Shown here: piece after piece, positions 1-55,448 of the stretch
Layout of the letters: every line of letters starts with the position of its first letter
How positions within the stretch are numbered: position 1 is the first letter of the stretch
NCBI GenBank assembly: GCA_003224235.1
Contig: QHYU01000139.1
Span: 1 to 55,448 of the forward strand
Source of the DNA: Acidobacteriota bacterium
GTDB lineage: Bacteria; Acidobacteriota; Terriglobia; Acidiferrales; UBA7541
Length of the DNA: 55,448 nucleotides
Direction: 5' to 3'
The notes under the pieces: generated by a model
What the model saw: the letters and a program-made list of their open reading frames with translations, nothing else
Databases searched by the model: none
Told to the model about the DNA's origin: nothing
Translations under genes and position numbers: made by a program

Positions 1-1
1 C

Positions 2-1468
2 GTCACGCCCGTATTTCCGACAGGGCAAGAGGAGAGTTTTCAATCAAGACTCTGGGGCCGCAATCCGCTCCTCCAGTGCAACTACGCCGAAGGCCTCGCG
101 CAGCAGGCCGCGTTTGGCGTCGCGGTGCTGGAGGCGCGCGGCGAACTCACGCCGGAAGTTCAAGAGAGAGTCATGCGCGAGTGGATCATCGAGGTCACCG
201 CGCACGAAGTGGGCCATACGCTGGGCCTGCGGCACAACTTCCGCGCCAGCACGATCCTAAAGGTGGACGAACTCAACGATCTGCAGAAGACCGACACGAT
301 CGGTCAGACCGGCTCAGTCATGGACTACAACCCCATTTTCATTGCCAGCAAAGGCGAGCGGCAGGGACATTTCCTGACGCCCACGCTGGGCCCTTACGAC
401 TACTGGGCCATCGAATACGCCTATAAGCCCATCCAAGGCGACGAGAAAGCCGAACTCTCCAAAATCGCTTCGCGCGCCGCTGACCCGATGGTGGCTTACT
501 CGACCGACGAGGACGCGCTTGGAACATACTCACCGCTTGCGATTGACCCGCTTGTGAATCAGTTCGACCAGTCCAGCGACCCCCTCGCCTTCTTCCGCCA
601 GCGCATAGGGATCGTCAACGAGTTGTGGGACTCGATGGAGACGAAACTTACCAAGCCCGGCGAAGGCTACCAGGTGTTGCGCCGCGCGGTCGGGCGCGGG
701 TTGAACGAGTACAACCGCGCCTTGCTCACCTCGTCGAAGTACATCGGCGGGATCTACCACGTCCGCGACCATGCCGGTGACCCCCACGGCCGGCCGCCTT
801 ACACCGCTGTTCCTGCGGCCAAGCAGCGCGAGGCCCTGGAATTCCTTCGCACCTACGCCTTCAGCGAGAAGTCTTTTCAGTTGCCGCCAGGAGTCCTGAA
901 TAAGCTGGCCATCGAGAGGCAACCGGGGCTCGACTTCATTGCCTACTTCACCGTTCAGCGGATTGACTTCCCCTGGCACGACGCGGTGCTCAACCTGCAA
1001 AGGAACGTCCTGAACCGTCTCTACCACCCCGTCTTGCTCGCACGTGTCCAGGACAACGAGTTGCGCTTCGCACGGAACGAAAAGTCGTTCACTATGGCTG
1101 ATCTGTTCAAGGGCCTGGACGGCGCGATCTGGTCGGAGCTGGATACGGGCGCGGGAAAAATCTCTAGCCTTCGCCGCAACCTGCAGCGCGAACACCTGAA
1201 GCAGTTGATCCGCTTAGTGTTGCGGCCCGCTCCGGCGTCACCGCCGCCACCTCCCAGTGGGTTTGTGATCCCGACGCTTCCTACGCCAAGGCCGCCCGAG
1301 GACGCGACGACGCTGGCACGCGCCAGCCTGGTCAGCATCCAGGCGAAAATTCGTCAGGCCCTTTCCGCGGGCAAGGTGGCTGACCCTACAACAAAGGCGC
1401 ACCTGGAGGAAACCCAGGCGCGCATCTCCACCACGCTTCAGGCACAATTGCAAAAACCGCTGGAATAA
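2..1468 (+). CDS. Zinc-dependent metalloprotease, DUF5117/DUF4953 type (5' end missing)
   Basis: The frame is open from base 2, so the gene starts upstream of the window; about 488 residues of the C-terminal part are present. The gluzincin/metzincin-like zinc motif HEVGHTLGLRH (HExxHxxGxxH) is encoded near bases 203-235, so the two first histidines and the third histidine bind zinc and the Glu is the catalytic base. A SVMDYN segment follows about 30 residues later, like the Met-turn of metzincins. The rest resembles the long helical C-terminal part (DUF4953) of acidobacterial and Bacteroidetes proteases that are normally secreted and about 800-900 residues long; the signal peptide would be in the missing part. 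The tail is proline-rich (PPPPPSG). A hairpin follows the stop. Substrate unknown. Confidence 0.85.
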   Translation, partial: VTPVFPTGQEESFQSRLWGRNPLLQCNYAEGLAQQAAFGVAVLEARGELTPEVQERVMREWIIEVTAHEVGHTLGLRHNFRASTILKVDELNDLQKTDTIGQTGSVMDYNPIFIASKGERQGHFLTPTLGPYDYWAIEYAYKPIQGDEKAELSKIASRAADPMVAYSTDEDALGTYSPLAIDPLVNQFDQSSDPLAFFRQRIGIVNELWDSMETKLTKPGEGYQVLRRAVGRGLNEYNRALLTSSKYIGGIYHVRDHAGDPHGRPPYTAVPAAKQREALEFLRTYAFSEKSFQLPPGVLNKLAIERQPGLDFIAYFTVQRIDFPWHDAVLNLQRNVLNRLYHPVLLARVQDNELRFARNEKSFTMADLFKGLDGAIWSELDTGAGKISSLRRNLQREHLKQLIRLVLRPAPASPPPPPSGFVIPTLPTPRPPEDATTLARASLVSIQAKIRQALSAGKVADPTTKAHLEETQARISTTLQAQLQKPLE

Positions 1469-1508
1469 GTAAAGAACCAACCCAAAAGCAACTCGAGAAA
1501 AACGCAGA

Positions 1509-1539
1509 AGGGGCCCGACGAAGTGATCGCTGGGCCCCT
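1509..1539. terminator. Hairpin between convergent genes, probable bidirectional terminator
   Basis: Perfect 8-bp inverted repeat AGGGGCCC (1509-1516) and GGGCCCCT (1532-1539) with a 15-base loop. It lies 40 bases after the metalloprotease stop and about 110 bases after the lon stop on the other strand. There is no long T run, so it may act as a weak or Rho-assisted terminator. Confidence 0.55.
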
Positions 1540-1649
1540 CTTCATACCGGGAAAACTGTTCTCGCCTGTCTAATTTGTTTATGGCCAGGTTCGAGCTTGT
1601 CCGGCACTCGAAACCGGGTAAGCAAGAACCTTCTTCTACCCTGCAGTCC

Positions 1650-4076
1650 TCAGTGCACCGGTGGCGGGGTCAGCGGCACAGTTTCCTCCACCTCTTTCCG
1701 ACCTTTCGGCGAAACATGCGCGGGAACCGGCGTTTTTTCCAGGCCAATCTCAAGCGCCTCATCCACGGTGCGCACATAGTGAATGTCGATCCCTTCGAAC
1801 ATATGGGGCTGCAGATCTTCCTTCACGTTGGCCTCATTGTCCGCCGGCAGGATAACCTCGCGGATGCCGGCGCGCTTGGCGCCTAGCACCTTTTCCTTGA
1901 TCCCACCCACCGGCAGCACCACGCCCGAAAGCGAGATTTCGCCAGTCATGGCCACGCGCGGGCGGAGGGGCCGGCCGCTCAACAGGCCGACCAGGGCCGT
2001 CACCATGGCCACACCCGCCGAGGGGCCGTCCTTGGGCACCGCGCCACTCGGCACGTGGATGTGAATATCCTGTTTGCGGAAGAAGTCCGGATCAATGCCG
2101 TAACGCTCGGCATTGGCCCGAACCCAGGAAAGAGCTGCGTGCATGGACTCCTGCATCACCTCGCCTAGGTGCCCGGTGATGGTGAACTGCTTGCCTCCAC
2201 GCATGCGGGTGGCTTCGATGAAAACAATGTCGCCGCCCGCCGGAGTCCACACCAGCCCGACAGAAACGCCCGGACGCTTGACGCGCTCCTCGACCTCTTT
2301 CTCCGCGCGGAACTTCGGTACGCCCAGAACTTCGCGGACGACCTCGGGAGTAACCACGAGCTTGTCGGTCTTCCCCTCGGCTAGGCGGCGCGCCTGTTTG
2401 CGGGTAAGCGTGGCGATTTCCCGCTCGAGGTTGCGCACGCCCGCTTCGCGCGTGTAGCTGTGAACGATCTCGCGCAGGCCATCGTCAGTGAACTCAAGCT
2501 GCTCACCGACCTTGAGTCCGTGCTCGCTGGCCTGCTTGGGGATCAGGTACTTGTTCGCGATGTGGATCTTCTCTTCCTCAGTGTAGCCGGGCAACTCGAT
2601 GATCTCCATGCGGTCGCGCAGCGGCTCGGGGATCGGGTCGATCCAATTAGCTGTGGCGATGAACAGCACCCTGGAGAGATCAAACGGCACATCGAGGTAG
2701 TGGTCGCGGAACGCCGCGTTCTGCTCCGGGTCCAGCACCTCCATCAGCGCCGCGGAAGGATCTCCGCGGAAGTCGCGGCCCAGTTTATCCACCTCGTCCA
2801 GCATGAAGACGGGGTCGTTAGTCTCGGCGCGGCGGATCCCCTGGATGATCTGGCCGGGTAGCGCGCCGATGTAGGTGCGCCGGTGGCCGCGAATCTCAGC
2901 CTCGTCATGCATCCCACCGAGCGAGATACGCACGAATTTGCGGCCCAACGCGCGAGCGATGGATTTGCCTAGCGAGGTTTTCCCCACCCCTGGCGGCCCC
3001 AGGAAGCACAAGATTGGCCCCTTCATCGCGGGCTGGAGCTTCTTGACTGCCAGGTAGTCCAGGATGCGCTGCTTGACCTTCTCCAGGTCATAGTGGTCTT
3101 CGTCCAAAATGCTTTGGCCCTTGGCGATGTCGATCTCCTCCGCGCCGGAGAATTTCGTCCACGGCAGCGAGGTCATCCATTCCAGGTAGGTGCGCGCGAC
3201 CATGTATTCGGCCGATGCTGGCGTCATCTTCTGAAGCCGCTTCAGCTCGCGCTGGCACTCCTTGCGCGCCTCGGCCGGCATGCCGCACTCTTCCACCTTC
3301 TGGCGCAGCTCCTCCACTTCGGCCTGGGTGTCATCGGATTCGCCCAGCTCTTTCTGGATGGCCTTGAGTTGCTCGCGTAGCAAGTACTCACGCTGGTTCT
3401 GATTCACCTGTTCCTGAACTTGCTCCTGGATCTTGTTGCGCAGTTCGAGCACTTCGAGCTCTTTGGAGAGTTCCCGGATCAGAAGCTCCAGCCGCCGGCG
3501 CACACTCGCAGTCTCCAGCAATTCCTGCCGCAATAGCGTGCTCAGAGAAGGCAGCGTGCCCGCAATAAAGTCGGCCAGGCGCCCCGGGTCGTCAATGTTC
3601 AACGCCACAGTTTGCAAGTCGTCGGAGAGCTGCGAGGATCTCGCGACAACCTCGCGGAACAGCTCCTGCGCCTGACGCTCCAGCGCCGCCAACTCCGCGT
3701 CGGCAGGGCCCACGATGTCGGGCTCCACCTGTACTCGCGCCCGCAGGAATGGTCGAAAGCTCAGCATCTCCACCACGCGGATGCGCTGCAGCCCTTCGAG
3801 AAAAATCACCACGTTCCCGTTGGGCATCTTCACCGTCTTGTGGATCTTGGCGGCCGTGCCCACCGCGTGCAGGTCAGTCGCCGTAGGCTCTTCCACTCGC
3901 GGGTCGTGTTGGGCCACGACGCCGAGCAACTTGTCTTCCCCATGCAGCGAGTTCAATAGCGCCAGCGAGCTGTCCCTACCCACGGTCAAAGGCAGAACCG
4001 CGCCGGGAAACAGCACAGTGTCCCGGACCGGCAAAATAGCCAGCTCCTCCGGAATGTGTATGGGTTTTTCAGTCAT
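1650..4076 (-). CDS. lon: ATP-dependent protease Lon (LonA)
   Basis: 808 residues, the usual size of LonA. Order: N-terminal LON substrate-binding domain (starts [14 protein letters not shown]), coiled-coil middle, AAA+ module with Walker A GPPGVGKT and the sensor stretch [18 protein letters not shown], then the S16 protease domain. The catalytic dyad is Ser686 in KDGPSAG and Lys729 in GGIKEK, spaced 43 residues as in E. coli (S679/K722). It degrades misfolded and regulatory proteins in the cytoplasm. A GAGGGGG ribosome site precedes the ATG, and the C-terminal 25 residues are a low-complexity Pro/Glu tail. It is last in a minus-strand run of housekeeping genes but has its own promoter (4196-4224). 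Confidence 0.98.
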
Positions 4077-4195
4077 TGGTCCCCCTCGTCTGCCCTTTCA
4101 ATCTTACCGTCGCAGCAGTTGGTCAGCCACCAAATTAGATGCGGATTACGCGAAAAAGATACGATGGGCCTACATAGCGGCATTTAAGAAACCTT

Positions 4196-4224
4196 AGTAT
4201 AACACACTAAAAGATTGCTCTCAA
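4196..4224 (-). promoter_or_regulatory. Sigma-70 promoter of lon
   Basis: On the minus strand TTGAGA (4219-4224), a 17-base spacer and TATACT (4196-4201): 5/6 and 5/6 matches to the consensus. It predicts a 5' UTR of roughly 110 bases before the lon ATG at 4076. The intergenic stretch 4077-4432 is AT-richer than its surroundings. I see no CIRCE heat-shock element in it. Confidence 0.65.
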
Positions 4225-4432
4225 GTTCGGCCCTCTCCTAGCCTCCTGTAACTTATAGATAGAAAATAACTTATTATGCGGACAAGTTCCGATTATACGT
4301 CCTCCTACTCATGGAGTGCACTTCCGAAACTCCAAGGATGGTCGCCAAGCCAGCGGGTTCCATCGCCCAAAACCGGGCTTTTCTTTTCTGGCAATTCGCA
4401 GGGCCGAATGGGGAGAGTCCACCCGAACTGTA

Positions 4433-5764
4433 CTATACCGATGGCGCCGGGAAGCTCTGGCGGATGAAAGCAAGCGCCTCTTCCCGGGTGGCCACCCGAC
4501 CGTCGAGCTGCGCGTCCTCCACGGCCTCGAGGATTTCTCGAAACAATGGGCCCGGCGAGAACCCCATGCCTTTAAGGTCATCGCCAGTTACCAAACGCTC
4601 GGGGCGAAATTGTTCGGGCGGGGTCTCAGCCAGGAAACGGCGGACGTAGTCGTGCGCCTCTAGGTTACCGTGGCTTGCCAGGCAATCCAGCCGATGCAGT
4701 TCCAAATGCTCGTCGAACCGCGGCAGGCGAACGAAGCGCTTGAGCGTCGAAGCCCGCATCTGGAATACGTCTTTGAACCGTAGATGATTGGCCACCAGCG
4801 CGGCGATCTGTTCAGTGTCGTCAGTTGAGAAGCGCAGCCGGCGGCAGATTTCCTCAGCCATTCGCGTCCCAACCTCGACGTGGTTGTCGAACCGGATGCG
4901 GTCGCCCGGGCCCGAGGGTGGGGTGAATGTGGGCGGCTTGCCCACATCATGGAGGAGCACACCCCAGGCCAAGGTGCGCGAACAGCCCGGCGTGAGTCGC
5001 TCCAGCATCAGCCGGGTGTGGATCCAGACGTCTCCCTCAGGGTGGAACTGCGGGGGTTGCTCTACTCCTTTCATCTTGGCTACCTCGGGCAGCACCACTT
5101 GCAGCAAGCGGGTATCGTCGAGCAACTCGAGCCCGCGGCGCGCGGCGCCCTCGGTGAGCAGTTTGGTCAATTCGTCCCGGAGCCGCTCGGCGGAGACCTG
5201 TAGCACCTCCGGTGCGAGTTTGCGGATGGTCGCGAAGGTGGCTGGCTCGATTGCGTAGCCGAAGCGGGCGGCAAAACGCACGGCGCGGGCCATGCGCAGC
5301 TTGTCTTCGCGGAAGCGCAGCTCGGGATCGCCGATGGTGCGCACCAGGCCAGCGCGAAGGTCGTCACGCCCGCCCACGAAGTCGCAGACCTGCCCGGTCT
5401 GCGGGTCGAGCAGCAAGCCGTTGATGGTGAAATCGCGTCGCCGGACGTCTTCCTGCGGCGAGCGGGAAAAGACAACCTGGTCAGGATGGCGGCCATCGGA
5501 GTAGCCCACGTCGGAGCGAAACGTGGCCACCTCGACCTGCGTGGAATCGTCGACAACAATGATCACGCCAAACTGCGCGCCCACCGTGAGGCTGCCGGGA
5601 AAGAGCTGCTGCACGCGCTCGGGGGTGGCGTCGGTCGCAACGTCGTAGTCGGCGGGCTCGCGGCCGAGCAAGAGGTCGCGAACACACCCGCCCACCAGAT
5701 AAGCCTGATGGCCAACGGCGCGCAGGTCGCGGCAGATTCGCTCGGCTAGCTCACGCGGTTGCAT
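4433..5764 (-). CDS. cca: CCA tRNA nucleotidyltransferase / poly(A) polymerase family with HD domain
   Basis: 443 residues. The class II nucleotidyltransferase head is clear: GGCVRDLLLG at about 25-34, then DYD (D39, D41) as the metal-binding DxD, and RRDFTINGL at about 109. An HD-type phosphohydrolase domain follows, with LLHDVGK (H272, D273). The likely job is adding or repairing the 3' CCA of tRNAs in the cytoplasm; members of the same family can instead be poly(A) polymerases, and the HD domain is more typical of CCA enzymes. It lies 78 bases after the phosphatase gene on the same strand, so co-transcription is likely. There is no strong ribosome site before the ATG. Confidence 0.88.
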   Translation of the reverse strand: MQPRELAERICRDLRAVGHQAYLVGGCVRDLLLGREPADYDVATDATPERVQQLFPGSLTVGAQFGVIIVVDDSTQVEVATFRSDVGYSDGRHPDQVVFSRSPQEDVRRRDFTINGLLLDPQTGQVCDFVGGRDDLRAGLVRTIGDPELRFREDKLRMARAVRFAARFGYAIEPATFATIRKLAPEVLQVSAERLRDELTKLLTEGAARRGLELLDDTRLLQVVLPEVAKMKGVEQPPQFHPEGDVWIHTRLMLERLTPGCSRTLAWGVLLHDVGKPPTFTPPSGPGDRIRFDNHVEVGTRMAEEICRRLRFSTDDTEQIAALVANHLRFKDVFQMRASTLKRFVRLPRFDEHLELHRLDCLASHGNLEAHDYVRRFLAETPPEQFRPERLVTGDDLKGMGFSPGPLFREILEAVEDAQLDGRVATREEALAFIRQSFPAPSV

Positions 5765-5842
5765 GGTCAGATTATGAGGCAGAAGTGGTCGGGGTGGAGG
5801 GTTTACGACTCCTCTCGGTTTTTTGCTTTCTTGGTTTCCGCC

Positions 5843-7066
5843 TTAAGTCGTTCGGAGCACTAAGCACGTGATGTCGTCGTGCTGACGCGTAGCTCCGGCG
5901 AAGCGCTCCACCGCTGCCATCAATTCATCCAGTGTTGCTGCCGCGCTCGGCACGAACGTTTCACCGGCACTTTGGCTGGTCATTCCGGAGGCGCTCTTGC
6001 CGCGTGCGCTCGCTACGCCCAGGCCGCCAGGCGACGCCCGCAGCAGCTCGAGGAGGAGTCCCTCGCCAAACTCCTGCCCATCCTCGTTTATCGCTTCAAT
6101 CACGCCGTCGGTGAAGATCACCAGCAGATCGCCAGGGGCTAGCGTGACGCTGCCGGACTCGTATGCCGCCTCAGGCTCGATCCCCAAGGGCAGGCCGCCG
6201 GCCTCGAGCCGCTCGAAGCTCCCTGAGGCGTGGCGCAGCACGGGGGGATTGTGCCCGGCGTTGATGTAGGTGAGTGCGCGGGTAGCAGGGTCGAGCTCGG
6301 CCAGCAGTGCAGTGGTAAACCGCCCGCCTTGCAGACTGTGACCGCAGGAATAGCGGTTGAGTCCGGCCACCAGTTCAGCGAGCGAATTGGGTAGCGCGGC
6401 CAAGGCCCGCAGGCTGGCTTGAAACGTAGCCATCAGCAAAGCTGCGGGAACGCCCTTGCCAGCGACATCGGCCACAACCAGCAGCAAGCGGCTCGCGCCG
6501 AGAGAAGCGGCATCGGAGGCGCGGTCGTGCCCCCCCAGGTTTCCGGGGCGGAGGAAGGCGTCATAATAGTCACCGGCAACAGTGTTGGCCGGCCGGGTGG
6601 CAAAGGCAATATCCACACCCGGTACGGCGGGCGGTGCTTCCGGCACGAGCCATTGCTGGATCTCGCGCGCAATTACCAAATCACGTTTCATCGTGACGCG
6701 GTCGGCCAGCTCCAGAACAAGCAACAGGAACAGCGTAAGTGTACCGAGGATGCCTAAATCCCTCCGCACATTCATCCCGGAGAAGACCAACATCGCGATC
6801 GCCAGCAGAAGAAGCACACGCCGCGCCGGAGAGAGTTTCAAGATCAATGCCCAGAACAGTGCCCGGGCAATGTAGAAGGGCCGCTGCCACTGCGTGGCGC
6901 GGTTCACCGCCTCCCAGTCCACGTCCTGTGAGTAGAAACCGTAACTGGCGCGCGCCTCGGACTTGAACTGCGTCCAGAGATCCTCAAGCTGCAGGCCCTC
7001 CGTCACGCGCTGCCAAAAGTCGCGCATGCGTCTGCCGAGCCGATCCAGTGTTTCGCTGGCTGACAT
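5843..7066 (-). CDS. Membrane-associated SpoIIE/RsbU-type PP2C serine phosphatase
   Basis: 407 residues from the ATG at 7066; an in-frame TTG at 7087 would add seven. The N-terminal part has two hydrophobic segments (about residues 80-125, ARRVLLLLAIAMLVFSG then LGTLTLFLLLVLEL), so it is probably anchored in the inner membrane. The C-terminal SpoIIE domain has the metal-binding segments AGDYYDAF, VVADVAGKGVPAAL and LLVIFTDGVIEA. Such enzymes dephosphorylate anti-anti-sigma factors in partner-switching pathways, but no anti-sigma partner is next to it. Neither start has a good Shine-Dalgarno sequence. A TATAAT at about 7076-7081 (minus strand) ends 9 bases before the ATG, so a leaderless or nearly leaderless transcript is possible. 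Confidence 0.85.
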   Translation of the reverse strand: MSASETLDRLGRRMRDFWQRVTEGLQLEDLWTQFKSEARASYGFYSQDVDWEAVNRATQWQRPFYIARALFWALILKLSPARRVLLLLAIAMLVFSGMNVRRDLGILGTLTLFLLLVLELADRVTMKRDLVIAREIQQWLVPEAPPAVPGVDIAFATRPANTVAGDYYDAFLRPGNLGGHDRASDAASLGASRLLLVVADVAGKGVPAALLMATFQASLRALAALPNSLAELVAGLNRYSCGHSLQGGRFTTALLAELDPATRALTYINAGHNPPVLRHASGSFERLEAGGLPLGIEPEAAYESGSVTLAPGDLLVIFTDGVIEAINEDGQEFGEGLLLELLRASPGGLGVASARGKSASGMTSQSAGETFVPSAAATLDELMAAVERFAGATRQHDDITCLVLRTT

Positions 7067-7126
7067 GGCGCTGAGATTATAGGTCAAAGTGTGGAAGACA
7101 GGTCCATCACGGCCAGTGATATCTCT

Positions 7127-8395
7127 CTACTCGCTCTCGTCGCTGCGCAGCGAGCCCCCGAACTGGACCTTCGAGAAGCCGAAGCGGTCGCGCAAGCGGT
7201 CGGTGGCGCGGGTCAGGCGCTCGAGTTTCTCGCGGCGGCTCCCATCGAGCAAATCGAGCTGCTTGGCGCCATGGCTCAGAGAAGAAAGTTCAACGCCGAG
7301 CAGCCGTATCTTTCGCCGCTGATCCCAGTGCTGGGCAAACAACTGCTGGATTGCGCCCAGGATCGCCGCGTCCAGATCGGTAGGCTCGGCCAGCGTCTTC
7401 GATCGCGTAGTGGTGTGGAAGCCAGCGTAGCGAATTGTGAGGGTAAGCGTGCGCGCATCCAGGCCGGCCTCGCGCAGGCGTTTGGCAGCCTTCTGGCAGA
7501 GGTGGCTCAGCGTGGCCGCAAGCGCGGCGCGGTCATCGGTGTCGTATCCGAAAGTATGATTGTTCGAGATCGACTTCGGCTCGGCGTCCACAAGAAACTC
7601 GTATGAGTCTTCACCGCGCGCCTTGCGATACAGCGCTGTGCCCCACTGGCCGAAGACTTCTTCGAGCTTCTCCTGCGACACCTGCGCCAACTGCCGCACG
7701 GTCTCAATGCCAAGCGATTTGAGCGCCGCTTCGGTGACTTTGCCAATGCCCGGAATCTTGCGCACACCGAGCCCGGCCAGAAAAGCAGCTTCGCTCCCCG
7801 CCGGGACCCAAAGCAGGCCGCGCGGCTTGGCTTGGTCGGAGGCCACCTTGGCCACCAAGCGAGTCCGCGCCAGACCCGCCGAGCAGGGTAGGTGCGTGGT
7901 CTCCCAAGTCTCGCTCAGCAGCTCATGTGCAGCAGCCAGCGGCGGGCCATGAAGGCGCTGGGTCCCGGCCAGGTCCAGATAGGCTTCATCAATCGAGACC
8001 ATCTCCACCACGGGCGAATACTTTGCCAGGAGAGCCGCGATGCGGTCGCTCCATTCCGCGTAGAGATCGTGGTGGCCGTCCAGAAATACGGCGTGCGGGC
8101 ACAGGCGCCCCGCGGTGCGCAGCGGCATCGCCGAATGAATGCCATACTGCCGGGCCTCGTAGCTCGCCGCGGATACCACGCCGCGCTGATCCGGCTGCCC
8201 TCCCACCACCACGGGCCGGCCGCGCAGTTCCGGATGCGCCAGCAGCTCAACCGAGACGAAGAAGGCGTCCATGTCTACGTGCAAAATGGAGCAAGAGGAA
8301 TCAAAGGACGTAGAGGAAGCATGGGCTGCCGGGGCTGCCGCCGGCACACTTCCAGTGGCGTTGTGTTTCGCGCGAAAGCGGGCTAGCTTCGGCAT
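7127..8395 (-). CDS. dinB: DNA polymerase IV (Y-family, DinB)
   Basis: 422 residues from the ATG at 8395 (MPKLARF...). A GTG at 8440 would add 15 residues that are not conserved and would start inside a repeat-bearing spacer. Y-family catalytic residues are visible: ILHVDMDAFF near the start and VSIDEAYLD about 90 residues later, followed by the helix-hairpin-helix KIPGIGKVTEAAL and the little-finger domain (TLTLTIRYAGF). It is an error-prone translesion polymerase. The first 45 residues are an Ala/Ser-rich extension not needed for the fold. No LexA-like box is obvious upstream. It lies between prmC and the phosphatase, all on the minus strand. Confidence 0.95.
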   Translation of the reverse strand: MPKLARFRAKHNATGSVPAAAPAAHASSTSFDSSCSILHVDMDAFFVSVELLAHPELRGRPVVVGGQPDQRGVVSAASYEARQYGIHSAMPLRTAGRLCPHAVFLDGHHDLYAEWSDRIAALLAKYSPVVEMVSIDEAYLDLAGTQRLHGPPLAAAHELLSETWETTHLPCSAGLARTRLVAKVASDQAKPRGLLWVPAGSEAAFLAGLGVRKIPGIGKVTEAALKSLGIETVRQLAQVSQEKLEEVFGQWGTALYRKARGEDSYEFLVDAEPKSISNNHTFGYDTDDRAALAATLSHLCQKAAKRLREAGLDARTLTLTIRYAGFHTTTRSKTLAEPTDLDAAILGAIQQLFAQHWDQRRKIRLLGVELSSLSHGAKQLDLLDGSRREKLERLTRATDRLRDRFGFSKVQFGGSLRSDESE

Positions 8396-8446
8396 GGAGG
8401 GCTCGGCGGTAAGATACACCCGCGCCTTCAAATGACGCACCTACCA

Positions 8447-8524
8447 TGTAGGGCCACGGATTGCCCCGCGTTGGGAGCCACCGAATCGTGCGCACGGCAT
8501 GGAGGGCCACGGCATGCCGTGCCC
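8447..8524. repeat. Degenerate copies of a GGGCACGGC palindromic repeat
   Basis: The 134-base spacer between dinB and prmC contains a palindrome GGGCCACGGC-AT-GCCGTGCCC (8504-8524, one extra C in the left arm) and a more decayed relative AGGGCCACGGATTGCCCC (about 8452-8467). The same element occurs inside prmC at 8863-8882. It looks like a REP-type dispersed palindrome. Confidence 0.6.
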
Positions 8525-8529
8525 TGACA

Positions 8530-9570
8530 CTACAATTTTTCGGCGGCAATGACGCGCGGGATACCAGCCAGATCGTTGGTGACGCCCACATTTGTCCAGG
8601 CGTATGAATCGAACAGCGGGCGCACGCGGTCAAGCGCGTTGTAGCCTATCTCCAGCACTAGGGTTCCACCGCTGCCGAGCAATTTGTCGGCTTGACCGAT
8701 TAAAAGGGCGTAAATCTCGCAGCCCTGCTCGCCGGCAAACAACGCCTGCGCGGGTTCGTGTTCGCGAACTTCACGAGGCAACAACCCCGCTTCGCTCCGG
8801 CCCACGTAGGGCGGATTGCTCACGATGACGTGGAAGCGGGGCAACATTGCGGGCGGGCGGAAGGGCACGGCGTGCCGTGCCCCTACGTTGGTGGAGGGCG
8901 GGAGTTCGCTCCGGCCTTTGGAAAGCGGCGGCAAGCGGCCGCTTTCCAAAGCTCCAAGCAGGTTGCACTGCACGAACTGGATGCGCTGGGCGACGCCGTT
9001 GCGGACAGCGTTGCGCCGCGCCACGGCCAATGCCGCCGATGATATGTCTGTGGCGACAACGACAGCCTCGGGCAGCTCGTGCGCCAGCGCCACAGCCAGG
9101 CAGCCCGAGCCGGTGCCCACATCGGCGATGCGCAGCCCTGCGCCGTACATTGCCGCGTCTAACGCTGCCCGTGTGCCGGTTCGAGAACCTTCGGCGCGGT
9201 CCTCGGTCATGCCCGCGCCCGTCCAGCTACTGTCCTGGCCCTGTCCCAGTCGGGCAAGCGCCACTTCAATGACGTGCTCGGTCTCTGGTCGCGGGATCAG
9301 CACATCGGGAGTGACTTCAAACTCCAGCCCCCAGAATTCCTGCCGCCCGGTCAGATACTGCGTGGGCACGCCAGCAATGCGGCGCACGACCAGATGCAAA
9401 TAGTGTTCGACTTTGCCCGGGTCGAGAACCTCCTCATGGCGGGAGTAGAGCCAAGCACGCTCGCAACCCAGCACGTGCATCAGCAACAGCTCGGCGGCGA
9501 GCGTATGCGATGGCACGCGCCCCTCGCGCAGCCGGTTCATGCCTTCTTTTAATGTCGCGCGGACATCCAT
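8530..9570 (-). CDS. prmC: Peptide chain release factor N5-glutamine methyltransferase PrmC/HemK
   Basis: 346 residues from the ATG at 9570 (MDVRATLKEG, the usual N-terminus); a GTG at 9612 would add 14. It methylates the Gln of the GGQ motif in release factors; its substrate gene prfA is immediately upstream. Visible motifs: AELLLMHVLGCERAWLY in the N-terminal helical domain, IPRPETEHVIE, the SAM loop IADVGTGSGCLAVAL and the catalytic NPPY. The family is usually about 280 residues. The extra length comes from two insertions: about 35 residues between IEVALARLGQG and RIADVGTG, and about 34 residues just before FHVIVSNPPY. The second is encoded by two palindromic repeats (8863-8882 and 8916-8951). 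The reading frame is intact through both. Confidence 0.93.
   Translation of the reverse strand: MDVRATLKEGMNRLREGRVPSHTLAAELLLMHVLGCERAWLYSRHEEVLDPGKVEHYLHLVVRRIAGVPTQYLTGRQEFWGLEFEVTPDVLIPRPETEHVIEVALARLGQGQDSSWTGAGMTEDRAEGSRTGTRAALDAAMYGAGLRIADVGTGSGCLAVALAHELPEAVVVATDISSAALAVARRNAVRNGVAQRIQFVQCNLLGALESGRLPPLSKGRSELPPSTNVGARHAVPFRPPAMLPRFHVIVSNPPYVGRSEAGLLPREVREHEPAQALFAGEQGCEIYALLIGQADKLLGSGGTLVLEIGYNALDRVRPLFDSYAWTNVGVTNDLAGIPRVIAAEKL
8863..8882. repeat. GGGCACGGC palindrome inside prmC
   Basis: Perfect inverted repeat with 9-base arms, GGGCACGGC (8863-8871) and GCCGTGCCC (8874-8882), around a GT centre. On the coding strand it is read as part of NVGARHAVP. Related copies lie at 8447-8524. 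Confidence 0.75.
8916..8951. repeat. 14-bp perfect inverted repeat inside prmC
   Basis: CTTTGGAAAGCGGC (8916-8929) and GCCGCTTTCCAAAG (8938-8951) around an 8-base loop. It is 33 bases from the GGGCACGGC palindrome, and both lie in the same non-conserved insertion of PrmC. It would form a strong hairpin in the mRNA. Confidence 0.8.
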
Positions 9571-9624
9571 CGCAAGTGGCCTGTGACTCGCGCTGCAGGG
9601 TTCGTAAGACACAGGGAATCCGGC

Positions 9625-10716
9625 TTAAGCTTCCACCAGTTCCTGCTTGAGCCGTTCGGCCTCGTAGTGCGTCACCAGGGCGTCCACAAACGGGTCGAGC
9701 TTGCCGTCCATCACATCGGTGAGCTGGTGCAGCGTCAGGCCGATGCGGTGATCGGTAACGCGGTTTTGGGGGAAATTGTAGGTGCGAATTTTCTCCGAGC
9801 GGTCGCCGGACTTGATCTGCCCGCGGCGCTCCGCGGCAATCTGCTGGTGCTGTTTCTCCTGCTCCATCTCATAGAGCCGCGCGCGGAGCACGCGCATGGC
9901 CTTCGCCTTGTTCTTGATCTGAGACTTCTCATCCTGCTGGGAAACCACCAGGCCGGTGGGCAGGTGCGTTATCCGCACGGCTGAGTAGGTGGTGTTCACC
10001 GATTGCCCGCCGGGACCCGAGGAGCAGAAGGTGTCGATGCGGATGTCCTTGGGATCGATCTTGATGTCGATTTCATCCGCCTCGGGGAGTACGGCGACCG
10101 TCGCCGCCGAGGTGTGGATGCGGCCCTGCTGCTCGGTGGCCGGAACGCGCTGGACGCGGTGCGGGCCGCTTTCATACTTGAGTTTGGAGTAGACCTTCTG
10201 CCCCTGGATGGAAGCCACCACTTCTTTCAGGCCGCCCAGCGAGGACGGCGAGCTTTCCAGCACCTCGACGCGCCAGCCCTGCGATTCGGCATAGCGTGAA
10301 TACATGCGGAAGAGTTCTGCGGCAAACAATGCCGCTTCGTCGCCGCCGGTGCCGGCGCGGATTTCGAGGATGACGTTTTTCTCGTCGTTCGGGTCCCTGG
10401 GCAGCAGCAGCCGCCTCAACTCGCGCTCCACGACCTCTTTGCGCGCGAGGAGCTGCCGCTCTTCCTCGTGAGCCAGTTGCTTCATCTCGGCGTCTTCGGC
10501 CTCGATGAGCATTTGCTGGGCGCCGCGCAGGTGTTTTTCTATCTGCTTCCACTCGCGGTACTTCTCCACGATCTCGGATAGCTCCCCATGCGTTCGTGCG
10601 AGCTTCTGGTAGCGCGCCGAATCGGCCAACACTTCGGGCGAAGAAAGCTGCTGGGTCAACTCGTCGTAGCGCGACTCGATCTGCTCGAGTTTTTCAAACA
10701 GTGTTAAGGCTGCCAT
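9625..10716 (-). CDS. prfA: Peptide chain release factor 1 (RF-1)
   Basis: 363 residues, normal length. The stop-codon recognition motif is PAT (192-194), the RF-1 form (PxT) that reads UAA and UAG. The GGQ loop that triggers peptide release is at 236-238 ([10 protein letters not shown]), and Gln238 is the expected PrmC target. Helical domain 1 covers about residues 1-110. It heads the minus-strand run prfA-prmC, the classical pairing of a release factor and its methyltransferase. The stop is 54 bases from the preferred prmC ATG. A sigma-70 promoter is readable at 10854-10882. Confidence 0.97.
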
Positions 10717-10781
10717 GTTTCACCCAATGACAGAAGTAGAGAATCGAAAGTTATGAGTCAACAGCAGCAGACAACCATTGA

Positions 10782-10804
10782 GGTGGCCCCAAGCGGGACT
10801 CGAA
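10782..10804 (-). other. tRNA 3'-end-like remnant
   Basis: On the minus strand this reads TTCGAGTCCCGC followed by TTGGGGCCACC, which resembles the T-loop, T-stem 3' strand and acceptor end of a tRNA. No matching 5' acceptor strand or D/anticodon arms are found in the 100 bases upstream, and the T-stem 5' strand does not pair. It is either a decayed tRNA or att-like scar, or chance. Confidence 0.25.
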
Positions 10805-10853
10805 GGGGAGTCGCTAATAGAATCCAGCGAACATCAGACCTACACCTGAGGAT

Positions 10854-10882
10854 AGAATAGCGCCAAAACAAGGGCGAGTCAA
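10854..10882 (-). promoter_or_regulatory. Sigma-70 promoter of prfA
   Basis: On the minus strand TTGACT (10877-10882), a 17-base spacer and TATTCT (10854-10859). It gives a 5' UTR of about 135 bases before the prfA ATG. The rest of the 337-base gap (10717-11053) holds the tRNA-like fragment and the unresolved upstream region of the Rieske gene. Confidence 0.55.
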
Positions 10883-11053
10883 ATAACGATGGCAGGTCCC
10901 AGTGCTACCCTAAACCTCGCGTGTCCTCCGTTTAGCCTAGCGTCCCAAGCCCTCGGTGAGATCCCCGTGGAACTAATCCGGATTGCGGCGCAGGGACTCG
11001 GAGTGTCAGCAATTGTATGATTATCTTCGCTGTACTAGGATACACGCCAGCAG

Positions 11054-12178
11054 ATGAGCGAAGTCGCCACACCCTCGCTCCGGTCATCGGTGTCAGCGGG
11101 CTCTAGCGCCTCGACCGATTCCGGGATGCTCTGGGATTTCTGGTATCCGGCGGTTCGCAGCCGCCAGATCCGCGGCCGCGCACTCTCCACGGCAATGCTG
11201 CTCGAAGTGCCCCTGGCGCTGGGCCGTGACGCGCAAGGCCGGGCCTTCGCCCTGCGCGATAGTTGTCCCCATCGCGGGATGCCGCTTTCGTTCGGCCACT
11301 TTGACGGCATAACGCTCGAGTGCTGCTACCACGGCTGGCAGTTCGATGCGCACACCGGCCGGTGTACGGCGATTCCTTCCTTGAGCGCGGACTCCAGGCT
11401 AAAGGTCGAGCGCATCTTCGCCGGACACTTTCCCTGCGAGGAGCGCGACGGCTACGTTTGGGTCTACATGCCCGACCCGGCCGCTCGCTCCGGCCCAACC
11501 GAGCCTGTGCCGCCTGCGCCACAGTTGCCCACCTTCAGCGAGCGCTACCGCCTGACCCACCTCTGGGCTGAGCTGCCCTGCCACGTGGACCAGGGGATCA
11601 TCGGGCTGATGGACCCTGCGCACGGGCCCTTCGTGCATCAATCCTGGTGGTGGCGGAGTCGGCACAGCATCCGCGAGAAAGAAAAAAAGTTTGAGCCGAT
11701 CGCAAACGGCTTCCGCATGAGCGCGCACGCACCTTCGGCTAACAGCGCGCCTTATAAGCTGTTGCGCATCTATGGCCAACCCATCAACACGACCATCGAC
11801 TTCGCGCTGCCCAACATGCGCTTTGAGCAGATCCGTTGTGGGCCGTACTGGTTTTCAAGCCGGGCCACAGTTACTCCTATCCGCCGCGATCTCTGCCGCA
11901 TCGACTTTGTCGCCGCGTGGAACATCTTCCGCTGGGTGCCTTTTGCGGTTCCGATCTTTCGCGCCTTCGCGCGCAGATTCCTGCGCCAGGACCAGCAGAC
12001 CATGGAAAAGCAGGCCTTCGGCCTCGCACACGGCCCCAATCTGACGCTGATTGACGACGCCGACCGCCCGGCAAAGTGGTATTTCCAGTTGAAAGCGGCG
12101 CACCTGGAATCCAAACGCACCGGCGCGCCCATGCGGCACCCGCTCGATGGGCCGGTCACGCTCCGCTGGCGCAGCTAG
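11054..12178 (+). CDS. Rieske non-heme iron oxygenase, alpha subunit type
   Basis: 374 residues. The N-terminal Rieske [2Fe-2S] site is CPH at 71-73 and CCYHGW at 90-95 (Cys71, His73, Cys90, His93). The mononuclear iron site is DPAHGPFVH (D187, H190, H195), the D-x2-H-x4-H pattern in which Asp187 bridges electron transfer and the two His bind iron; the third carboxylate is probably in LIDDADRP near the C-terminus. The fold is that of aromatic-ring hydroxylases and of the vanillate demethylase/pheophorbide-oxygenase branch. No reductase or ferredoxin gene is nearby, so electrons must come from elsewhere. The substrate cannot be told. Converges on the small membrane-protein gene. Confidence 0.88.
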   Translation: MSEVATPSLRSSVSAGSSASTDSGMLWDFWYPAVRSRQIRGRALSTAMLLEVPLALGRDAQGRAFALRDSCPHRGMPLSFGHFDGITLECCYHGWQFDAHTGRCTAIPSLSADSRLKVERIFAGHFPCEERDGYVWVYMPDPAARSGPTEPVPPAPQLPTFSERYRLTHLWAELPCHVDQGIIGLMDPAHGPFVHQSWWWRSRHSIREKEKKFEPIANGFRMSAHAPSANSAPYKLLRIYGQPINTTIDFALPNMRFEQIRCGPYWFSSRATVTPIRRDLCRIDFVAAWNIFRWVPFAVPIFRAFARRFLRQDQQTMEKQAFGLAHGPNLTLIDDADRPAKWYFQLKAAHLESKRTGAPMRHPLDGPVTLRWRS

Positions 12179-12230
12179 AAAATTTGGATGCGGCTCAGTA
12201 TAGGACGGCATTCTTGCCTGTCCCGCGTTC

Positions 12231-12728
12231 CTAACGCTGAACGGAATCCAGCTTTGGCTCAAACGCCCGGTGGATGAGGTACAACACACAAGATGTAGCG
12301 ACACCAACAGGAATCGCCACCCAGAGTCCTCTTTGGAAGACGTCCATCGGGCCACCGAGAAACAACAGAAGCAGCATCACGGCCCAGCGGTTTAGCTGCG
12401 CTTCCCGCCCCCCGGCTGCCTGTCCGAGCAATGCAAGAGTCCAGACGGTCAGCGGCGCGAGCGCCGCTCCGGTGAGAACCCACTGCCAGAGGCGTTCCCA
12501 GTTGAGGATGGCAGTCAGCCTTCTGAGAACAAGGGCGAAAAGCAGTGTCATGAACGCCCCGAAAACAAGACTCAGGAAGTATGAGCCCACGAACCCGAAA
12601 GCACCCTTAAAGCTGGGAGTCCAGTGGGTCGATTCCCATCCGCCTGGCAGCCAGAAGCCGACGGACATAAACAAGCAGCCGCAGACCCAGGCCGCAAGAT
12701 AGTAGGCCAGACTTCCACGTCGGGTCAT
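12231..12728 (-). CDS. Small integral membrane protein, unknown function
   Basis: 165 residues with four probable transmembrane segments (about 8-28, 43-68, 80-103 and 115-150) and a short polar C-terminus. I recognise no family. It starts 34 bases after the thyX stop on the same strand and is probably co-transcribed with it. There is no clear ribosome site before the ATG. Many Trp and Gly residues lie in the loops. Confidence 0.6.
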   Translation of the reverse strand: MTRRGSLAYYLAAWVCGCLFMSVGFWLPGGWESTHWTPSFKGAFGFVGSYFLSLVFGAFMTLLFALVLRRLTAILNWERLWQWVLTGAALAPLTVWTLALLGQAAGGREAQLNRWAVMLLLLFLGGPMDVFQRGLWVAIPVGVATSCVLYLIHRAFEPKLDSVQR

Positions 12729-12762
12729 ATTGGGCGAAAAGCAAGGCTTGGGGCCATACCAG

Positions 12763-14370
12763 CTAGATGCGCCGCTGGATGTGGGGGAAGTCCAGCCAGA
12801 CTTTGACGCCGCAGAAGTGCGAGCCCTCCGTGCAAATCGGCGTCGTGATATTGGCGCGGAGGTAGCAAGGCGGGCCCAAGTAGCGCGCCAGCTCCGGCTG
12901 CACCGCGCGGACTTGCTCGATCTCTTCCATCGAAGCCCGGTAGATTTCCTCCTGGGCGTTAAAGCAGGTGCGCATAGTCCACTTGTGGATCAGGTGGAGC
13001 AGCGAGCCGGATTCCACCAAGCGGATGGCTTTGGCGTTGGGCAGCAGGTAGAGCGCAAACTCGCGCGGGACGCCGCGGTCGAGCAGTTCTTTTTTCGCCG
13101 CCCAAGCGTCAAGCATGGCGCGGTTAAAAACTTCGCGGGCGCGGGGGTTGCCGGCAATGAGCATCGGCGTGATGAAATCAGGCTCGCGCGTGTCGGTCAG
13201 AACCAACAAGGGCCGCGAGCCAGGCACCATGCGGTGGCGCTGATCTTGGCTGTCGGCGGTATGGCTGATTTTCTTGACGAAGGTGTAATTGGCATGTTGC
13301 AGGGCGCGCATCATCGGCGCGTGCACACCGACGTTGAGCGTCTGCAGCCGATAAACATTGCGCGCGGGATTCAGCAGCCGGTCGATGGCTTCGGCATCCG
13401 AGCAAGCTGACTCGGGTAATCCCACGACTGCGCGGTAGGCTTCGGCCACCACGCGCGGCGCATGCGGGGAAAAATCCACCAGCTTCGAAGTGCGGCCTGC
13501 GAGCCGCGCATCAAAATCGCGCGCAAACGCCTCGCCATCTTTTTCTGCGGCTTCCGTTCCTGGCCCTTGCAAAGTGTCGCGCCACTCCGGCAGCTCGTCC
13601 ATCGGCTCGTTGTCGAAGCGGTCGAAGAACTGTGGATCCACCTCACGCACTCGCGCGACCATCTCGCCGATCACCTGCCGCGCTTCGGTCGGAGTATCCG
13701 ACACCGCCTGCATCCGCCACAGCCGGTGCAGCACGATACCCGAGAGGGTGTGCACCATGGTCGTGAACGCTGCGACCGGCAGGACATATCGTGCCACCTC
13801 GATGGCGCGCTTTTCAGCCTGGCGCTCGACTCTTTGCGCTCGCTTGGGGTGCGACATCGAGCTCAGGTGCCAGATGTCGGCCAAGATCGCGCGCGCATCG
13901 TCCTGCAGCAATGCGGTCATCTCCCGGTAGTACTTCCAGGCGCGGGCCACCGCAGCCTCGTAGATGGCGCGCTCTTCCGGCCCGAAGTTCTCCCCAGCCG
14001 GGGGAACGTAAGCCTGGGCCCGGTCCAAGCGCACGTAGCGCTGGCTTTGCTGCTCGGAATTGTAAAAGGGGTGCGCGTGCAGGAACGACCAAACCAGTTG
14101 CCGACTGACGTTTTCCAGCCCAAATTCAAAGTGCGCGTGCTGGTAAACCGTGTGATGGCCGCCGTAAAACGTCGCCGCGCCGATCGTCAGCCGTTGCTTA
14201 TCTGTGATCTCCTCCGGACCGATGATCCGCGGGGAGTAGCAGGTGCGTGCGGCAGCGATGGCGGAATCATAAGGACGGGAGAAGAAATTACGCAAGGTGA
14301 CGCGCGGCGGCGCCGTTTCAATCTGGGGGTCCTGCGGCGCGTCCGTGGATGCGGAAAGTTGCGTGGCCAT
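12763..14370 (-). CDS. thyX: FAD-dependent thymidylate synthase, tandem ThyX-domain protein
   Basis: 535 residues from the ATG at 14370 (MATQLSAS), about twice the usual 220-250 of ThyX. Upstream in-frame starts at 14382 and 14427 are possible but add non-conserved sequence. Two ThyX-like halves are visible. The first has SEQQSQRYVRLD but its RHR triad is degenerate (HAHPFYN), followed by RAIEVARYVLPVAAFTT. The second has QDQRHRMVPGSRP with an intact RHR (about residue 378) and ends with WTMRTCFNAQEEI. Both halves probably act together to methylate dUMP using FAD, NADPH and methylene-tetrahydrofolate. No thyA is seen in the window. Confidence 0.85.
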   Translation of the reverse strand: MATQLSASTDAPQDPQIETAPPRVTLRNFFSRPYDSAIAAARTCYSPRIIGPEEITDKQRLTIGAATFYGGHHTVYQHAHFEFGLENVSRQLVWSFLHAHPFYNSEQQSQRYVRLDRAQAYVPPAGENFGPEERAIYEAAVARAWKYYREMTALLQDDARAILADIWHLSSMSHPKRAQRVERQAEKRAIEVARYVLPVAAFTTMVHTLSGIVLHRLWRMQAVSDTPTEARQVIGEMVARVREVDPQFFDRFDNEPMDELPEWRDTLQGPGTEAAEKDGEAFARDFDARLAGRTSKLVDFSPHAPRVVAEAYRAVVGLPESACSDAEAIDRLLNPARNVYRLQTLNVGVHAPMMRALQHANYTFVKKISHTADSQDQRHRMVPGSRPLLVLTDTREPDFITPMLIAGNPRAREVFNRAMLDAWAAKKELLDRGVPREFALYLLPNAKAIRLVESGSLLHLIHKWTMRTCFNAQEEIYRASMEEIEQVRAVQPELARYLGPPCYLRANITTPICTEGSHFCGVKVWLDFPHIQRRI

Positions 14371-14611
14371 TTCCCACGGCATTCTACACCGCAGTGCGAG
14401 AGCTGCGCCAACGGCGCGTGCCAACATACGCGCGGGCTGCGCGCAACCCTATCCAGGGTCCCGCTGGCGATTTCTCACCCACCGCCGCGAGCTGCCTTCC
14501 TAGCCAAGAAACGCAGCATGATACCGGCGGCACGTATGGCAAGATAAAGCGCGCCGCGAAAAGACGGCGACCGCCGGGCGCGTGTTACCGGCGAGGTTCA
14601 GCCCGCCACCT

Positions 14612-14635
14612 CCCGCGCGAGAATATTTTCGCGGG
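14612..14635 (-). terminator. Hairpin after rpmE
   Basis: Inverted repeat CCCGCG (14612-14617) and CGCGGG (14630-14635), extended by an inner GCGA/TCGC pairing on the minus strand. It lies 20 bases after the rpmE stop. No T tract follows, so it is only a weak candidate terminator before thyX. Confidence 0.35.
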
Positions 14636-14655
14636 GGAAAGGGCGCTGCTGGGGC

Positions 14656-14907
14656 TTATTTCTTGAGGGCTTTCTGGGCGGCGGCCTTCTCGCTCGCAGC
14701 CTTTGCGTCGGCGTATTTGCGCTGGAAGCGCTCGACCCGGCCGGCGGTATCTATCAGCTTCTGTTTGCCGGTAAAAAACGGGTGACAATTCGAGCAGATC
14801 TCAACGTTGATGCGTTCGCCCTTGATGGTCGAGCGTGTTTTGAAGGTATGGCCGCAGGCGCAGTGCACCAGCACTTCGTGGTAGTCCGGATGAATTCCAG
14901 GCTTCAT
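14656..14907 (-). CDS. rpmE: 50S ribosomal protein L31, zinc-binding form
   Basis: 83 residues; starts [12 protein letters not shown], typical of L31. Four cysteines in CAC (C16, C18) and CSNC (C37, C40) make the zinc-containing C+ form, then [24 protein letters not shown]. The C-terminal 15 residues are an Ala/Lys-rich tail. A GGGAGCAACAGC leader precedes the ATG. Its promoter is readable at 15058-15086. Confidence 0.96.
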
Positions 14908-15057
14908 TGCTGTTGCTCCCTTTCGCCGTGGCCGGTCTGCACGACTGTGTAACGCGAGTGGCCGACTGAGCTCGACTGCGGGCTTTGCCGTCGGCGAGAC
15001 GCTGACCCTTGCGCTCCAGACTTACAGTCGCGTCGCTAGGCCACGGAACAATTACCC

Positions 15058-15086
15058 ATGATATGCGAACTTTCTCTGCTTGCCAA
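15058..15086 (-). promoter_or_regulatory. Sigma-70 promoter of rpmE
   Basis: On the minus strand TTGGCA (15081-15086), a 17-base spacer and TATCAT (15058-15063), each 5/6 to consensus. The transcript would have a leader of about 140 bases before the rpmE ATG at 14907. The rest of the 14908-15346 gap shows no further feature I can support. Confidence 0.55.
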
Positions 15087-15346
15087 GTCGGGGCCTGCAC
15101 GCTCTTGTTTTCTGCCAAGGTACAAGCTAAGGGGCAAGGGCAGGCGGGACTGAACAAAACAGAACAAACCTCTGCAGGTCTCTCACTGAACGGCTCGGCT
15201 CGGACTCGCCTCGACACACAAGCTCGTGGCCCGGAATGACAGGCGGGCGCACGCGGAACCTGAAGCAAGCGCGACCCGGATCTCTTGTGAGACGGCTTCC
15301 AGGTTTCTTCTTGTCAGCGGGCGGCCCCAGGTATAGCGTTTCGGGG

Positions 15347-15964
15347 ATGCGCGTCGAGGTTGCTTTCGAGCTCGACGAAGCGAGCGAGAAGCTCGAGATA
15401 CCCTGGGAGAGCTCTAACCCCGATATTCGCTACTTCGACCTGCGCGAGGATACAAAATTGATTGAACGGCTGGAGGTGGCGCGCCAGCATCCGCCGCTGC
15501 GCAATTTTCTGACCGCAATGAACAGTGCGGATTCGCTCTTCGCCACGGCTCGCTGCAAAACCTGGCTCACACAGCAGGACCCGGGCTCAGGGGCCGCATC
15601 GGGCGCCGCCACGGCTCCCGGGACAAGTATGGAGCCCTGCCAGTTTGCCTCTCAAGTGGACCTGGTCTTCACACCCGAGCAATTCAACTTCAATCGCAGC
15701 CAATATGCCGAGCTAACCGGACACCTGGTCGAGCTTCTGACGCGGGAATCTGCGCCCGACGCGCTCCGCGTCGCCCTGCGCGCTCGAGCGTGCCATTTCC
15801 GGGCGCCTAGCCGATGGGGTTTTTGCCTGGCAGTTTTCCTGTACGCCCGCGGCGCGACGCCCGAACAAGCTGAGGTGCGCTGGGGACTCGGGCTCGTCCG
15901 CATACAGCAGGCGTTGCTGTTTACCTCCCGCATCCTCCGCCAGAAAATCGCGCGGACATCGTGA
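15347..15964 (+). CDS. Conserved-looking protein of unknown function
   Basis: 205 residues from the ATG at 15347 (MRVEVAFELDEA), which has a GGGG just upstream; the frame is open from 15236, but the extra 37 residues look like untranslated leader. The protein is acidic at the N-terminus, has a low-complexity Gly/Ala/Ser linker at about residues 85-100, and ends in a helix-rich, Arg-rich domain. There is no signal peptide or transmembrane segment, and I recognise no family. It precedes the c-di-GMP genes but is oriented away from them. Confidence 0.6.
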   Translation: MRVEVAFELDEASEKLEIPWESSNPDIRYFDLREDTKLIERLEVARQHPPLRNFLTAMNSADSLFATARCKTWLTQQDPGSGAASGAATAPGTSMEPCQFASQVDLVFTPEQFNFNRSQYAELTGHLVELLTRESAPDALRVALRARACHFRAPSRWGFCLAVFLYARGATPEQAEVRWGLGLVRIQQALLFTSRILRQKIARTS

Positions 15965-16127
15965 AGAATCCTTAAGAACCGAGCAGACAGCTAACTTACG
16001 CTCTACCGGACTGGGCGATCTTGCTCCGGAACGGGCCGAATTCGGCTCCTGGGCTTGTCATTTTAGGGGAGCTTCTAGGTTCTTGCGGGACGATTGAACT
16101 GAGGCAGGGACGATCAGTAAATCGCAC

Positions 16128-17309
16128 TCAGGAGACGAACGCGCAGCCCACGCGCATCTTCATGCCCTCGCGCTGAAGATAAACGCGTTGCAGGCTAACG
16201 CGAACCGGAGGAAGAATCGGCACGTGCAGGACGGCGTGGAAGGAAGCTGGCATCTCCTCGGGGGAGTCGGCCTGCAAGGCTACGCCACCGTAACCCAAGT
16301 CCAGCACGCGCGCAGTTCTCTCGGGCACATCGCTGAGCAAGGCATAAGCGCGCGTGCCGGCCAGCAGAACGCGCTCCCACCTCCTACGCTCCGCGCCCGT
16401 CTTGGGAGGCGCCGGAGGGCCCTCGGTTCTCTCGGGGCCTGGAGCGATCCCCGGGGCAGCCGTTGGAGAAGGCGCGGCAGGCGGCGCGGGCTCGGGCTCC
16501 TGTGCGGCGTGGGCGCGAGTGGATAGTTTCAGCTGATAGAGCCGCTCATCGGCCACCCGAATCAAAACTTCTTTCTGGTCGCCGTCGTGGGGAAAAACAG
16601 CGAAGCCATAGTCCAGGTCCAGGCCCACGTCCAGCCGCATCGGTTCGGTCGCGGAGGCATAGATGGTGCGCACACGGCGGCTGATCGTGGCGGCCTGTTC
16701 GGCGTCAGACTGCGGCAGCAGAAGGGCAAATTCATCGCCACCGATGCGGAATGCGTAGTCGGAAGTACGCAGCGACTTCAGCAGGGTGCTCGCCGCCGCC
16801 TGCAACAACTTATCGCCTTGCAGGTGCCCGTAGTGGTCGTTGACTTCTTTGAATCGGTGCAGGTCCAAAATGACCAGGGCCAAGCTCTGGCCGTAGCGCC
16901 GAGCACGATTCAACTCCTTCTCGAAATACTCCTCGAATAAGCGCCGATTGTAGAGACCGGTTAGCGGATCGGTGGCCGCATTGATCTGGAGCTTCTTCAG
17001 CTCCTCGTACTCCATCAGGATGGGCACGCGGAGGTAGTTGGAGGAGGCCAACACATCCACCATCGCTGTCTTAAATGAGATCGGCTTGCCCATGCTTTCG
17101 GAAAGTTCCGCGCGCCGAGCGAGAATCTGTTCCCAGTAGTCCAGGCTCTGTGTGTCGGTAAGCTCGAGTTGCGTAACCGTCTTGAAAAACCGCTGCAGAA
17201 ATTGACCGCGCGCCGACCGATCCAGGTTATCAAGGGTTTCGATCAGCAGGCCGAGGAAGGCATCCTCGGCGGGAAGCTGTGTGGGGGTGGAGTCACCGGG
17301 GTTGGGCAT
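16128..17309 (-). CDS. Diguanylate cyclase (GGDEF) with C-terminal PilZ-like domain
   Basis: 393 residues from the ATG at 17309; a GTG at 17375 would add 22. An N-terminal helical region of about 110 residues precedes a GGDEF domain with TDPLTGLYNRR and an intact active site GGDEF (190-194). An allosteric I-site RTSD lies exactly five residues before it, so product inhibition by c-di-GMP is expected. A Pro/Ala-rich linker (about 265-310) leads to a PilZ-like domain with ERRRWERV and a DLGYGG loop in which the usual Ser of DxSxxG is Gly. This enzyme should make c-di-GMP and may also bind it. It is followed, in the same orientation family of genes, by other PilZ proteins in the window. Confidence 0.9.
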   Translation of the reverse strand: MPNPGDSTPTQLPAEDAFLGLLIETLDNLDRSARGQFLQRFFKTVTQLELTDTQSLDYWEQILARRAELSESMGKPISFKTAMVDVLASSNYLRVPILMEYEELKKLQINAATDPLTGLYNRRLFEEYFEKELNRARRYGQSLALVILDLHRFKEVNDHYGHLQGDKLLQAAASTLLKSLRTSDYAFRIGGDEFALLLPQSDAEQAATISRRVRTIYASATEPMRLDVGLDLDYGFAVFPHDGDQKEVLIRVADERLYQLKLSTRAHAAQEPEPAPPAAPSPTAAPGIAPGPERTEGPPAPPKTGAERRRWERVLLAGTRAYALLSDVPERTARVLDLGYGGVALQADSPEEMPASFHAVLHVPILPPVRVSLQRVYLQREGMKMRVGCAFVS

Positions 17310-17608
17310 CAGTGCCGTCCGACCGAACTCGAGCTTATCCCAACGGGAAATTGGGATAGCAGAATAACTCGTCACGATTGGAGCAACCCGGATGCCATTG
17401 CCTGCCGGCGGGTTTCGCCAGTCCAGGGTCTCCCAATTATGGCTCCTAAGTCAATGTTTCCAAGCGAAGATGGTGGCTCCCAACCCGACCAGGCGCGGGA
17501 GCGCCGAAATCTATCCGCCGGCTGAGCCATCGCATTTCACATTTTGTGCCAGTGCGTTCTTTGGTTCCCAGGAAATTACCCGAGAATCGATCAATTGCCG
17601 AGGCGGCT

Positions 17609-18052
17609 TCAATCGAGAGGAGTAACGAACTCGACGCCGATCAAGTGAACACCACCGGCCGCGTGCTGCCGCCGAACCCTGGCCCGAATCGGAGGCGTCT
17701 CCGGTGGAAGCATTCCCTGGCGTACGGGTGGTGGTGCGGGAATGGTAAGATGAGCGATATAACCAGTCTTCAAAGGCCGGGAACTTGCCAGAAAGGCGCC
17801 TGTCGCGCTGATATCCAGGGTTTTGATCAGATCTAGGAACTCCACACCCGAGGAATCAACTCCCCGAACAAACATCGGGATCTGCAAATGGAGGCGGGGA
17901 GACCGGCGCCGCTCAGCGGGGCTCAAGCGCATCTCCTCTCTGGGCAAATATGTGCGAAAAACTAGCCCAACCAACGAATACTGCCGATAGTACTTTCGCT
18001 CTAGTACTAATCTCAAGAGCATATAGGATGCCAAGAGACCTATGGAAATCAT
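17609..18052 (-). CDS. PilZ-domain protein with N-terminal hydrophobic segment
   Basis: 147 residues. The first 20 residues (ISIGLLASYMLLRLVL) look like a membrane anchor or uncleaved signal. A PilZ domain follows with the RRRSPR c-di-GMP contact motif at about 48-53 and DISATGAFL (DxSxxG) about 28 residues later, ending GVEF. Both binding motifs are intact, so c-di-GMP binding is likely. It is transcribed divergently from the histidine kinase; the 232-base gap between them contains an 8-bp inverted repeat (18090-18109). Confidence 0.82.
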   Translation of the reverse strand: MISIGLLASYMLLRLVLERKYYRQYSLVGLVFRTYLPREEMRLSPAERRRSPRLHLQIPMFVRGVDSSGVEFLDLIKTLDISATGAFLASSRPLKTGYIAHLTIPAPPPVRQGMLPPETPPIRARVRRQHAAGGVHLIGVEFVTPLD

Positions 18053-18089
18053 GCCGGCAGATTTCTTTGCTTTACAATAACTTATATAG

Positions 18090-18109
18090 GTTTTCCGTCT
18101 GCGGAAAAC
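18090..18109. promoter_or_regulatory. Inverted repeat in divergent intergenic region
   Basis: Perfect 8-bp arms GTTTTCCG (18090-18097) and CGGAAAAC (18102-18109) around TCTG. It is placed between the divergent PilZ and histidine-kinase genes in an AT-rich stretch, as an operator would be. The bound protein is unknown. Confidence 0.4.
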
Positions 18110-18182
18110 TCTTTCCGCCGTTTGCCTTGCCTCATTGTTCTTTGTCTTTTCAACATATGTGCAAAATAGGACGCATTTACCA

Positions 18183-18211
18183 TTGACACCCCATCCCGCT
18201 TTTGCGAGTAT
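18183..18211 (+). promoter_or_regulatory. Candidate sigma-70 promoter of the histidine kinase gene
   Basis: TTGACA (18183-18188), perfect to consensus, a 17-base spacer and a poor GAGTAT (18206-18211). The weak -10 suggests a low-level or activator-dependent promoter. Confidence 0.35.
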
Positions 18212-18284
18212 TGCGTTACTCCTTCACGCGAATAGATTCCAGAAGAAGACATAATGAATCCCCATAATCTCTTCAGGGGGCAGA

Positions 18285-19523
18285 GTGTCCGAGGAGGCCT
18301 TAGTGCAGCGCGATTCAGTAGCTGACCCACAGCCGGGCGGCCCACTCCCACTCAGCCTGGTGGCCAGCCTACTGGACACTGTGGATCGCCCGCTTCTGGT
18401 GGCCGAACGCGGGGGCCGCATCCTATTCGCCAACCTGCGCGCGCAGCAGTGCCTGAACCCGTCCGGGGAGGGCTCGCTTAACCGGCTCAACTTATTCACC
18501 GAGTTGCTGCGCATCGAGGCCAAGGTGATCTTTGGCCAGATGGAGAGCGGCGAACACGAGGTCAACCTGCATGTGGAATGCCCAGGAGGAAGAGCCCGGG
18601 CACGCATCCAGTGGCTGCCCGAGCCCGACTGGCTGGTGGTCCACGTGGAGCCGGTTCCGGCCACACTTGCGGGGGAAAACGGTCAGGGAGTGCACCACAC
18701 CGTCCAAGAGCTGCTGCAGGAGCGCGAGATCACTTATCGGAACCTCCTGGCCGCCTATTTACGCCTGCAAGAGGTGAACCGACAGAAGACGGTGTTTCTG
18801 GCCTCGGCGGCGCACGAGCTGAAGACCCCGCTGGCGGTCATCAAGGGCTACTACGATCTATTGCTCTCCGGCTCGCTGGGCAAATTGACCCAAAAGCAGC
18901 GCGACATCCTGCAGGAGTCCAAGGAAAGCTGCGAGCGGCTGGTGAGGCTGGTTTCGATGTTCTTGAACTACTCGGCGCTGGAGAGCGGCAAACTGGTGCT
19001 CCACCTCCGGGAGAATGACCTGCGGGACTGCCTCAGCGAGCTCGCCAAACGCTGGCAAGAAGCCTTCTACCGCAAGCACGTGCGGCTGGAGACTCGGTTC
19101 GACGACAAGTTGCCGCTGTTGAAGTTCGATTACCAGAAAGTGCAGCAGACGGTCGCCAACCTGCTCGACAATGCGCTCAAACACACTCCGGCGGGCGGCA
19201 GCGTGACCCTCACTGCCGAATCCCACTTCTGGGAGCGCCGCGCCGCGGAAGAGGTCCCAGCTACCGAGCGGCGGCGCGACCGCGTTCCCCGGCCCAACAG
19301 CGTCAAGGTGGAAGTCTCCGACACCGGGGAGGGTATTGCCGCCGAGCACCACCAGGAGATCTTCGAGGACTTCGTTCGCGTGGACCGCACTTCCTCGGGC
19401 ATGGGTCTGGGCCTTGCAATCGCCAAGCGGCTGGTGCAGGCGCATCGCGGCAAGATTTGGGTGGATAGCGAACCGTGGCTGGGTTGCCGGTTTACGTTTC
19501 TGCTGCCCACTGACAATCAGTAG
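18285..19523 (+). CDS. Soluble sensor histidine kinase
   Basis: 412 residues. The GTG start is supported by AGGGGG five bases upstream. A PAS-like sensor region (about 25-125) precedes a short coil, the HisKA helix with the phospho-accepting His177 (SAAHELKTPL), and an HATPase_c domain with N-box NLLDNALKH (292-300), DTGEGI (346-351) and SGMGLGLAIA. No membrane segment is present, so it senses a cytoplasmic signal. It is followed after 33 bases by the sigma-54 response regulator, its likely partner. The arrangement resembles the PrsK/PrsR pair found with XrtA/PEP-CTERM loci, although PrsK itself is usually membrane-bound. Confidence 0.9.
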   Translation: MSEEALVQRDSVADPQPGGPLPLSLVASLLDTVDRPLLVAERGGRILFANLRAQQCLNPSGEGSLNRLNLFTELLRIEAKVIFGQMESGEHEVNLHVECPGGRARARIQWLPEPDWLVVHVEPVPATLAGENGQGVHHTVQELLQEREITYRNLLAAYLRLQEVNRQKTVFLASAAHELKTPLAVIKGYYDLLLSGSLGKLTQKQRDILQESKESCERLVRLVSMFLNYSALESGKLVLHLRENDLRDCLSELAKRWQEAFYRKHVRLETRFDDKLPLLKFDYQKVQQTVANLLDNALKHTPAGGSVTLTAESHFWERRAAEEVPATERRRDRVPRPNSVKVEVSDTGEGIAAEHHQEIFEDFVRVDRTSSGMGLGLAIAKRLVQAHRGKIWVDSEPWLGCRFTFLLPTDNQ

Positions 19524-19556
19524 CAGGACGAATCAAATTTCGAGACAGGGAGCCTC

Positions 19557-20993
19557 ATGGCTGAAAAAGAACGCATCCTGGTGGTGGATGACGAACCCAG
19601 CATCCGCAAATACTTGCAGACGCTGCTGGAAGTGGACGGGTACACAGTGGAAACCGTCAGCTCTGGAAAAGAAGCTCTGGAGCGGGTGGGCGCGGGCGAC
19701 AGACCCGACTTCGTCATCCTCGACGTCCTGATGCCGGAGCTGAATGGATTGGAATCCCTTCGCCAGATGATGCAGATCGATCATTCGCTGAACATCATCA
19801 TGCTTTCCTGCTCGAATGAGGTGGGCACCGTGGTTGAGGCCATCCGCCTGGGTGCGGTCGACTACCTGACCAAGCCCTTTGAGAAGACCGAGCTCGATGC
19901 CGCAATGCTGAAGTGCCGTCAGAAAAAGCAACTGCGCGCCGAAAACACCGCGCTGAAAGAATACTGCGACCAACTCACCGAAGATCTTTGCTTCCTGGCG
20001 GCGAGTCCCCAGATGGTTCGCATCCGCCAGAACATCCTTCAGATTGCGCCGGTGGATGTCCCGGTGTTCATCTCCGGCGAGAGCGGGGTGGGCAAAGAGG
20101 TGGTAGCGCGCATGATTCACATGCGATCGATGCGCCGCACCCAGCCATTCGTGAAGGTCAACTGCGCCGCGCTGCCCGGGGAGTTGCTCGAGTCGGAGTT
20201 ATTCGGCTACGAACAGGGCGCCTTCACTGGCGCCGTCCGCAGCAAGCCCGGGAAGTTCGAGCTGGCCAACAAGGGCACGATTTTCCTGGATGAGATCGCC
20301 GAGATGAGTCCGCATCTGCAGGCCAAGTTGCTCCACGTGTTGCAGGACCACCAGTATTCCCGGCTGGGCGCACGCAGCGTGGTCTCCGTGGATGTGCGCG
20401 TGCTCGCCGCCACCAACATGGATGTGCACCAGGCAATGAAGAATGGGCAGCTTCGGGAAGACCTCTACTACCGCTTGAACGTGCTGTCGATCAACGTGCC
20501 GCCGTTGCGCGAACGCGTGGCGGAGATCCCCCTGCTGTTCCGCCACTTCCTCACCAAATATAGCGAAAAATTCCAAAAGCCTACCCCGGAGCCTTCTAAC
20601 CATTTGCTGGAGGCCGCTGGGCGCTACCCCTGGCCCGGCAACCTGCGGGAGTTGGAAAATTTCGTCAAGCGCTACGTCATTCTTGAGGACGACGAAGGCA
20701 GCTTCCGCGAGCTGCTGGAGATGGCCGCCGCACGTCAGCGAACCTCGCCCCGCGAAGAACCTTCGCCCCCGCGCGAGCAAGGTCTCAAGGCGTTGGTGCG
20801 CGGCTTGAAGGAAGAAGCAGAGATGGAAGCCATCGCCGACGCTCTGGAGAAGACGCATTGGTGCCGCAAGGATGCGGCCCGCATGCTGGGCATTAGCTAC
20901 AAAGCCCTCCTCTACAAGATGCGTCAGTTCAATCTGGATTCCGGCCGGACGACACGCTCGGCGCCGGCAGCGCAACTGGAGCGAAAAAGCTAG
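19557..20993 (+). CDS. Sigma-54-dependent response regulator, NtrC family
   Basis: 478 residues. The receiver domain has the acidic pair DD (11-12), phospho-acceptor Asp56 (ILDVLMP), Ser84 and Lys106 (LTKPF). The AAA+ domain has Walker A GESGVGKE (174-181) and the sigma-54 contact loop GAFTGA (221-226), both intact. The C-terminal Fis-type helix-turn-helix is CRKDAARMLGISYKALLYKM. It should activate sigma-54 promoters when phosphorylated by the upstream kinase. AGGGAG precedes the ATG. Sigma-54 promoters in the window (21263, 29732, 31476, 52281) and the palindrome at 20999-21012, six bases after its stop, are candidate targets. Confidence 0.95.
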   Translation: MAEKERILVVDDEPSIRKYLQTLLEVDGYTVETVSSGKEALERVGAGDRPDFVILDVLMPELNGLESLRQMMQIDHSLNIIMLSCSNEVGTVVEAIRLGAVDYLTKPFEKTELDAAMLKCRQKKQLRAENTALKEYCDQLTEDLCFLAASPQMVRIRQNILQIAPVDVPVFISGESGVGKEVVARMIHMRSMRRTQPFVKVNCAALPGELLESELFGYEQGAFTGAVRSKPGKFELANKGTIFLDEIAEMSPHLQAKLLHVLQDHQYSRLGARSVVSVDVRVLAATNMDVHQAMKNGQLREDLYYRLNVLSINVPPLRERVAEIPLLFRHFLTKYSEKFQKPTPEPSNHLLEAAGRYPWPGNLRELENFVKRYVILEDDEGSFRELLEMAAARQRTSPREEPSPPREQGLKALVRGLKEEAEMEAIADALEKTHWCRKDAARMLGISYKALLYKMRQFNLDSGRTTRSAPAAQLERKS

Positions 20994-20998
20994 ACAGG

Positions 20999-21012
20999 TG
21001 CAACCTATTGCA
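20999..21012. promoter_or_regulatory. TGCAA-N4-TTGCA palindrome (operator candidate 1)
   Basis: TGCAA-CCTA-TTGCA, extended by one G/C pair on each side. It lies about 250 bases upstream of the sigma-54 promoter at 21263, a usual distance for an activator enhancer. The same dyad recurs before the export-protein gene at 31427-31455. Confidence 0.5.
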
Positions 21013-21262
21013 CATTCACGGCACAGACCTGCCGAATAAGGCTTCCTGCCCGCGCCTTCCCGGGCTAAGATTGTCCTGGCCACAGGGTTTCATCGTCCAG
21101 CCGGTGTGAGGTGCAGGTCATGCGCAACTCTGGCGCGCCGGAGCTGCCGCTTTTGCTTTCTTCTAAAGGACTTGCCGGGGACTCGCGTGGGGAAAGTTGT
21201 GGTCCGCAGGGCCCGCTGGGAACATGCTGCGAACACTCTGTGAGAATTCCTCGGTTCAATTC

Positions 21263-21278
21263 TGGAACGGAGATTGCT
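21263..21278 (+). promoter_or_regulatory. Sigma-54 promoter of the PilZ gene
   Basis: TGGAAC-GGAGA-TTGCT: the -24 GG and -12 GC are correctly spaced, with one mismatch to TGGCAC-N5-TTGCW. The predicted start is near 21289, giving a leader of about 40 bases before the PilZ gene. Confidence 0.55.
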
Positions 21279-21330
21279 GGCTTCTCTTAGGGGGTAGTGC
21301 GTCTCGATTTGTCGGGGGAGGATTAGGGGT

Positions 21331-21669
21331 ATGACGGAGCGACGTGCGGCTCACAGGTACGACCTGTCTTTACCAGTGATCATTCGGGTGCCATACGACA
21401 AAGATGGCCCCACGCGCAACGGGAAAACTCGCGACATTTCTACCCGCGGTGTTTATTTCACCATCGACCAGGACTTGGCCGCTGGTGCCGAGCTGGACAT
21501 CACCCTCACGCTGCCGGCACAAATCACCCGTGGTACCGAGGTTTTCGTGCGCGCTCAAGGTAAAGTGGTGCGGGTGGAAAAAAAGAATCACGACGGCTCC
21601 TTACATCTTGGCGTCGCGGCTGTGATCGAACGGTACGATATCATCCGCGGCGAACCGGATCACGTCTGA
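21331..21669 (+). CDS. Single-domain PilZ protein
   Basis: 112 residues, essentially only a PilZ domain. The binding motifs are ERRAAHRY at the very N-terminus and DISTRGVYF (DxSxxG) at about 34-42. A strong GGGGAGGATTAGGGG ribosome site precedes the ATG. It has its own sigma-54 promoter and sits directly downstream of the sigma-54 regulator, so its expression should be under that regulator. It may act as a diffusible c-di-GMP adaptor. Confidence 0.85.
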   Translation: MTERRAAHRYDLSLPVIIRVPYDKDGPTRNGKTRDISTRGVYFTIDQDLAAGAELDITLTLPAQITRGTEVFVRAQGKVVRVEKKNHDGSLHLGVAAVIERYDIIRGEPDHV

Positions 21670-21798
21670 CCCAGCTCCCTCAAAACCTCTCCACGCGCTT
21701 TGGAGCCCGTAGTTCCCACGACTCACATCTTCTCTCGACCGGCGTAGCGCTTCCCTACTAGCGTCCCTGTCGAACAGCAATGCATAGACCGGCCCCCG

Positions 21799-21824
21799 AC
21801 GCAGTCAGGGCTGGAGGACTGCGT
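21799..21824. terminator. Inverted repeat between convergent genes
   Basis: ACGCAGTC (21799-21806) and GACTGCGT (21817-21824), 8-bp perfect arms with a 10-base loop, in the 228-base gap between the convergent PilZ and ATP-grasp genes. There is no T run; candidate bidirectional terminator. Confidence 0.4.
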
Positions 21825-21897
21825 AAGCGGCATGCAGCTCAGAGAGGCACGGGTTGCTGTTTTGCGTCTAGGGGGTGGGAAATGGGGCTGAGGCGGG

Positions 21898-23214
21898 TCA
21901 GATTCCTGCTTGCCGGCCAGCGGAAGAACGGCTCGCTACGCTCCTGAGATGAAGCTTCCTATTGCGAAGCCATCGCGAGAGGTAACGCGTCAGGCTCCTG
22001 GCAGGCCTGAGAGAAGGCACCGGATCGTCCCAAGCAAAATAGGCGGCTTCTTCCACGCCGCGGAAGGAGCGAGCCCACTGCCCGAATCCGAGTGTGCCGT
22101 CGCGGTGATACTGGAGGCTGGAAATCAGATCCTTGTCTTCGACAAACCACTTGCGGCCCTCAATGGAGCGCGAGGGTGGCACCGGCTGCTCAGTCATGTC
22201 GAGATAAAGGGCTCGCGCTACATCCATGCCGTTGGTCGCCACGAACAGGCGGAAGGTTGCGCCGATCCGGGGGTTGACGTCGAGAATTTTGTAGAGACCG
22301 TCGCGCGCATCATACCGAAGGCCGATGTCGAGAATCCCCCGGTAACCCACGGCCTGCATCAAGTCTTTCGCGTTCTTCTCGACCGCTTCATTCTTCAGGC
22401 AGACTCCCAAGCTGGTCATGCCCGTGTAGGCCGGGAACTGGCGGAGCTTCTTTCCTGTGATGCCGAACAAGCATTCCGAGCGTTCGTTGAAATATCCGTT
22501 GAACATCCAGACCGAGTCTTCTCCCCCCGGGATGTATTCTTGAAGCATCAGATTAGGGTGCTCGAGGTCTTCCATCCTGTCGTAGCTCTCGAGCAGCTTA
22601 CCCTTGTCCTTCACAATGACCAGCCTGACTCCGGTGCGCTGCTGGAGCCGCCAGGGGTCAATAGCTTTCAGCACGACGGGGAACGCGGCTGAATCCAGAA
22701 AGCTCATCACGTCCTGCCGGCTTTGTGGGAAGGAGGTCTCGGCCGTCGGGATGCCAAACTGTTTGCAGAGAGAATACATGCGCTTTTTTTCATAGAGTGA
22801 GTGCACCACTCCCGGCGGAGGAGCGGGAAACCGGAAAGCGGGTCTCAGAGCCTGCCCGTGCGCGGCGAGGAATTCGCTGCCGAGATCGCCGGTGGGAATG
22901 AGAAGGGGATGCCCGCCGATTTTGCCGGCGACCTCACGCAGAAATTGCACCGACTGCTCAGCGGGAGCAGCGTCGATATTCCAGATAAATTTGCCCGCGC
23001 AATAGCGCGACTTCAAAGCGGGCGCCCCGGAGTCGGCGTCAATGGCATAGACGCGGATGCCGAGCCTTCCCAAGCTGCGCACGATACCCAGCGCGCCATA
23101 GTCTTCGGCTTTGAGCACGACGACGGGAACAGAGGTATTGGGAAAACGCACGTCGCCGGAAGCCGGCGGTGCTTGCGCTGCGCGCTGATTGGGCAAGGTT
23201 TCTACCGGTGACAT
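21898..23214 (-). CDS. ATP-grasp ligase linked to sulfolactate genes
   Basis: 438 residues. The N-terminal part is a pre-ATP-grasp domain (VVVLKAEDYGALGIVRSLG), followed by an ATP-grasp fold with VVLKAID (ATP-binding Lys), LMLQEYIPGGEDSVW and metal-binding ILDVNPRIGATFR. Such enzymes join a carboxylate to an amine or thiol through an acyl-phosphate. Its ATG lies inside the end of comB (13-base overlap), so the two are translationally coupled. That makes sulfolactate, or something carrying it, a plausible substrate. The C-terminal 70 residues are basic and poorly structured. The family and context support ligation; the product is unknown. Confidence 0.8.
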   Translation of the reverse strand: MSPVETLPNQRAAQAPPASGDVRFPNTSVPVVVLKAEDYGALGIVRSLGRLGIRVYAIDADSGAPALKSRYCAGKFIWNIDAAPAEQSVQFLREVAGKIGGHPLLIPTGDLGSEFLAAHGQALRPAFRFPAPPPGVVHSLYEKKRMYSLCKQFGIPTAETSFPQSRQDVMSFLDSAAFPVVLKAIDPWRLQQRTGVRLVIVKDKGKLLESYDRMEDLEHPNLMLQEYIPGGEDSVWMFNGYFNERSECLFGITGKKLRQFPAYTGMTSLGVCLKNEAVEKNAKDLMQAVGYRGILDIGLRYDARDGLYKILDVNPRIGATFRLFVATNGMDVARALYLDMTEQPVPPSRSIEGRKWFVEDKDLISSLQYHRDGTLGFGQWARSFRGVEEAAYFAWDDPVPSLRPARSLTRYLSRWLRNRKLHLRSVASRSSAGRQAGI

Positions 23215-23939
23215 TGCGCCACCGGAATCATCACGATTTCCTGGTCTTTAAGCGTGAACACCGCGGGGATATCATCGATGTGCGAAAGGACATATTCCAG
23301 GTCGCGGAGCTGATCACTCCGGCGGAGATACTCGACGCTCTTGCTTCCCAGGAAGCCATCGGCAGGTGCTCCGCTCCACCGCTGGACCAACTCCTCGGTG
23401 TTGCGATTGCCGGGCAGGTACCCCGCTTTAATCAGACCCTCGGCGATCCAGGCGCAACACATCTGGTCTTCCTCTCGAAACTCACCCCGGCCCCCGGCTC
23501 CGATCACTGCCACCTCCGTGTGGCGGCCCACCAAGTATCGGACTTGCGCGCTGTAATTGCGGAGGCAGGCGACGTACCTGGCTTCGCAGCCCCGGGTTGC
23601 GTGGATGAGCGAAGTCCCTGAAGTGGATAGCAAAATCATCGGGCGTTGGAAGTCAGTGCGCAGGGCCATTTCCGCTGGACTGTTGGTCATGTCGAACCCG
23701 TAGGGCATATTCCCGCCCATCTCCCCCGCCAGGAGTGGGTTGTCCAGCCTGGCCGCCAGCGGCCCTACCGCCTCCAACGAAGGCGTGGGAAAGCATCGCC
23801 AACCCAGAGACACCGCGGTGACCGCGGTAGTGGTCGCACGGATGACGTCCACCGCAACCACTGCGTAGCCGAAGCGATACTTCTTTGCGCTCTCCGGAAA
23901 GCAATCAATCACTACAGTCGGCGGCATGCGATTCTTCAT
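23202..23939 (-). CDS. comB: 2-phosphosulfolactate phosphatase (ComB)
   Basis: 245 residues, normal for ComB. Characteristic segments: VVAVDVIRATTT (Asp and Arg of the active site), GEMGGNMPYGFDMTNSP, STSGT and AVIGAGGRGEFREEDQMC. It removes phosphate from 2-phospho-3-sulfolactate to give sulfolactate. Its ATG overlaps the comA stop (ATGA) and its end overlaps the ATP-grasp start, so all three are coupled. No sulfolactate dehydrogenase (ComC) or sulfopyruvate decarboxylase (ComDE) is present here, so the coenzyme M route is not evident. Confidence 0.9.
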   Translation of the reverse strand: MKNRMPPTVVIDCFPESAKKYRFGYAVVAVDVIRATTTAVTAVSLGWRCFPTPSLEAVGPLAARLDNPLLAGEMGGNMPYGFDMTNSPAEMALRTDFQRPMILLSTSGTSLIHATRGCEARYVACLRNYSAQVRYLVGRHTEVAVIGAGGRGEFREEDQMCCAWIAEGLIKAGYLPGNRNTEELVQRWSGAPADGFLGSKSVEYLRRSDQLRDLEYVLSHIDDIPAVFTLKDQEIVMIPVAQCHR

Positions 23940-24766
23940 CCAATCAAGGCTTGCGCCGGTTCCCGAGATGGATCCAGGGGCCGCAAGTTTGCCTTTGCAA
24001 ACGCATCCGAGTGCAAGCCGCGCCGGTAAATCTCCACGCGAAGTAGTTCCTCCAGCCGAACGTTACACAGGTGGACCTCTCGGCCGAAGTGGTCCAGCAG
24101 CGCAAACTGGCTAGGTTTATTCGGAGCCTCGAAGATCACCGTCTGGAATCCGAATGCCTCGACGAACCGATCTGCAAAGGTGCGATTCAAGTTGCCTTGG
24201 TCGTCAAACAACCCCACGCCCTTGGCGCTTTCTCGGCCTTCCACAACGAGCTGGAGCGCCCCGGCATCGAGCCATCGCTGGCCCTGCTCGACCAGACACT
24301 GCACGACCTCTTCGGTAAAGCTGCCGGCGTGTTTCTTGCCGAGCTCGAACTGCACCTCGAGGTTTCGCTGGTGCGCCATTTGCACGACGTCTTTGGCTTC
24401 CAGCGGCATGTCGGTGAAACCCTCGCCGCACTCGATGCGCGTGAAACCGAGCTCAGCGCAAAGGTCCAAGTAGGCGGGGAGCTGGCCCTGAGCCACTGCG
24501 ATCTCAAACGGACCGCCACCGGTCACGGTCGGCACCTGGTGCCGTTTTGCCGCCGCCACCTTTTGCCGCGTGGCGCTCTCCTTTGCCACCATCCAGCACG
24601 CCATGGAGACCTTCAAGATCGACATCAGGTGAGAACTCTGTTCCAGATGGCTTTCCAGCGTCGCTGGATCGTAACCGGGGTCAAAGGGGCTGGTGCAGGG
24701 TGGCAACTGCGCAACACCAATCTTCTTCAAATACTCCGAAGTGGAGATTCTACTGGTTTCGAACAT
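23936..24766 (-). CDS. comA: Phosphosulfolactate synthase (ComA)
   Basis: 276 residues from the ATG at 24766, which has a GGAAGG ribosome site four bases away; the frame is open for 67 codons further upstream, but that stretch carries the promoter. It matches archaeal ComA: LGFTRIECGEGFTDM, VEGRESAKGVGLFDDQG, VIFEAPNKPSQ and LRVEIYRRGLHSDAFAK. The enzyme is a TIM barrel that adds sulfite to phosphoenolpyruvate to give 2-phospho-3-sulfolactate. It is first in the operon comA-comB-ATP-grasp. The promoter is probably at 24881-24908. Confidence 0.92.
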   Translation of the reverse strand: MFETSRISTSEYLKKIGVAQLPPCTSPFDPGYDPATLESHLEQSSHLMSILKVSMACWMVAKESATRQKVAAAKRHQVPTVTGGGPFEIAVAQGQLPAYLDLCAELGFTRIECGEGFTDMPLEAKDVVQMAHQRNLEVQFELGKKHAGSFTEEVVQCLVEQGQRWLDAGALQLVVEGRESAKGVGLFDDQGNLNRTFADRFVEAFGFQTVIFEAPNKPSQFALLDHFGREVHLCNVRLEELLRVEIYRRGLHSDAFAKANLRPLDPSREPAQALIG

Positions 24767-24880
24767 GGACCTTCCTGCTCTACCTAGCCTGGCCAGAGCT
24801 TGTATTCGCAGCGGGCAATCCGGTTGCCAAGCAGTCTCTGGCGTAACCCCCGAAGAGTCAGCGACTAAAGCGTCATGGAA

Positions 24881-24908
24881 AGTATACTGCACCAAGAGTG
24901 TGCAACAA
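24881..24908 (-). promoter_or_regulatory. Candidate promoter of comA operon
   Basis: On the minus strand TTGTTG (24903-24908), a 16-base spacer and TATACT (24881-24886). The -10 is good and the -35 weak. It lies in the 307-base gap (24767-25073) shared with the divergent CBS gene. A TGCAC-N7-GTGCA dyad overlaps the spacer. Confidence 0.4.
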
Positions 24909-25073
24909 TTTTCTCTCTGCGAGGAACTGCTCTTCTTGGCCTCTTCCATGGGTACTAGAAAGCCCATGACCTCGCCAGTCGAGCGCTCCCCCTGTCGTCG
25001 GCGAATTTCGGTTGCAAGACACAGCGGAGTCGTCCTATTATTCGGGCCTGTTCTCTTCCCGAGGTGAAGCCCG

Positions 25074-25508
25074 ATGAAAGTTAACGACCTGATTGCATCG
25101 CGAAAGGAAATCTATTCGATCTCAGACACGACGACGGTTCACGAAGCCGCCCGCTACCTGCGAGACAAGGGTGTGCGCGCGGTGGGAGTGCTGGATGCCG
25201 TTTGCCGCTTGGTCGGAGTGGTGTCGCAGAGCGATATTTCCGACAAGGTCGCGGCGGAAAACAAATGCCCAGCCTGGATGCGCGTCTCCGAGATCATGAG
25301 CACCGCTCTGGTGACCGTTTCGCCGGACATGTCGCTCGAGGAATGCTCGCTCCTGATGGACAAGCACGGCATCTACCACCTCCTTGTGCTGGAAAAAGCC
25401 GGCAACTTCCGCGGCATGATATCTGTGACGGACCTCCTGCAGTTGATCGCCTCGGACGAGAAGGCGCGTGCGGATATGCTCGAGGCTTTTATCTTTCCGC
25501 AGCGCTAG
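25074..25508 (+). CDS. CBS-domain protein
   Basis: 144 residues consisting of two CBS motifs (about 6-60 and 72-130), starting KVNDLIASRKEIYSISDTTTVHEAARYL; the second begins VSEIMSTALVTVSPDMSLEEC. Pairs of CBS motifs bind adenosine nucleotides or c-di-AMP-like ligands and act as energy sensors. GAGGTGA precedes the ATG. It is divergent from comA and convergent with the next PilZ gene. No effector domain is attached, so its partner is unknown. Confidence 0.85.
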   Translation: MKVNDLIASRKEIYSISDTTTVHEAARYLRDKGVRAVGVLDAVCRLVGVVSQSDISDKVAAENKCPAWMRVSEIMSTALVTVSPDMSLEECSLLMDKHGIYHLLVLEKAGNFRGMISVTDLLQLIASDEKARADMLEAFIFPQR

Positions 25509-25558
25509 AGTCCAGCGCTCCTGGGCAGTGCCGCGCTTCGGCAGCCGGCGCCCTCCAG

Positions 25559-25885
25559 TCAAGCTATTTGCAACAATTGCTTCAGGAGCCGCTGGAGCCG
25601 CCCCCGGGCTTCCATTCCCATCGCAGTGAATTCCACGCCCATGCCCTTGCCCGGCTGGGCGTCGCGCACGACAGCTCGGGCCCGCACTTCTCCTCCTGGC
25701 ACTTCAAAGAAGAGCTTCACAATCTCTCCGACCGCAGGCGGCTCGGGCGTGGAGATGAACAGCCCTCCCAGACCGAGTGTGCCGACGCGCGAGACGATCC
25801 GTTCGGCGCCGCTCTGCCAAGCCACCAGCATTTCTTTGGGCAAACCCACGCGGGGGTACCGGCGAGTTTTCTTTGTAGCGCCCAT
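25559..25885 (-). CDS. PilZ-domain protein with degenerate second motif
   Basis: 108 residues from the ATG at 25885; a TTG at 25915 would add ten. It starts MGATKKTRRYPRVGLP, with RRYPR as the Arg motif. The DxSxxG loop is replaced by TLGLGGLFI (no Asp or Ser), yet the domain closes with MGVEFTAM. Ligand binding may be weakened or altered. The last 25 residues form an amphipathic helix. It is the fourth PilZ-type domain within 10 kb. Confidence 0.72.
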   Translation of the reverse strand: MGATKKTRRYPRVGLPKEMLVAWQSGAERIVSRVGTLGLGGLFISTPEPPAVGEIVKLFFEVPGGEVRARAVVRDAQPGKGMGVEFTAMGMEARGRLQRLLKQLLQIA

Positions 25886-25981
25886 GCGGAACGTATGCCC
25901 CGAGCTTAGGCTCAACTAGTTCGGCCCCGGAAGCTCGCTCGTTCGAAAACTGTCTTAAGTGGCAACCCCGCATTTGCCCGA

Positions 25982-26026
25982 TTCCAGTTGCTCCTCGCGC
26001 ATCCCACCTGGAAACACCAACTGGAA
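25982..26026. other. Stem-loop candidate upstream of glmS
   Basis: TTCCAGTTG (25982-25990) pairs perfectly with CAACTGGAA (26018-26026) across a 27-base loop. I see no match to the known glmS ribozyme core. It could be a leader-RNA stem or chance. Confidence 0.3.
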
Positions 26027-26106
26027 CTCGAAGAAGCCAGTCGCCGGAAATGCGAAGGGTTTTTCCCTGCACACCGCAAAACTGTGCGGCTAGCGGCTTA
26101 CCGCGC

Positions 26107-26125
26107 AAATGGTTGCTAACCATTT
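26107..26125. promoter_or_regulatory. Perfect palindrome before glmS
   Basis: AAATGGTT-GCT-AACCATTT, 8-bp arms with a 3-base centre, ending eight bases before the AAGGAG ribosome site at 26133-26138. This is a likely operator for a dimeric repressor or activator of glmS. Confidence 0.45.
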
Positions 26126-26145
26126 ATTTCTCAAGGAGTTGCAGC

Positions 26146-28071
26146 ATGTTTCCTGAGAGCGCCGTAAAGCCTGGAGAACAAATTGCTCAAGCAAGAGCGC
26201 TTAGGAGTCACCAAGCTATGTGCGGAATCGTCGGCTATGTTGGACCGCGTGCGGTTGTGCCGCTGCTGGTTGGCGGCTTGCAGAGGCTCGAGTATCGGGG
26301 CTATGACTCGGCTGGGGTTGCGATCGCCGGAAACGGACACGGTCTAGTCCTGCGCCGTGCACAGGGGAAACTGGCACAGCTCGAACAGTTGCTGGCCTCT
26401 GCTCCGCCGGAGGGCACCTACGGCATTGGCCATACCCGTTGGGCCACCCACGGCCGGCCGAGTGAGCGCAATGCACACCCCCACAGCGATTGCACGGGGC
26501 GCATCGCGGTGGCGCATAACGGAATCATCGAGAACTATTCTGCGTTGAAAGAGCGGCTCCGTGCAGCGGGCCACGTCTTTTCCAGCGACACCGACACTGA
26601 GGTGATCGCCCACCTGATCGAAAGCCACCTGAACGGAAATCTGGCTGCCGCCGTGCGCAAGGCCGTGGCCGAGCTTCAGGGCTCCTTTGCCCTGGCCGTG
26701 GTTTCCAGTACCCACCCCGAGGAGATCGTAGCGGCCCGCTTGGGGGCCCCCGTCATCGTGGGGATGGGGGAGAACGAGAACTTCGTGGCCTCGGATGTTC
26801 TTCCCGTTTTGCCGTACACCCGTCGCGTCATATACCTCGCCGACGGTGAGATCGCGGTTGTGCGCCGGAGCGGCGTGGAAATCTCCGACTTCGCTGGAAC
26901 ACCCCGCGTGCCTGCGCCTCAGCAGATTCGCTGGGACGCGCAACTCGCCGAAAAGGGCGGCTTCCGTCATTTCATGCAGAAGGAGATTTACGAGCAGCCC
27001 TGTGCGATCCGCGACACCGTGCGAGGACGCCTCGCGCCGGAGGGCGGCCGCGTTTGCCTGAGCGAGTTGGGCGTGCTGGCTGATGAGTTGGCCCACATCG
27101 AACGCATTCACCTCATCGCCTGCGGCACTTCCCTGCACGCCGGGATGGTTGGCAAGTGGATGATGGAAAGCCTAGCGGGGATTCCCGTCGAGATCGATTA
27201 CGCTTCCGAGTACCGCTACCGCAACCCGCTGGCCGACACCCGCACACTCGGCGTGTTGATCAGCCAATCCGGAGAAACCGCCGACACGCTGGCGGCGGGC
27301 CGCGAGGTCCGAGAGAAGGGCGCGCGCACTCTGGCGATCAGCAACGTACCGGCCAGCACGCTGACGCGGGAATCCGATGGCACGATCCTGACGCAGGCAG
27401 GCCCCGAGGTCGGCGTTGCCGCCACGAAAACCTTTTCTGCGCAACTCACGGCGCTGCTGTTGCTTGCGATCAAGATGGCGCAGCACAAGGGACGTTTGGA
27501 CCCGGCCGCGGGACGTTCCCTGCTTGAAGAGCTTATGCGCATCCCCGCGCGGATCGAGCAACTCCTGGGGAAAGATGAAATCGTTGAAAGCATAGCCCGT
27601 CGCTTCTATCGCGCCCGCGATTTCCTGTTTCTGGGACGCGGTGTCCACTACCCGATTGCCCTGGAAGGCGCTCTTAAACTGAAGGAAATCTCCTACATCC
27701 ACGCCGAGGGCTATCCTGCCGGGGAGATGAAGCATGGCCCCAACGCCTTGATCGATGACCAACTCCCAGTCGTCTTCCTGGCCAGCTATGAGCCGGGGTC
27801 AGCGGCTTCGGAGTTGCGCTACCAGAAGACGCTAAGCAACATGGAAGAGGTAAAGGCCCGCGCTGGCCAGGTCATCGGCCTGCTCAACGAAGGGGATCTT
27901 GAAGGCCGGAGCCGCTGTGACGCAGTAATCGAAATTCCGCCAACGCAGGACCTGTTGTTGCCTTTGCTGGCGGTAGTGCCACTGCAACTGCTGGCTTATC
28001 ACATCGCCGTGCTGCGCGGGTGCGATGTCGACCAGCCGCGCAATCTCGCCAAGAGCGTTACGGTTGAGTAG
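26146..28071 (+). CDS. glmS: Glutamine--fructose-6-phosphate aminotransferase (isomerizing)
   Basis: It makes glucosamine-6-phosphate, the entry to UDP-GlcNAc for peptidoglycan and for the exopolysaccharide encoded downstream. The family start would be ATG 26218 (MCGIVGYVG; 617 residues), because the glutaminase needs Cys at the mature N-terminus. However, an in-frame ATG at 26146 has a much better ribosome site (AAGGAG, seven bases) and would add a 24-residue leader. The start listed is the one with the better ribosome site; 26218 is equally defensible. Visible: class II glutamine amidotransferase (RLEYRGYDSAG, GHTRWATHG), then two SIS domains (ACGTSLHAG, SQSGETADTL) and the terminal LAKSVTVE. 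Confidence 0.96.
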   Translation: MFPESAVKPGEQIAQARALRSHQAMCGIVGYVGPRAVVPLLVGGLQRLEYRGYDSAGVAIAGNGHGLVLRRAQGKLAQLEQLLASAPPEGTYGIGHTRWATHGRPSERNAHPHSDCTGRIAVAHNGIIENYSALKERLRAAGHVFSSDTDTEVIAHLIESHLNGNLAAAVRKAVAELQGSFALAVVSSTHPEEIVAARLGAPVIVGMGENENFVASDVLPVLPYTRRVIYLADGEIAVVRRSGVEISDFAGTPRVPAPQQIRWDAQLAEKGGFRHFMQKEIYEQPCAIRDTVRGRLAPEGGRVCLSELGVLADELAHIERIHLIACGTSLHAGMVGKWMMESLAGIPVEIDYASEYRYRNPLADTRTLGVLISQSGETADTLAAGREVREKGARTLAISNVPASTLTRESDGTILTQAGPEVGVAATKTFSAQLTALLLLAIKMAQHKGRLDPAAGRSLLEELMRIPARIEQLLGKDEIVESIARRFYRARDFLFLGRGVHYPIALEGALKLKEISYIHAEGYPAGEMKHGPNALIDDQLPVVFLASYEPGSAASELRYQKTLSNMEEVKARAGQVIGLLNEGDLEGRSRCDAVIEIPPTQDLLLPLLAVVPLQLLAYHIAVLRGCDVDQPRNLAKSVTVE

Positions 28072-28373
28072 CCGACCATGGACGAGTTGCGCGACAACAG
28101 TTTCTTGGAATCGAAACTTTGGCGAAGAGGCTCATCTGTCCTCTGGGAAAACTTTTTTCCACGGTGTGAAAGCTTCTTCCCTTCCAGCAAGGTTAGCGAC
28201 TTTGTGGAAGAGTCAGCTCCGCGCCTCTATCGGATTGAAATGCAGGCAGTTAGGACCAACCCCGGCAGAGACTTACTTGTTCGGGATCGTGGCGTTACAG
28301 GTGCAAAGTAGAGCACCGATGTTCGTGTTGGGCAGAGCCGCCCAGCGTTGTCCCCGGGAGGAGAAGGAGAGGA
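28072..28373. other. Non-coding gap between glmS and the second sigma-54 activator
   Basis: 302 bases. A short hairpin GGAAAA-CTT-TTTTCC follows glmS at about 28146-28160 and may terminate it. A weak sigma-54-like element TGGCGT-TACAG-GTGCA (28290-28305, three mismatches, correct GG-N10-GC spacing) precedes the next gene. A 77-codon frame at 28078-28311 has no ribosome site and looks like chance. Confidence 0.4.
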
Positions 28374-29462
28374 ATGGCTAAGCAGAACGGTAAACTTGCT
28401 TCCTTCTTTGCCGACCGGCTAACCCTCCCCGAAGAAATCATCTTCGGGCAATCGGAGGCTATGCAGGCGGTTCGCCGCACTGTGGAGCGGACATCGACGG
28501 CCAGCGTGCCTGTCTTGATCTTGGGAGAGAGCGGCACGGGCAAAGAAATCATTTCCAAGGAAATTCACCGCCGTTCCCCCTGGTCCCAAGGTCCATTCGT
28601 CAAGGTCAGTTGTCCCGCCATTCCGGGCACGCTGCTGGAGAGCGAACTGTTCGGATATGAGAAGGGAGCTTTCACTGGGGCCTGGAGTACCAAGCCCGGG
28701 CGGGTCGAGATGGCACACTGCGGAACGCTGTTCCTGGACGAAATCGGTGAGATGGAGATGTCGCTGCAGGCCAAGCTGCTGCAGTTATTGCAGGACGGAC
28801 AGTTCAGCCGGATCGGCGGACAGCAGGATTGCCAGGTGGACGTCCGGATCATCTGCGCAACAAACCGGAAGCTGGAAGCCGAAATCGCCGCGGGCCATTT
28901 CCGCCGGGACCTTTTCTACCGCATCAACGTGGTCACCATCAACTTGCCCGCCTTGCGCGAGCGCAGCGTGGATATCCCCCAGCTAGCCGATTACTTTTTG
29001 CGGGCCTACAGCCAGCGGCACAACCGGCCCGGGCGTCCTTTCTCGCGTGAAGTTCTCCAGTTGCTTTGCCAGCACACCTGGCCGGGAAACATCCGCGAAC
29101 TGGAAAACTGTGTGGCGCGGTACATCATCCTCGGTTCGGAAGAAGCCATCTACAACGAGCTTTCACAAAAGCGAGTCGGCCCAATCCCAATTGAAGTCGC
29201 CGAAGACGGTTCGATCCCACTCAAACGCATCGCCAAGCAAGCCGTACGCGAGATGGAACGAAGCCTCATTCTCCGCGTCCTACAGGCCAACCACTGGAAC
29301 CGCCGCAAGGCCGCGGCAGTGCTGAAGATCAGCTACCGCGCCCTGCTCTATAAGATTCGTGAAGCGGGACTACCCCGGAAGCGCGCCCAGAGCGCAGAAA
29401 AAAAGGCGCCCAACCCGCCCGACCTGGCTGGGGGCAACGATGTTGTGATCCCGACCGAATGA
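28374..29462 (+). CDS. Sigma-54 activator without receiver domain
   Basis: 362 residues. It begins almost directly with the AAA+ module: Walker A GESGTGKE (51-58), GAFTGA (98-103), FLDEIGEME as Walker B, and FYRINVVTINLPALRER. A Fis-type DNA-binding helix-turn-helix follows (NRRKAAAVLKISYRALLYKI), then a 35-residue Pro-rich tail. There is no receiver, GAF or PAS domain, so it is either constitutive or controlled by a partner protein, as with PspF. The HTH is very like that of the activator at 19557 (both ISY[KR]ALLYK), so they may share operators. A very strong AGGAGAAGGAGAGG leader precedes it. It is 433 bases before the exopolysaccharide operon, whose sigma-54 promoter it could drive. Confidence 0.93.
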   Translation: MAKQNGKLASFFADRLTLPEEIIFGQSEAMQAVRRTVERTSTASVPVLILGESGTGKEIISKEIHRRSPWSQGPFVKVSCPAIPGTLLESELFGYEKGAFTGAWSTKPGRVEMAHCGTLFLDEIGEMEMSLQAKLLQLLQDGQFSRIGGQQDCQVDVRIICATNRKLEAEIAAGHFRRDLFYRINVVTINLPALRERSVDIPQLADYFLRAYSQRHNRPGRPFSREVLQLLCQHTWPGNIRELENCVARYIILGSEEAIYNELSQKRVGPIPIEVAEDGSIPLKRIAKQAVREMERSLILRVLQANHWNRRKAAAVLKISYRALLYKIREAGLPRKRAQSAEKKAPNPPDLAGGNDVVIPTE

Positions 29463-29646
29463 GCCCTCGGCAGAAATCCACGAGCCCTGCCAAGTAGTTT
29501 ACAGGTCCAATTCTCATAAAGAGTAGAGAACTTTCCTTCGCCACTACTCATGCCGATCCGACTTTCCGCTTCAACCAGCATCGGGACCCGATCCGTCATG
29601 GTAGGGAGGCTACTATCAGGACTACTAGGAACCACATGGGCGGGAA

Positions 29647-29664
29647 AGTGAAACAGTTTTCACT
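29647..29664. promoter_or_regulatory. Inverted repeat upstream of sigma-54 promoter (enhancer candidate)
   Basis: AGTGAAA-CAGT-TTTCACT, perfect 7-bp arms, about 70 bases upstream of the -24 element at 29732. Placement fits an activator-binding site, although the sequence differs from the TGCAA palindrome. Confidence 0.4.
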
Positions 29665-29731
29665 GAACGGGAATTTTCTACTGGAAATGAATCCCGGCCA
29701 CTGAAAAAGAGGGGCTTAGCAACCTGGCCAC

Positions 29732-29747
29732 TGGCAGTAAGGTTGCT
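29732..29747 (+). promoter_or_regulatory. Sigma-54 promoter of the exopolysaccharide operon
   Basis: TGGCAG-TAAGG-TTGCT, one mismatch to TGGCAC-N5-TTGCW and the same -24 hexamer as at 31476. The predicted start is near 29758, so the leader to ATG 29896 is about 140 bases. An 8-bp inverted repeat AGCAACCT (29718-29725)/AGGTTGCT (29740-29747) overlaps the -12 box. The rest of the 29463-29895 gap is non-coding. Confidence 0.65.
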
Positions 29748-29895
29748 TGATGCAATCCGAGCAGCCACGGCGAGCAGCCTGCGGTTGTCTGCGCACCGGC
29801 CGGATAACAGGCCGGGTTTAGTACGAAGGCCGATTGGTTTCCTGCCACTCGGCCCACGAGAGAGGAAAAACGCACTCCGGGTAACGGACCACTCA

Positions 29896-31293
29896 ATGCT
29901 GAAAATAGGCGGCCAAAGGGTACCCCACAAAACTGTTCTTCTGGTGCTCTCCGACAGCGTGCTCATCGTGATCGGTTTGCTGCTGGCCAGTGGCCTGCGG
30001 CTGTATCAGAGCGGACTGTTCTCGGGTGGTTTCGAGGGAATGCGAACCGTGCTGCGGTTCGGCGTGGTGGTCTTGGTCTGTGAGCTCTCGCTCTATTACC
30101 ACGATCTATATGATTTCCAAATCCTGAAGCGACACAGCGAAATGTTTGCCCGGCTGCTGCAGGCCTTCGGCATCTCCTGCGCGGTGCTGGCGCTCTGCTA
30201 TTACGTTCACCCGCCGCTAAGTCTCGGGCGGGGCATCGCCGCGCTAGCCGCGCCGACGATCTTGGCATTCTCGCTCGGCTGGCGCCTACTACTGGACAAG
30301 GCAGACGCGTTGCTGCATCGCCCCGAGCGCGTGTTGATCGTGGGGACCGGTCCCGCTGGGATTTCACTGACGCGAGAGATTATCTCCCGCCCGGAGCTGA
30401 ATCTGAAGGTAGTGGGTTTCCTGGATGAAAAGGGCGAGAACATCGGCAAATCGTTGGTGAACCCCGGGATCATCGGGGCCGTGAGCGAAGTCTCCTCTAT
30501 TGCCGACATGCAGAAGGTGGATCGGATCGTTCTTTCGCTGGCCGAGCGTCGCGGCTGCACGCCCTCGCAGCAGTTGCTGCACCTGAAATTTGCCGGCGTC
30601 CCCGTCGAGGATGCCCACAGTTGCTACGAGCGGATCAGCGGGCGCATCCTGCTCGAGCGTCTTTCGCCAAGCTGGCTGATTCTCTCCAGCGGCTTCCGCA
30701 AATCCGCATTCGTGCTGGCGTGCAAACGGGTGGCGGATATCATCGCGGCGCTGTTCGGATTGGTCCTGAGCGCGCCGGTGATGGCCGCAGTGGCCGTCGC
30801 AATCTGGTTGGAGACCGGCTCGCCGATTTTGTTCCGGCAGACCCGCACCGGGCTGTTTGGGCGTCACTTCCAAATTCTTAAGTTTCGCTCCATGTATCAA
30901 AACGCCGAGGCCAGCGGGCCTGCCTGGGCGGCCCAAGACGATCGACGGATCACCCGGGTAGGCGCCTTCATCCGCAAGTCTCGCCTCGACGAGCTTCCGC
31001 AGTTGTTCAACGTTCTGCGTGGCGACATGAGCTTAGTCGGACCGCGCCCCGAACAGCCTCACTTCGTGGGCCTGCTCCAACAGAGCATCCCCTTCTATGA
31101 TCAGCGGCACACCGTGCGGCCTGGTATTACCGGGTGGGCGCAGATCAAGTACCAGTATGGGGCTAGCCTGGAAGAGTCCAAGGTGAAGCTGGAACTGGAC
31201 CTGTTTTATATCAAGCATCTTTCCACTCTGTTGGACCTAGCCATCATTTTTGAAACGGTCAAGGTAATGCTGCTTGGCCGAGGCGCCAAGTAG
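29896..31293 (+). CDS. Polyprenyl-phosphate glycosyl-1-phosphate transferase (exopolysaccharide priming)
   Basis: 465 residues from the ATG at 29896 ([11 protein letters not shown]); the frame is open further upstream, but that part overlaps the sigma-54 promoter. The N-terminal half has four to five membrane segments and a nucleotide-binding-like domain ([11 protein letters not shown]). The C-terminal catalytic domain is of the WbaP/PglC type: [57 protein letters not shown]. It transfers the first sugar phosphate to undecaprenyl phosphate at the inner membrane. It resembles the EpsB-type transferases of XrtA/PEP-CTERM loci (TIGR03013). Confidence 0.93.
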
Positions 31294-31374
31294 TGGTTCT
31301 CGCCCAACAGTGGTTCAGGATGAGGTGTCGATTGGTTGTCGTTTCTCCAGGAGGAAGCACGGTACTCAGCAAAG

Positions 31375-31388
31375 GGCAAAACTTTGCA
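31375..31388. promoter_or_regulatory. TGCAA-N4-TTGCA palindrome (operator candidate 2, one mismatch)
   Basis: GGCAA-AACT-TTGCA. Its centre is 52 bp (about five helical turns) upstream of the centre of the next copy at 31427. Confidence 0.4.
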
Positions 31389-31426
31389 CATTTCTTGGTT
31401 CACGACCCGGAATCGAAAGGCAATAC

Positions 31427-31440
31427 TGCAACCAGTTGCA
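31427..31440. promoter_or_regulatory. TGCAA-N4-TTGCA palindrome (operator candidate 3)
   Basis: TGCAA-CCAG-TTGCA, extended by a C/G pair. It is adjacent to copy 4 (centre spacing 15 bp) and 36 bases from the -24 box at 31476. Confidence 0.55.
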
Positions 31441-31441
31441 G

Positions 31442-31455
31442 TGCAAAGAGTTGCA
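31442..31455. promoter_or_regulatory. TGCAA-N4-TTGCA palindrome (operator candidate 4)
   Basis: TGCAA-AGAG-TTGCA, directly after copy 3 and 20 bases before the sigma-54 -24 element at 31476. Confidence 0.55.
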
Positions 31456-31475
31456 GACATGATGCCGGATCAACT

Positions 31476-31491
31476 TGGCAGGCAACTTGCT
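31476..31491 (+). promoter_or_regulatory. Sigma-54 promoter of the export-protein gene
   Basis: TGGCAG-GCAAC-TTGCT, followed by TT; only one mismatch to the consensus. The predicted start is near 31502, with a leader of about 80 bases before ATG 31585. It is an internal promoter separating the priming transferase from the export genes. Confidence 0.7.
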
Positions 31492-31584
31492 TTCACATTC
31501 CCGAGCAGATTTAAGCGTCCCCAGACGGCAGAAAGTCGAGGCGCGAGTTAGGGACTCCGCCGGGGACACAAGGAAAAACCAGTT

Positions 31585-32265
31585 ATGACGCAAGAAAAGA
31601 GATTCGCGGTGGCAGTGATGCTCGTCCTGATGGCCGGGTTGACACAGGCCCTCCCGACGCGCGCTCAAGGTTCGTCCTGGGAGTCTTCCTCCAAGAAGGG
31701 CAAGGCTAAGGACAGCGGGATGATGCTGGCCAAGGAGACCGGTCCGGCGCCGGCCGCGGCGAGTGTGCCGCTAGTCAATCCCGATGAATATATCGTCGGT
31801 GAATCCGACCTGGTGCACATCAGCGTTTGGAAAGAGCCCGAGCTCTCCCAAATAGTGGTGGTGCGGCCCGACGGCAAGATTTCGATCCCCCTGATGAACG
31901 AGGTGAAAGTCAGCGGCATGACCCCGACGCAAATCCAGACGCTGCTGACCACCCGATTGAAGGCTTTCATTGTAGATCCCCAGGTGACGGTGACGGTGAG
32001 CGATGTGCGGAGCAAGAACGCTTTCATCACCGGTGAGGTAGCCCACCCCGGCGCGTATTCGCTGTTGATGCCGACCACCGTCGTGCAACTGATCGCGAAG
32101 GCCGGCGGATTGTCCCCGTATGCCAATCGAGGTGGGATTTTTGTCCTGCGGGATGTCAACGGGAAGTCCGTGCGCCTGCGGTTTCCTTATAAGGATGTCC
32201 TCCGAGGCAAGAAGGAAGACTCGAATATTGAGCTGCGCCCGGGCGACACAGTGGTAGTCCCTTAA
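31585..32265 (+). CDS. Wza-type polysaccharide export protein
   Basis: 226 residues. A signal peptide (VAVMLVLMAGLTQALPTRAQG) is followed by a poison/Wza export domain beginning YIVGESDLVHISVWKEPEL, then two SLBB-type segments (ITGEVAHPGAYSLL...GGLSPYANRGGIFVL) and a final LRPGDTVVVP. It is shorter than Wza (379) and has no lipobox Cys, matching the exopolysaccharide export proteins of XrtA-type loci (TIGR03027). It should be periplasmic/outer-membrane and guide the polymer across the envelope with the barrel protein encoded next. Confidence 0.92.
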   Translation: MTQEKRFAVAVMLVLMAGLTQALPTRAQGSSWESSSKKGKAKDSGMMLAKETGPAPAAASVPLVNPDEYIVGESDLVHISVWKEPELSQIVVVRPDGKISIPLMNEVKVSGMTPTQIQTLLTTRLKAFIVDPQVTVTVSDVRSKNAFITGEVAHPGAYSLLMPTTVVQLIAKAGGLSPYANRGGIFVLRDVNGKSVRLRFPYKDVLRGKKEDSNIELRPGDTVVVP

Positions 32266-32274
32266 GGAGCCCCC

Positions 32275-33639
32275 ATGAAAACAATGCTACATCGGTTTGG
32301 ACTGTTGCTGGGGTTGGGCGCGTTGCTTGCTGCGGGCACCGTGGCTCGCGGGCAGGAGCAGACCGGCACGCCGGGACCTTCGGCCGGAGAGAGCTCCAGT
32401 GCGGCGGAGGCGGCGACCGCCGCCAGCCAGCCGCCTCGCTATGTGCAGCTGTTGAACACCAACCAAGTGATCGCGCTGAACGGAGAGGCGCGCTATCGTT
32501 TTCTATACGGAATGAGCCTGACCGGGGGCTACGATGACGGGATTGTTCCTTCGGCGCAACCCACCCGCGTGGGGTACACGCTGTGGAATCCGCACGTGGG
32601 TCTAATCGCTCGCAAGCCCCGGGGCGAATTTCTCATCCAATACGCTCCGACAGTAGGGTATTTCAACGATCCCGCCGTGGGGCGGCTCGTCGGCCATCAG
32701 GGCGAGATCTTCGCCCGCGGCGATTTCAGCCACCGATGGAGCTGGGATTTTCACTTGGCCAGCCGCTACGGTTCTTTTGCCGCGAGCCTGCTTTCGCCGT
32801 ATCACTTCAGCGCGGTAGGCAGCTTCTCGGCCGTGAATCCACAGACCCTCCTGCTCGGTACGACCGCCGATCGGCTGGACTCGAATGCGACTCTGGGACT
32901 GCACTGGCGGTTAGGCGTCCGCGATGAAATGTACTTCACCGGAGGCCACAACTACACGAATTCATTCGGCACCGGTCTGCCCGGCTCGAAGATCCACGTC
33001 AACCGAAGCAACTTCACGCTGGGAATGCAACACGCGGTTTCGCGGCGGTGGGCTCTGACGGCCGCGGCGAATGGCATCCATCGCTACGGGGCCACGGTCT
33101 CCTGTACTCACTATGGAGCGTTGTTCGGCGTTGCGGTGCATCCGAACTCGCGCACTGACCTGTCCGTGTCCGTCGGGCCGGAACTCGGCGATACAGGGTG
33201 CGTTCAGTCACGCCTGGTTACCTACCAAGGCTTTGGAACCGTGCACCTGACGCGCCACTGGAGCGTCTACGTGGCGGCCGAGCGCTCGACCAGTGCTCCC
33301 ATCTTTCTCCCCGCTGCTCCCGCGGGGTCTTCTCTGGACCAGTTAACTCACACGGCCGCTGCGGGAGTGATGCGCGACGCCATCGGCGGTCATTTGGAAA
33401 TGCGACTCGATGGCGGTTATATCAGCACAGAAGGCGGAACGCGCATCCGACCGTTCAACACGCAAGGGAAATTCATCGCGCCACAGGTGGGATGGCGGCT
33501 GACGCGCACTCTGGGAACCTCGGCCACCTATCGACGCATCTACCAACTCAATAACGCGATTAACGGGAATCGGAACCAATTCTTTGTCACCCTGGATTGG
33601 CGACCCGACGCCCCGGAGAAGTCAGGCCCCATTCATTAG
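32275..33639 (+). CDS. Outer-membrane beta-barrel protein of the export machinery
   Basis: 454 residues. Signal peptide (LLLGLGALLAAGTVARG) followed by alternating, aromatic-rich beta strands throughout (for example FLIQYAPTVGYF, WSWDFHLASRYGSFA) and a barrel-like end FFVTLDWR. Only nine bases after the export protein, with AAGGAG before the ATG. Position and character match the uncharacterised barrel proteins of PEP-CTERM exopolysaccharide loci (TIGR03016 type). Probably the outer-membrane channel or a structural partner of it; the function is inferred from context. Confidence 0.75.
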   Translation: MKTMLHRFGLLLGLGALLAAGTVARGQEQTGTPGPSAGESSSAAEAATAASQPPRYVQLLNTNQVIALNGEARYRFLYGMSLTGGYDDGIVPSAQPTRVGYTLWNPHVGLIARKPRGEFLIQYAPTVGYFNDPAVGRLVGHQGEIFARGDFSHRWSWDFHLASRYGSFAASLLSPYHFSAVGSFSAVNPQTLLLGTTADRLDSNATLGLHWRLGVRDEMYFTGGHNYTNSFGTGLPGSKIHVNRSNFTLGMQHAVSRRWALTAAANGIHRYGATVSCTHYGALFGVAVHPNSRTDLSVSVGPELGDTGCVQSRLVTYQGFGTVHLTRHWSVYVAAERSTSAPIFLPAAPAGSSLDQLTHTAAAGVMRDAIGGHLEMRLDGGYISTEGGTRIRPFNTQGKFIAPQVGWRLTRTLGTSATYRRIYQLNNAINGNRNQFFVTLDWRPDAPEKSGPIH

Positions 33640-33648
33640 GCAGCGAAT

Positions 33649-33681
33649 CGGGCCGCAGCAAGGCAGGCATCGTGCGGCCCG
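33649..33681 (+). other. Intercistronic hairpin before the chain-length gene
   Basis: CGGGCCGCA (33649-33657) and TGCGGCCCG (33673-33681), 9-bp perfect arms with a 15-base loop. No T run follows, so it may stabilise or partially terminate the mRNA between the barrel and Wzz-like genes. Confidence 0.5.
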
Positions 33682-33729
33682 TACAAGATTTCAGTCTTTC
33701 GAAGGTCAAAGAAAGAGGACGGCAGAATA

Positions 33730-35280
33730 ATGACGAGCAATGACATTTTCAATCAACCGGCAGAGCAAGTCCGGGAATACTGGCAAACGCTGCTCCAGCA
33801 CAAGTGGCAAGTTTACTTCACCACCTTGGCGCTGACACTGGCGGCTATTGTCGGGATTTCGCTTCTGCCGGACCAGTACCAGGCCACCACCACCATCTTG
33901 GTGGACCCACAGAAAGTTCCCGATGAATACATCCCGGCGACGATCAAGTCGCCGCTCACCGAGCGCCTGCAAACCATTACGCAGGAAGTACTGAGCGCGA
34001 CGCGGTTGCAGGAAGTCATCGACAAATGGAATCTCTATCCCAAGATGCACCGCTCGATGTCTTCCGATCAGCTCATCGAATACATGCGCGGTAAGATCAA
34101 GATCGAAGTCAAGCGCGCTTCCGGAGCCGGCCCGGCGGCCTTCAGCATCACCTACGAAGGGGAAAATCCCGTCGTCGTCGCACAGGTGGCCAACGAATTG
34201 GCCTCCCGGTTCATTGAGTGGAACCTGCAGACCCGCCAGCAGTTGGCCGTGAGTACCACAGAATTCCTCGGCGATCAGCTGGTCGATGTCAAGCGCAATC
34301 TGGAACACCAGGAAGGCCAGGTCCGCGCCTTCAAAATGCAGCACCTGGGCGAAATGCCCGAGCACGTTCAGGCCAACCTGGGAAACGTGGCGCAGCTGCG
34401 CGCCCATCAAACCAACGTCAACGACCAGCTGAACCGGCTCGAGCAGGAGCGAATCGAACTGCAACGCCTGCCTGATTCCGCCGCCCGGTACGGGCGCCTG
34501 GCGCCAATGACTCCGACCTCCGAGCGCGCCCGGCTGGAAGAAGAAAAGATGCGGCTGGAAGGCCAGCTGTTCGAGTTGCGCAAGCGGTATACGTCGGCCC
34601 ACCCTGAGTTGACCCAGGCGCAGACGCGGCTCGAGCGAGTCAACCAGCAGTTGCGCAGTCTCCCCCGACTCGATGCAGAAGCGAGCAAGCTGGAGGCCGA
34701 TAACTCTCCCGCAGCCGTGCGCCTGGAGATCATTGCCCGGCAAATGAAGCGGCTCGAGGAGGAACAGAAACAAGTCCAGTCGCAGATCGCCGCCTACCAG
34801 ACCAAGCTGGATGCCGTGCCGCTGCGCGAGCAGCAGTTCGCAGACATAACGCGCGATTACGATATCTCCAAAGAAAAATACAAGTCCCTGTTGAGCAAGA
34901 AATTCTCCGCGGACATGGCCGCGGATCTGGAGCGCAAGCAACGGGGAGAGCGATTCACGGTATTGGATCCGGCGCGGCCTCCGGAGAAGCCGATTAAGCC
35001 CAACCGCAGGGCGTTCATGGGTGTCGCATTCTTGGCAGCTCTGGTGTTCTCGTTCGGATTGGTGCTGGTGAAAGAGATGCTCGACACCACCATCAAGGCC
35101 GAGCGGCACTTGACCGGTTTAGTGCCGGATTCGGTTGTGCTCATGGCTTCGATCCCCACAATTACTACCCCCGCAGACGTCCGACGCCGCCGGACATTTA
35201 CCGTCTTAGCTTTGGCCACCTCATTGGTTGCGGTGCTCGCGGTGGCCGCATTTCTATGGAAGGTGCACCCAATTCTATGA
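33730..35280 (+). CDS. Wzz/GumC-type polysaccharide chain-length determinant
   Basis: 516 residues. One transmembrane segment near the N-terminus (about 33-52), a long periplasmic coiled-coil region (about 170-400, rich in Leu, Glu, Gln and Arg), then two hydrophobic segments at about 430-450 and 490-512. It keeps the GNVR-like stretch YKSLLSKKFSADMAADLERKQ and the proline motif PPEKPIKPNRR before the second membrane segment. No kinase domain is fused; the kinase is the next gene. It sets polymer length at the inner membrane. Similar to the XrtA-associated chain-length proteins (TIGR03007). Confidence 0.92.
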   Translation: MTSNDIFNQPAEQVREYWQTLLQHKWQVYFTTLALTLAAIVGISLLPDQYQATTTILVDPQKVPDEYIPATIKSPLTERLQTITQEVLSATRLQEVIDKWNLYPKMHRSMSSDQLIEYMRGKIKIEVKRASGAGPAAFSITYEGENPVVVAQVANELASRFIEWNLQTRQQLAVSTTEFLGDQLVDVKRNLEHQEGQVRAFKMQHLGEMPEHVQANLGNVAQLRAHQTNVNDQLNRLEQERIELQRLPDSAARYGRLAPMTPTSERARLEEEKMRLEGQLFELRKRYTSAHPELTQAQTRLERVNQQLRSLPRLDAEASKLEADNSPAAVRLEIIARQMKRLEEEQKQVQSQIAAYQTKLDAVPLREQQFADITRDYDISKEKYKSLLSKKFSADMAADLERKQRGERFTVLDPARPPEKPIKPNRRAFMGVAFLAALVFSFGLVLVKEMLDTTIKAERHLTGLVPDSVVLMASIPTITTPADVRRRRTFTVLALATSLVAVLAVAAFLWKVHPIL

Positions 35281-36083
35281 ACCCTATGTCTGATGTCAAA
35301 CCGAACGGATACGGGACCAAGAACCCTTCGCTCGCCGAGCAGTTTGGAGCCGACGAGAGGTTGCTCGCTGGCGCCACTCGGAACAACTACCGGCCGCTCC
35401 TCATGAAGCTGAATCCTGAGAGTGCGCTGGTCTTCCCTACACACCCGAATGGCCTGGCGGCCGAGCAGTTTCGCCAGTTCCGCCGGAACTTGACCGAGCA
35501 ATTTCCGGAGGGGGGCACGCTGTTAGTGACCAGCGCTGCCCAGGCGGAAGGCAAGACCCTAAGCGCCACCAATCTGGCCTGGTGCCTGGCGGAAGGCGGC
35601 GCCCCGACGCTGCTGTTCGAAGCTGACCTGCGCCGCCCCGCCGTCGCCCGGCTCCTGGGGTGCTCAGTGCAGGCGGGCGTCGAATCCGCCTTGCGGGGAG
35701 AAGTGGAACCGAAGGCAGTCGTCACCGCGGCGGAGAATTTTCCCCTGCACCTGGCCGCAGTGGCCAAGCCCGTTCGCGATCCGGGCCAGCTCATCAAGGG
35801 GATCGGCACGCGGCGGTTCCTGGACTGGGCGCGCGCCCATTTCCGCTGGGTGGTGGTTGATGCGCCCCCGGTGCTCCCGGCCGCCGACGCCCTGGAACTG
35901 TGCTCACTGACCGACGCCGCTCTGTTGGTTGCGCGCGTTCGTGTCACGCCCCGCGCGCTACTGGAAAAATCGTTCAAACTCCTGGGTAGCCGGTTGCGCG
36001 GGATCATCCTCAACGAGGCCACCCTGTGTTGGGATTCATACCACCGACACCTGGCCCCCTATTACGGTCCACAAACTAAGTAG
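35277..36083 (+). CDS. CpsD/CapB-type tyrosine-kinase-like ATPase
   Basis: 268 residues from ATG 35277, which overlaps the preceding stop as ATGA and has GGAAGG upstream; an ATG at 35256 would add seven. Walker A is SAAQAEGKT (about 86-94), Walker A' LLFEADLRRP and Walker B WVVVDAPP, the BY-kinase signature. The C-terminal tail has only three close tyrosines (YHRHLAPYYG), fewer than classical tyrosine clusters. It partners the Wzz-like protein to control polymer length and export. Confidence 0.88.
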   Translation: MNPMSDVKPNGYGTKNPSLAEQFGADERLLAGATRNNYRPLLMKLNPESALVFPTHPNGLAAEQFRQFRRNLTEQFPEGGTLLVTSAAQAEGKTLSATNLAWCLAEGGAPTLLFEADLRRPAVARLLGCSVQAGVESALRGEVEPKAVVTAAENFPLHLAAVAKPVRDPGQLIKGIGTRRFLDWARAHFRWVVVDAPPVLPAADALELCSLTDAALLVARVRVTPRALLEKSFKLLGSRLRGIILNEATLCWDSYHRHLAPYYGPQTK

Positions 36084-36091
36084 CCCGGTGA

Positions 36092-36139
36092 GGGCGCGCC
36101 TCCAAAGGCCCGAATTGATTCGAGCCGGGAAGCGCGCCC
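36092..36139 (+). other. Long hairpin between kinase and flippase genes
   Basis: Outer arms GGGCGCGC (36092-36099) and GCGCGCCC (36132-36139) enclose an inner stem GGC-c-CGAAT-TG-ATTCG-a-GCC (36107-36126). A two-tier hairpin in the 147-base gap, probably formed in the mRNA. Confidence 0.5.
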
Positions 36140-36230
36140 CGACCGAGGGCGGCAGATTCCGGCGAGACGTCGCGGGCCCAGCAGCCCGGCCTGGCCGCTT
36201 CTCCGCGCCTCGCCCAGAAGATGACCACCA

Positions 36231-37823
36231 ATGGCCGAACCGATGTCAGAAATCATAGCGCCCCAGCCACAGCGCGCCGGGCAGGAGCCAGCGTCCGCGG
36301 CTCCTGCAGACGGCGCGGTGCAGCCCTCCATGAACGAGGTCAGCAAACTCTATCGGCGCTCCTCACAATTCCTGGGTGGTCAAATTGCCTTGTTCTTGCT
36401 GGGCTTAGTCTCCTTTCCGATCCTCGCCCGCATGTTCTCGGTGGCTGAGTTCGGCCTGATCGCCTTAGTCCAGAACACCATTGCGGTCGCAGTCGTTTTC
36501 TCCAAATCCGGCCTGCAGCATGCAGTGCAACGGTTCTACAAGGAAAACGCCGTCTCCAAGGCGCCGGGCGCTCTGCGCCGTTACTATTCCAGCCTGTTCT
36601 TCGGCGCCGCTGGGGCGGGCCTGGCGATTACCCTGATCTTTCTGCTTTCCCTCTGGCTGCTGCCGCACAATCTGGTCAGCCCCCCTCTGCAACGGCTGCT
36701 GGGCTACGCCTCCGCGCTGATCTTCATCCGCTCGGTGCAGTCAATGATCAGCAATCTCTTGCAGGTCGAAGGCAAGGCCAAGGCGTTCACCGTGCTGCAA
36801 CTCGGCATCAAAGCTGCCACTATCGCTCTCACCGTTCTGCTGCTGGTCACTTGGCAGACTGCGCCAACCGTCTTTTTTGTGGGCATGATCCTGGTCGAGG
36901 CGAGCACCGTCCTATTGATGCTGCCGTACCTGCGGCGGCGCCGCATTCTGGCAGCCGGAGGATTCGACCGCCACCTACTCCGTGTCGCGATGGCGTTTGG
37001 GCTTCCCATGATGGCCACGGAGATTTGCTGGCTGATCCTGGATTCCGGCGATCGTTTCCTGGTACAGGGTTTCCTGGGCGCGCGCGCGCTTGGCTATTAC
37101 GCAGCGGCCTACAACATTTCGTCCTACATCCGAGAAGCGCTTTCGGCCCCCGTGTACCTGGCCCTGTTCCCGATTTGCATGGAGTTGTGGATCATCAAAG
37201 GGAAGCAAGCAACGCAAGAGTTCCTCAGCCGGCTGATGGATCATTTCATCCTGGCCGGGGTGGGCCTGGTCTGTGCGGTCAGCGTGGTCGCGCGCGACGC
37301 AATCCACATTCTGGCTTCCCCAAAATTCCTCGAATCGCACCGCCTGCTTCCCTACTTGCTGATCGGGCAAGTAATCAGCGCTGTCTCCATGTTTCCACGC
37401 ATCAGCCTGTTGATTCACAAACGCACGCTTGCCATGGCGCGAGCGGTTTTCCTCGGCGGCCTGCTGAACATTCTGCTCGACATTTTCCTGCTCCCCCGCC
37501 TGGGGCTGCTCGGCGCGGCCATCGGCACCCTCGGCGCCTACATGTTCAGCACCCTGCTGTTTACGTGGGAATCGCAGCGGCTGCTGCCCCTGAAGATGAG
37601 ATGGGCGGCCTGGACGCGATACGTGGTGGTCGGCGCAGCGAGCTGGACCATTGTCTCCCAGCTGACGCTGGAGAAGGTTTATGTGGATTTGGCGATCAAA
37701 GGAGCCATGAGCCTCACGCTGTATTTCGGCACACTCTGGCTGGTGGATCAGAAAGTGCGAGATCTAGCGGACGTATTCTTCCGCACGTTGTTCGGGTTTA
37801 GAACGACGCCGGAATTAACCTAA
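36231..37823 (+). CDS. Polysaccharide flippase (Wzx-like, MOP superfamily)
   Basis: 530 residues with about 12-14 transmembrane segments after a cytoplasmic N-terminus of 45 residues. The start at 36231 could instead be the ATG at 36243. Segments such as FLGGQIALFLLGLVSFPILARMFS and the repeated Arg/Pro-rich loops are typical of O-antigen/teichoic-acid flippases. It should move lipid-linked repeat units across the inner membrane. It lies between the kinase and polymerase genes, all on the plus strand. Confidence 0.9.
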   Translation: MAEPMSEIIAPQPQRAGQEPASAAPADGAVQPSMNEVSKLYRRSSQFLGGQIALFLLGLVSFPILARMFSVAEFGLIALVQNTIAVAVVFSKSGLQHAVQRFYKENAVSKAPGALRRYYSSLFFGAAGAGLAITLIFLLSLWLLPHNLVSPPLQRLLGYASALIFIRSVQSMISNLLQVEGKAKAFTVLQLGIKAATIALTVLLLVTWQTAPTVFFVGMILVEASTVLLMLPYLRRRRILAAGGFDRHLLRVAMAFGLPMMATEICWLILDSGDRFLVQGFLGARALGYYAAAYNISSYIREALSAPVYLALFPICMELWIIKGKQATQEFLSRLMDHFILAGVGLVCAVSVVARDAIHILASPKFLESHRLLPYLLIGQVISAVSMFPRISLLIHKRTLAMARAVFLGGLLNILLDIFLLPRLGLLGAAIGTLGAYMFSTLLFTWESQRLLPLKMRWAAWTRYVVVGAASWTIVSQLTLEKVYVDLAIKGAMSLTLYFGTLWLVDQKVRDLADVFFRTLFGFRTTPELT

Positions 37824-37894
37824 CGCCGGGCTGATTCCCTGCGAGGAAGACCTGCCGGGCGAACGATCGAAGTTTGCGAAGGATGGAAACGAAT

Positions 37895-39256
37895 ATGCCG
37901 ATCGCGATGATTCTGGGATTGCATGGCGTGGTACCGGCGCTTCTTTACTGGGGAGGCTTGATGGCCTTTCTGGTGGCGGCATTCTGGCGCCCGCGTTATG
38001 GCCTCTACTTTTTGATCCCGCTGCTTCCGCTGCAGACCGTGCGCTACCGCTTGCATGAACTGCCGCTCGGCGAGAAGTTTGTGGACATTATGCTGTTGGG
38101 CGTGATCCTCGGGATGATCTTCCGCCGGGACGGCACGAGCTTCCTGAAAACCCCGCTGAACCGTTTCATCGCAATCCTGGCCGCGTTCCTGTACATTTCG
38201 CTCTGGCACGGCTCCTTTTATCTTGGCGAACCGGCGCCGCTCAACCTCCAAGATCCGCGCTTCTCCGACTGGAAGAACTACCTGGTAATGCCCCTGGTGT
38301 TCTTTGTGGTGGCCAGCGCCATCCGCGAGGTCCGGCACATCAAAATCCTGGTTCTACTGATGGTGGCGTCGTTTCTACTCGTCAATCGCAGCTTCTACAA
38401 CACCATCAAGGATCGCAATCTCACCCACTTCACTTACGACGTCCGAGACGCCGGCCCCCTGGGCTATGCCGGGGACAACGGCCTGGGCGCCTTTGAGGCA
38501 GAGTTCTTGGTGTTCTTGCTCGGCCTCTATGCCTTTGACAAGAAGAAACTGAGCAAGCTGGCGATCCTGGCGATGTGTGCCTTCGGTGGCTACTGCCTGA
38601 TGTACACGTTTTCTCGCGGGGCCTATATCGCGTTTCTAGTCGGGCTGGGCTTCCTCGGTGTGGTGAAGCAACGAAAGTGGTTGCTGGTTATGCTGGTCGG
38701 GCTGATCGGATGGCAGGTCTTTCTCCCCAATTCCGTGCAGGAGAGAATCACGATGACCTACACCGAAGAAGGCGAGCTGGAATCGTCCGCCCAGACACGC
38801 GTGCAATTGTGGGAAGACGCCATGCAGCTGTTTCGTCAGAACCCGATTTTGGGAACCGGTTTCAATACCTACAGTTATCTAGGCCGCACCGAAAAGTATC
38901 GCGACACCCACAACTACTACCTGAAAGTGCTGGTGGAAACGGGGATCGTTGGCCTGTTGGTGTTTCTGTGGCTTCTGTGGCGGATGTTCCATCTTGGCTT
39001 CCGGCTCTTCCAGACCGCGGAGGATCCGTTCCTCCGTTCTCTCGGCTTGGGCTTCGCGGTGATGATGGTGTGCGCCGTGGCGGTGAATCTGTTTGGCGAT
39101 CGCTGGACGTTCTTGCAGGTCAATTGCTTTCTCTGGGCCCTACTGGGCTGTGTTGTCCGAGGTCAACTCATCGCGGACAGCACCCGGCGCGGATCTGAGG
39201 CCGTGGTAGCCGTGGGCAGTGCTGCCATTCCAGAGGGGCATCCAGGGCTGGCTTGA
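37895..39256 (+). CDS. O-antigen ligase/polymerase family membrane protein (Wzy/WaaL-like)
   Basis: 453 residues from the ATG at 37895 (GGAAAC eight bases upstream); starts at 37883 and a TTG at 37874 are also possible. About ten transmembrane helices, with a large polar loop (LTHFTYDVRDAGPLGYAGDNGLGAFEAEF) and the family signature LGTGFNTYSYLGRTEKYRDTHNYYLKVLVETGI, shown here only in part by its key residues G-F-N and H-N-x-Y-L. It polymerises or ligates the exported repeat unit on the periplasmic face. Confidence 0.88.
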   Translation: MPIAMILGLHGVVPALLYWGGLMAFLVAAFWRPRYGLYFLIPLLPLQTVRYRLHELPLGEKFVDIMLLGVILGMIFRRDGTSFLKTPLNRFIAILAAFLYISLWHGSFYLGEPAPLNLQDPRFSDWKNYLVMPLVFFVVASAIREVRHIKILVLLMVASFLLVNRSFYNTIKDRNLTHFTYDVRDAGPLGYAGDNGLGAFEAEFLVFLLGLYAFDKKKLSKLAILAMCAFGGYCLMYTFSRGAYIAFLVGLGFLGVVKQRKWLLVMLVGLIGWQVFLPNSVQERITMTYTEEGELESSAQTRVQLWEDAMQLFRQNPILGTGFNTYSYLGRTEKYRDTHNYYLKVLVETGIVGLLVFLWLLWRMFHLGFRLFQTAEDPFLRSLGLGFAVMMVCAVAVNLFGDRWTFLQVNCFLWALLGCVVRGQLIADSTRRGSEAVVAVGSAAIPEGHPGLA

Positions 39257-39280
39257 TTTGCCGGGGAGCGAGCTGCAGCT

Positions 39281-40531
39281 ATGAAGAACACCGCAGAACT
39301 TGCTGATTCTGCCTCGGAGGCTCGGGGCCAAACCCCGACCGTTCGGCCGCTCGGGGACGCTTCCGCGCGGCCTAGCGCTCAGCCGGATCGCGCCGACCGT
39401 CCGCACATCCTGTATGTGATTGATGAACTATGCGAGATGGGCGGCGCGGAACGTGTCCTGCTGAACATGATTCGCTTGCTGCCGCGCGAACGCTTCCGAT
39501 GCTCTCTGGTGACCTTCAAGATCGAACCGAGCCTCCGTATCTTCGAGAATTTCCCCTGCCCCTGGCATCTGTTTCCGATGCGGCGCACCTATGACTGGAA
39601 TGCGCTCCGCGTGGCGAACCAGATCCGGCGGCTGATCCGCTCCCAGCGCGTCCGCATCGTGCATACGTTCTTTGAGACCTCCGACCTGTGGGGCGGCCTG
39701 GTCGCCAAGTTGAGCGGCCAGCCGGTGCTGGTCTCGAGCCGCCGCGACATGGGCATCCTGCGCCGGCCGATACACGACCGGGCCTACCGACTGCTGAATC
39801 CGATGTTTGACCTAGTGCTGACGGTCTCGGAAGAGGTACGCACGTTCTGCATGCGGCAAGATCACCTGGCCCCGGAAAAAGTCGCCACGTTGCATAACGG
39901 CATCGAGATCGACAAAGCGGCGACGGCCACGGACTCCGCGGCGCTGCGCGCCCAGCTCAAACTGAGCGGAGCTTCACATATCATCTGCGCTGTGGCGCAT
40001 ATCCGACGGGTGAAAGGTCTAGACATTTTCGTCCAGGCGGCGGCCAAGGTCTGCCGCGAGTTCCCGCACGCCGTCTTTGTGGTGGTCGGCGGCAACCATG
40101 AGCCGGAGTATTTCCGGGAACTACAACGGCTGACCGAGTCGCTCGGACTCAACGACAACATCCGATTTCTCGGCCGCCGGGAAGAGGTGTTCCCGTTGCT
40201 GAAGATGAGCGACGTCTTCTGCCTGCCCTCGCGCAGCGAGGGTTTCTCCAACGCCCTGGTGGAAGCGATGGCCTGCAGCTTGCCCTGCGTGGCCACCCGG
40301 GTCGGTGGAAACGCCGAGGCGCTCCAAGACGGCCAAAACGGTTTTCTGGTCGAGCCCGAGGACGCCAGCGCGACCGCGGACCGCATCCTCACCCTGCTGC
40401 GCCAGCCCGAGTGGGCGCGGCGGATGGGCCACGCCGCCCGGCAGGCCGTCGAAGAAAAATTCACGCAAGAAGCGATGATGAAGAATCTGGTGGGAGTTTA
40501 TGAGCGCCTCCTGGCTGCCAAACAACGCTAA
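39281..40531 (+). CDS. Glycosyltransferase family 4
   Basis: 416 residues. An Ala/Pro-rich lead (residues 1-42) precedes the GT-B fold: ILYVIDELCEMGGAERVLL, then LVSSRRDMGILRR, HNGIEIDK, and in the nucleotide-sugar half VVGGNHEPEYF, FLGRREEVFPLL and SEGFSNALVEAMACSLPCVATRVGGNAEAL with the EX7E pattern. Cytoplasmic, retaining transferase that adds a sugar to the growing lipid-linked unit. It overlaps the next gene by 32 bases. Confidence 0.93.
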   Translation: MKNTAELADSASEARGQTPTVRPLGDASARPSAQPDRADRPHILYVIDELCEMGGAERVLLNMIRLLPRERFRCSLVTFKIEPSLRIFENFPCPWHLFPMRRTYDWNALRVANQIRRLIRSQRVRIVHTFFETSDLWGGLVAKLSGQPVLVSSRRDMGILRRPIHDRAYRLLNPMFDLVLTVSEEVRTFCMRQDHLAPEKVATLHNGIEIDKAATATDSAALRAQLKLSGASHIICAVAHIRRVKGLDIFVQAAAKVCREFPHAVFVVVGGNHEPEYFRELQRLTESLGLNDNIRFLGRREEVFPLLKMSDVFCLPSRSEGFSNALVEAMACSLPCVATRVGGNAEALQDGQNGFLVEPEDASATADRILTLLRQPEWARRMGHAARQAVEEKFTQEAMMKNLVGVYERLLAAKQR

Positions 40532-41690
40532 TCTGCTGCACTTTGCCGCGGTCGCGTGGTGGGTTGCTGTGGCGCTTCTTCTTTATGTCTACGCCGGCTA
40601 CCCGCTGCTTCTGGCCGCTCTCGCGTTGTTTTCCCGGCGGCGCCGGCCCGAACCCGGTTGTCTGCCCACGCTGTCCCTACTGATTGCGGCGCACAACGAG
40701 GAAGCCGGCATCGAAAAGAAGCTTGAGCAGACTCTCACGCTGGACTATCCCCCCGACAAGATGGAAATCCTGGTTCTCTCGGACGGCTCGACCGATCGCA
40801 CCGACGCGATTGTGGAATCCTTCACCGATCCGCGCGTGCGCCTGGTGCGCGTCGAGCCCCGGCTCGGGAAGACCCACGCGCAGAACTTCGGCGCGCGGCG
40901 GGCCCGCGGGGAGATCCTGGTGTTCTCCGACGCCACCACCGTCTATCACCCGCAAGCCCTGCGCTACCTCGCGTGCAACTACCAGGAACCGCGTGTGGGA
41001 GCGGTCAGCGGCCGCTACCAGTACTTCGACCCGGAGGGCGACTCGCCAACCGGCTTGGGCACGGTAGCCTTCTGGAATTATGAGAACTGGATCAAGACGC
41101 TGCAGTCGCGCATCCAGACCATCAGCGGCTGTTGCGGCTGCATCTACTCGGTGCGCCGCTCGCTCTACACCGAGCTCGCGCCGGAAATCATCAGCGACCT
41201 GGTGCAGCCGCTGTGGGTGATTCAGAAGGGCTATCGCGTGGTGTTCGAAGACCGCGCCCTGGCCTACGAACAAACCACGCAATCAACGGCCGAGGAGTTT
41301 TCCATGCGGGTGCGCGTGGTCACGCGCGGGATGCGCGGGCTGCTGAGCGTGCCCGACCTGTTCCAACCCTGGAAGCACCCCTGGGTCTGCTTCCAGTTGG
41401 TGTCTCACAAGGTGCTGCGCTGGCTGGTGCCGGTGTTCCTCTTTGTCCTGCTGGCCGCGAGCACCGCGCAAGCTGACCGGCCGTTTTACTTCTATGCGTT
41501 CCTGCTCCAGGTCGCCTTCTATCAGGCCGCGCTGCTCTCCGTACGGTTTCCGCTGCACCGGCGGTGGAAGCTCCTCGGTATTCCGCTCTACTTCTGCACC
41601 CTGAACGCGGCGGCTCTGCTCAGCCTGATTGAGCTGCTGCGAGGAAGAAAATACGCCATCTGGCAACCGGTGAGGAATAAGTCGCGATGA
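40500..41690 (+). CDS. Membrane glycosyltransferase family 2
   Basis: 396 residues. One N-terminal transmembrane helix (about 14-40), a GT-A domain with SLLIAAHNEEAGI, LVLSDGSTDRTDAIV and LVFSDATT, a QxxRW-like region (EEFSMRVRVVTRGMRG), and three C-terminal membrane helices. This resembles processive or membrane-bound GT2 enzymes (hyaluronan/cellulose synthase-like). Its start is inside the preceding gene and its end overlaps the next start (ATGA), so it is translationally coupled on both sides. Confidence 0.92.
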   Translation: MSASWLPNNANLLHFAAVAWWVAVALLLYVYAGYPLLLAALALFSRRRRPEPGCLPTLSLLIAAHNEEAGIEKKLEQTLTLDYPPDKMEILVLSDGSTDRTDAIVESFTDPRVRLVRVEPRLGKTHAQNFGARRARGEILVFSDATTVYHPQALRYLACNYQEPRVGAVSGRYQYFDPEGDSPTGLGTVAFWNYENWIKTLQSRIQTISGCCGCIYSVRRSLYTELAPEIISDLVQPLWVIQKGYRVVFEDRALAYEQTTQSTAEEFSMRVRVVTRGMRGLLSVPDLFQPWKHPWVCFQLVSHKVLRWLVPVFLFVLLAASTAQADRPFYFYAFLLQVAFYQAALLSVRFPLHRRWKLLGIPLYFCTLNAAALLSLIELLRGRKYAIWQPVRNKSR

Positions 41691-42472
41691 AGATTGAGCT
41701 TTTAACTCAAGATGACCCGCTCTATATACTGCCCTTTTTCGAGGAGTTCTTTCAGTACTACGCCTCGGAATTTCAGATTCTGCAGGTGTCGTCTTCGCGG
41801 GCGATGGGTAAGCGTCCCCGCTTCCAGTTGCTCCGCGAGCTGACGTATCTCTATGGCCCGCTGGGCATGGCGAAGGTTGCTGCCGAGATTCTCTCCTCCC
41901 GAGTGCTGGGCCTGATACCACGCGGCCGGGATGCAGGAACCTTTCACACCCTGGCGCAACTCTGCCGCGCCTACAGGGTGCCCTATCACATCATCGGAAG
42001 CCCGAACGACAAGGAATTTCTGCAGGAAGCTCGGGAACGCCAGGCCGACTTGATTGTGTCGGTGGCCTGCCCTTACATCTTGAAGGAGCAACTGCTGAAT
42101 CTACCGCCGCGCGGCTGCATCAACATTCACCATGCGCCACTGCCCCGATACAGAGGCATGATGCCCACGTTCTGGCAGATGTATCATGGCGAAAAACAAG
42201 TGGGGTTAACGGTTCACTATATGGCCGCCAAGGTGGACCAGGGCGCGGCACTGCTGCAGGAGCAGCTCGAAATCAAACCGGGAGAATCGCTCCATCACCT
42301 GATCGGCCGATCCAAACGCCACGGAGCGCACTGCATGGCTCGCGTGCTGAAGCAGATCGAGGTGGGAACACAGCAAACCATGACCCTGAGCCAGTGTGAG
42401 GGAAGCTATTTCACCTTCCCCTCTACCAACGAGATTCGCGAATTCCACCAGCGCGGGCTTCGCGCGATTTGA
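41687..42472 (+). CDS. Formyltransferase-family protein, probable sugar N-formyltransferase
   Basis: 261 residues. The formyltransferase core is visible: SPNDKEFLQEAR, then INIHHAPLPRYRG (the N-x-H active-site pair) and KVDQGAALL, where the Asp completes the triad. It lacks the C-terminal tRNA-binding domain of methionyl-tRNA formyltransferase. By context it probably formylates an amino sugar of the polysaccharide using 10-formyl-tetrahydrofolate. Its ATG overlaps the stop of the glycosyltransferase. Confidence 0.82.
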   Translation: MKIELLTQDDPLYILPFFEEFFQYYASEFQILQVSSSRAMGKRPRFQLLRELTYLYGPLGMAKVAAEILSSRVLGLIPRGRDAGTFHTLAQLCRAYRVPYHIIGSPNDKEFLQEARERQADLIVSVACPYILKEQLLNLPPRGCINIHHAPLPRYRGMMPTFWQMYHGEKQVGLTVHYMAAKVDQGAALLQEQLEIKPGESLHHLIGRSKRHGAHCMARVLKQIEVGTQQTMTLSQCEGSYFTFPSTNEIREFHQRGLRAI

Positions 42473-42488
42473 TCGTCAGCAAGTGAAG

Positions 42489-42516
42489 CCCGGAACAGCC
42501 AGTTCGCTGCGCCGGG
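42489..42516 (+). other. Intercistronic hairpin after the formyltransferase
   Basis: CCCGG-aa-CAGC-loop-GCTG-cg-CCGGG with a symmetrical internal loop, 17 bases after the formyltransferase stop. A smaller GGCCG/CGGCC hairpin follows at about 42528-42543. No T tract. Confidence 0.45.
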
Positions 42517-42581
42517 AAAAGGAAAAGGCCGCCAGCGCGGCCGACAACGGAAGAACCGAAAGGATCTAGAGAAGGAAACCC

Positions 42582-43763
42582 ATGTTTTGGCCGGGACTAA
42601 TGAAGGCTCGCGCGCTGCTGCGGCGGATTTGGATCGCCTTTCTGTTTTGCAGCGGCTTGCTGCGCTGGGCGAAGTGGCGGCTCGCCGCCCGAGGTGGCAT
42701 CGTGGTGTTGACCTTCCACCGCGTCTTGTCCGATGCCGATTTCGCTTTGACGAACTCGCCTCTGGGAATGGCCGTGCGCGAACGCACCTTCGAGCAACTT
42801 GCCGAACATCTCGCCCGCGAATACGAGACCGTGGACTTGGGAGTGGGCGCGCCGGAATGGACCCGGGGCGGAAGCCAGCCGCGCATCGCCATCACCTTTG
42901 ACGACGGCTGGGCCGACAATGCCACCACCGCCTTCCCCATCGCGCGCAGACAGGGGCTACCCTGGACAATTTTCGTCTGCCCGGAGCGCGTGGGCCGGCC
43001 TTTCCCCTTCTGGCCAGAACGCGTGGTCGCGCTCTGGCGGATTGCCGAATGCAGGGGCATGACCCGCCAGCTTCTGCAGATGCTATCCGAAGAGGTCGAG
43101 CCGGGCGCTTCCGATGCTGGCCGGTTGGGTCGAGAGAAGACGCTCAAGTCGTTCATCGAGCGACTCAAGACATTCTCGGCTGAGCAGCGGAACGCAGTGA
43201 TGAGCCGCATGGCGGAATATATCAGCCCCGGGCTGGACACCGCCGACACGGTCGATGTCACGATGACTTGGCAGGAGATTGAGGGAATGGCGTGCTGTGG
43301 CGTGACGATCGGCTCCCACACGCTGTCGCATCCCATCCTGACACGCATTTCCCCGTTCGAGGCTCAGCGCGAAATCACCGAGTCGAAACGCGTCATCGAG
43401 CGGAAGTTGCGGCGAGAATGTGGGCTGTTTGCTTATCCCAATTCGGAATGGTCACTCCGGGTTCGCGAGCAGGTGGCACAGGCGGGTTACGAGATGGCCT
43501 TCGCCTACGGACCGGGAGTCTGGACGCGCGACTCCGATCCATTTGTGATCCCGCGGATCAATATTTGGGAAGGCCATCTGGTGGGGCCGTCCGGCCGTTT
43601 TTCCCGGAAGGCCTTCGAATATGCCGTCTTCTGGAAGGCCTATCGCACCAAGAACACCCTCCCCGTCCGCACTCGGGGAGCGGACGCAAAACAGGGTGCA
43701 GCTGCCAAGGAAAATAGAACTTCTCCATTCAACCAATTGAAATCTGCTGAAAGGAGGGGATAG
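42582..43763 (+). CDS. Polysaccharide deacetylase (NodB-type), long form
   Basis: 393 residues; AAGGAAA precedes the ATG. An N-terminal hydrophobic helix (about 10-24) may anchor it. NodB motifs: TFDDGW (metal Asp), SHTLSHP (H-x3-H form) and LFAYPNSEW. The region between motif 1 and 2 holds an insertion of about 110 residues (ILPPLF-like helical, RQLLQMLSEEVEPG), as in deacetylases of polysaccharide loci. It probably removes N-acetyl groups from the polymer or its precursors, supplying free amines. Confidence 0.88.
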   Translation: MFWPGLMKARALLRRIWIAFLFCSGLLRWAKWRLAARGGIVVLTFHRVLSDADFALTNSPLGMAVRERTFEQLAEHLAREYETVDLGVGAPEWTRGGSQPRIAITFDDGWADNATTAFPIARRQGLPWTIFVCPERVGRPFPFWPERVVALWRIAECRGMTRQLLQMLSEEVEPGASDAGRLGREKTLKSFIERLKTFSAEQRNAVMSRMAEYISPGLDTADTVDVTMTWQEIEGMACCGVTIGSHTLSHPILTRISPFEAQREITESKRVIERKLRRECGLFAYPNSEWSLRVREQVAQAGYEMAFAYGPGVWTRDSDPFVIPRINIWEGHLVGPSGRFSRKAFEYAVFWKAYRTKNTLPVRTRGADAKQGAAAKENRTSPFNQLKSAERRG

Positions 43764-43994
43764 CGAAGGGATTCCCTAAACTGTCCTCAAGCTGGCCAAG
43801 CTCACCCTGCGCTCAGATCCCTCGGGAGAAACAGAGGGCAAACAGTGTTGTGCTGCGGGAGAGTCCCAGCCGCTCTTTGAGCCTCGCTGCTCCTTGCGCC
43901 AAGCAGCCTTTTAATCTGCACGTGGCCCGCGAAAGTAATGACCGTGCGGGCCGTTCACTCTGGCGGCGAAGACCCTGAGCTATCCGCGGCTTTC

Positions 43995-45017
43995 ATGAAA
44001 ACCTCGATGGCAGCGTGCCTGCTTCTCCGCTCCAAAGGCTTCTCACCAAGACTTCCTCTGCTGCTTTCCGCAGCTTTGTTGATGGCCGGCTGTGGCGGAG
44101 GAACTTCTGCGCCGCAGGGCGGATCTTCCGGGGTGCCGCAGATCAACGTAAATGCAGTTAGCGTTGCTTTCGGGAACGTAAGCGTCGGCAGCAGCGGTTC
44201 GCAAACCATCGTCATAACCAACACAGGCAGCCGGAGCCTGGCACTCTCCCAGGCCGACGTGAGCGGCGGCTTTGGCTTCAGCACCAGAGGTTTGACTTTG
44301 CCGCTCACCCTCGCGCCGGGACAGAGCACGTCCTTCAGCGTGATCTTCACTCCGCAAATCTTCGCCAGTGACAGTGGGATTCTCTCGGTGGCAAGCAACA
44401 CTGTCACTTCACCCACTTTGATCTCACTCTCTGGCACAGGGGTTCAGCGGTCCAGCGGTGTTCTAACCGTCGATCCGTCCAGCATAGCATTCGGAGGAGT
44501 CTCCCTCGGCGTCCACAGCACACGAACGGTCACGCTGACCAACACGGGCGTCCTCGACCTGACCATCTCCCAAAACAATCTAACCAGCACTGCGTTCAGC
44601 GTGAGCGGGCTGTCTCTACCGCTTTCTCTAGCTCAGGGGCGCAGCGCCTCATTCGCCGTTCAGTTCGCCCCGAACGGCGCGGGACTGGCCAGCGACATTC
44701 TCTCGCTGGCCGGCGATGCCGCGAACTCGCCCACCAGCGTCGTGCTGGGCGGCAACGGGCTTGCCCCGCCGCCACACTCCGTCACCCTTTCCTGGGATGC
44801 CAGCAACCAAGCGATTTCAGGATATCTTGTTTACCGGGCCAACGTGTCCGGTGGACCCTATACGCCCCTGACTACTGCTCCAGTCGCGGCTGCCTCCTTC
44901 ACCGACTCAACCGCCGCGGGCGGGCAAACCTACTCTTACGTGGTCACAGCAATCACCGACACTCAGATCGAAAGCCTCTTCTCGAATAAAATTAGCGTCA
45001 CGGTGCCTTCCCCTTAG
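43995..45017 (+). CDS. Lipoprotein with ASH/Hydin-type and fibronectin III domains
   Basis: 340 residues from ATG 43995; an in-frame ATG at 43938 would add 19. The signal sequence ends in a lipobox LMAGC, so it is a lipoprotein of the outer envelope. Two choice-of-anchor-D/ASH domains follow (about 50-150 and 155-255, with VAFGNVSVGSSGSQTIVITNTG and IAFGGVSLGVHSTRTVTLTNTG), then a fibronectin III-like domain (SVTLSWDASNQAISGYLVYR). Probably an adhesion or matrix-binding surface protein. It lies in the same orientation, just after the deacetylase. Confidence 0.82.
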   Translation: MKTSMAACLLLRSKGFSPRLPLLLSAALLMAGCGGGTSAPQGGSSGVPQINVNAVSVAFGNVSVGSSGSQTIVITNTGSRSLALSQADVSGGFGFSTRGLTLPLTLAPGQSTSFSVIFTPQIFASDSGILSVASNTVTSPTLISLSGTGVQRSSGVLTVDPSSIAFGGVSLGVHSTRTVTLTNTGVLDLTISQNNLTSTAFSVSGLSLPLSLAQGRSASFAVQFAPNGAGLASDILSLAGDAANSPTSVVLGGNGLAPPPHSVTLSWDASNQAISGYLVYRANVSGGPYTPLTTAPVAAASFTDSTAAGGQTYSYVVTAITDTQIESLFSNKISVTVPSP

Positions 45018-45089
45018 CGTTGGCGAACCGGGCAAGCAGAAGATAAAACGAATTGGAAGGACCAAACTCCCCAGGAGAAACTAGGCATT

Positions 45090-46775
45090 ATGCAAAATCG
45101 CCATAAATGTTTCTTGCTCTTCCTGTTGGGCACCTTGCTGGGCGCACCCGCGAGCTGGGCGCAAAGCCTACCACCGCGGATCTTCTTCTCGGATCTGGAA
45201 AGCGGGCCGAACACTGGCGGACAAAACGGCAAGGGAGCGTTCGTCACCATCTACGGCCGGAACTTCGGCGCGACACGGGGCACTTCGACCGCGACGGTTG
45301 GAGGCGGCGCGGTGGACAACTGCCCGTTGTGGACCGACACCAAGGTGGCCTGCCAGTTAGGTCCTGCTGCACAGACCGGCAACATTGTGATCAGCGTGGG
45401 CGGACAGGCTTCCAACGGCGTGCCCTTCACCGTGCGCCCGGGCAATATCTATTTCGTCTCACCGGTGGGCAGCGACACCAATCCCGGAACCTTCGCCGCG
45501 CCATTTAAAACCCCGGCAAAAGGCAAAAACGCCCTGACTCCGGGCGATACCCTCTACCTCATGGACGGCATCAACACCTCGGCCATCGACGACTTTAGCG
45601 CTGCCCTCAACCTCCGTAGTAGCGGGGCTCCGGGCTTGCCCAAGGCGATTGTTGCCTACCCGGGTGCGTCCGTGACGCTTGGCTCGGATGCAACTCCACA
45701 GCGCGCAATCCTTGCACCAGACGTGGTAGGCAAGCCCTGGACGGATTGGGTCATTGCCGGACTTACTCTTCGCGCCAACGATGCGGCGCTGGAGATGGTC
45801 GGGGCGCAGCGTTGGCGGGTAGTGGGCAACGACATTTCCTGCCCGAACGGCCACGGTGCCTCCGCCTGCGCTCACGGCGACACAGCCTTGTTCGTCAAGT
45901 TTCTCGGGAACAACGTGCATGACGCCGGCGCCAACCTGGTAGGCGGGATCGCCGAGCAGAAGCTTTACCACAGCGTGTATTTCTCCACCGACTCGAATCA
46001 TGTCGAGGTCGGCTGGAACACCATCGTCCCCAACGGCGGCGGCTGCCGCGCCTTGCAGTTCCACTCCAGCCCCAACGGGGCGGGCACTGGCTTCAACCAG
46101 TTCGACCTCTCGGTCCACGACAACCTGATCCACGACGCTCGCTGCGACGGGATCAACTTCGCCACCGTGGACCCCAGCCAGGGCAAGGTCGAGGCTTACA
46201 ACAACGTCATCTACCGGGCTGGCCTTGGTCCAGACCCTGGAGCGTCGGCCAACTATTCCTGCATCGCTGTCCTGGGAGGCACTAACGCTGGCCCGCTTCC
46301 GGGCCTCAGTGCCGCAGTGCAAATCTCCAACAACACTCTGTACGACTGCGGCGCGCGCCGGAGTCTGGACTCGGGAGGGATGACCACGGAAACAAATGGT
46401 GCCATCGCCGTAGCGATGAATAACAACATCCTCTCTTTGCTGACCGGTGAGACGTACTTCACTGCCTCCTCGAATGCGGCGCACGTCACCGGATCGAACA
46501 ACCTGTTCTTTGGCGCCGCTGCCGGCCCGAAGTTCCTCACCGGCAACGTGAACGCCGACCCGAAGTTTGCGAATACCGGAACGTTGAACCTGCGGCTCGT
46601 CCCCGGCAGCCCGGCAATCGACGCCGGAATCACCTCCGGAATCAGCACCGACTTCGACGGTGTGGCGCGTCCGAAAGGGGCGGCCTTCGATATTGGCGCG
46701 TTTGAGTTCCCCGGAACGACCACGGCCCAGCAGCCGAACCCGCCGGCAAATCTTCGCGCTGTCACGGTCCGATAG
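45090..46775 (+). CDS. Secreted protein with IPT/TIG and right-handed beta-helix domains
   Basis: 561 residues. Signal peptide (LLFLLGTLLGAPASWAQ), then an IPT/TIG domain (about 22-120, FVTIYGRNFGATRGT), the pectate-lyase-like opening IYFVSPVGSDTNPGTF, a long right-handed parallel beta-helix with Asn-rich turns (YNNVIYRAG, ISNNTLYDCG, MNNNILS), and a DIGAFEF end (choice-of-anchor Q type). Such folds bind or cleave polysaccharides; no catalytic residues can be assigned. The C-terminus is not a PEP-CTERM. A second, inverted copy ends the window (54726-55448). Confidence 0.85.
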   Translation: MQNRHKCFLLFLLGTLLGAPASWAQSLPPRIFFSDLESGPNTGGQNGKGAFVTIYGRNFGATRGTSTATVGGGAVDNCPLWTDTKVACQLGPAAQTGNIVISVGGQASNGVPFTVRPGNIYFVSPVGSDTNPGTFAAPFKTPAKGKNALTPGDTLYLMDGINTSAIDDFSAALNLRSSGAPGLPKAIVAYPGASVTLGSDATPQRAILAPDVVGKPWTDWVIAGLTLRANDAALEMVGAQRWRVVGNDISCPNGHGASACAHGDTALFVKFLGNNVHDAGANLVGGIAEQKLYHSVYFSTDSNHVEVGWNTIVPNGGGCRALQFHSSPNGAGTGFNQFDLSVHDNLIHDARCDGINFATVDPSQGKVEAYNNVIYRAGLGPDPGASANYSCIAVLGGTNAGPLPGLSAAVQISNNTLYDCGARRSLDSGGMTTETNGAIAVAMNNNILSLLTGETYFTASSNAAHVTGSNNLFFGAAAGPKFLTGNVNADPKFANTGTLNLRLVPGSPAIDAGITSGISTDFDGVARPKGAAFDIGAFEFPGTTTAQQPNPPANLRAVTVR

Positions 46776-46780
46776 CCGTG

Positions 46781-46796
46781 CACGCGGCCGCGCGTG
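46781..46796. terminator. GC-rich hairpin after the beta-helix gene
   Basis: CACGCG-GCCG-CGCGTG, 6-bp perfect arms, starting five bases after the stop at 46775. No T run; weak terminator candidate in a 155-base gap. Confidence 0.35.
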
Positions 46797-46930
46797 GCTG
46801 GGTACTGATTCGCCGCCCTGCGTTGACGCCAGCATGGCGCCCACCCATAATCAAAAATTGCGGCGGGCTTCTGTTCGCGGTTTCATCACGCAGCCTGTAG
46901 AGCCGCAACTCCCGCTGGAGGCGCGACCGG

Positions 46931-47938
46931 ATGCCAATACCGGCCAACTTAATCCCACAGCGAAAGCCTGCGCGTGAACCTGCAGCCGGGCGGCCAAACG
47001 ACTCCGGGGAGTGCAAAGCAGAAGCCGATCTGCCCGATTCGACCGACCCCGGACTCGAGATCGAGCCGAGCCGCCACGGGGTGCAACTCAAGCGTTGCAG
47101 TCCCGCGCTGGATCGCTTGGTAGTCCGCTTGGCGAGATTAGGCTTCACCGACATCTATCATGACCGGGTCCGAAAGCATGGGCTCTTAGGGCAACTCTAC
47201 GTCCTGCTGGTTGGCACCCCCCATCTGGGTTCCTTCGCCAACGGGTTTTACTTGCACAGAGCCATGGGACGCAGGCAATTCTCCTCGATCCTGGACGCCG
47301 GCTGCGGCGACGGCACATTTACCTTTTATGTGGCCCGCAGGTGCCCCAACGCCCGCGTCTTGGGGGTGGACGTGGGTGAGCAGGGACTGCACGGAGAGGA
47401 AAACACGCTGGAGATATGCCACCGTGTTCAGGGGATCCTGCAGCTTCCCAATTTGGAGTTCCGCAAATTGGATCTGCGTGAGCTCGACGCAGCCGACACC
47501 TTCGACTTCGTCTATTGCTTCGACGTCCTGGAGCACATTCGGGAGAATAAACAAGTCTTGGCAAACGTGTACCGCGCGCTTAGCAAAGACGGCCGGTTCC
47601 TGCTGCGGATTCCGACGCGGGCGCAAAAGCGAATCCTGCCCAAGCGGTTTACTGCGGAACATGAAAAATGGGCCAAGGTGGAGCACGTGGGCCAGCACTA
47701 CGAGATGGGTACGCTGCTGGCGGATTTGAAGGAGATCGGGTATCAGGTGATCTCGGCCCAGTACAGCGTGGGTTTCTGGGGCCGATTGTCGTTTGAGCTG
47801 CTGGAGGGTTTGCGGACTTCCCGGCTCCCTGAAGTGGTGCAATTCGGCGCCATGCCGCTGCTCAAATTGCTCCGCTGGATCGACACGCAGGCTGAGCCAA
47901 AAGAGGGAGACGGCTTGCTCGTGCTCTGCCAGAAATAA
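46931..47938 (+). CDS. SAM-dependent class I methyltransferase
   Basis: 335 residues; GGAGG nine bases upstream of the ATG. The first 40-60 residues are Pro/Arg-rich and may not be folded. The Rossmann core is ILDAGCGDGTFTFYVA (SAM loop), VLGVDVGEQGL and FVYCFDVLEHI, then LRIPTRAQKR. Members in polysaccharide loci methylate a sugar or a lipid intermediate; the target cannot be told from sequence. It converges on the glycosyltransferase gene on the minus strand. Confidence 0.86.
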   Translation: MPIPANLIPQRKPAREPAAGRPNDSGECKAEADLPDSTDPGLEIEPSRHGVQLKRCSPALDRLVVRLARLGFTDIYHDRVRKHGLLGQLYVLLVGTPHLGSFANGFYLHRAMGRRQFSSILDAGCGDGTFTFYVARRCPNARVLGVDVGEQGLHGEENTLEICHRVQGILQLPNLEFRKLDLRELDAADTFDFVYCFDVLEHIRENKQVLANVYRALSKDGRFLLRIPTRAQKRILPKRFTAEHEKWAKVEHVGQHYEMGTLLADLKEIGYQVISAQYSVGFWGRLSFELLEGLRTSRLPEVVQFGAMPLLKLLRWIDTQAEPKEGDGLLVLCQK

Positions 47939-47991
47939 AAACTGGGAGGATGGCGCTCGCCGCTCCGCCCAGGGACCACCCGGCCAGTGAA

Positions 47992-49098
47992 TCAGTCCGA
48001 ATGAGTTGCGGAAGCCTTTTCCGGATCGCTGCTGGAACCGCGCTGGCTCGCAACGGGAACTCGCCGCCGGCTCCGACTGCCGACCCAGTTCCTGAATTCG
48101 AGCAGAGATCGGCCCCGAGCAATGCCGTAGACCAGATGCATCAGGGTGAGCGGAAACAGGTAGCTCCATTTCTTTCGCCTGAGAGCTAGCCGCAAGCTCA
48201 GCAAGAACGGGGGCAGCAACAGCGCACCCAGGAAAGCCGCGAAGACGTCAAACCTCTCTTGCCAAGCGGCCAGCACCGCGCCAATCCCTGCGCCAACAAG
48301 ACACATCAACGTATAGAACGCAAACAAGACCGGGCGGGCGTTCGAAAGCGTCGGAAGATCGCGCAGAAAAACCCGGAATACGTGCGTGCCGTGCCAGCGG
48401 TTCTTGCGGTAAAAGCCCGAAAGCGTCTGCGGCGTTCCCAGATGTACGACGGCGATCGCGGAATCGCCGAGGACCCGCAGCCCGACGGCGCGCACTCGGC
48501 GGCAGAAGTCGCAGTCCTCATTGGTCTGAATGGATTCGTCGAACCCGCCGGCACGCTCGAACGTCGCGCGGGTTACCAGGAGATCGCCCGCCGGCACATA
48601 CGAAATGTCTCCCTGCTTCTCGGATTCTTGCTCTCCGTACCAGACACGCGCCACCCAACCAGATTCATCCGGGATGCGATAGTGGGCCCCAACCACTCCT
48701 AACCCTTCCTGGGCCAGCAGGGCAGTGGCTTGCGTCAGCCACGTAGGGGATACCACGCAGTCCGCGTCCAAGAAAGCGAAGATGCCGCCGCGAGCCTGCG
48801 AGGCCGCCAGATTGCGCAGCGCCGAAATGTGCACCCCCGCTTTTTGCAGGATCGTCAGGTTCAGAACCTCGGAAAATGACCGCGCGACTTCGAGAGTGTA
48901 ATCGGTCGAGCCGTTATCCACCAGAATCACTTCAAAGGACTCGCGCGGAAAATCCAGTCGGGCCAGCGAATCCAGGCACCGCCCGATCACCTTCTCTTCA
49001 TTGCGTGCGGGGACGATCACCGAAACGCCGAGGCGCTCCACCGAGTGCTCCTGTGGATAGCCCGCGCCCACTTCGCTTCTGCTTTCGATGACGCTCAC
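47992..49098 (-). CDS. Glycosyltransferase family 2 with C-terminal membrane helices
   Basis: 368 residues from a GTG at 49098 that overlaps the preceding stop as GTGA and has AGGAGGAGGG just before it; an upstream frame to 49143 has no such signal. GT-A features: VSVIVPARNEEKVIG, LVDNGSTDYTLEV, FLDADCV and FERAGGFDESIQTNEDCDF (the acceptor-side ED). Two to three hydrophobic helices follow (about 265-330). Inverting glycosyltransferase, last gene of the minus-strand deacetylase/glycosyltransferase operon. Confidence 0.9.
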   Translation of the reverse strand: MSVIESRSEVGAGYPQEHSVERLGVSVIVPARNEEKVIGRCLDSLARLDFPRESFEVILVDNGSTDYTLEVARSFSEVLNLTILQKAGVHISALRNLAASQARGGIFAFLDADCVVSPTWLTQATALLAQEGLGVVGAHYRIPDESGWVARVWYGEQESEKQGDISYVPAGDLLVTRATFERAGGFDESIQTNEDCDFCRRVRAVGLRVLGDSAIAVVHLGTPQTLSGFYRKNRWHGTHVFRVFLRDLPTLSNARPVLFAFYTLMCLVGAGIGAVLAAWQERFDVFAAFLGALLLPPFLLSLRLALRRKKWSYLFPLTLMHLVYGIARGRSLLEFRNWVGSRSRRRVPVASQRGSSSDPEKASATHSD

Positions 49099-50273
49099 CC
49101 CTCCTCCTGCCGGCTCTCGTGGGCAATGGGCGAGACGTGGCAAACCGCGCCCTGTGACTGCCGCGCGCGACCGCCCAACAAATCCTCGTACAAACTCAGA
49201 TAGCGCCTCGCCATCGACTCAGCCGAATAGTGCTCGCGGACCCGCGCCTGCCCTCGCGCAGCCAGCCCGGCCCGGAGACTGGCGTCGGCCAGTAGCTCGA
49301 GCATTGCGTTCCGCAGGCTGGCGACATCCCCCGGCTCGATCAGGAGCCCCGTTTCACGGTGCTGAATCAATTGCGGGACCGCACCCACGCGACTGCCGAT
49401 CACGGCGCGGTTGGCAGCTTGGGCCTCCAAAACTGTCAAGGGCATGCCTTCATTGAGAGAGGGCAGAACGAAAACATCCAGCGAGGCGTAGACGCCGGGC
49501 ATGTCCGCGCGCTGTCCTGTGAAGATAACCTTGTTTTCGATGCCTAATTCCCCCGCCAGCCGCTGGAGCTCTTTCCGCGCCGAACCCTCGCCGACCAGGA
49601 CAAAAAGTGTTTCGGGGAAACAGGACAGGACATCGCTCGCTGCGCGCAGGAAATCGTCCGCACCTTTGCCACGCACTAGCCGGCTCACCATGCCGACCAC
49701 CAGACGGTTTCCCTTGCCGATTTCGACTGCCAGGGTGGGGCGCCCTGCGCTGAACACAGCCACATCGACTCCATTGCTGATCGTGGTGATCTTCTCCGGC
49801 GCTACCCCACCGCGCCGCAGCGCGACAGCCACGCCCTCGGAAACCGCCACCGCCCGGTGAAATCGCCGGAGCGCCCAGCGGTCCAGCATAGCGTACAGGC
49901 GCAGCGACACGCTGGAGCTGGTCCAATTGTGGCAGGTCGCTATCAGCGGCGTGGGCAGGGTCCTGGCCGCTGCGTAGCCGTATATATTTGCCTTGTACCC
50001 GTGTGTGTGCACCAAATCAATCCTCTGCGTTTCGATGTGGCTCCGGATCGCCTGGACGGCCTCTCGATCAGCGCGGCCCTGGCAACGGATTGCGACGGTT
50101 TGCAGGCCTAACTGTTGAGCATGCTCGGCGATTTCAGTGCTTGGCCGGTGCAGGTTCTCAAACACGCCCAGCACGCAGGTGCACCCCAGCCGCTCCAGCG
50201 ACTTGGCGAGGTTGAGCAGCATGTTCTCCGCGCCATAGTGACCCGCGCTGCTAATCAATTGCAGGATTTTCAT
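49095..50273 (-). CDS. Glycosyltransferase family 4
   Basis: 392 residues from the ATG at 50273 (MKILQLISSAGHYGAENML); the frame is open upstream, but this is the conserved N-terminus. GT-B features: HTHGYKANIYGY, ATCHNW, ISNGVDVAVF, VGMVSRLVRGKG, LVGEGSARKEL and LNEGMPLTVLEAQAANRAVIGSRVGAVPQLI. Cytoplasmic retaining transferase. It is followed with GTGA overlap by the family 2 enzyme. Confidence 0.93.
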   Translation of the reverse strand: MKILQLISSAGHYGAENMLLNLAKSLERLGCTCVLGVFENLHRPSTEIAEHAQQLGLQTVAIRCQGRADREAVQAIRSHIETQRIDLVHTHGYKANIYGYAAARTLPTPLIATCHNWTSSSVSLRLYAMLDRWALRRFHRAVAVSEGVAVALRRGGVAPEKITTISNGVDVAVFSAGRPTLAVEIGKGNRLVVGMVSRLVRGKGADDFLRAASDVLSCFPETLFVLVGEGSARKELQRLAGELGIENKVIFTGQRADMPGVYASLDVFVLPSLNEGMPLTVLEAQAANRAVIGSRVGAVPQLIQHRETGLLIEPGDVASLRNAMLELLADASLRAGLAARGQARVREHYSAESMARRYLSLYEDLLGGRARQSQGAVCHVSPIAHESRQEEG

Positions 50274-50311
50274 AAGCGTTTGCGCCAGGAATCCAAAGTG
50301 AATGGCAACCC

Positions 50312-51205
50312 TTATTCCTGGGCCAGGCGCGCGCCATCGCTGCGGTCGTGCTGCGCCAGGAATCGCCACATCCGCTGGTACACTGCGTCGCCCAAAGCCG
50401 ACTTAAGGATCTCTTTCAACTGGTATTGCGTCCGGCGCCAGAGCAGCGGCGCGCCGCGCAGATTGAACAGGCGCTGCAACTGCTGCGCATTCATCCCGTT
50501 CTGCACCATCAGCCGCCCCAACACCCGCACGCCACTTTGCTCGGCCGGATTCATCCACGGATTGGAGACATAGACGCGCCGATAGCCCGCCATAGCCGCC
50601 GCCGCGAGCGCCCTCCGATTGAACCTGCCTCCTGGCGCGGAGATCGCATCTACCACTAAGCCCAGCTTGTCTTCCAGCGTATGTTTCGACCGCCGCATCT
50701 CCTCGCGGAGTTCGGAGTCTGAACAGTGGGTCAGAAACTTGTGCGACCAGCTGTGTGACTCCACCTCATGTCCGAGCGAGGTGATCTCCCGCAACTGCGC
50801 CCAGCTCATAATCCCGGGCCGCTTCCCGATCCATCCCGCCGTCACAAAGAAGATGGCGCGGACCGAGTACTGTTCGAGCAAAGGGAGTGCATACTGGTGA
50901 TTGGAGACGTAGCCGTCGTCAAAAGTCACGCGTGGCGCAACCACCACAGGCCTCGCAGCGGCCTGGAGCTCAGCAACCAGTTGCAGATGCTCCTCCAACT
51001 GGCCCGAAGTTACGCTATAGAGATAGCTCGCCTGGGCTGGCACGACTTCGTGGTAGGTCAGGATGCAGCAGCGCGCATCCTGCGGACCGCCGATCCCGGT
51101 GTGGCGCGCAGGTTTCCCCTTGCCCAATTGTTCGGTCGGGGCCGAGTGATCCGCTGATTTGTCGTTCGCCACCTGCGCCATTTGGGAAAGAACTCGTGAA
51201 ACCAT
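50312..51205 (-). CDS. Polysaccharide deacetylase (NodB-type)
   Basis: 297 residues. A disordered N-terminus of about 45 residues is followed by the NodB domain: CILTYHEVVP, VTFDDGYVSN (metal Asp), ESHSWSHKFL (H-x3-H) and SAPGGRFN (third motif). Short for a secreted enzyme, with no signal peptide, so it may be cytoplasmic or its start may be misplaced. It sits between the DUF3473-type deacetylase and the family 4 glycosyltransferase on the minus strand. Confidence 0.88.
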   Translation of the reverse strand: MVSRVLSQMAQVANDKSADHSAPTEQLGKGKPARHTGIGGPQDARCCILTYHEVVPAQASYLYSVTSGQLEEHLQLVAELQAAARPVVVAPRVTFDDGYVSNHQYALPLLEQYSVRAIFFVTAGWIGKRPGIMSWAQLREITSLGHEVESHSWSHKFLTHCSDSELREEMRRSKHTLEDKLGLVVDAISAPGGRFNRRALAAAAMAGYRRVYVSNPWMNPAEQSGVRVLGRLMVQNGMNAQQLQRLFNLRGAPLLWRRTQYQLKEILKSALGDAVYQRMWRFLAQHDRSDGARLAQE

Positions 51206-51212
51206 TCTAGCT

Positions 51213-52112
51213 TCACCCGACCTGCGCCTTCGCAGGTTCTCTTCCCGGAGTTTCTTTCATCTCCAACAGATCGCGAAAGGGACAAAATGAGTGCCGCTCG
51301 AGCAGAGCTCGCAGACGGTCCACCATCTTGCGCAGATTGGTGTAGTGCCGTAAGCGGGACCTCAGCTTTTCTGGCAGGCGGGGCTGCTCCGGATCAATCT
51401 CCCAAGGATGAAAATAAACCACCACGGGTTGGCGATATTTTCTTTCGATGTGCCGGAAAGCCCATTCGGTGTAAAACAGCGGAAAGATGCGCAAGTACCC
51501 GCCTCCGGCCGCAGGAAAATTGCAACCCGCTAGGCGAATCGTGGCCGGCGGGAATTCCCGAAGTTGCCGGCCGCCCTGGAGAGCGTGGGTGTAGGCGAAG
51601 CGCTGCGCGTGGGGAACACCATACAGGTCATGGTGAATCGGGTAGATACTTGAATCGTACTGGAAACCTTCCTCGGCGAGAATTTCCAGAGCCCAGAGGC
51701 AATCTTTGGTGATCGACCATGTCGGCGCGCGGTAGCCCAGTACGCGCACTCCGCCGACCTGCTCAATGACTTCCCGTGCTTTCCGCGTATCGGCGCGAAA
51801 CTCTTCCGGAGTCAGACTGTAAACGGTGCGGTGCCAATAACTGTGGCAGGCCGGCTCGTGCCCGCGGGCAACAATCTCACGGACCAACGAAGGAAACCGC
51901 TCAGCAACCCAGCCCACTAGAAAAAATGTGCCCCGCGCTCCGTGTTCGTCGAAAAGATCCAGAATGAGATGGGTGTTCGCTTCCACCCGGGTAGGAAACC
52001 GCTCCCAATCCGAACGGGAAATCGAACCCGCAAACGCCTCGACCTGAAAATAATCCTCCACGTCCACACTCATGACGTGCGAAAAGGGACGGGGCACAGA
52101 TGAATCGACCAT
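51213..52112 (-). CDS. Polysaccharide deacetylase, XrtA/PEP-CTERM-locus type (DUF3473)
   Basis: 299 residues from ATG 52112, which has AGAGGA seven bases upstream; the frame extends to 52184. It begins HVMSVDVEDYFQVEAF, the hallmark of this subfamily (TIGR03006): DVED in motif 1, CHSYWHRTVY (H-x3-H) in motif 2, GYRAPTWSIT in motif 3, and the C-terminal DUF3473 region with YFHPWEIDPEQP. It is probably cytoplasmic or membrane-associated and modifies the exopolysaccharide. First gene of a minus-strand operon with a sigma-54 promoter (52267-52281). Confidence 0.93.
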   Translation of the reverse strand: MVDSSVPRPFSHVMSVDVEDYFQVEAFAGSISRSDWERFPTRVEANTHLILDLFDEHGARGTFFLVGWVAERFPSLVREIVARGHEPACHSYWHRTVYSLTPEEFRADTRKAREVIEQVGGVRVLGYRAPTWSITKDCLWALEILAEEGFQYDSSIYPIHHDLYGVPHAQRFAYTHALQGGRQLREFPPATIRLAGCNFPAAGGGYLRIFPLFYTEWAFRHIERKYRQPVVVYFHPWEIDPEQPRLPEKLRSRLRHYTNLRKMVDRLRALLERHSFCPFRDLLEMKETPGREPAKAQVG

Positions 52113-52266
52113 CAATCCATCCTCTATCGGAAGCTCTTGCCAACAACGCGGCAGTAGCATCCGTGCGGGAAGTGATGAGCGCATTTGAAGCGGAGCATCG
52201 GGGATTCTGAGCGCAATCTACCTGTTGTGACGGCGGAAATGATCACCATTATCCCAAGAAGTGAGG

Positions 52267-52281
52267 GCAACTCCGCTGCCA
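52267..52281 (-). promoter_or_regulatory. Sigma-54 promoter of the minus-strand deacetylase operon
   Basis: Minus strand TGGCAG-CGGAG-TTGC (52281 down to 52267), the same -24 hexamer as the promoters at 29732 and 31476. The predicted start is near 52255, about 140 bases before the ATG at 52112. A perfect dyad GCCTGG-CGT-CCAGGC lies upstream at 52428-52442. Confidence 0.6.
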
Positions 52282-53227
52282 AAGTGTGGCATCGCCATCG
52301 GCAGCATCTTGTTTATTTACAATAGAATGTGCGGGTTCAGAAGTCAGGATGCGTTCCGTTTAGGAAAGGAATTGCATATTCTTGGGACTGAGTTTGACCA
52401 CACGACGACCGCAAGGACCGGACGGATGCCTGGCGTCCAGGCGTCAGATGCTGCGGTTCCAATGCTAGCAGCACGGCAATAACCCAACAAAGTCTTTACT
52501 TGCGACCCGCCGAGAAATTCCTCCTGAGAAGTAAAGCAATGGACAAGAAGCTTAAGCCGAGCAGCAGTAAGTTATGGACTTCTTTCATGACTAATTTGAT
52601 CCCCTGTGGACCTAGAATAACTAAACCACATCATTTGCAATGCAGGTGTGGTGCCGATCGAGGTATTGCTAACCCTTTGCGCGTCAAGCAAATGCAGCGG
52701 TCCGTCACATCTGAGACTCCGGCACATGCAACATAGTGCCCAAAATGACCGCTTTTTGTTCCGCGAGCCGGTGGGTGACGCGAGAGAGTAACGGATTTGC
52801 CCGCGCCTTGAATCAGTCCCCTTCGTCAAACCAACATACTGAAGACGAATTACCTCAGATGCTGGAGAATTCTCTATTGAGCTTCTGGGCGAAAGCAGGC
52901 GTTGCTGCGCAAGTCTGCCGCAACTATTCAGAAGTTGGACCGGTGTCACTCCGTGGCCAGGAGCAATGAAACTGCGCAAGAATGACCAAAACGCGGAAGC
53001 TTATTGCACTTCCGTTGCTGGCTGCGCAGATCTCGCCTCTTAACCTCTTTACTTCGTTGCTGTTAGGCATTTTACGGCCAGTTAGCCTTTGGAGCCCTGC
53101 GTGCGGAGTCCCACAGCGGTCAGTGTGTTTCCGCACTGCACCATGGGGGAGCCCCGCGCGAAGATGGCAGTATTGTGGCGCGGTGGTGTGTCTGGAAGCC
53201 GCCGCCAATCTCTCAAATGGTGTGACG
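52282..53227. other. Long AT-richer intergenic region between divergent operons
   Basis: About 950 bases of lower GC than the surroundings, between the minus-strand deacetylase operon and the plus-strand GNAT gene. It holds the dyad GCCTGG-CGT-CCAGGC (52428-52442) and CCACA...TGTGG around CATT-TGC-AATG (about 52624-52649). Short open frames at 52500-52736, 52736-52969 and 52982-53227 have no ribosome sites or family resemblance. No insertion sequence or tRNA is visible. Confidence 0.5.
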
Positions 53228-54556
53228 ATGACGCACCAGGGCGCGGGGCCTGAATCCGAGTCTGCACAGCAATTCGTGGACGCCGTATCTCCAGCGGTGT
53301 TCCAGAGGGTCGAGGTTTTCGACGTTCCAGGGTTGCGTGTCGAGAAGCTGGCGAGCTGGGACGAGATCAAGAGTTTCGAGCAAGCCTGGAACGAACTGCT
53401 GGCCGCCAGCGACTCGCAAACCATCTTCCTCACTTGGGAATGGGTGCAGGCCTGGTGGCGCGCTTTCGGCAGCACCCGCCACCTGGTCTTGCTCACTTGC
53501 CGGGATGCAGGGGGAGACTTGGTGGCGATTGTGCCGCTGCAACGCACTTGGGAAAATATTGGGCCGGGGATGTCCGGGTGGATGCTGCGGCTGGTGGGCG
53601 ACGGCATCGGAGGCTCAGAGAACCTGGACTGGATCGTGCGGCGCGGGCACGAAGCCGCCGCGGTGCGGGCGGTGCTGGATTGGCTAGAGGAGAATCGGTC
53701 GGAATGGGACACGCTGGAGCTCAACACTGTGCCCGCCCATTCCCCCGTGGCGGCCGCGCTGCGCCATGAACTGGCCGTGCGCCGTTGGCGTCTGATCGTG
53801 CACGAAGGTGTGGGCTACTTTCGCTGGCTTCCCGACAACTGGGAGGCCTTTGTCGCATCCCTTCCCAGAAACATGCGCGCCCAGATCAGGTCGCGGCTCC
53901 GCCGCGTGCAGAGCCGGTTCACCCTGCAGCTTCGCCGCTGCGAGTCGCTGGAAGAGTTGCCCGAATGCCTAGCTCACCTGTATTCCTTGCACACCAAGCG
54001 CTGGCAGCTCCGGGGCAAGTCCGGCAGCTTCGATCTCACAGAGAAACGTATCTTCTACACAGAAATGGGGAAACGCTTCCTGGAGCGCGGCTGGCTGGAC
54101 TTCTGGCAGCTTGACCTGGATGGCCAAACGGTGGCCGTCGAGTTTGGCTTTCACCACGACACTATCTATAGCTTCCTGCAAGCCGGCTTTGACCCAGACT
54201 ACGCGGCCTATAGCGTGGGTAGAGTTCTTCGCTGTTTGATCATTGAGGAACTGATCCGCCGGGGCATTCGCGGCTATGATTTTTTGGGCGGCGCGGATGA
54301 GTATAAACAGCGCTATGGTGCGCAGCGCCTCACCTATCTCAGCCTCGCGAGCGCTCGGCCGCACAGTTGGGGAGCAGCGGGGCTGGCGCTGCGGGATTGG
54401 GCCGACAAGAGTAAGGCCTGGCTGCGAGCACGGTTGCATGAGAAACTCTGGGCCATGCTGAAGCGTGCCTACTGGTGTTTGCCAGGGGGAAGAAAAGACA
54501 ACACGGTGCGCTCGGGCGGGAGCAAAGCTTTAGGTGAGATCTCAAGCAACGCTTGA
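53228..54556 (+). CDS. GNAT-fold protein of the CelD/BcsL/FemAB type
   Basis: 442 residues from ATG 53228 (MTHQGAGPESES); the frame continues upstream to 52982 but that part is unlike any protein. It carries the GNAT acetyltransferase-6 type fold: IFLTWEWVQAWWRAFG, then LPRNMRAQIRSRLRRV, FDLTEKRIFYTEMGKRFLERG, and the C-terminal YDFLGGADEYKQRYG. Proteins like this accompany XrtA/PEP-CTERM loci (TIGR03019) and cellulose operons, and probably acylate the polymer or a lipid intermediate. Its target is unknown. Confidence 0.82.
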   Translation: MTHQGAGPESESAQQFVDAVSPAVFQRVEVFDVPGLRVEKLASWDEIKSFEQAWNELLAASDSQTIFLTWEWVQAWWRAFGSTRHLVLLTCRDAGGDLVAIVPLQRTWENIGPGMSGWMLRLVGDGIGGSENLDWIVRRGHEAAAVRAVLDWLEENRSEWDTLELNTVPAHSPVAAALRHELAVRRWRLIVHEGVGYFRWLPDNWEAFVASLPRNMRAQIRSRLRRVQSRFTLQLRRCESLEELPECLAHLYSLHTKRWQLRGKSGSFDLTEKRIFYTEMGKRFLERGWLDFWQLDLDGQTVAVEFGFHHDTIYSFLQAGFDPDYAAYSVGRVLRCLIIEELIRRGIRGYDFLGGADEYKQRYGAQRLTYLSLASARPHSWGAAGLALRDWADKSKAWLRARLHEKLWAMLKRAYWCLPGGRKDNTVRSGGSKALGEISSNA

Positions 54557-54725
54557 GTGCCAGCAAAGTTCGCGTCTCTGCGGAGCCCTCCAGACCATCG
54601 CCAGCCTCGCCCCATCCAGCCACCAAGACAGTCCGATCGGCCGAGAACGGCGCAGCAGCGCCGTCGTGGCCCAGTGATGCCACCGACGTTTTGGGCCAGT
54701 TCGGCCGACCTATCCGAAGAGTTCC

Positions 54726-55448
54726 TCACTTCTGAAACTCAAAGGCTCCGATCGTATAACCGAGCTGTGGACGGGGTAGGCCATCAAAGTCGAAGAGTAT
54801 GCCGGTTCTGATCCCCGCGGCGATTGCCGGGCTGGTAGCAGCGAGCCGGAAGTTGAATCTTAGAGGATCCAAGAACAGCGGGTCGGCGTTCACGTTCCCG
54901 GTGAGGAAGGTCGGGCCGGCACCAGCGCCGAAGAACAGGTTGTTCGATCCGGTGACGTTCGCCGTCTTGGAGGAGCCAGTGAAGTACGTCTCACCAGGCA
55001 GCGAAAAGAGAATGTTGTTATTCATCGCTACGGCGATGGCGCCGCTGGTTCCTGTGGTCATCCCCCCCGAGTCGGGATTCTGCCGCGCGCCGCAGTCGTA
55101 CAGAGTGTTGTTGGAGATTTGCACTGCGGCACTGAGGCCCGGGGGTGACCCGGCGTTAGTGTTCCCCAGGACAGCAATGCAGGAATATTGGCCGACGCTC
55201 CGGGGTCTGGACCAAGGCCAGCCCGGTAGATGACGTTGTTGTAGGCCTCGACCTTCCCCTGGCTGGGGTCCACGGTGGCGAAGTTGATCCCGTCGCAGCG
55301 AGCGTCGTGGATCAGGTTGTCGTGGACCGAGAGGTCGAACTGGTTGAAGCCAGTGCCCGCCCCGTTGGGGCTGGAGTGGAACTGCAAGGCGCGGCAGCCG
55401 CCGCCGTTGGGGACGATGGTGTTCCAGCCGACCTCGACATGATTCGAG
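54726..55448 (-). pseudogene. Second beta-helix protein gene, inverted copy, frameshifted and 5'-truncated by window end
   Basis: Read on the minus strand it repeats the gene at 45090-46775 from codon NHVEVGWNT to the terminal GAFEF. From 55448 to about 55190 it is almost base-identical to 45990-46250 (I find only two differences by eye), then a one-base deletion (AACTAT to AATAT near 55186) shifts the frame, and the remaining 460 bases are clearly more diverged (about two thirds of residues shared). A second frame resumes at CNSPT-like sequence and runs to the TGA at 54726. Either a pseudogene or a sequencing error; the intact 5' part lies beyond the window. Confidence 0.75.

Follow-up and report, generated by a model that had tools for sequence, protein, structure and literature searches.

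A GTAG-tagged REP translated within a variable loop of PrmC and the apparent turnover of its occupants

The gene for the essential translation enzyme PrmC, the release factor glutamine methyltransferase, in this acidobacterial genome carries a short dispersed palindrome, a GTAG-tagged REP, within its reading frame. We consider it highly probable that this REP was inserted in frame into a disordered loop of PrmC, where it is translated and tolerated, and that the same loop has been entered recurrently in relatives, with its occupant apparently replaced. The window, by which we mean the whole stretch of 55,448 nucleotides that was analysed, contains the following features.

8530–9612, minus strand: prmC, an open reading frame with Pfam matches to PrmC_N and a methyltransferase domain and a PDB match to HemK/PrmC; it carries the insertion
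8836–8958, minus strand: variable loop of PrmC, residues 219–259, as placed by loop lengths in relatives and by pLDDT
8863–8886, minus strand: GTAG-tagged REP encoding VGARHAVP; on the coding strand the tag (plus-strand CTAC, 8883–8886) precedes the palindrome at 8863–8882
8901–8912, minus strand: third small hairpin, GGAG-TTCG-CTCC, between the other two, from the coding-strand fold
8916–8951, minus strand: hairpin with 14-bp arms encoding most of LESGRLPPLSKG, in the same loop; no dispersed copies found in the host genome
8501–8524, plus strand: degenerate REP copy between dinB and prmC, by sequence match (one mismatch in the core, tag GGAG)
8448–8471, plus strand: possible relic of a decayed REP, with 71% identity to the copy at 8501–8524 by sequence comparison

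The prmC gene and its palindromes

The minus-strand frame at 8530–9612 is open over 360 residues. Its product has the features expected of a PrmC/HemK protein, namely the N-domain, the methyltransferase domain and an NPPY motif, and its top match in the PDB is E. coli HemK (2b3t). The variable loop follows strand E211–215 and a short helix and precedes strand E260–265, which leads directly into NPPY at residues 266–269; VGARHAVP occupies residues 243–250. The original prediction had placed two palindromes here, just before NPPY and with the frame intact, and this arrangement is confirmed. From the GTG motif to NPPY, the host PrmC counts 100 residues, that of the same-genus genome G088 (groundwater MAG NC_groundwater_989, by sequence match) 76, and those of the shortest family members, like those of the outgroups L211–L213, 66, so that the predicted insertion of 34 residues corresponds to the net gain in the host. 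In an AlphaFold model built with 30 sequences (mean pLDDT 86.4), pLDDT falls below 50 at loop residues 234–239 and 241–254 and is mostly above 90 in the core, and most of the loop is accordingly predicted to be disordered. The first variable loop, which precedes the GTG motif (9139–9240), is 20 residues longer than that of G088 and also has low pLDDT.

The first palindrome, GGGCACGGC-GT-GCCGTGCCC, has 9-bp arms and lies at 8863–8882. Allowing up to three mismatches, it has four matches in the window, against a mean of 0.01 in shuffled sequences. In the 4.57-Mb host genome, a draft assembly of 237 contigs, the same threshold gave 40 forward and 42 reverse matches, compared with 4 and 3 for a reversed control, and these near-copies occupy 43 distinct places, which is modest by the standards of REP families. 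The palindrome is thus dispersed, as had been proposed. We examined 36 of the 43 places, the other seven all having three mismatches. GTAG exactly abuts the palindrome in 23 of them, at one end only in 22 and at both ends in one, and an exact GTAG is missing from the other 13; in the relative G029 it abuts the palindrome in 19 of 21 sites. The chance expectation is about 0.5% per site. With a core of 20 bp, extending to 28–30 bp in relatives, the element falls within the 20–40 bp range of GTAG REPs. The palindrome in PrmC is a GTAG-tagged REP.

The peptide was predicted to be a direct read-through of the palindrome. All 11 places in the host genome that could encode VGARHAVP do so in REP codons, which makes the peptide a read-through of the DNA; on the same count, VGARHAVP as a peptide module is ruled out. 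A Pfam scan covered 30 of the 48 listed open reading frames that span a REP, 20 of them over 18 of the 36 host sites and 10 from G029. Among these 30, a REP lies inside a recognised protein only in PrmC and in a host asparaginase; in the others, any recognised domain lies beside the REP. In the asparaginase, an Asparaginase_2 gene (L134; G000:C52:9878–9897), the REP is read in the same frame as VGARHAAS, at residue 316 within a domain match spanning 77–381.

The second palindrome, CTTTGGAAAGCGGC-8 nt-GCCGCTTTCCAAAG at 8916–8951, is a real hairpin within prmC, but it is not a dispersed one. Its arm is no commoner in the host genome than a control (23 and 19 matches against 21 and 26), and 28 other near-matches, inspected as loci, have no matching hairpin partner, which rules it out as a dispersed repeat in this genome. 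The description of two dispersed palindromes was therefore half right. Likewise, the proposal of a repeat insertion tolerated as a loop holds for the REP, a dispersed repeat placed in frame within an added segment that is predicted to lack structure, and not for the second hairpin. An exact 12-bp direct repeat, TTCGCTCCGGCC, occurs at 8791–8802 and 8905–8916. Translated as GRSE from the coding strand, it has one copy in the inserted loop and the other past NPPY; it is possibly a small duplication or due to chance.

The same loop in relatives

Of 89 genomes of the family (Acidobacteriota, Ca. Acidiferrales), 85 gave a PrmC-like match, and the loop was read in 79 PrmC copies, two of them from G081. 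Those left out had weak matches (G011, G017, G058, G069, G074 and G087) or were split over two contigs (G037). A core REP match with up to three mismatches occurred within PrmC in 14 of the 79 copies, in every case in the variable loop; elsewhere in the 79 open reading frames there was none, and the flanking DNA held seven in 120,562 bases. The carriers are the host (G000), G070 of genus g12, and twelve genomes of genus g2 (G001, G007, G008, G016, G018, G020, G021, G028, G029, G030, G034 and G036). G036 is, by sequence match, Ca. Acidiferrum typicum RYN_23 (Acidobacteriota, Terriglobia, Ca. Acidiferrales). The loops of many other relatives have neither a REP nor a hairpin.

Lineage-specificity was borne out only in part by these comparisons. 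The REP is absent from the loop of the same-genus G088 and of the outgroups L211–L213, although G088 is too diverged to be usable as an exact empty site. However, other genera hold REPs in the same PrmC loop, which points to a recurrent event rather than a single lineage-specific accident. Within g2, the REP starts five residues after an LL pair in 6 of the 12 carriers, and in most of the others within 3–6 residues. Decayed REP relics in G003, G019 and G014, and a GTAG lacking the palindrome in G009 and G010, also start five residues after LL. Given this shared starting point of REPs, relics and bare GTAGs, we take genus g2 to have had one ancestral insertion, probably followed by decay and loss.

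A PrmC tree of the 79 rows, built by a quick method with the loops removed, is only moderately resolved, since 23 of its 76 inner branches were starred. On this tree, G000 groups with the REP-free G088, and G070 lies inside g12. By parsimony, the presence of the REP requires at least nine changes in all, at least two of them outside g2, a count in which gain and loss are not distinguishable. As judged from sequence, this distribution suggests at least three placements of a REP, in the host genome, in G070 and in the ancestor of g2.

Across the phylum sample, the REP pattern was patchy, occurring in 12 of 396 genomes, and outside the family none of six readable PrmC genes from REP-bearing genomes, all with short loops, held a REP there. 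One distant REP-rich genome (L257; G347:C40) has a long extra PrmC segment in the first variable loop, not the second. PrmC was not found in the g2 genomes G022, G023 and G025, which are 77–90% complete, G025 having 32 exact REP copies; missing contigs or a real loss may account for this.

Turnover of the occupant and competing explanations

To compare the REP in prmC with the rest of each genome, three stem subtypes were counted across the 89 family genomes, setting aside the prmC copy itself. The copy in G018 was set aside even though the exact pattern does not match it, and the dominant subtype there is unchanged. In 13 of 14 carriers, G016 being the exception, the subtype in prmC is the most frequent one in the genome. 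Permutation of this match gave 6e-5, 9e-4 without three sister genomes, and 0.008 for a thinned set of g2 alone, shared ancestry being partly retained in these values, and the match is partly owed to shared ancestry. The stems themselves were compared in 15 distinct loop repeats, the relics of G003 and G019 included. Stem cells pair in 85.6% of cases, compared with 80.3% in shuffles, and 16 have changed on both sides, compared with 6.5; neither statistic was reached by any of 500 shuffles, and structures slid along the sequence pair at only 30–49%. Together, the subtype match and the complementary stem changes suggest recurrent insertion plus in-place replacement in the PrmC loop. Undisturbed copies decay, so perfect copies that match the local pool further suggest replacement by fresh REPs.

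We propose that a short, non-autonomous GTAG REP would enter, in frame, the loop that joins core strands three and four of the methyltransferase domain, and would then be translated as VGARHAVP. Its tolerance would follow from the nature of the loop, a disordered extension that leaves the NPPY motif of the active site untouched; here the position is seen directly, the disorder is predicted, and the tolerance is inferred. The loop would act as a recurrent landing site, entered at least three times in Ca. Acidiferrales, once in the ancestor of the large genus g2. In g2, the abundant subtype of each genome may later have displaced the original copy or overwritten it where it stood, through re-insertion or gene conversion, as the subtype match and the complementary changes in both arms would indicate.

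It is possible, though on balance doubtful, that g2 underwent one insertion and no replacement, the prmC copy and the dominant subtype having been inherited together so that their match reflects shared descent. The common position relative to LL (five residues in 6 of 12, most others within 3–6) and the sister pairs with a common subtype fit such inheritance, and two changes of subtype suffice to account for the twelve g2 rows. However, the change from a GCAGC to an ACGAT stem comprises paired changes at four positions with the outer arms unchanged, an outcome unlikely by single mutations, and the permutation restricted to thinned g2 still gave 0.008.

We give similarly limited credence to the idea that the loop is unconstrained filler, collecting any low-complexity or repeated DNA, and that REPs enter it with no site preference. 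In its favour, other kinds of repeat are found there. Heptanucleotide tandem repeats of the CTCGCCA or CACGAGT kind are translated right before FDLIVSNPPY, in the REP-accepting loop, in G046, G071, G077, G012, G072, G084, G016 and G030 (loci L067, L109, L063, L085, L071, L074, L056 and L076, in the same order), spanning genera g2, g6, g12 and g13, and G004 and G057 have other palindromes in the same loop; the enlarged first variable loop of the host PrmC is also in keeping with filler. Against it, REPs recur in this loop with no core match elsewhere in the 79 PrmC frames, and in the host genome only one other REP lies inside a recognised domain (18 of 36 sites scanned).

A further explanation, which we find quite improbable, is that a single ancient REP has retained its palindrome because selection maintains an mRNA hairpin that adjusts the translation or stability of the prmC message, the subtype differences being compensatory mutations. 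The coding-strand fold of the loop region is indeed strong, with three hairpins and a free energy of −57.3 kcal/mol against a shuffle mean of −40.0 (z −4.8), and the complementary stem changes and the LL-anchored start of half of the g2 REPs (6 of 12) also speak for it. Yet a REP or hairpin is missing from the loop in many relatives, copies have decayed to relics in G003, G019 and G014, the subtype tracks the REP pool of the genome in 13 of 14 cases, and the REPs of G000 and G070 lie elsewhere in the loop and apart on the tree. An assembly artefact or a chance palindrome is next to inconceivable: the 237-contig host assembly is a draft, but the frame is intact in a full-length PrmC, GTAG-tagged copies are many, and independent assemblies of relatives show the same pattern.

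Relation to known elements and mobilisation

GTAG REPs are described as short palindromes with GTAG at one end, dispersed and mostly intergenic, and sometimes lying in frame in conserved genes (Di Nocera et al. 2013, PMC3733652). The PrmC element resembles them in its terminal GTAG, short palindrome, dispersal and in-frame intragenic copy. The REP-bearing genes in that study belong mainly to DNA repair, and in two Xanthomonas species recB is hit at about the same position (PMC3733652); the main text of the study makes no mention of prmC, hemK or methyltransferase. Unlike in those cases, the REPs described here occupy a single loop of a single translation enzyme in several genera, with a subtype that follows the REP pool of the genome. 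Rickettsia palindromic elements, of 105–146 bp, are likewise found in frame in conserved proteins, and a guanylate kinase bearing one is active (PMC2229807). The element in the host PrmC and asparaginase works like these in being inserted in frame in conserved genes, but it is not one of them, being set apart by its length of 24–28 bp and its GTAG tag.

The main text of the RepRanger paper contains neither "intragenic" nor "prmC", and a literature search, to which subscription papers were mostly inaccessible, found no report of REPs at the PrmC loop. Intragenic GTAG REPs are thus already published; what appears to be new is the repeated occupation, in several genera, of the same orthologous loop in a conserved translation enzyme, together with the apparent turnover of the REP that occupies it. 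A single orthologous site in REP-bearing, decayed, GTAG-only and empty states allows insertion, decay and replacement to be compared directly, and the PrmC case also illustrates how much selfish DNA can be taken up by a translation enzyme that is widely conserved. More tentatively, the loop might be a living recorder, a preferred landing site in an essential gene, repeatedly overwritten by whichever REP subtype is active at the time, either by gene conversion or by single-strand re-insertion where a GTAG has been retained. If this conjecture were true, comparing the loop between species would reveal the past of REP families and would serve to assay REP mobility in vivo.

The spread of REPs is still described as poorly understood (PMC8266576). 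In the same work on the transposase TnpA_REP, or RAYT, group 3 REPs consist of GTAG and, after it, a short perfect palindrome (PMC8266576). The PrmC element has the same layout and, from this anatomy alone, could be mobilised by a RAYT HuH transposase acting on single-stranded DNA; unlike in group 3, no cognate transposase can be assigned to it. Matches to PF01797 (RAYT) number three in the host and 29 across nine of ten other genomes. In these 11 genomes we sought a RAYT partner for the PrmC REP and found none convincing, a REP lying within about 1.5 kb at only 2 of the 32 RAYT loci. G044 has 21 exact REP copies, yet no PF01797 match. A position next to the cognate RAYT is not required of every REP family (PMC3733652). 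In the host genome, one RAYT gene (L048; G000:C222) adjoins a different repeated sequence, two copies of which read KAHRQECLCY, and this repeat may be the cognate of that RAYT.

Follow-up and report, generated by a model that had tools for sequence, protein, structure and literature searches.

Sulfolactate is a solute of spores, a precursor of coenzyme M and a breakdown product of the plant sulfolipid. The archaeal and bacterial coenzyme M pathway (ComA, ComB, ComC and ComDE) begins with two enzyme families that recur in the gene triplet described here, and in Bacillus subtilis spores the comA and comB family genes yitC and yitD lead to sulfolactate as the end product; to our knowledge, no ligase belongs to the Bacillus system. 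The triplet lies in a window of 55,448 nucleotides (the whole stretch of DNA analyzed), which makes up a complete contig of a 4.6-Mb assembly and whose closest relatives in a genome scan with the ligase alignment were Acidobacteriota. The original prediction read the triplet as an operon in which sulfolactate, made by ComA and ComB, would be activated by an ATP-grasp ligase and joined to an amine or another acceptor.

The three reading frames are all open and lie on the minus strand. They encode a comA-like phosphosulfolactate synthase of a divergent subfamily (23936..24766), a comB-like 2-phosphosulfolactate phosphatase (23202..23939) and an ATP-grasp carboxylate-amine ligase-like enzyme (21898..23214), and their coordinates bear out the predicted overlaps of 4 bases between comA and comB (ATGA, 23936-23939) and of 13 bases between comB and the ligase gene (23202-23214). 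Of two candidate comA starts, the one at 24766 agrees with the relatives more closely than the ATG farther upstream, at 24967. Divergence from relatives by codon position was 0.19/0.15/0.45 for the ligase and 0.17/0.09/0.47 for comB, a pattern which indicates purifying selection on both genes.

ComA of the window scored 168 bits with PF02679 (gathering cut-off 25.2) and ComB 112 bits with PF04029 (gathering cut-off 26.4), so that both belong to their families; with the NCBIfam equivalogs, scores fell below the cut-offs, at 165 against 280 bits for ComA (TIGR03849, phosphosulfolactate synthase) and 60 against 175 bits for ComB (TIGR00298, 2-phosphosulfolactate phosphatase). When compared with PDB sequences by phmmer, ComA matched 1QWG (E 2e-32); it matches 1U83 weakly, and the structural relatives of ComB are 2Z0J, 2YYV and 1VR0. 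K145 of the window ComA corresponds to K137 of Methanocaldococcus jannaschii ComA, which we take to be the catalytic lysine, and 45 further residues are also conserved. Motifs at the ends of barrel strands have changed, from FGWGTS in M. jannaschii to VSMACW and from PGGT to GGGP, and Cys57 is conserved within these altered motifs of the active face. Judged by family, sulfolactate would be the product of the two enzymes. Divergent ComA-family genes also occur elsewhere in Acidobacteriota (L002-L020; about 23-31% identity in BLAST alignments), and their fetched flanks contained no ComB or ligase relative of the window type.

Searching 84,980 species genomes with the ATP-grasp alignment yielded 52 loci, among which L057, L066, L069 and L107 appear identical to L053, L052, L051 and L050, respectively. 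In 46 of the 52, comA and comB lie close to the ligase gene, 39 times in the same order and on the same strand and 7 times rearranged, and the spread amounts to about 12 phyla according to labels taken from MAG titles; for the same reason, two archaeal labels may reflect binning errors. As these ligase loci were found independently of comA and comB, the linkage is real, and the neighborhood survey that the original prediction had called for upholds the tight functional coupling it had postulated. The gene order is the same in L050-L053, the four loci of the window's own family that have enough flanking sequence, and the distance matrices of ComA and ligase correlate with an r of 0.81 (permutation maximum 0.27). 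Within its own family, window-type comA is present in 6 of 89 genomes; in G401, comA-like pieces are located at contig ends. In the operon tree, sequences group partly by phylum, and Acidobacteriota, Ignavibacteriota and Pseudomonadota are interleaved, which would fit occasional transfer. Among plasmid records, the best matches were only ligase paralogues of about 28% identity annotated as carbamoyl-phosphate synthase. A relative of the same genus (G483, L053/L057) carries a frameshift near codon 108 that splits comA and leaves comB and the ligase gene intact; either decay or a mistake in the assembly could account for it. We propose that comA, comB and the ATP-grasp gene form one co-inherited pathway.

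Against Pfam, the ligase gave sub-threshold matches only. An AlphaFold2 model built from 53 sequences (pLDDT 91) has a clear ATP-grasp fold (Foldseek E about 1e-15), and its best structural matches were the CPS-like protein 2PN1 (VIA Z 28.6 over 289 residues), PurK, biotin carboxylases and L-amino acid ligases (3VOT, VIA Z 25.6). K183, D312, N314 and R316 are invariant in the alignment. The model, its structural matches and the 52 relatives suggest a carboxylate-amine ligase-like enzyme, which would be predicted to form amides. In the metal-ligand set E/D...E/D-x-N, D312 and N314 are kept and the canonical first ligand is replaced by G298 in comAB-linked copies (codon 22321..22323 on the minus strand in the window); in HMMER alignments, residue 298 coincides with the glutamate at the metal-ligand position of pyruvate carboxylase, and in more distant paralogues from these loci an acidic residue, E or D, takes this place. 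Because G298 takes away the usual first metal ligand, catalysis may depart from the standard course.

The window ligase and its comAB-linked relatives have glycine as residue 298, and five of the six comAB-unlinked copies have D or E, namely Asp in L076, L087, L091 and L104 and Glu in L093; the sixth, L092, has Gly298 and lies on a 4.7-kb contig. The genomes of L076, L087 and L091 gave no ComA match and those of L092 and L093 a distant one only, and the L104 genome possesses a separate comA of the window type. An unlinked ligase in relatives had been named as grounds for abandoning the original prediction; that situation is thus confined to six of 52 loci, five of which differ at residue 298. 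A tree calculated without column 298 implies four independent changes of the residue, and a single clade was rejected (p-AU 2e-11). Independent pairs agree in residue and comAB linkage, with a sign test p of 0.25 from too few pairs and a grouping that was picked after the alignment had been seen, and we regard residue 298 as a candidate specificity switch and not as a proven one. At L064:8739-11290, two ATP-grasp genes stand in tandem, the extra copy adjacent to comB having Asp298 and the second copy Gly298. The comAB-free branch formed by L087, L091 and L104 is located between genes for an AMP-binding acyl ligase and a carbamoyltransferase and, judging from this setting, appears to be a different pathway employing the same ligase family.

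The polysaccharide genes of the window lie at a distance of 5 kb from the triplet, on the opposite strand. They form a Wzx/Wzy-type locus that extends from about 29.7 to 48 kb and starts with the gene for an XrtA/PEP-CTERM-type EPS polyprenyl glycosylphosphotransferase (29743..31293; TIGR03013, 443 bits, above the cut-off) and includes, likewise on the plus strand, genes for a chain-length-determinant-like (GNVR) protein (33730..35280), a Wzx-type flippase (36231..37823; PF01943), a Wzy-type polymerase/O-antigen ligase (37874..39256; PF04932) and a polysaccharide deacetylase (42582..43763; PF01522), besides a methyltransferase. Polysaccharide genes occur within 10 kb of 35 of the 46 triplet loci, and at least three markers in 29, as raw counts without a matched background. 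Such genes make up most of the neighbors and comprise those for polyprenyl glycosylphosphotransferases, chain-length regulators, autokinases, UpxY antiterminators, flippases, glycosyltransferases, UDP-glucose dehydrogenases, 4,6-dehydratases, DegT aminotransferases and polysaccharide deacetylases, in keeping with the suspected link to the cell surface. The remaining 11 loci, some of them short contigs, have no polysaccharide marker. The triplet stands in a housekeeping context in L067 and among sulfotransferases in L078, and an arylsulfotransferase is found near it in L103. A GlmS-like glucosamine-6-phosphate synthase, read from its N-terminus, is encoded at 26050-28071 of the window and also in L057, and it could supply the operon with amino sugar.

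Fusions and recurrent partners give further hints on function. In the Gemmatimonadota loci L081 and L083, the ligase continues into a polysaccharide deacetylase domain that shares its Pfam family with the deacetylase of the window; a supposed ComB-ligase fusion in these loci was rejected, as ComB is in another frame and the C-terminal deacetylase alone is fused. L059 has a GNAT/FemAB-like domain fused to the ligase, and the length of the reading frame together with a weaker similarity points to one in L061 as well; in L067 and L102, the fusion partner is a methyltransferase, behind which the L102 frame goes on into a sulfotransferase domain. A methyltransferase is fused or lies within 600 bp of the triplet in 28 of the 46 loci. 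The methyltransferase type of L069 was dismissed as a constant partner, since the genome of the window gave only weak general methyltransferase matches. LarA homologues are encoded in eight loci (L074, L078, L082, L084, L089, L100, L101 and L107); two of them, compared with NCBIfam, matched malate racemases best with scores below the cut-off. Sulfolactate being the sulfonate analogue of malate, a malate-type racemase fits, and these LarA-type nickel-pincer racemases near the operon are candidate sulfolactate racemases. A variant cluster (L059:3260-8546) extends from comB to the GNAT-fused ligase and contains what reads as an RraA-like gene, two more ATP-grasp genes and a ComC-family dehydrogenase (PF02615, 356 bits); neither the ComC-family gene nor the gene after comB has a counterpart in the other triplet loci. 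In L084:6499-8905, a predicted MBOAT-type O-acyltransferase and a membrane partner are located inside the comAB-ligase cluster.

In the pathway that we propose, the ComA-like enzyme would, by family, add sulfite to phosphoenolpyruvate to give phosphosulfolactate, and the ComB-like phosphatase would release sulfolactate, whose stereochemistry would be set by the LarA-type racemase in a subset of organisms. The ATP-grasp enzyme would convert the carboxylate of sulfolactate to an acyl-phosphate and couple it to an amine, yielding a sulfolactyl amide, which in a subset of organisms would then be methylated. The acceptor amine most likely belongs to an amino sugar, either in a surface polysaccharide or in its precursor, because deacetylases and amino-sugar aminotransferases are present in the loci and the ligases of two loci carry a fused deacetylase; substrate and product are likewise deduced, and the acceptor from context and fusions. 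The original prediction stands in part, carried by the coupling of the triplet, the absence of ComC and the apparent polysaccharide link. For the mechanism as a whole, in which sulfolactate is made and the ATP-grasp enzyme ligates it to an amine that probably sits on an amino sugar of a surface polysaccharide, we consider the case about evenly balanced. The wider claim is that microbes of about a dozen phyla from soil, groundwater and sediment decorate the glycans of their surface, such as exopolysaccharides, with sulfolactyl amides, a racemase and a methyltransferase being optional additions to the three genes; it is more tentative and falls somewhat short of an even chance.

If the ligase instead joined sulfolactate to an amino acid or another small molecule, the sulfonated product might serve as a metabolite, a compatible solute or a signal, and its genes would lie next to polysaccharide genes only incidentally. 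The fold class, which includes L-amino acid ligases, would suit such an acceptor, as would the second, cyanophycin-synthetase-like ATP-grasp enzyme encoded in 11 of the 46 loci and the triplets lacking polysaccharide genes; since polysaccharide genes accompany the triplet in many phyla and the ligase is fused to a deacetylase, we judge this reading unlikely, if worth keeping in mind. Another nucleophile is conceivable for ComA, too: scores below the equivalog cut-off and changed barrel-strand-end motifs, conserved Cys57 included, mean that it might not be sulfite, in which case a different 3-substituted 2-hydroxypropionate would be made and conjugated. However, the catalytic lysine and many charged residues of the M. 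jannaschii enzyme are conserved, the partner is a ComB-family phosphatase and the LarA homologues resemble malate-type racemases most, so that we find this quite unlikely.

The operon might also feed coenzyme M or the accumulation of free sulfolactate, with the ATP-grasp enzyme as a bystander, and in Bacillus spores ComAB-family enzymes do make sulfolactate. The original prediction had contrasted the ligase with the ComC and ComDE needed for coenzyme M; this held for ComC, whose family (PF02615) is absent from the genome of the window (99% complete), and less well for ComDE, of which a similar pair exists elsewhere in that genome (G000:C191; L124:6839-8121, minus strand) with scores below the cut-offs (123 against 148 and 126 against 221.5 bits). 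The comD-like alpha subunit was found in 11 of 89 family genomes, always below the cut-off, and together with the triplet in 2, versus 0.7 expected by chance. The pair would represent a two-gene sulfopyruvate/phosphonopyruvate-decarboxylase-like enzyme whose distribution is not tied to the triplet. With no ComC and a comDE-like pair unconnected to the triplet, coenzyme M is an unlikely destination, and conservation of the ligase with comAB across so many phyla argues against a bystander; we therefore regard this alternative as very improbable and retain ligation of sulfolactate to a surface amine as the preferred reading.

Were this reading true, sulfolactate would have a new anabolic use and bacterial surfaces would bear a new kind of anionic decoration, and the module would be a source of organic sulfonate; the three genes and residue 298 also make a compact set for testing ATP-grasp specificity. 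In the open literature searched, which leaves most subscription papers outside, we found no article that pairs sulfolactate with ATP-grasp or that names sulfolactyl, sulfolactoyl or sulfolactamide, and those pairing sulfolactate with exopolysaccharide looked unrelated, judged by title. A survey of LarA (PMC11770544) contains no word starting with "sulfo". The component families are known, and their combination and proposed use are absent from the open literature searched.

Several triplet loci, that of the window included, have XrtA/PEP-CTERM-type exopolysaccharide loci as neighborhood, and we know of no comA-comB-ligase set among the accessory genes of such loci. The nearest described relatives of the racemase in the eight loci are the malate racemases LarAH5 and LarAH6, far below whose cut-offs it scores. 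The ligase has the same fold as 3VOT, RizA (4WD3), CPS-like 2PN1 and PurK and keeps most of their catalytic residues (K183, D312, N314, R316), and it differs from the ATP-grasp carboxylate-amine ligases by an identity of only about 10-19% and, when comAB-linked, by the glycine at the first metal-ligand position. Compared with the coenzyme M pathway, the triplet lacks ComC, possesses an ATP-grasp enzyme, has ComA and ComB scoring below the equivalog cut-offs and is found in a polysaccharide context.
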